Positions 1-6,078 of a stretch of DNA of 6,078 nt are shown here, piece by piece. A program made the translations under genes and the position numbers. The DNA is from Nitrospirota bacterium. GTDB taxonomy: Bacteria > Nitrospirota > UBA9217. The DNA lies in the NCBI GenBank assembly GCA_017885365.1, contig JAFNGD010000218.1:6928-13005 (forward strand), in the 5' to 3' direction. Each line of letters starts with the position of its first letter. Within the stretch, counting starts at the first letter, position 1. The notes below the pieces were generated by a model. That model was not told where the DNA came from. It worked only from the letters and a program-made list of their open reading frames with translations, and searched no databases.

Positions 1-209
<209 letters not shown>

Positions 210-223
210 TCAAGTGAATGCGT

Positions 224-252
224 ACTGTACCACACTCGGCACCAAATCTCAA
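224..252 (-). promoter_or_regulatory. Candidate sigma-70 promoter for guaB
   Basis: On the minus strand a -35 hexamer TTGAGA (247-252, five of six consensus bases) is followed by a 17-base spacer and a -10 hexamer TACAGT (224-229, four of six). Initiation would be expected near 217, giving a leader of about 40 bases before the guaB ATG. Hexamer match and ideal spacing support it. It suggests guaB can be transcribed independently of the genes upstream. Prediction from sequence only. Confidence 0.55.
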
Positions 253-262
253 GCGCAACAGT

Positions 263-898
263 TTAAAATCCGGATTGCGCGTTCAGGAAAGGATTGTCGC
301 GCCGTTCCTCGCCGATGGTGGACTGCGGGCCGTGGCCGGAGAGCACGACCGTATCGTCCGGGAGGGTCATGAGGTGTTCCTTAATGGAGGTGATGAGCGT
401 CATGAGGTCGCCGCCCATGAGATCGGTCCTGCCGATGGACCCGGCGAAGAGCGCATCTCCGGTGAACACTACGCCGTCGCCCACGAGGCTAATGCCGCCC
501 GCCGAGTGGCCGGGCGTATGCAGGACCGTGAACGACAGGCCCCCGACCGTCAGTACGTCGCCATGCTTCACGTACCGGTCCGCTTTCGGGGACGAAGCAG
601 CGGTCATGCCGAACATCCGGGCCTGGTTCGCACTTCCGCCCAGCAGGACATTGTCCGCCTCATGAATCAGCAGCTCGGCGCCCGTGGCGTCCCTGATCAG
701 CTTGTTCGCGCCCACGTGGTCGAAATGGGCATGGGTGTTGACGATATACTTGACCTTGAGGCCCTTGCTCTTGACCAGCCCCAGGATCTCCTGGCCGTCG
801 TCGCCGGGATCGATGACCATGGCCTCCGTGGTCTTTTCGTCGTACACGATGTAGCAGTTCACCTGCAGCGGCCCGACGACCAGTCTTGATAATTGCAT
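263..898 (-). CDS. Metallo-beta-lactamase-fold hydrolase, glyoxalase II-like
   Basis: A 211-residue cytoplasmic protein of the compact glyoxalase II-like branch (YcbL type) of the metallo-beta-lactamase fold. These are binuclear metal thioesterases or related hydrolases; the substrate cannot be read from the sequence. Visible metal ligands are THAHFDH at residues 55-61 (His56, His58, Asp60, His61), His131 in TPGHS, Asp148 in FTGDALF, and His189 in LSGHGP. The start MQLSRLVVGPLQVNCYIV is typical of the family. The frame stays open 45 codons further upstream, but that stretch is unlike the family and would overlap the alkyltransferase gene, so the ATG at 896-898 is used; GGAAG lies roughly 13 bases before it, so the ribosome binding site is weak. 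At 211 residues it lacks the longer C-terminal substrate-binding domain of classical hydroxyacylglutathione hydrolases, so glutathione specificity should not be assumed. It lies 103 bases after the alkyltransferase stop on the same strand and may be cotranscribed with it. Confidence 0.9.
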   Translation of the reverse strand: MQLSRLVVGPLQVNCYIVYDEKTTEAMVIDPGDDGQEILGLVKSKGLKVKYIVNTHAHFDHVGANKLIRDATGAELLIHEADNVLLGGSANQARMFGMTAASSPKADRYVKHGDVLTVGGLSFTVLHTPGHSAGGISLVGDGVVFTGDALFAGSIGRTDLMGGDLMTLITSIKEHLMTLPDDTVVLSGHGPQSTIGEERRDNPFLNAQSGF

Positions 899-1001
899 AG
901 CGCTCTTTCTTCCGCCCTCATGGGTACAAGGAACGGATATCAGCCACAGGGCGACAGAGGTAACGACAAAAGCGGTGATAAAACACTTACCTCGGTGCCC
1001 G

Positions 1002-1535
1002 CTAGCCTTTGCGGCGGCCTTTGTCTTTAGCACGTGTTTCCAGTTCGAGCAGCTTCTTTTTCATCCCCAGCCCACCCGAGAACCCGCCCAGCGAACCTGC
1101 TGAGCTGATGACCCGGTGTCAGGGGATCAGGATCGGGACCGGGTTCGCACCCATCGCCTGACCGACCGCCCGGGCCGCTTTCGGTCTTCCGATCCGCTTC
1201 GCGATCCAGGCATAGCTCCGTGTTTCTCCGTAAGGGATCGATGCTGCTGCCTTCCAGACCGCCCGCTGGAAGGGCGTATAATAACCTAGGTCGAGCGGCA
1301 GGTCAAATGATACGCGTCTTCCTGAAAAGTACTGTTGTACGAGCTTTACCGTGCTTTTGATCTCACGGTCAGTTGATCGCGATGCTGCTGCCTTCGACAA
1401 TTCGCCTTTCACCTTTGCCAGCTCACTCCTGACGGTCTTCCGAGATCCCCGGGGGAGAACGATCCTGCATATCCCCTTTTCATAAAAACCTGCTCCAGCC
1501 CATCCGAGCGGAGTGGAGAATATAGTCTTTTTCAT
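1002..1535 (-). CDS. ogt: O6-alkylguanine-DNA alkyltransferase with selenocysteine (TGA) at the active site
   Basis: Family role: this protein removes alkyl groups from O6-alkylguanine in DNA by irreversible transfer to one active-site residue, a single-turnover repair. Seen in the sequence: 177 residues if the TGA at 1119-1121 is read as amino acid 139. Residues 1-80 form a variable N-terminal domain and about 87-166 the DNA-binding and active-site domain: FQRAVWKAAASIPYGETRSY, then ARAVGQAMGANPVPILIP (120-138), then TGA, then HRVISSAGSLGGFSGGL. The family has PCHR here, so the TGA replaces precisely the acceptor cysteine. The flanking functional residues remain: Tyr108, the Arg122 finger, Asn131, His140 and probably Glu166. 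After the TGA the frame runs 38 codons with no lesion, matches the family, and ends at TAG (1002-1004) with a basic tail. The ATG at 1533-1535 is chosen because GGAGG lies 8 bases upstream and MKKTIFSTPLG is a family-like start. murJ ends 46 bases upstream, so they are probably cotranscribed. A SECIS-like hairpin follows the TGA. Alternatives are a fresh nonsense mutation or a sequence error at one base. Confidence 0.86.
1082..1109 (-). promoter_or_regulatory. Bacterial selenocysteine insertion (SECIS) hairpin in the alkyltransferase mRNA
   Basis: Downstream of the in-frame UGA the mRNA can fold into a 7-bp upper stem. The 5' arm GCUCAGC (1105-1099) pairs with GCUGGGC (1092-1086), with one U-G wobble. 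The stem closes a six-base loop, AGGUUC (1098-1093). Below an A-G mismatch, three more pairs extend it (1107-1109 with 1082-1084). Twenty bases separate the UGA from the loop. The published bacterial SECIS consensus expects roughly 16-37 bases, a small loop, and a G in the first two loop positions; all are met. The E. coli fdhF loop is AGGUCU, and the shared GGU contains the bases contacted by the elongation factor SelB. The codons forming the upper arm and loop (TCA, GCA, GGT) are three in a row ending in A or T, between flanking codons ending in G or C. This suggests selection on RNA as well as protein. The fold was made by hand and not scored thermodynamically. Confidence 0.82.
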
Positions 1536-1564
1536 TTCTAGTTCCTCCCGCACCCTCGCCTTTT

Positions 1565-1612
1565 GTCCCTTTGTCCCCATGTCACTGTGTCTCCCCGTCA
1601 CCGCGTCGGCCT
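1565..1612. repeat. Degenerate 8-bp tandem repeat (minus-strand units ending in GAC) across the murJ stop
   Basis: Six consecutive octamers are in exact 8-base phase. On the plus strand each begins with GTC (1565, 1573, 1581, 1589, 1597, 1605). Minus-strand units include GGGGAGAC, ATGGGGAC and AAAGGGAC. The array encodes the last residues of murJ, contains its TGA stop (1582-1584) and extends into the gap before the alkyltransferase gene. It looks like a short GA-rich quasi-repeat of the kind scattered between genes in some genomes. No function is evident. Confidence 0.7.
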
Positions 1613-3174
1613 TTTCGCCTCACCATCCCCCACAGGAATGTAAGTTCCTCGCTCCTCATCGCCCACATGGCGACGACATAGAACAGCACGCTGACCGCCA
1701 TGGCACCGCCCAGCCATTGAATCTTGATGAGTGTATTCCCCGGACTCTCCCACAGAGGATTGCGGGCCACCCACCAGCCGATAATACCCATGACCACGGA
1801 CGCAGGGACGATCTTCGCGAGCGATAGTGCTATCCTCCTGCCGTCTATGCGGCCGATCTTCTTCCGTAGCCGCCTGGTGAGCAGGGTGATGTTCAGGGCC
1901 GCCGCCAAGGAATTTGCCAGCGCTAGCCCCCCGTGCTGCAGAGGGGTCTGGATGAGCACCACGCTTAGCAAGATGTTAGCAGCCAGGGCCAGCAGGGCGA
2001 TCCTGACCGGCGTCCTCGTGTCCTGGAGCGAATAAAACGCCTGGGACACGATGCGGACGCCGGCGAAAGCCCAGAGCCCCACGGCATAATAAAGCATCGC
2101 GGCCGAGACGCCGAGGGTCGAGACGCGGTTGAACTCGCCATGCTCCAGCAGAAGGTTGATGATCGGGACGCGAAGCATGATGAGCCCGGCCATGGCCGGG
2201 AACATGATGAAGAATACCAGGCGGATGCCGAGTGACAGGGTCTCTCTGAACTGTTCCATCTCCTGCTTTGCAGCCTGGGCGGACAGCGTGGGCAGAACGG
2301 CGGTCGCGATGGCGACGCCGAAGATCCCGAGCGGGAAATGGATGAACCGCATGCCATAGAACAGGAAGGTGATGCTGCCCGTGGCGAGGAACGACGCCAG
2401 GATGGTGCTGATGAAGATGTTCAACTGGGTCACCGAGGAGCTGATGAAGACCGGCAGCGCCAGGGAGCCGATCTTCTTGACGCCGGGATGGCTTGGCGAG
2501 AACCGGGGCGTGAGCATCATTCCCTGCCGCTTGAGGCCGGGGAGCTGGATGAGGAACTGGAAGAGCCCGCCGAGCACCACACCGACGGCCGCGCCCATGA
2601 TGGGCTCGGGCATGCGCGGCGAGAGCAGCACCACGGACCCGATGGTCATCACGTTCAGCATGACCGGTGAAAGCGCCGGGAACAGGAAGGACCGGAGAGA
2701 GTTCAGCATCCCCATGGCCAGCGCGGCCAGGCCGATGAACAGGAGGTACGGGAACATCATCCGCGTGAGCGTCGCCGCCAGCAGGAACTTGTCCCGGTGG
2801 TCCTTGAACTTCCAGCCCCAGGCGATGAGCTTCACGATGTAGGGCGCAAAGATGATGCCGAGGCCCGTGACGATGACGAGGATGACCAGGAGCCGCGCGA
2901 AGACCGCGTTGGCAAGGCGCCGAGCCTCATCCTTCGATCCCTTCGTCAGGGTCTCGGTGAAGACCGGGATGAAGGCCGCGGACATGGACCCCTCGGCCAG
3001 CAGCTCGCGGAGCAGGTTCGGGATGCGGTAGGCAACATAGAACGCATCGGCGGCCGCGGAGGTGCCGAAGGCCCAGGACATCACCATGTCCCGGACATAC
3101 CCCATGATACGGGAGAGGAGCGTCGCCGCCCCCACCACCCCCGCCGCCTTTGCCACTTTTATATTCTCAGACAT
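1582..3174 (-). CDS. murJ: Lipid II flippase MurJ (MviN)
   Basis: MurJ moves lipid II, the peptidoglycan precursor, across the inner membrane; it belongs to the MOP exporter superfamily. The 530-residue product is hydrophobic throughout, consistent with the family's 14 transmembrane helices. The N-terminal signature is clear: LLSRIMGYVRDMVMSWAFG at 19-37, then ADAFYVAYRIPNLLRELLAEG at 42-62. Residues known to be essential in E. coli MurJ (Arg18, Arg24, Asp39, Arg52) correspond here to Arg22, Arg28, Asp43 and Arg56. The central LPVFISSSVTQLNIFISTILASFL and FHFPLGIFGVAIATAVLP-like segments are also typical. The start MSENIKVAKAAGVVGAATLLSR aligns with the family, though no strong ribosome binding site precedes it. 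The last dozen residues (RRKGRRGDGETQ) form a charged tail encoded by the octamer repeat and are probably not functional. It is divergent from rpsT and heads the run murJ-alkyltransferase-hydrolase. Confidence 0.97.
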   Translation of the reverse strand: MSENIKVAKAAGVVGAATLLSRIMGYVRDMVMSWAFGTSAAADAFYVAYRIPNLLRELLAEGSMSAAFIPVFTETLTKGSKDEARRLANAVFARLLVILVIVTGLGIIFAPYIVKLIAWGWKFKDHRDKFLLAATLTRMMFPYLLFIGLAALAMGMLNSLRSFLFPALSPVMLNVMTIGSVVLLSPRMPEPIMGAAVGVVLGGLFQFLIQLPGLKRQGMMLTPRFSPSHPGVKKIGSLALPVFISSSVTQLNIFISTILASFLATGSITFLFYGMRFIHFPLGIFGVAIATAVLPTLSAQAAKQEMEQFRETLSLGIRLVFFIMFPAMAGLIMLRVPIINLLLEHGEFNRVSTLGVSAAMLYYAVGLWAFAGVRIVSQAFYSLQDTRTPVRIALLALAANILLSVVLIQTPLQHGGLALANSLAAALNITLLTRRLRKKIGRIDGRRIALSLAKIVPASVVMGIIGWWVARNPLWESPGNTLIKIQWLGGAMAVSVLFYVVAMWAMRSEELTFLWGMVRRKGRRGDGETQ

Positions 3175-3222
3175 GATCGATCATCGTTCATCACCGAATG
3201 CCGAAAGACGATACTGGTCCAC

Positions 3223-3245
3223 CGCATGTTCATGCGCGACATGCG
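3223..3245. repeat. Inverted repeat in the murJ leader
   Basis: Perfect 7-base arms, CGCATGT (3223-3229) and ACATGCG (3239-3245), are separated by 9 bases. They lie between the candidate murJ promoter and the murJ start. It could be a protein-binding dyad or an mRNA hairpin. No gene overlaps it. An arm of this length can also occur by chance. Confidence 0.4.
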
Positions 3246-3260
3246 TCCCCTTCGTACAGT

Positions 3261-3292
3261 CCTTGCCAGGCCTTTGAGGGAACCTTGCCAGG
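3261..3292. repeat. Pair of 10-bp direct repeats just downstream of the candidate murJ promoter
   Basis: CCTTGCCAGG occurs at 3261-3270 and again, identically, at 3283-3292. The start-to-start distance is 22 bases, about two helical turns. On the minus strand they lie immediately after the predicted murJ transcription start (about 3295), a place where operator sites are often found. No family of regulator can be named from the sequence. Confidence 0.5.
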
Positions 3293-3301
3293 GTCTGACG
3301 C

Positions 3302-3330
3302 ACTGTAACAAAAAAATGCGCGCCTGAAAA
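3302..3330 (-). promoter_or_regulatory. Candidate promoter for murJ and downstream genes
   Basis: On the minus strand TTTTCA (3325-3330, four of six -35 consensus bases) is followed by a 17-base spacer and TACAGT (3302-3307, four of six -10 bases). The -10 is the same hexamer as in the guaB candidate. The predicted leader to the murJ ATG is about 120 bases and contains the direct and inverted repeats. Moderate match only. Confidence 0.35.
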
Positions 3331-3363
3331 GGGTTTGTTTCGGCGCCATGCCCGTTTTTTCCC

Positions 3364-3392
3364 TTGACAGTAAGCTCTTGTTTATGTTAAAA
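3364..3392 (+). promoter_or_regulatory. Candidate sigma-70 promoter for rpsT
   Basis: A perfect -35 hexamer TTGACA (3364-3369) is followed after 17 bases by TTAAAA (3387-3392) as the -10, in an A+T-rich stretch that contrasts with the surrounding DNA. A start near 3399 would leave a leader of under 30 bases before the rpsT start codon. The -35 and local composition are strong; the -10 matches only three of six positions. Confidence 0.55.
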
Positions 3393-3426
3393 AGACAGCC
3401 TGTTTAATAATAAAAGGAGGAGTACC

Positions 3427-3696
3427 GTGGCATCACACAAGTCCGCGATCAAGAGGCAAAAGCAGACCCTGAAGAAGCAGGAGAGGAACAAGTCCGTACG
3501 GTCCATGCTCAAGACCCTGGCAAAGAAGGTCGAGCTGGCCGTCGAGGCGAAGAGCGCAGATTCCGCGAAGGTCGCGCTGGTCAAGGCCATGAAGGCCTAT
3601 GACAAGGCTGCCTCGGCCGGCATCATCCACCGGACAACCGCTTCCCGCAAGATATCCCGCCTGTCCACGAAGGTCGGCAAGATCGGCGCAGCGTAG
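3427..3696 (+). CDS. rpsT: 30S ribosomal protein S20
   Basis: S20 is a small, basic, helical protein that binds 16S rRNA early in assembly of the 30S subunit. The 89-residue product has the family's opening, MASHKSAIKRQKQTLKKQERN, and the C-terminal signature IIHRTTASRKISRLSTKV, with abundant Lys and Arg throughout. E. coli S20 is 87 residues, so the length is normal. The start codon is GTG (3427-3429), supported by AAGGAGG (3414-3420) six bases upstream. It is the only plus-strand gene here and is a single-gene unit: its own promoter (3364-3392) precedes it and a strong hairpin terminator (3729-3765) follows it. It diverges from murJ and converges on holA. Confidence 0.98.
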   Translation: MASHKSAIKRQKQTLKKQERNKSVRSMLKTLAKKVELAVEAKSADSAKVALVKAMKAYDKAASAGIIHRTTASRKISRLSTKVGKIGAA

Positions 3697-3728
3697 ATCG
3701 TCAGCAACTCCAACGGATCGAAACCGGA

Positions 3729-3765
3729 AACGCCCTCATGAGCAGTCATGGGGGCGTTCTTTTTT
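3729..3765 (+). terminator. Intrinsic terminator of rpsT
   Basis: A 13-bp stem (3729-3741 with 3746-3758, one T-G wobble) with a GCAG loop is followed by C and then six T residues (3760-3765). It lies 32 bases after the rpsT stop and 21 bases before the end of the converging holA. In the opposite direction the hairpin is followed only by broken T runs, so it would be a weaker terminator for the leuS-lptE-holA block. Confidence 0.93.
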
Positions 3766-3786
3766 CCCCTCAGAATTTGCCGGCGG

Positions 3787-4785
3787 TCACGTTCCGCACA
3801 GCCGCAGGATCATCCTCTCCAGCACCAGCCTCCCGCCCATACCGCTCGACTTGAGCGTCCGGTCCGCTGTTACCAGGACCTCGAATGCGCGTCTGAGCTC
3901 CTCGGTCGTATAGCTCCCCATCTGCTTCCGGAATGCCGCCGCCTGGTGGAAGATCACCCGGTGCTTCTTTTTGATCTCCTCGAAATCGGCCCCCGAAGAC
4001 TCCATTGCCTTGGCGCTCAAGAGCCTGCGGAAGCTCCAGGACAGGGAGCCTAACAACCCCACCGGCTGCTCCCCCTCCTGGATGAGCCGGGAAAGGATCA
4101 GGAGCGCCCGCTCCCGGTCCTTCGTGCATACGGCATCTGCAAGGTCGAACGGCGTGTAGTCCCGGAAGTCGCCCACCACGGACTTGACGTCATCAAAGGT
4201 GATGTTCCTCCGTTCCCTGAGGGAGATGGCCGTCTTCTCGAGCTCGTTGCTGACGGCCTGGAGGTCGTTGCCCAGGGTCTGCCAGACGTACTGCACCGCG
4301 TCACGGTGGATGGTCAGGCCCCGCTTGCGCGCCCAGCTCTCGATCCAGCTTTGCAGGTCCCGGTCCAGCAGAGCAAAGAACCGCACGACGGCCCCCGAAG
4401 CCTCAACGGCCGCGGTGACCGGCTTTTTCTCATAGCGGGACTGGTTCGCGATCATGACCAGGCAGGTGCTCGGCGAGGGGGATCGAAGGTAGGCGAGGAG
4501 CTCTTCGAGGTCTGCGGCCTTCAGCGCCTCGACCTCCTTGGCGATGACCAGCCGACGCTCTGCCATGAACGGAAGGGTCTGGCACAGGTTTACGATCTCG
4601 TTCCCCGGCGTCCCCTTGCAGTACACCGTGTTGAAGTTGAAGTCGCGCGAGGCGGGGTCGACGACCGTGCTGACGATCAGGTCGACAACCTCCTGGACCA
4701 GGAACTCCTCATCGCCGTAGAACAGGTAGAGCGGAAGGACCCTGCCCTGCTTGAGACTGCGTATAAGATCTTCGTATTTGATCAT
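3787..4785 (-). CDS. holA: DNA polymerase III subunit delta
   Basis: Delta is the clamp-loader subunit that opens the beta sliding clamp so it can be placed on DNA during replication. The 332-residue product fits the family (E. coli HolA is 343). The N-terminus reads MIKYEDLIRSLKQGRVLPLY, then LFYGDEEFLVQEVVDLI, which carries the GDE-x-hydrophobic motif of HolA near residue 25. The middle has LQSWIESWARKRGL and NDLQAVSNELEKTAI, which match the conserved region of domains I and II. The C-terminal domain III shows FRRLLSAKAMESSG and LKSSGMGGRLVLERMILRLC. The ATG at 4783-4785 is chosen because it begins the family-like MIKYEDL. A GTG eight codons earlier is also open. Neither has a clear ribosome binding site, so translation may be weak. 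It lies 99 bases after lptE on the same strand. Confidence 0.93.
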   Translation of the reverse strand: MIKYEDLIRSLKQGRVLPLYLFYGDEEFLVQEVVDLIVSTVVDPASRDFNFNTVYCKGTPGNEIVNLCQTLPFMAERRLVIAKEVEALKAADLEELLAYLRSPSPSTCLVMIANQSRYEKKPVTAAVEASGAVVRFFALLDRDLQSWIESWARKRGLTIHRDAVQYVWQTLGNDLQAVSNELEKTAISLRERRNITFDDVKSVVGDFRDYTPFDLADAVCTKDRERALLILSRLIQEGEQPVGLLGSLSWSFRRLLSAKAMESSGADFEEIKKKHRVIFHQAAAFRKQMGSYTTEELRRAFEVLVTADRTLKSSGMGGRLVLERMILRLCGT

Positions 4786-4884
4786 GGCGGGACCCGGACA
4801 GTAATGCACAGCACTGGAGCCTTGAACGGTGAACAGGACCGGCGAATAGCGTCGGGGAGTAATGCGTGAACGTTGACCCCTCTT

Positions 4885-5412
4885 TCAGAACCCTTCCAGC
4901 ACCCTGCTCCGGAGTGTCCAGGCGATATCCTGGCTCGCCTTCTTGATGGCAACTTCCTTGGCGATCTTGGTAACGGTGATATCGCCAATGGTCACCTTGT
5001 AGTCGGAGATGAACACTGCCTCGATACCGCTCTCCTTCCACAGGGTCTTCTTCGACCTGAGGTCGTCCAGACTGGCGTCCACCACAAGACGGACCTGGTA
5101 CTGCTGCACAGTGGCGTTCGCCGTATAGGACAGGGCCGTGACCTCGTACTTCACCACTTTCCCCCGCAGCACGAGGTCGGCCGACTCCACGTCCACGACC
5201 CGCAGCCTGCCGTCAGCGATGAACTCGTTGGTGACCGCTACGGTCACATCCACATCAACGTAGGGCTCATTGGTATTGTTGATGAACCCGGGGACCGCGA
5301 TGGTCTTCGTTCCCTCGGGGACCAGAAGCCCGGTCCCCGACAGCCGGTAACCGCAGGCGTACACGCCAAGGAGCGACGCCAGCAGCACGATTATGATGAT
5401 CTTTTTTCGCAC
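4885..5412 (-). CDS. lptE: LPS-assembly lipoprotein LptE
   Basis: LptE is an outer-membrane lipoprotein that plugs the LptD barrel and helps insert lipopolysaccharide into the outer leaflet. With the GTG at 5410-5412 the product has 175 residues. It begins with a lipoprotein signal peptide, MRKKIIIIVLLASLLGVYAC, with the acylated cysteine at residue 20 (the -3 to -1 residues, VYA, are a loose lipobox). The mature part starts CGYRLSGTG and contains IAVPGFINNTNEPYVDVDVT and ADGRLRVVDVESADLVLRGKV, the usual LptE/RlpB pattern. GGAG six bases before this GTG favours it. A GTG seven codons earlier (5431-5433) is open but adds MRNAECG, a translation of the heptamer repeat. The position directly after leuS and before holA matches the leuS-lptE-holA order known in many Gram-negative genomes. 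Confidence 0.87.
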   Translation of the reverse strand: MRKKIIIIVLLASLLGVYACGYRLSGTGLLVPEGTKTIAVPGFINNTNEPYVDVDVTVAVTNEFIADGRLRVVDVESADLVLRGKVVKYEVTALSYTANATVQQYQVRLVVDASLDDLRSKKTLWKESGIEAVFISDYKVTIGDITVTKIAKEVAIKKASQDIAWTLRSRVLEGF

Positions 5413-5436
5413 TCCACACTCCGCATTCCGCACTGG
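5409..5436. repeat. Degenerate 7-bp tandem repeat at the leuS-lptE junction
   Basis: Four heptamers in phase on the plus strand: GCACTCC, ACACTCC, GCATTCC, GCACTGG. On the minus strand these give GGAGTGC-like units. They lie between the leuS stop (5438-5440) and the lptE signal peptide and contain both candidate lptE GTG starts and the GGAG site. Similar GGAATGC/GGAGTGC arrays translate as repeating NAECGVR-like peptides, which I have seen between genes in delta-type genomes. Confidence 0.65.
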
Positions 5437-5437
5437 A

Positions 5438-6078
5438 TTAGACGACCACGTTCACCAGTTTCCCCTGAACAACGATCACCTTCTTCGGCGTCTTCCCGGC
5501 AAGATGTTCCTTCACCTTGGGATCGGCAAGCGCCGCGATCTCGATATCCTTGTCGGACGTGCCGGCAGGCAGCGTGAGCTTGCTCCGCACCTTGCCGTTC
5601 ACCTGGACCACCACGGTCACTGACCTGGCGACGACGGCCGCGGGATCGAAGGCCGGCCACGAGGCCTGGGCGACGCTGTCGGTGTTCCCGAGGCCCTCCC
5701 ACAGTTCCTCGGCGAAATGCGGGGCAAAGGGCGAGAGGAGCAGCGTCAGTGCTTCCAGAGCGGACCGCAGGACCGGAAGCTTGTCGGCCTCCACGCCCTT
5801 CGCCGTGTAGTCGTAGACCTCGTTCACCATCTCCATCAGCGCGGCGATGGCCGTGTTGAAATGGAACTCCCGCTCGATGTCCTCAGTCACCTTCTTGATG
5901 GTCAGATGGGTCTTGCGGTACAAGGGATCGCCTGTGGCCTCACTGCCCGCCGGCCTCACCTTCCCGATCTGGCCGTGGAACCTGTGGACCAGCGCCCAGA
6001 TACGGTGGAGGAACCGGTATGCCCCGTCCACGCCCTGATCGTTCCATTCAAGATCGCGCTCCGGCGGCGCGGCAAAGA
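5438..6078 (-). CDS. leuS: Leucyl-tRNA synthetase, C-terminal part (runs off the right edge)
   Basis: LeuRS charges tRNA-Leu with leucine in the cytoplasm. The window holds the last 212 complete codons. The frame is open to the edge, so the internal GTG at 6029-6031 is not a start. The upstream residues read FAAPPERDLEWNDQGVDGAY, a typical LeuRS segment just after the catalytic core's KMSKS loop (itself off the window). Next comes the all-helical anticodon-binding domain, with RFLHRIWALV, HLTIKKVTEDIEREFHFNTA and LLSPFAPHFAEELWEGLG. The C-terminal domain carries VVVQVNGKVRSKLTLPAG and ends GKLVNVVV, as expected for full-length bacterial enzymes. The TAA stop (5438-5440) is 25 bases from the chosen lptE start, and the genes are likely cotranscribed. 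Confidence 0.97.
   Translation of the reverse strand, partial: FAAPPERDLEWNDQGVDGAYRFLHRIWALVHRFHGQIGKVRPAGSEATGDPLYRKTHLTIKKVTEDIEREFHFNTAIAALMEMVNEVYDYTAKGVEADKLPVLRSALEALTLLLSPFAPHFAEELWEGLGNTDSVAQASWPAFDPAAVVARSVTVVVQVNGKVRSKLTLPAGTSDKDIEIAALADPKVKEHLAGKTPKKVIVVQGKLVNVVV

Follow-up and report, generated by a model that had tools for sequence, protein, structure and literature searches.

A predicted selenocysteine form of the MGMT/Ogt DNA-repair alkyltransferase in Nitrospirota

The stretch of DNA analyzed here (the window, 6,078 nucleotides) harbors a gene of the MGMT/Ogt family of DNA-repair alkyltransferases in which a UGA codon occupies the position of the methyl-accepting cysteine. 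This UGA is very likely decoded as selenocysteine (Sec), and the predicted hairpin behind it is likely a SECIS signal for SelB and tRNA-Sec. The proposal of a selenoprotein member of this family, made in an earlier note on the same DNA, is supported by the conservation of the TGA, by selection on the frame beyond it, by the SECIS-like hairpin and by the Sec machinery of related genomes. Known MGMT proteins transfer the alkyl group from O6-alkylguanine to their own cysteine, once. By analogy, the UGA at codon 139 would be read as Sec by SelB and tRNA-Sec with the hairpin as signal, and the selenolate would accept the alkyl group of O6-alkylguanine in the same single-turnover manner.

The Sec form of the family is itself already known as a prediction, which answers the question of the earlier note whether such forms are catalogued. 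We take the protein ABB14497.1 to be that of Carboxydothermus hydrogenoformans. It is given as the example of a Sec MGMT entry in tables of reviews from 2022 and 2026 (PMC9312934, PMC13188914), and the 2006 table of Carboxydothermus hydrogenoformans selenoproteins does not contain it (PMC1794560). A table of the Global Ocean Sampling data from 2008 holds one sequence of a Sec methylated-DNA-protein-cysteine methyltransferase (PMC2398784), and a Sec form of the family is also named in PMC7435645. These entries share with the gene of the window the Sec predicted in Pfam domain PF01035. Judged by the tables, which hold one sequence or example each, the Nitrospirota lineage differs in its many members and its exchange of Sec and Cys. 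Added here are this sizeable lineage, a second group with a different hairpin, and what appears to be repeated Sec/Cys exchange among syntenic orthologues. Deng et al. surveyed more than 44,000 groundwater genomes, and their study, cited in PMC13188914, may already hold members of the lineage. Among the open papers listed for Sec alkyltransferases and for Nitrospirae or groundwater selenoproteins, none was recognized as a study of a natural Sec alkyltransferase.

The gene and its acceptor codon

The reading frame reported in the earlier note, with the TGA at the acceptor codon, was recovered unchanged (Table 1); it lies on the minus strand, a detail absent from the note. With a cysteine placed at the TGA, the readthrough product matched PF01035 over residues 88-167 with 121.4 bits (cut-off 27) and TIGR00589 with 117.5 bits (cut-off 46.4). 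The window protein sequence also matched solved MGMT structures, with a best E-value of 1.9e-32. The acceptor motif PCHR reads P-UGA-H-R, which holds a nucleophile only if the UGA encodes Sec. The other active-site residues that had been described as intact, Y108, R122, N131 and H140, are all present, as is E166. Their roles were assigned by human numbering, and those beyond the equivalents of human N137, H146 and E172 are presumed. These three human residues are discussed in PMC4150793. The same study describes human AGT with an engineered Sec at position 145, which likewise carries Sec at the acceptor and is active in E. coli. It shields the cells from MNNG, whereas the Ser form fails, and works even with the N137A change that inactivates the Cys form (PMC4150793). 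Unlike the gene of the window, however, this protein is artificial and is made via UAG and EF-Tu without a SECIS (PMC4150793). Cys-type Ogt, Ada-C and MGMT proteins share the domain and the active-site residues and include syntenic orthologues within the clade, but carry TGC or TGT at the acceptor, where the window gene has TGA plus the SECIS-like hairpin.

An Rfam search of the window yielded four matches with E-values of 0.7 to 5, none of them at the MGMT gene. A fold of the Cys relative P0005 calculated without an alignment reached a mean pLDDT of 41.6, and the model was discarded. Between the minus-strand genes for murJ and DNA polymerase III delta lies a small plus-strand gene (3427-3696), which we take to resemble that of ribosomal protein S20; the same layout occurs in L001.

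Table 1. Features of the MGMT locus in the window
Feature	Position	Strand	Remarks
Predicted Sec-MGMT/Ogt gene, 177 codons	1002..1535	-	ATG 1535-1533, TAG 1004-1002; neighbours retained in relatives
In-frame TGA, codon 139, methyl-acceptor position; predicted Sec	1119..1121	-	Same codon is TGA in relatives
Coding part past the TGA, 38 codons	1005..1118	-	Purifying selection among the compared relatives
Possible ribosome-binding site GGGAGGAA	1542..1549	-	6 bases ahead of ATG; read from sequence
murJ (lipid II flippase), upstream neighbour	1582..3174	-	Adjoins MGMT in 12/12 clade loci examined
Metallo-beta-lactamase-fold hydrolase, downstream neighbour	263..898	-	Present in 11/12 clade loci, the 12th stops at contig end; open frame 263-1033, start at 898 is our reading
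SECIS-like predicted hairpin	1082..1109	-	Folding, synonymous conservation
Hairpin stems	1105-1099 with 1092-1086; 1109-1107 with 1084-1082		Inner stem of 7 pairs; outer 3 pairs
Hairpin apical loop AGGUUC	1098-1093	-	

Conservation of the TGA and of the frame beyond it

The earlier note held that a random nonsense mutation would hardly strike this very codon, and named the acceptor codon of relatives and a database search with the 177-residue product as checks. The results of both agree with its view. In a scan of one genome per species (84,980 species), the acceptor codon of the best 80 of 82 relatives was TGA in six and a Cys codon (TGC or TGT) in 74. The six TGA loci belong to five Nitrospirota and one member of the Desulfobacteraceae (L050). 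Within the phylum of the L001 genome, a relative was found in 371 of 395 genomes, and the matches listed included 11 TGA-bearing rows, nine with the TGA at the acceptor and two with it past the domain. In the latter two, G050 and G009, the acceptor is Cys, and they were not counted as Sec forms. The same TGA is thus present in at least nine other genomes of the phylum: G001-G005, assigned to Nitrospirota/Nitrospirae, and the further genomes G043, G059, G074 and G077. A viral scan matched 30 stretches, none of which encodes a relative.

The protein database returned 7778 matches. Among the 120 listed, 55 carry PCHR and 65 stop exactly before the acceptor; P0004 and P0036, the two of these 65 for which the stop codon was read in the DNA, are the products of the window itself and of G001. 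Dozens of database proteins are cut before the active site, and some are named methyltransferase though the stored sequence is without the acceptor residue.

Selection on the frame was assessed by dN/dS pooled over the 45 pairs of the ten TGA sequences. Values were 0.138 over 52 codons before the TGA and 0.130 over 24 codons after it, and 0.074 for codons +13 to +25. The closest pair (window and G001) is less clear-cut, with pN 0.178 and pS 0.363 over 34 codons after the TGA and pN 0.100 and pS 0.329 before it. Further stops downstream, which would have pointed to a pseudogene, do not occur within the domain in any of the ten sequences. This pattern indicates that the stretch past the TGA is translated, and it bears out the earlier description of the 38 codons as conserved and open to the TAG.

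These data also bear on two other explanations. The first is a gene broken at codon 139, be it by nonsense mutation, as a pseudogene or through an assembly error. Standard gene calling does stop at 138 residues, and the exact locus of the window is represented by one assembly. However, the TGA recurs at the same codon in nine other genomes of the phylum, the 65 shortened database proteins end at the same point, and the frame beyond is under selection and free of further stops in the domain. We regard a broken gene as very improbable, given the strong counter-evidence of a conserved TGA and of selection on the codons behind it. The second is a functional product of 138 residues, for example with a DNA-binding or regulatory role, whose remainder is untranslated. 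The databases store just this shortened form, but the dN/dS of codons +13 to +25 is not expected of an untranslated stretch, and the domain would be deprived of H140, its GGFSGG stretch and E166. Such a product is hardly credible as an explanation of the locus.

The hairpin and the selenocysteine machinery

Selenoprotein genes are recognized by an in-frame UGA that aligns with the Cys of homologues and is followed by a conserved frame, as found here, and by a stem-loop right after the UGA with a conserved G in the loop. The latter is present according to structure prediction and sequence conservation. All seven pairs of the inner stem are retained in nine of ten Sec forms and six of the seven in the tenth. 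The three Cys sisters retain seven (G006), five (G081) and three (G054) pairs; in the Cys outgroup (n=21) no sequence has seven pairs and two have six. The loop context is GCAGGUnCGC in eight of the ten Sec forms and GCCGGGUCGC in the other two. Synonymous positions point in the same direction: in codons +1 to +12 the Sec forms share the same codon in a fraction of 0.752 of comparable pairs, as against 0.508 ahead of the TGA and 0.459 further on, and the corresponding values for the 21 Cys outgroup sequences (L008 left out) are 0.482, 0.460 and 0.412. For four stretches of the window the folding z-scores lie between -1.4 and -2.4, which is modest, and simulation with synonymous codons, run sequence by sequence, gave P values of 0.016 to 0.031 in nine cases and of 0.105 in that of G043. 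Compensatory double changes in the hairpin were looked for, and none were found. The arrangement resembles the SECIS of E. coli fdhF, with a UGA, a predicted stem-loop and a GC-AGGU apex context (GCAGGUCUGC in fdhF). It differs in belonging to another gene and in the distance from the U of the UGA to AGGU, which is 20 nt in fdhF and 23 nt here.

Sec machinery was detected in all nine other Sec-form genomes. SelB over the cut-off was found in eight, tRNA-Sec in eight, both in seven and at least one in every genome; no tRNA-Sec match was obtained in G077, and no SelB match exceeded the cut-off in G043, perhaps due to incomplete assemblies. ARAGORN assigned the anticodon TCA to all seven tRNA-Sec loci tested. 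The three Cys sisters harbor SelB in two cases and tRNA-Sec in all three, and among 20 more distant Cys genomes SelB was found in one and tRNA-Sec in two. Among G001-G006, the five Sec-form genomes and the Cys-form G006, SelD was present in all six and SelA over the cut-off in five, with a fragment in G004. Sec machinery is also present in the genome of L001, a 79%-identical relative of the window, from which we infer that the organism of the window possesses it as well. As side observations, the SelD genes (L103-L108) carry an in-frame TGA in all six Nitrospirota genomes tested, and G006, whose MGMT has Cys, possesses a second tRNA-Sec gene (L095) with anticodon TCA.

Alkyltransferase-like proteins (ATL) have a residue that is not nucleophilic, for example Trp or Ala, in place of the acceptor Cys. 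One of them, 3gva, was among the structures matched. Its existence lends some plausibility to a third explanation, in which the UGA is read by a tRNA that is near-cognate or reassigned (Trp or Gly, for instance), so that the alkyltransferase-like product would lack an acceptor thiol. However, the 74 relatives without TGA all have Cys at this site and none has Trp or Gly; a codon for a non-nucleophile was found neither in the window nor in any of the 80 relatives read. Furthermore, the frame in G001 and G077 terminates at a TGA roughly where the three Cys sisters also terminate at TGA. A global reassignment of TGA therefore appears unlikely. Together with the SECIS-like hairpin and the Sec machinery of the relatives, this leaves insertion of Trp or Gly with a very slight probability, and decoding as Sec remains the preferred reading.

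A second group of Sec forms was found in the phylum of L050, the Desulfobacteraceae genome whose Sec-form MGMT lies at L050 1-400. A relative is present in 356 of 395 genomes of this phylum. Among 30 loci read, a number that leaves out G652, G485 and G534 (each a row with one TGA), the acceptor is TGA in five (L151, L152, L153, L156 and L157, with L151 being L050's own genome) and Cys in 25. In all five, the UGA is followed by a predicted hairpin of another sequence (GCCGCCGGGGG type). SelB was found in all five Sec-form genomes. It is uninformative in this phylum, as all six Cys-form genomes tested also have SelB.

Exchange of Sec and Cys and its meaning

Sec and Cys forms of the Nitrospirota clade appear to be orthologous, because they share the murJ and metallohydrolase neighbours. 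murJ also adjoins MGMT in all three Cys outgroup loci tested, and the L050 locus has neither gene as a neighbour. A quick tree was calculated from 150 rows and 138 columns with the acceptor position excluded; P0004, P0005, P0036 and P0099 were left out as duplicates of the window, G006, G001 and G081, respectively. Built on few columns and with many of its forks open, this tree calls for no fewer than 10 changes between Sec-or-stop and Cys, and well-supported branches force three. Shuffled labels required 50.3 changes on average. The tree suggests that Sec and Cys replaced each other at the acceptor of syntenic orthologues several times. As to direction, we infer that Sec came first and repeatedly gave way to Cys, since distant Sec forms share the hairpin and the Cys form G006 keeps an intact copy of it. 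Loss of the Sec system was rejected as the reason for the Cys of G081, as a tRNA-Sec gene is present in this genome although no SelB was seen. The MGMT gene was the sole match to the query in seven of the nine Sec-form genomes, whose assemblies are possibly incomplete.

For annotation the lineage is a trap, as database entries end ahead of the active site. Selenoproteins whose function is known are mostly redox enzymes (PMC2398784). Redox selenoenzymes can reuse their selenium, whereas a Sec-MGMT with a single turnover would consume it, which raises the question why so costly a residue is kept. Our tentative answer, to which we give slightly less than an even chance, is a suicide repair protein running on selenium and spending one Sec per repaired base. 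It would be a vertically inherited orthologue of the Nitrospirota, often the sole MGMT detected, which switched many times between Sec and Cys at one locus, with the SECIS decaying after the turn to Cys. Sec might be kept because a selenolate needs no activation and resists oxidative loss, and selenium supply or redox conditions might decide the switch. Since closely related orthologues with Sec and with Cys occur in the same gene neighbourhood, the Nitrospirota locus offers a ready natural comparison of the two residues.
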